DNA of 5,560 nt from an uncultured Bacteroides sp. (GTDB taxonomy: Bacteria > Bacteroidota > Bacteroidia > Bacteroidales > UBA11471): contig CAJLYN010000157.1 in the NCBI GenBank assembly GCA_905210875.1, forward strand, positions 1 through 5,560, given 5' to 3'. Shown here piece by piece: positions 1 to 5,560 of the stretch (position 1 is the stretch's first letter; each line of letters starts with the position of its first letter). The notes under the pieces are model-generated. The model was not told the DNA's origin, made no database searches, and worked only from the letters and a program-made list of their open reading frames with translations. A program made the position numbers and the translations under genes.

Positions 1-36
1 CCCCTCTCTCTTTGGCGGAATTGTGCGATGGGGCTG

Positions 37-810
37 TTATTTGATGTTTCCCCGCAGGCGAGTGAGGTATTCCTGCATGGCGGCACTGTCTTTCCGGGCC
101 ACGATGTCTTGGAGGTGGGCCAGGTTCTCCTGAATCTTTTCCAGCTGTTCGCTGGTGTGGGGGTTGAAGAGAATTTCGCTAATCAGGTAGTCGTCTTCCG
201 AGAAGAGACCGCGGGCAATGTTCATGTGCTTCTTGAAGGTGGTACCCGGGGCGTCCTGGTGCTTCATGATGGAGGCGAATACCATGGTCGAGGCAAACGG
301 TATGGAGAGCGAGTAGGCTATCGTCTCGTCGTGTTGCTTGAAGGTGTACTCAAAGATGTTGAGATGCAGGCGGCTGTACAGGTCTTTGAAGAAAACTTTT
401 CCCAGATGATTCGATTCGGAGATGATGATGGTGTTCTCCTCGGAGAGGTTGCTGAGGTTGGCAAACGTGGGACCGAACATGGGGTGTGTCGACACAAACG
501 GGTGCTTTACCTTGGCATAGAACTCCGGCAGTCCGGTTTTTACCGAAGCGATGTCCGATATGATGCAGCTCTCGGGAATATGAGGTAGCACGGCTTCGAA
601 TGCCGGTATGGTGTATTTTACGGTGGCGGCGTTGATGAGCAGTTCGGGCTTGAAAGCCTCAATTTCTTCCATCGTCGTCATGCGCTGGGTGTTGAAGGTA
701 AACCTCAGCCGCTGCGGGTCGGTGTCGTAGATACCCACCTCATGCTCAAAACTCAACACGTCGGCAAAGAACGAACCCATCTTACCGGCGCCTAAAATCA
801 GTATTTTCAT
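37..810 (-). CDS. tyrA: Prephenate dehydrogenase (TyrA), last gene of the aromatic operon in the window
   Basis: This 257-residue protein should convert prephenate to 4-hydroxyphenylpyruvate with NAD(P)+, the committed step to tyrosine, in the cytoplasm. The N-terminus is a dinucleotide-binding Rossmann motif, GAGKMG at residues 7-12, with an acidic residue (D29 or D31) near the end of the second strand. SDIASVK (85-91) and STHPMFGP (107-114) match the TyrA active-site region, with H109 the likely catalytic histidine. HDETIAYSLSIPF (160-172) corresponds to the family HDxxxAxxS segment in the helical C-terminal domain. It is short: there is no fused chorismate mutase and no C-terminal ACT domain, so direct Tyr feedback through an ACT domain is not expected. 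The ATG at 810 lies 10 bp after the upstream stop and is preceded by AAAAGGA, a plausible ribosome-binding site. An arogenate preference cannot be excluded. Confidence 0.93.
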   Translation of the reverse strand: MKILILGAGKMGSFFADVLSFEHEVGIYDTDPQRLRFTFNTQRMTTMEEIEAFKPELLINAATVKYTIPAFEAVLPHIPESCIISDIASVKTGLPEFYAKVKHPFVSTHPMFGPTFANLSNLSEENTIIISESNHLGKVFFKDLYSRLHLNIFEYTFKQHDETIAYSLSIPFASTMVFASIMKHQDAPGTTFKKHMNIARGLFSEDDYLISEILFNPHTSEQLEKIQENLAHLQDIVARKDSAAMQEYLTRLRGNIK

Positions 811-820
811 CGTCCTTTTC

Positions 821-1897
821 TTATTTGTTGATGATGACCATCTGCTGGCGTATCGACTCTTCGTGTATGGCTGCCAAAATGGTTTTCATGAATTCTCCGT
901 CCATGTCCAGATCTTGAGCCTGGCTCACCCGTTTGCTGAGAATCTCGTCATATCGGGCCGTTTGCAGAATGGGCATGTCGTGCTCTTTCTTGTATAGTCC
1001 GATTTCGCGCGACACCCGCATACGTTTCGACAGCAGGTCGAGCAGTTGGTTGTCGAGTTCGTCGATTTGGCGACGCAGTTCGTTCAAGTTCTCGGTGCTT
1101 TGTGACGTTTCACGCACGATGAGCATGTCGAGAATGTAGGCCAGCACGTCGGGTTTTACCTGTTGCGAGGCGTCGCTCCAAGCGTTGTCGGGGTTACAGT
1201 GCGATTCAATGATGAGACCGTCGAATCCGAGGTCCATAGCCTGTTGGCAGAGCGGAGCGATGAGGTCGCGTTTGCCGCCTATGTGGCTGGGGTCGCAGAT
1301 GATGGGCAGGTTGGGAAAGCGGCGGCGCAATTCGATGGGAATGTGCCATTGCGGCAGGTTGCGGTAGATGCGCTTGTCGTAGGCGCTGAATCCACGGTGT
1401 ATCACGCCGATTTTGCGTATGCCTGCGTTGTAGATGCGCTCTACGGCACCAACCCACAGTTCGAGGTCGGGGTTGACCGGGTTTTTGATGAGTATGGGTA
1501 TGTCTACACCTTTCAGTGCGTCGGCGATTTCCTGCATCGAAAAGGGATTGGCTGCCGTGCGTGCTCCGATCCAGAGTATGTCTACGCCGTATTTGAGGGC
1601 TTCGAATACATGGTATTGGTTGGCTACCTCGGTAGCTACATACATGCCGGTCTCTTCTTTGACACGTTTCAGCCAGGGAAGGCCGACGGTTCCCACGCCT
1701 TCAAATCCACCCGGTTTGGTGCGGGGTTTCCATATTCCGGCCCGGAATATCTTGATGCCCTGAGCTGCCAGTTCCTTGGCGGTTTCGAGTACTTGCTCTT
1801 CGGTTTCGGCGCTGCACGGGCCGGCGATGACGAGCGGACGTTTGTTTTCGATACCCGGCAGGGTAATCGGTTCGAGATTCATGATAGAGTCTGCCAT
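821..1897 (-). CDS. aroF: Bifunctional DAHP synthase (class I, KDO8P-synthase-like) / chorismate mutase (AroQ) fusion
   Basis: This 358-residue fusion joins the first step of the shikimate pathway (phosphoenolpyruvate plus erythrose 4-phosphate to DAHP) with the chorismate-to-prephenate rearrangement. Residues about 15-262 form the DAHP synthase barrel: AGPCS (25-29, C28 a likely metal ligand), KPRT (57-60), GAR (111-113), KNP (138-140), HRG (167-169), DPSH (202-205, H205 likely metal ligand) and IESH (230-233, E231). Residues about 270-355 are an AroQ-type all-helical chorismate mutase: LNELRRQIDELDNQLLDLLS opens it, with R275/R276, R292/R294, K303/K304 and R315 as candidate substrate-binding residues. 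No regulatory N-terminal extension is present; by analogy with other fusions of this kind, the mutase domain may carry prephenate or chorismate feedback (inference). The start at 1897 is 13 bp after the aminotransferase stop. It is the only chorismate mutase in the window, and both pheA and tyrA depend on its product. Confidence 0.95.
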   Translation of the reverse strand: MADSIMNLEPITLPGIENKRPLVIAGPCSAETEEQVLETAKELAAQGIKIFRAGIWKPRTKPGGFEGVGTVGLPWLKRVKEETGMYVATEVANQYHVFEALKYGVDILWIGARTAANPFSMQEIADALKGVDIPILIKNPVNPDLELWVGAVERIYNAGIRKIGVIHRGFSAYDKRIYRNLPQWHIPIELRRRFPNLPIICDPSHIGGKRDLIAPLCQQAMDLGFDGLIIESHCNPDNAWSDASQQVKPDVLAYILDMLIVRETSQSTENLNELRRQIDELDNQLLDLLSKRMRVSREIGLYKKEHDMPILQTARYDEILSKRVSQAQDLDMDGEFMKTILAAIHEESIRQQMVIINK

Positions 1898-1910
1898 AGT
1901 TATATGATTT

Positions 1911-3101
1911 TTATGATATTCTAATGTGTTCTTTTATGCGTCGGAGAGATTCTTCCAGAGCCTTTTGGTCGGCACAAAGAGAGATGCGCACGTAACGCTC
2001 ACCCTGGCTGCCGAATATGATGCCGGGCGTGATGAAGACACGGGCTTCGTAGAGAACCTTGTCGGCCAGTTCGGTACAGCTGTTCATGGTATCGGGAATC
2101 TTGGCCCAGAGGAACATGCCACGTTGTTTTGGGTCGAACGTGCAGCCCATAGCTTCGGCAATCTGTTCGGCAATGACCCGCCGTTCCCGGTAGATGCGGT
2201 TGTTGCTTTCGTACCAGGAGGCCGGAAGCGACAGAGCGTGGGCGGCAGCCTCCTGCATGGGACGGAATGTACCCGAGTCGATGTTGCTCTTCACACGCAG
2301 TATCCAGGAGACGAATTGGGCGTTTGAGGCCAGCATGCCTACGCGCCACCCAGGCATGTTGTGCGATTTACTCATGGAGTTCATCTCGATGCATATCTCT
2401 TTGGCGCCTGGTATCGACAGAAGACTCATTGGGTTATCGTTGAGTATGAAACTGTAAGGGTTGTCGTTGACTATGATGATGTTGTGGCGTCGCCCGAAGT
2501 CGACCAGCTTTTCAAACAGTTCATGCGAGGCCGGAGCGCCGGTCGGCATGTGCGGATAGTTGACCCACATGAGTTTCACTCCCGAGAGGTCGCATTTGTC
2601 GAGTGCGTCAAAGTCGGGTTGCCACCCGTTCTCTTCGCGCAGTTCATACGGAATGATGCGGGCTTCGGCCAGTCGGCTTACCGAGGTGTAGGTGGGGTAT
2701 CCCGGGTTAGGAACCAGCACGCCGTCGCCGGGATTGAGAAAAGCCAGTGAGATGTGCAGAATACCCTCTTTCGAGCCGATGAGCGGTTGTATTTCACAAC
2801 TCGGGTCGAGTTCTACGCCATACCATTTGTGGTACCAGTCGGCAAAGGCTCGTCGCAACTCGGGTATTCCCACATAAGGTTGATAACCGTGGGTGTTGTC
2901 TTTGCGGCTTTCGCGGCAGAGAGTCTCAATCGTCTCGGCATGGGGTGGACGGTCGGGGCTGCCTATTCCGAGGCTGATGACATTCAGCCCGCGGGCATTC
3001 ATATCGGCTACTTCTTTGAGTTTCTTTGAGAAGTAGTATTCGCTTATCTGGTTTACCCGGTTGGCGGGAACGATATTACAGGTTACATTTTGATTCGGCA
3101 T
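1911..3101 (-). CDS. PLP-dependent class I/II aminotransferase, probable aromatic (or aspartate-type) aminotransferase
   Basis: A 396-residue fold-type I aminotransferase. Visible signatures are SLGIGSPD (43-50), GYPTY (134-138), NYPHMPTG (181-188), D213 and Y216 for cofactor contacts, SMSKSHNMPGWRVG (242-255) with K245 as the PLP Schiff-base lysine, and YVRISL (370-375) with R372 as the likely substrate carboxylate-binding arginine. It resembles the AspC/LL-diaminopimelate aminotransferase-like subgroup. Its place between pheA and the DAHP synthase suggests it transaminates phenylpyruvate and 4-hydroxyphenylpyruvate, or prephenate; that substrate assignment is inferred from context only. The ATG at 3101 is preferred because GGAG lies just upstream of it; an in-frame TTG at 3110 would add three residues. 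With the ATG start, the gene overlaps the end of pheA by 26 bp in another frame, implying translational coupling. One oddity is that the Asn normally just before PTG is Met185. Confidence 0.9.
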   Translation of the reverse strand: MPNQNVTCNIVPANRVNQISEYYFSKKLKEVADMNARGLNVISLGIGSPDRPPHAETIETLCRESRKDNTHGYQPYVGIPELRRAFADWYHKWYGVELDPSCEIQPLIGSKEGILHISLAFLNPGDGVLVPNPGYPTYTSVSRLAEARIIPYELREENGWQPDFDALDKCDLSGVKLMWVNYPHMPTGAPASHELFEKLVDFGRRHNIIIVNDNPYSFILNDNPMSLLSIPGAKEICIEMNSMSKSHNMPGWRVGMLASNAQFVSWILRVKSNIDSGTFRPMQEAAAHALSLPASWYESNNRIYRERRVIAEQIAEAMGCTFDPKQRGMFLWAKIPDTMNSCTELADKVLYEARVFITPGIIFGSQGERYVRISLCADQKALEESLRRIKEHIRIS

Positions 3102-3918
3102 ATTCTCCAAGTATTTTAAGTTCTTTGGTCAGAGGGGTAATGGCATCGACGGCCTGGTGGTAGCGCAGACGGTCTTCGTATACGACGTCGATGTAGAACT
3201 GGTATTCCCATTCGCGGCCGATGATGGGCAGCGACTGTATTTTGGTCAGGTTCATTTTGTAGAATGACAGAATCGAGAGTACCTGCGAGAGGCTGCCTTC
3301 GGTGTGCGGCAGGGTGAAGACGAGGCTCGATTTGTTGCAAACTTTGCCTTTACGCAGGTCGTCGGCCTGCCAACGGTTCGACAAGACGAGGAAGCGGGTC
3401 GAGTTGTGCTTGTTGGTCTCGATGCCTTCCTGCAAGATTTTCAGGCCATACATGGCGGCAACATCTTTTCCGCAGATGGCGGCCCGCCCGTGCAACTTGT
3501 GGCGGAATATGTCTTCGGCGCTCTTGGCTGTGTCTTCGGCTTCGACCGCTTTGAGCCGAGGGTGGGCGTTGAGAAACTCGCGGCACTGCATCAGAGCGAT
3601 AGGGTGGGAGTTGACTTCGGTAATGTCGTCCCAGTCGTCCTCGGGCAGGCACATAATCGAGTGGGAGATATGCAGGCGGGCTTCTCCTACGATTTGCGTG
3701 TCGCTCTCGCGCAGCAATTCATGGTTTTGCAGCAGGCTGCCGGCGATGGTGTTCTCGATGGCCATCAATCCGATGACAGAGTCATCTTTCTTTATGTTTG
3801 AGAAAATATCTTCAAAAGTGGCACAGTAGATGACTTCGATTTCTTCTCCGCTGAAGTAGCGATGAGCGGCGATGTCGTGAAAAGAACCTTTGGCTCCTTG
3901 TATGGCTATACGTTTCAT
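3076..3918 (-). CDS. pheA: Prephenate dehydratase with C-terminal ACT domain (PheA), first gene of the operon
   Basis: This 280-residue monofunctional enzyme converts prephenate to phenylpyruvate, the Phe branch step. The catalytic domain (about 1-180) shows IQGAKGSFHDIAA (6-18), MAIENTIAGSLLQNHELL (52-69), NSHPIALMQC (103-112), EDTAKSAEDI (128-137) and NSTRFLVL (172-179), where T174-R175-F176 is the family TRF motif with the catalytic Thr. An ACT domain (about 197-275) follows, which in relatives binds Phe for feedback inhibition. The usual Phe-binding motifs are altered here: TEGSL (206-210) stands where PGAL is typical and QSLP (228-231) where ESRP is typical. There is no fused chorismate mutase; that activity is supplied by the downstream fusion gene. 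The ATG at 3918 lies 14 nt after the U-tract of terminator 2, so expression should depend on antitermination in the leader. The 3' end overlaps the aminotransferase start. Confidence 0.95.
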   Translation of the reverse strand: MKRIAIQGAKGSFHDIAAHRYFSGEEIEVIYCATFEDIFSNIKKDDSVIGLMAIENTIAGSLLQNHELLRESDTQIVGEARLHISHSIMCLPEDDWDDITEVNSHPIALMQCREFLNAHPRLKAVEAEDTAKSAEDIFRHKLHGRAAICGKDVAAMYGLKILQEGIETNKHNSTRFLVLSNRWQADDLRKGKVCNKSSLVFTLPHTEGSLSQVLSILSFYKMNLTKIQSLPIIGREWEYQFYIDVVYEDRLRYHQAVDAITPLTKELKILGEYAESKCNL

Positions 3919-3932
3919 ATTGGTTGGTTATT

Positions 3933-3967
3933 AAAAAATCCCACTCTTCCGGAGGGAAGGTGGGATT
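3933..3967 (-). terminator. Attenuator terminator 2, directly before pheA
   Basis: On the minus strand AATCCCAC (3967-3960) pairs with GTGGGATT (3944-3937), and CTTCC (3959-3955) pairs with GGAAG (3950-3946). This gives 8 + 5 bp with one bulged A (3945) and a CTCC loop. The right arm runs into six consecutive T residues (3938-3933), so this is a strong intrinsic terminator. It sits 14 nt before the pheA start codon, between promoter and gene, where a simple end-of-operon terminator would make no sense. Its left arm overlaps the stop codon of leader peptide 2 (3968-3966) by two bases. Confidence 0.92.
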
Positions 3968-4013
3968 AACATATCATGGAACTTTTGAGGCACATACGAT
4001 TGCCTCCCACCTT
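3957..4013 (-). promoter_or_regulatory. Antiterminator 2, competing with terminator 2
   Basis: Minus-strand AAGGTGGGA (4013-4005) is perfectly complementary over 9 bp to TCCCACCTT (3965-3957), which is most of the left arm of terminator 2. The two structures therefore cannot coexist. The upstream arm lies in codons 22-24 of leader peptide 2, just past the aromatic run that ends at 4029. A ribosome stalled in that run would leave the arm free; one that moves on would melt it. A smaller hairpin, GAGGCA (4006-4001) with TGCCTC (3992-3987) and an 8-nt loop, could fold inside the antiterminator and shorten its effective loop. Pairing was worked out by eye; no folding energies were computed. Confidence 0.85.
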
Positions 4014-4076
4014 GACGCCTTGTTGCATAAAGTAGAAAAAGTAAAATCCGTAAAATCGAAAATATCGTTGTGCCAT
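3966..4076 (-). CDS. Leader peptide 2 of the aromatic operon (36 aa, Phe/Tyr-rich)
   Basis: A 36-codon reading frame starts at ATG 4076, 17 nt after the U-tract of terminator 1, and stops with TAA at 3968-3966. Residues 5-16 read YFRFYGFYFFYF: six Phe and four Tyr among twelve codons, with no Trp in the whole peptide. The remainder (17-36) is an unremarkable tail containing the antiterminator arm in codons 22-24. The product is presumably not a functional protein but a ribosome-stalling sensor of charged tRNA-Phe and tRNA-Tyr. No promoter element is seen between terminator 1 and this frame, so it should be transcribed only by polymerase that passed terminator 1. No obvious Shine-Dalgarno is present; the upstream stretch is A/T-rich, as is common in Bacteroidetes. 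Compared with leader 1 it is twice as long and runs into its terminator. Confidence 0.85.
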   Translation of the reverse strand: MAQRYFRFYGFYFFYFMQQGVKVGGNRMCLKSSMIC

Positions 4077-4093
4077 ATAATTCGGTATATATT

Positions 4094-4121
4094 AAAAAAT
4101 CCCGTCTTGTGAACGGGATTT
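4094..4121 (-). terminator. Attenuator terminator 1, between the two leader peptides
   Basis: On the minus strand AAATCCCGT (4121-4113) pairs perfectly over 9 bp with ACGGGATTT (4105-4097); a U-G wobble can extend it to leave a CACAA loop. Six T residues run through 4099-4094. It lies after leader peptide 1 and before leader peptide 2, with no complete structural gene before it. Its last 14 nt, GGGATTTTTTAATA, are identical to those of terminator 2. Confidence 0.92.
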
Positions 4122-4159
4122 CATTATTTTATCAATTGTCGGCCACACAAAATCCCGTT
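4112..4159 (-). promoter_or_regulatory. Antiterminator 1, competing with terminator 1
   Basis: Minus-strand AACGGGATTT (4159-4150) is perfectly complementary over 10 bp to AAATCCCGTT (4121-4112), which contains the whole left arm of terminator 1. The same strand segment AAATCCCGT can thus pair either upstream (antiterminator) or downstream (terminator). The upstream arm begins within two nucleotides of the TAA of leader peptide 1 (4163-4161). A ribosome at that stop would cover the arm and favour termination, whereas one stalled in the aromatic codons would leave it free. This matches the classical three-arm arrangement of amino-acid biosynthetic attenuators. Pairing was worked out by eye. 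Confidence 0.88.
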
Positions 4160-4182
4160 TTTACTTTTTGTTAAAGTAAAAA
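4158..4182 (-). promoter_or_regulatory. Possible pause hairpin within leader peptide 1
   Basis: Minus-strand TTTTTACTTT (4182-4173) and AAAGTAAAAA (4167-4158) form a perfect 10-bp inverted repeat around an AACAA loop. It spans the last aromatic codons, the stop codon and the first bases of antiterminator arm 1. In classical attenuators a 1:2 pause hairpin occupies this place and synchronises polymerase with the first ribosome. Nearly all pairs are A-U, so stability is doubtful, and part of the symmetry follows from the Phe/Tyr/Lys codon composition. Confidence 0.5.
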
Positions 4183-4217
4183 TAGAAAAAATAGGTGTAA
4201 CCGAAAGAATGGTTCAT
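4161..4217 (-). CDS. Leader peptide 1 of the aromatic operon (18 aa, Phe/Tyr-rich)
   Basis: The frame from ATG 4217 to TAA 4163-4161 encodes MNHSFGYTYFFYFYFNKK: five Phe and four Tyr in 18 residues, seven of them consecutive (residues 9-15), and no Trp. It starts roughly 20 nt after the predicted transcription start and stops directly before antiterminator arm 1. This geometry and composition mark it as the sensing peptide of a transcription attenuator for the Phe/Tyr genes downstream. Scarcity of charged tRNA-Phe or tRNA-Tyr would stall the ribosome and allow readthrough of terminator 1. There is no clear Shine-Dalgarno; the upstream region is A-rich (AATAAAAACA), as is usual for Bacteroidetes starts. 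It is too short for ordinary gene prediction. Confidence 0.9.
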   Translation of the reverse strand: MNHSFGYTYFFYFYFNKK

Positions 4218-4243
4218 AGTCGATGCTTGTTTTTATTACGCAA

Positions 4244-4251
4244 CAAAGATA
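4244..4251 (-). promoter_or_regulatory. Promoter -7 element of the aromatic operon
   Basis: Minus-strand TATCTTTG fits the Bacteroidetes -7 consensus TAnnTTTG exactly. It lies 26 nt before the start codon of leader peptide 1 and predicts a transcription start near 4240. No good -33 TTG is seen at the expected distance; the upstream region is T-rich. It is the only match I found in the leader region that could drive pheA. Confidence 0.75.
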
Positions 4252-4405
4252 GGTAAAATGAAGAAAAGAAAAAAGTATTTCGCAATTTTTTTTGATAAAA
4301 AGAAAAATAAATCTCCATTCTTCATCAAAAATGTAATATATATAAATATTCTATCCATTTTGTAAGCAATAAGGTCCAAAGTCGGTCGACTTAAATATTT
4401 TTTAT
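4252..4405. other. A/T-rich divergent promoter region between the aromatic operon and mscL
   Basis: This 154-bp stretch lies between the two oppositely directed -7 elements. It is strongly A/T-rich, with several A and T runs that probably act as upstream promoter sequence in both directions. I see no convincing operator palindrome other than a short GTCGAC (4385-4390) near the mscL promoter, and no RNA gene or coding frame worth calling. An antisense frame across it is mostly the reverse of the start of mscL. Confidence 0.5.
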
Positions 4406-4413
4406 TATCTTTG
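4406..4413 (+). promoter_or_regulatory. Promoter -7 element of mscL
   Basis: TATCTTTG matches the Bacteroidetes -7 consensus exactly and lies 20 bp before the mscL ATG. The implied 5' untranslated region is about 13-16 nt. The -33 element is not obvious. Confidence 0.75.
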
Positions 4414-4433
4414 TCTATAATAATAGATTGCAT

Positions 4434-4886
4434 ATGAAAAAGATTCTTCAAGATTTCAAGGCATTTGCCATGCGAGGAAATGTCATTGATATGGCAGTGG
4501 GTGTAATTATCGGAGGGGCATTCGGGAAGATTGTCTCTTCGCTTGTGTCGGATATCATCATGCCGTTGATAGGAGTACTTATAGGTGGCGTTAATTTTAA
4601 AGACTTGAAATGGACGTTTCACTCTCCTTCTCTCGGTAGTGATATACCGGCTCGGGAGGTGGCGGTCAATTATGGAAATTTCATACAGGCGACATTTGAT
4701 TTTTTAGTGATTGCCTTTTCGATATTTCTCTTTGTAAAACTCATATCTCGTTTTTCGCGTAAAAAAGCTGCCGAGGAAGCTGCCAAGCAGGCTTCGGCTG
4801 CGCCCCCGACTGTTTCGGACGAGGTAAAGTTATTGCAGGAAATACGCGATTTACTCAAAGAAAAGAACCCATACCGAGAGAAATAA
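4434..4886 (+). CDS. mscL: Large-conductance mechanosensitive channel MscL
   Basis: This 150-residue inner-membrane protein forms a homopentameric pore that opens under membrane tension and releases solutes during hypo-osmotic shock. The N-terminal amphipathic helix and first transmembrane segment match the family closely: [20 protein letters not shown], then [18 protein letters not shown], then SDIIMPLIG (about residues 14-50). A periplasmic loop follows (about 51-77). The second transmembrane helix is about residues 82-104 ([20 protein letters not shown]), with a basic patch RFSRKK (106-111) after it. The C-terminal cytoplasmic helix (about 126-143, [13 protein letters not shown]) is the usual bundle-forming segment. 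Length is slightly above the typical 130-145. ATG 4434 is chosen over an in-frame TTG at 4428 because it gives the canonical MKKIL start. It is divergent from the aromatic operon and functionally unrelated to it. No hairpin terminator is visible after it. Confidence 0.97.
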
Positions 4887-4928
4887 AGAATTTTTTGGCT
4901 GTTATATATTCTTATACCAGGAAATTCG

Positions 4929-4936
4929 TATCTTTG
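4929..4936 (+). promoter_or_regulatory. Promoter -7 element of the small acidic gene
   Basis: TATCTTTG, the third exact match to the Bacteroidetes -7 consensus in the window, lies 17 bp before the ATG at 4954. The gene downstream of mscL therefore probably has its own transcript, though readthrough from mscL is possible because no terminator is seen between them. Confidence 0.7.
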
Positions 4937-4953
4937 GAAAAAAATAGACAGGT

Positions 4954-5415
4954 ATGAATGCGGTACGAGAATCGATGTTGAAATTGATAGCAGAGGCTTT
5001 CTGTGAAGCTATTGAGAAAGCAAAAGACGATAGCACTTATTCGTTGACTGATATGTATGTCGGATTCCGACCCGAGGAGCTCTCTTTATCTCTTTACGAT
5101 GATAAAGATGTCTTGTTGCAGCAAATTACCCTAGATGAATGTGAAGACCTCAAAGAGGTCGCTGATGCACCCACGTCGGAAGGTCTGGTAAAACTATTGC
5201 GAGAGGCCTTGAATATGCCCGAGGTCGATGCTGCGTTTTCCTCTCTCGATACAGTGGCTCCGGTTTCGGTGGTTCTCATTAACGAAGAGAAAGAGCCGGT
5301 GTGTGAGTTGAAGACTTTCGACAATGAGATGCTTTTTCTCGAAGACGATTTGTTGAAAAAGATGGGAGAGGAGTTGGACGATTTTTTTGAAAAGTTGATG
5401 TCCGACGTTAAGTAA
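4954..5415 (+). CDS. Small acidic cytoplasmic protein of unknown function
   Basis: This 153-residue protein is not recognised. It has no signal peptide, membrane segment or obvious metal or nucleotide motif. It is strongly acidic, with clusters such as DECEDLKEVAD (61-71) and EDDLLKKMGEELDDFFEKL (130-148). The predicted pattern is a helical N-terminus (1-24), a short beta-like stretch (about 34-60), a helix around 76-87 (EGLVKLLREAL), beta-like strands around 103-122 (PVSVVLINEEKEPVCELKTF), and a C-terminal acidic helix. This could be a small soluble alpha/beta domain or a partner-binding protein. Two cysteines (C17, C63) plus C117 are not arranged as a metal site. The start is supported by the promoter 17 bp upstream, and the frame runs to a strong terminator, so it is a real gene. 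Context, with mscL upstream and a convergent gene downstream, gives no functional hint. Confidence 0.8.
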   Translation: MNAVRESMLKLIAEAFCEAIEKAKDDSTYSLTDMYVGFRPEELSLSLYDDKDVLLQQITLDECEDLKEVADAPTSEGLVKLLREALNMPEVDAAFSSLDTVAPVSVVLINEEKEPVCELKTFDNEMLFLEDDLLKKMGEELDDFFEKLMSDVK

Positions 5416-5442
5416 GCAAGTGCCAACTTGAAAATAAAAAAG

Positions 5443-5474
5443 AAAAGGTCTGCCATTCACGGCAGACCTTTTTT
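5443..5474. terminator. Bidirectional intrinsic terminator between convergent genes
   Basis: AAAAGGTCTGCC (5443-5454) and GGCAGACCTTTT (5461-5472) form a perfect 12-bp stem with an ATTCAC loop. On the plus strand the right arm ends in six T residues (5469-5474); on the minus strand the reverse reading is likewise followed by T-rich sequence. It is placed 28 bp after the acidic gene and 28 bp after the predicted end of the convergent partial gene, so it probably serves both. Confidence 0.92.
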
Positions 5475-5502
5475 GAAATTTTACCCCGAGCTTCATTCCC
5501 AT

Positions 5503-5560
5503 CTAGAAGCTGAAAAAGCCTAATGGCTGTTTATTGCTGACATACCATTCACCATCTTGT
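5503..5560 (-). CDS. C-terminal fragment of a convergent gene, continuing beyond the window
   Basis: The minus strand from the window edge reads QDGEWYVSNKQPLGFFSF followed by TAG (5505-5503), the only frame here that looks like a natural protein end. Support is indirect: the frame is open to the window edge, composition is protein-like, and the two-way terminator at 5443-5474 is where a convergent gene would need it. Eighteen residues are too few to assign a family. It could still be a chance open frame. Confidence 0.5.
   Translation of the reverse strand, partial: QDGEWYVSNKQPLGFFSF

Follow-up and report, generated by a model that had tools for sequence, protein, structure and literature searches.

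Background

The classical trp, his and pheA leaders of enterobacteria consist of a codon-rich short ORF with an antiterminator and a terminator that share one arm. Tandem T-boxes are also known, and ErmB reportedly has two leader peptides. Tandem riboswitches were described for B. clausii metE (PMC3641672). According to the available part of the same paper, the two attenuators of Salmonella mgtCBR respond to different signals, one to ATP and the other to proline, with additive effects, and their stem-loops are unlike intrinsic terminators (PMC3641672).

In Bacteroidetes, amino-acid operons of Flavobacterium psychrophilum have been proposed to be controlled by leader-peptide attenuation (PMC9723704), and the Bacteroid-trp motif (RF01692) was reported as a leader RNA motif (PMC2864571), as far as the available parts of these papers go. 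Little on leader-peptide control in Bacteroidetes was found in the literature searched, and mgtCBR was the only described tandem transcription attenuator in it; most subscription papers lay outside this search. Within that scope, the search fits the statement of an earlier sequence-only reading of this DNA that tandem peptide attenuators had not been described in Bacteroidetes.

The window, i.e. the whole stretch of 5,560 nucleotides analysed here, likely belongs to a Bacteroidales bacterium. Behind a single predicted promoter, its pheA leader carries two complete attenuator-like units arranged serially, each of them probably a ribosome-mediated transcription attenuator that senses charged Phe and Tyr tRNA.

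Organization of the leader and the operon

The two aromatic-rich ORFs were present on the minus strand at positions 3933-4251 of the window, each with its terminator hairpin and antiterminator pairing (Table 1), and the coordinates, lengths and codon counts given for the leader parts by the sequence-only reading were right.

Table 1. Features of the pheA leader, its operon and the neighbouring gene in the window
Feature	Position	Strand	Description
Predicted promoter -7 element	4251-4244	-	TATCTTTG, upstream of uORF1
uORF1 (leader peptide 1)	4217-4161	-	MNHSFGYTYFFYFYFNKK; 18 aa, 5 Phe + 4 Tyr
Unit 1 hairpin 1:2	4182-4158	-	TTTTTACTTT (4182-4173) with AAAGTAAAAA (4167-4158)
Unit 1 antiterminator arm 2	4159-4147	-	Pairs with arm 3
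Unit 1 arm 3	4124-4112	-	Partner of arm 2
Terminator 1	hairpin 4121-4097, U tract to 4094	-	Intrinsic-type by sequence
uORF2 (leader peptide 2)	4076-3966	-	MAQRYFRFYGFYFFYFMQQGVKVGGNRMCLKSSMIC; 36 aa, 6 Phe + 4 Tyr
Unit 2 antiterminator arm 2	4013-4005	-	AAGGTGGGA, within uORF2
Unit 2 arm 3	3965-3957	-	Partner of arm 2
Terminator 2	hairpin 3967-3937, U tract to 3933	-	Intrinsic-type by sequence
pheA	3918-3076	-	Prephenate dehydratase (Pfam PDT, 185 bits)
Operon gene 2	3110-1911	-	Class I/II aminotransferase (Pfam)
DAHP synthase gene	1897-821	-	DAHP synthase fused to chorismate mutase (Pfam)
tyrA	810-37	-	Prephenate dehydrogenase-like (Pfam)
mscL	4428-4886	+	Divergent gene on the other side of the leader

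In unit 1, an antiterminator of 13 bp including G-U pairs (a core of 9 Watson-Crick pairs) was the alternative to an 11-bp terminator stem, and in unit 2 an antiterminator of 9 bp was the alternative to a terminator of 8 + 5 bp. Hairpin 1:2 of unit 1 is a pairing between the final Phe/Tyr codons and the ORF end. uORF2 read over arm 2 and stopped at arm 3, whereas in the classical layout the stop lies before arm 2; because of this position, a ribosome ending at the uORF2 stop would briefly cover the terminator arm.

TAnnTTTG, the Bacteroidetes-type -7 motif by which TATCTTTG was recognised, preceded unit 1 in 21/24 tandem leaders. The possibility of another promoter between the units was considered and rejected, as TAnnTTTG occurred there in 0/24. 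A pairing across the units (GGGATT with AATCCC, 6 bp in the window) was dropped as not conserved, because by eye it was absent in L112 and L135. T-boxes and riboswitches were rejected as well, with neither the window nor 12 related loci matching any Rfam family at its gathering score, and Bacteroid-trp (RF01692) gave no match in the window at gathering score.

By their Pfam matches the operon genes serve both Phe and Tyr, and their order was identical in all five loci examined (L001, L003, L009, L029 and L044). The aminotransferase ORF, as listed, has a TTG start inside pheA and overlaps the pheA end by 35 nt (3076-3110). Elsewhere in the window, an uncharacterised ORF (4954-5415) had no Pfam match and was followed by a terminator-like hairpin, aaaaggtctgcc..ggcagaccttttt, seen by eye at 5443-5474.

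Detection of units and chance controls

A unit was called by a classifier with three criteria: an ORF in which a run of 12 codons includes 6 or more for Phe/Tyr, a terminator seen as a G+C hairpin and then a U run, and an intervening stretch that could pair over at least 6 bp with the first arm of the terminator. The ORF starts reported in this way can fall too early, as in unit 2 of L083. In pheA leaders of at least 500 nt, one or more units were identified in 190 of 217 (one in 167, two in 23, none in 27), while dinucleotide-shuffled leaders gave a unit in 0/651 and other windows of the same loci in 1/2032, two units being found in none.

The aromatic content of both ORFs could also be compared with chance. 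With the base composition of the leader, and uncorrected for the choice of ORF, at least 9 Phe/Tyr of 17 codons as in uORF1 had a P of 3.7e-5, and at least 10 of 35 codons as in uORF2 a P of 5e-3; for the dense part of uORF2 (at least 10 of 13 codons) P was 9e-8, likewise from base composition and uncorrected for ORF choice.

Distribution among Bacteroidales

A set of 222 distinct upstream regions of pheA was assembled from 80 genome-contig loci, the window and an order-wide search, which gave pheA in 179 of 393 genomes and in which, among the matches listed, the upstream sequence was examined in 146 genomes. G244, G332 and G013 (incomplete matches) and G146 (match from base 213 of its contig) were left out, L081 and L082 were excluded as repeats of L001 and L003, and regions that did not differ in their last 150 nt were taken as one. 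One unit was identified in 169 regions, two in 24 and none in 29. Thus predicted leader-peptide attenuators precede pheA in 193 of the 222 Bacteroidales regions examined, and the two-unit arrangement is not unique to the species of the window. Hairpins kept with the aromatic codons lost, an outcome which had been named in advance as speaking against attenuation, were not the rule, both being kept in those 193 regions.

For the 29 regions without a unit, an aromatic-rich ORF was present in 16, with the terminator or the arm below thresholds or truly absent, and the other 13 had no such ORF in the piece examined, the upstream sequence being short in L137, L019 and L002 (15, 143 and 503 nt). In the scan, L170 and L211, both full-length regions, had a hairpin without an aromatic-rich ORF. 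Ten 700-nt upstream regions had no aromatic-rich ORF in their last 500 nt by the scan (L065, L105, L110, L133, L134, L136, L140, L170, L204 and L211); here the leader may be lost or moved, or pheA may be internal to an operon.

The closest relative, L001, a MAG whose PheA is 99% identical, had both units with the same arms as the window, and so did G003 (PheA 90% identical). In the family of the window, in which a PheA match was obtained in five of seven genomes and none in the other two, G002, G006 and G007 carried a single unit resembling unit 1. uORF1 was conserved in L001 and L083, and was similar to the single leader of L003/L082/L084/L085. A comparison of one and two gates in matched sequences would be possible, since the window's clade and these three single-unit members differ in gate number.

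Outside this family, tandem leaders were found in four of four genomes with a pheA start in the family of G392 (the fifth having an incomplete match only), and in three of three in the family of G094; the families of G276 and G202 each had one tandem among three genomes whose pheA start was complete. Twelve further tandem genomes were present in the order sample, and the predicted tandem doubling recurs in several other Bacteroidales lineages. L180 (genome G282) had a PheA frame with one internal TAG and one TAA, with a tandem leader upstream (L126). No relative of PheA was found in viral contigs by a scan.

On a 110-row PheA tree with the no-unit rows not counted, the two-unit state required at least 10 changes, the tree being of a quick type with SH-aLRT only and flagged long branches, on which gain and loss are indistinguishable. 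The second units of twelve leaders (three in the window's clade, four in the family of G392, three in the family of G094, and G276 and G202) shared an invariant TACTTTATG followed by AGGTG, and look related because of it. The second units of the remaining twelve tandems had different sequences, which suggests more than one origin of the tandem arrangement.

Comparable leaders were predicted before other amino-acid operons, using ORF and hairpin criteria without the antiterminator criterion or a chance control. hisG was present in 58 of 119 genomes searched, and among 30 loci fetched, one His-rich ORF was seen in 22, none in seven and two in one. The last, L314 (genome G071), had two His-rich ORFs, MNKHFAYGHHGIHHSMNCR and MTFNHNIEHHHGHLNHCD, with a terminator-like hairpin behind each, and would be a tandem leader of a his operon. 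Four genomes with tandem pheA leaders (G001, G003, G094 and G067) had a single His-rich ORF before hisG. Among 30 regions upstream of ilvD, a loose scan identified an Ile/Leu/Val-rich ORF in 27, and 23 of these also had a terminator-like hairpin. A possible tandem leader was observed in L344 (genome G112), where a terminator-like hairpin lies between two Ile/Leu/Val-rich ORFs; a second terminator was not found there by the scan.

Covariation of the helices

The alignment for unit 2 contained 12 leaders (9 distinct rows), with the arms put in register by hand, and in that for unit 1 the tandem sequences were joined by 11 single-unit leaders from relatives (22 rows, chosen by the analyst). Each helix was compared with 500 shuffles, which do not preserve the relatedness of the rows, and the rows themselves were analyst-chosen; all the shuffle counts below are to be read accordingly.

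In unit 2, arms 2:3 were paired in 93.3% of cells and arms 3:4 in 98.4%, with three and four pairs, respectively, changed on both sides. For arms 2:3 the covariation score was reached by 2/500 shuffles, the both-side changes by 11/500 and the pair types by 178/500; the corresponding counts for arms 3:4 were 0/500, 1/500 and 5/500. When the helices of unit 2 were slid by 1 to 3 columns, 0 or 1 pairs were changed on both sides. In unit 1, 92.4% of cells were paired in arms 2:3 and 99.4% in arms 3:4, both-side changes being seen in 13 and 8 cells. Here the covariation score was reached by 0/500 shuffles for both helices, the both-side changes by 93/500 (2:3) and 19/500 (3:4), and the pair types by 499/500 in each. 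For arms 2:3 and 3:4 of both units, the paired cells were reached by at most 2/500 shuffles.

Hairpin 1:2 of unit 1 was paired in 95.5% of 200 cells over the 22 chosen leaders (reached by 2/500 shuffles), with only one pair changed on both sides (437/500) and pair types reached by 500/500. In L135, a C to U change in arm 3 was matched by changes in both partner arms.

The sequence-only reading had proposed to look in related leaders for compensatory changes in both stem pairs and for conservation of both peptides. Such changes were found in helices of both units, and the aromatic codons were kept in the three species of the window's clade. Its main claim, two complete units in series before an aromatic operon, holds as a real arrangement, kept in three species and covarying in relatives.

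Predicted position of the ribosome and folding of the leader

Arm 2 started at a median of 12 nt past the last Phe/Tyr codon in 217 units (5th-95th percentile 7 to 15), and at 3-20 nt in 98.6% of them, compared with 31% of the arms that shuffled segments yielded. In the window, this distance was 13 nt in unit 1 and 15 nt in unit 2. The leading edge of a stalled ribosome is given as 12-15 nt from the P site in the available part of PMC3641672, and arm 2 would begin about where such a ribosome ends. Arm 3 was common to both helices over at least 5 nt in 209/217 units. The length of the antiterminator pairing was unmatched by 20 shuffled segments in 141/217 units, and matched by at least one in 76/217. 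A TGTATG-like stretch recurs after arm 2 by eye, and might be a polymerase pause site.

AGGTG was invariant in 12 tandem leaders. The reading frame over arm AAGGTGGGA differed between leaders with the RNA sequence kept, and since the frame varies, it is the RNA and not the peptide that is conserved there.

The stops of the two ORFs differed in position: that of unit 1 lay before arm 2 or touched it in 21/24 tandems, and that of unit 2 lay beyond arm 2 in 20/24. Counted by lineage, the later stop was in unit 2 in 9/10 (exception L234), with p 0.02 in a sign test which was chosen after seeing the data and with lineages set from the PheA tree. Single leaders resembled unit 2, with the stop beyond arm 2 in 119/169. 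As unit 1 stops before arm 2 and unit 2 beyond it, release of the ribosome may let the upstream gate leak but not the downstream one.

The states could not be told apart by folding the full leader at equilibrium, and partial transcripts were therefore folded. In a partial transcript without arm 4 and with a ribosome halted at the final aromatic codon, the predicted probability of 2:3 was 0.94 and 0.93 in the two units of the window, and exceeded 0.5 in 214/217 units. With arm 2 covered, the predicted probability of 3:4 exceeded 0.5 in 217/217. In full-length RNA with a stalled ribosome, the terminator beat the antiterminator in both window units, and 2:3 was more probable than 3:4 in only 58/217 units. 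Because the full-length RNA favours the terminator even when the ribosome is stalled, the scheme would depend on co-transcriptional folding. In the absence of a ribosome, arm 2 was predicted to be tied up by upstream sequence in the window (0.53 in unit 1, 0.97 in unit 2); among all units this was so in only 73/217, and the antiterminator exceeded 0.5 in 129/217.

Proposed mechanism and alternative explanations

When charged tRNA is ample, the ribosome would pass the aromatic codons and cover arm 2, arm 3 would pair with arm 4, and transcription would stop near 4094, with polymerases that escape the first gate stopping near 3933. Under a shortage of Phe or Tyr, the ribosome would stall on the aromatic run; arm 2, left exposed directly ahead of the ribosome, would then pair with arm 3 and the polymerase could proceed, and a second ribosome would repeat the test on uORF2. 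If no ribosome is loaded, the terminators would form in this leader, because arm 2 is predicted to be tied up by upstream sequence. The pass probabilities of the two gates would multiply, giving lower basal expression, and owing to this multiplication tighter repression and a steeper response could be expected than from one gate.

It is unlikely that one unit alone regulates, with the other left over or acting as a constitutive brake with little amino-acid response. A decaying second unit is not expected to show both-side pair changes in both helices, which unit 2 does over 12 leaders, and the aromatic codons, arms and spacing of both units are kept in the three species of the window's clade; such a reading would nevertheless fit with the occurrence of unit 1 alone in G002, G006 and G007, the 169 of 222 regions with a single unit, and the unusual stop of uORF2. 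The second gate would not be essential in any case, since those family relatives manage with one. Both gates likely answer the same signal, as both ORFs mix Phe and Tyr. A division into one gate for Phe and one for Tyr, in an operon that serves both amino acids, is a good deal less probable still: the mean Phe fraction is higher in unit 2 than in unit 1 (0.61 vs 0.55 in 24 tandems; Wilcoxon p 0.03 on non-independent rows), but both ORFs are mixed in 24/24 tandems, and in the window the counts are 5F/4Y and 6F/4Y.

Least probable, and about equally so, are two further readings. If the peptides were functional small proteins and the hairpins ordinary terminators, the likeness of the peptides in near relatives would be accounted for, but arm AAGGTGGGA keeps its RNA sequence while the frame changes, the peptide ends vary, and no incoming transcript needs stopping since the upstream neighbour gene is divergent. 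If another sensor (a T-box, riboswitch or protein) decided and the peptides were incidental, the tight spacing from the aromatic codons to arm 2 would not be expected, and no Rfam family appeared at gathering score in the window or the 12 related loci; no observation spoke in favour of such a sensor.

Beyond the two proposed ribosome-mediated gates of the window, a broader reading is put forward tentatively, and we regard it as rather doubtful: Bacteroidales may have repeatedly built serial two-gate attenuators from gates of two designs, in which the upstream peptide stops before arm 2 and the downstream one reads over it. The upstream leak could then be set by ribosome release, and the downstream leak would be independent of release. 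If true, the multiplied effect of both gates would provide near-switch control of aromatic amino-acid synthesis without a repressor protein.

Serial attenuators for the same signal would offer a natural test of attenuation-sensitivity theory, the log-scale gains of the two gates being expected to add and their leak to multiply; in the available part of the text on this theory (PMC1183508), the words 'tandem' and 'serial' are absent. The survey also extends the predicted leader-peptide attenuators, with those before pheA joined by His-rich leaders before hisG and Ile/Leu/Val-rich leaders before ilvD.

Comparison with known systems

Like the enterobacterial leaders, the pheA leader has a codon-rich ORF, a shared arm and an operon making the same amino acid; it differs in having two serial units, Phe and Tyr mixed, and a stop that often lies beyond arm 2. 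Against Rfam Phe_leader (RF01859), unit 1 spanned the whole model weakly (26.1 bits, E 0.028), and Thr_leader was about as good (24.2 bits, E 0.02), both being far below the gathering scores, which are 55 bits. Tandem riboswitches and T-boxes likewise place serial units in one leader, but there the RNA senses ligand or tRNA directly, without a peptide. The F. psychrophilum leaders and Bacteroid-trp are likewise Bacteroidetes cases, of proposed leader-peptide attenuation and of a leader RNA motif, while a tandem arrangement is unmentioned in the available parts of both papers (PMC9723704, PMC2864571).

The closest likeness is to Salmonella mgtCBR, where, as far as the available part of the paper goes, two translated short ORFs (mgtM and mgtP) lie in one leader of one operon, each tied to alternative stem-loops as in the pheA leader (PMC3641672). 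In contrast to mgtCBR, both units of the pheA leader carry like codons and end in hairpins of the intrinsic-terminator type (PMC3641672, available part). As predicted from its sequence, the pheA leader would thus be a variant of already known tandem attenuation, with the same kind of signal probably sensed twice and with terminators of the intrinsic type.
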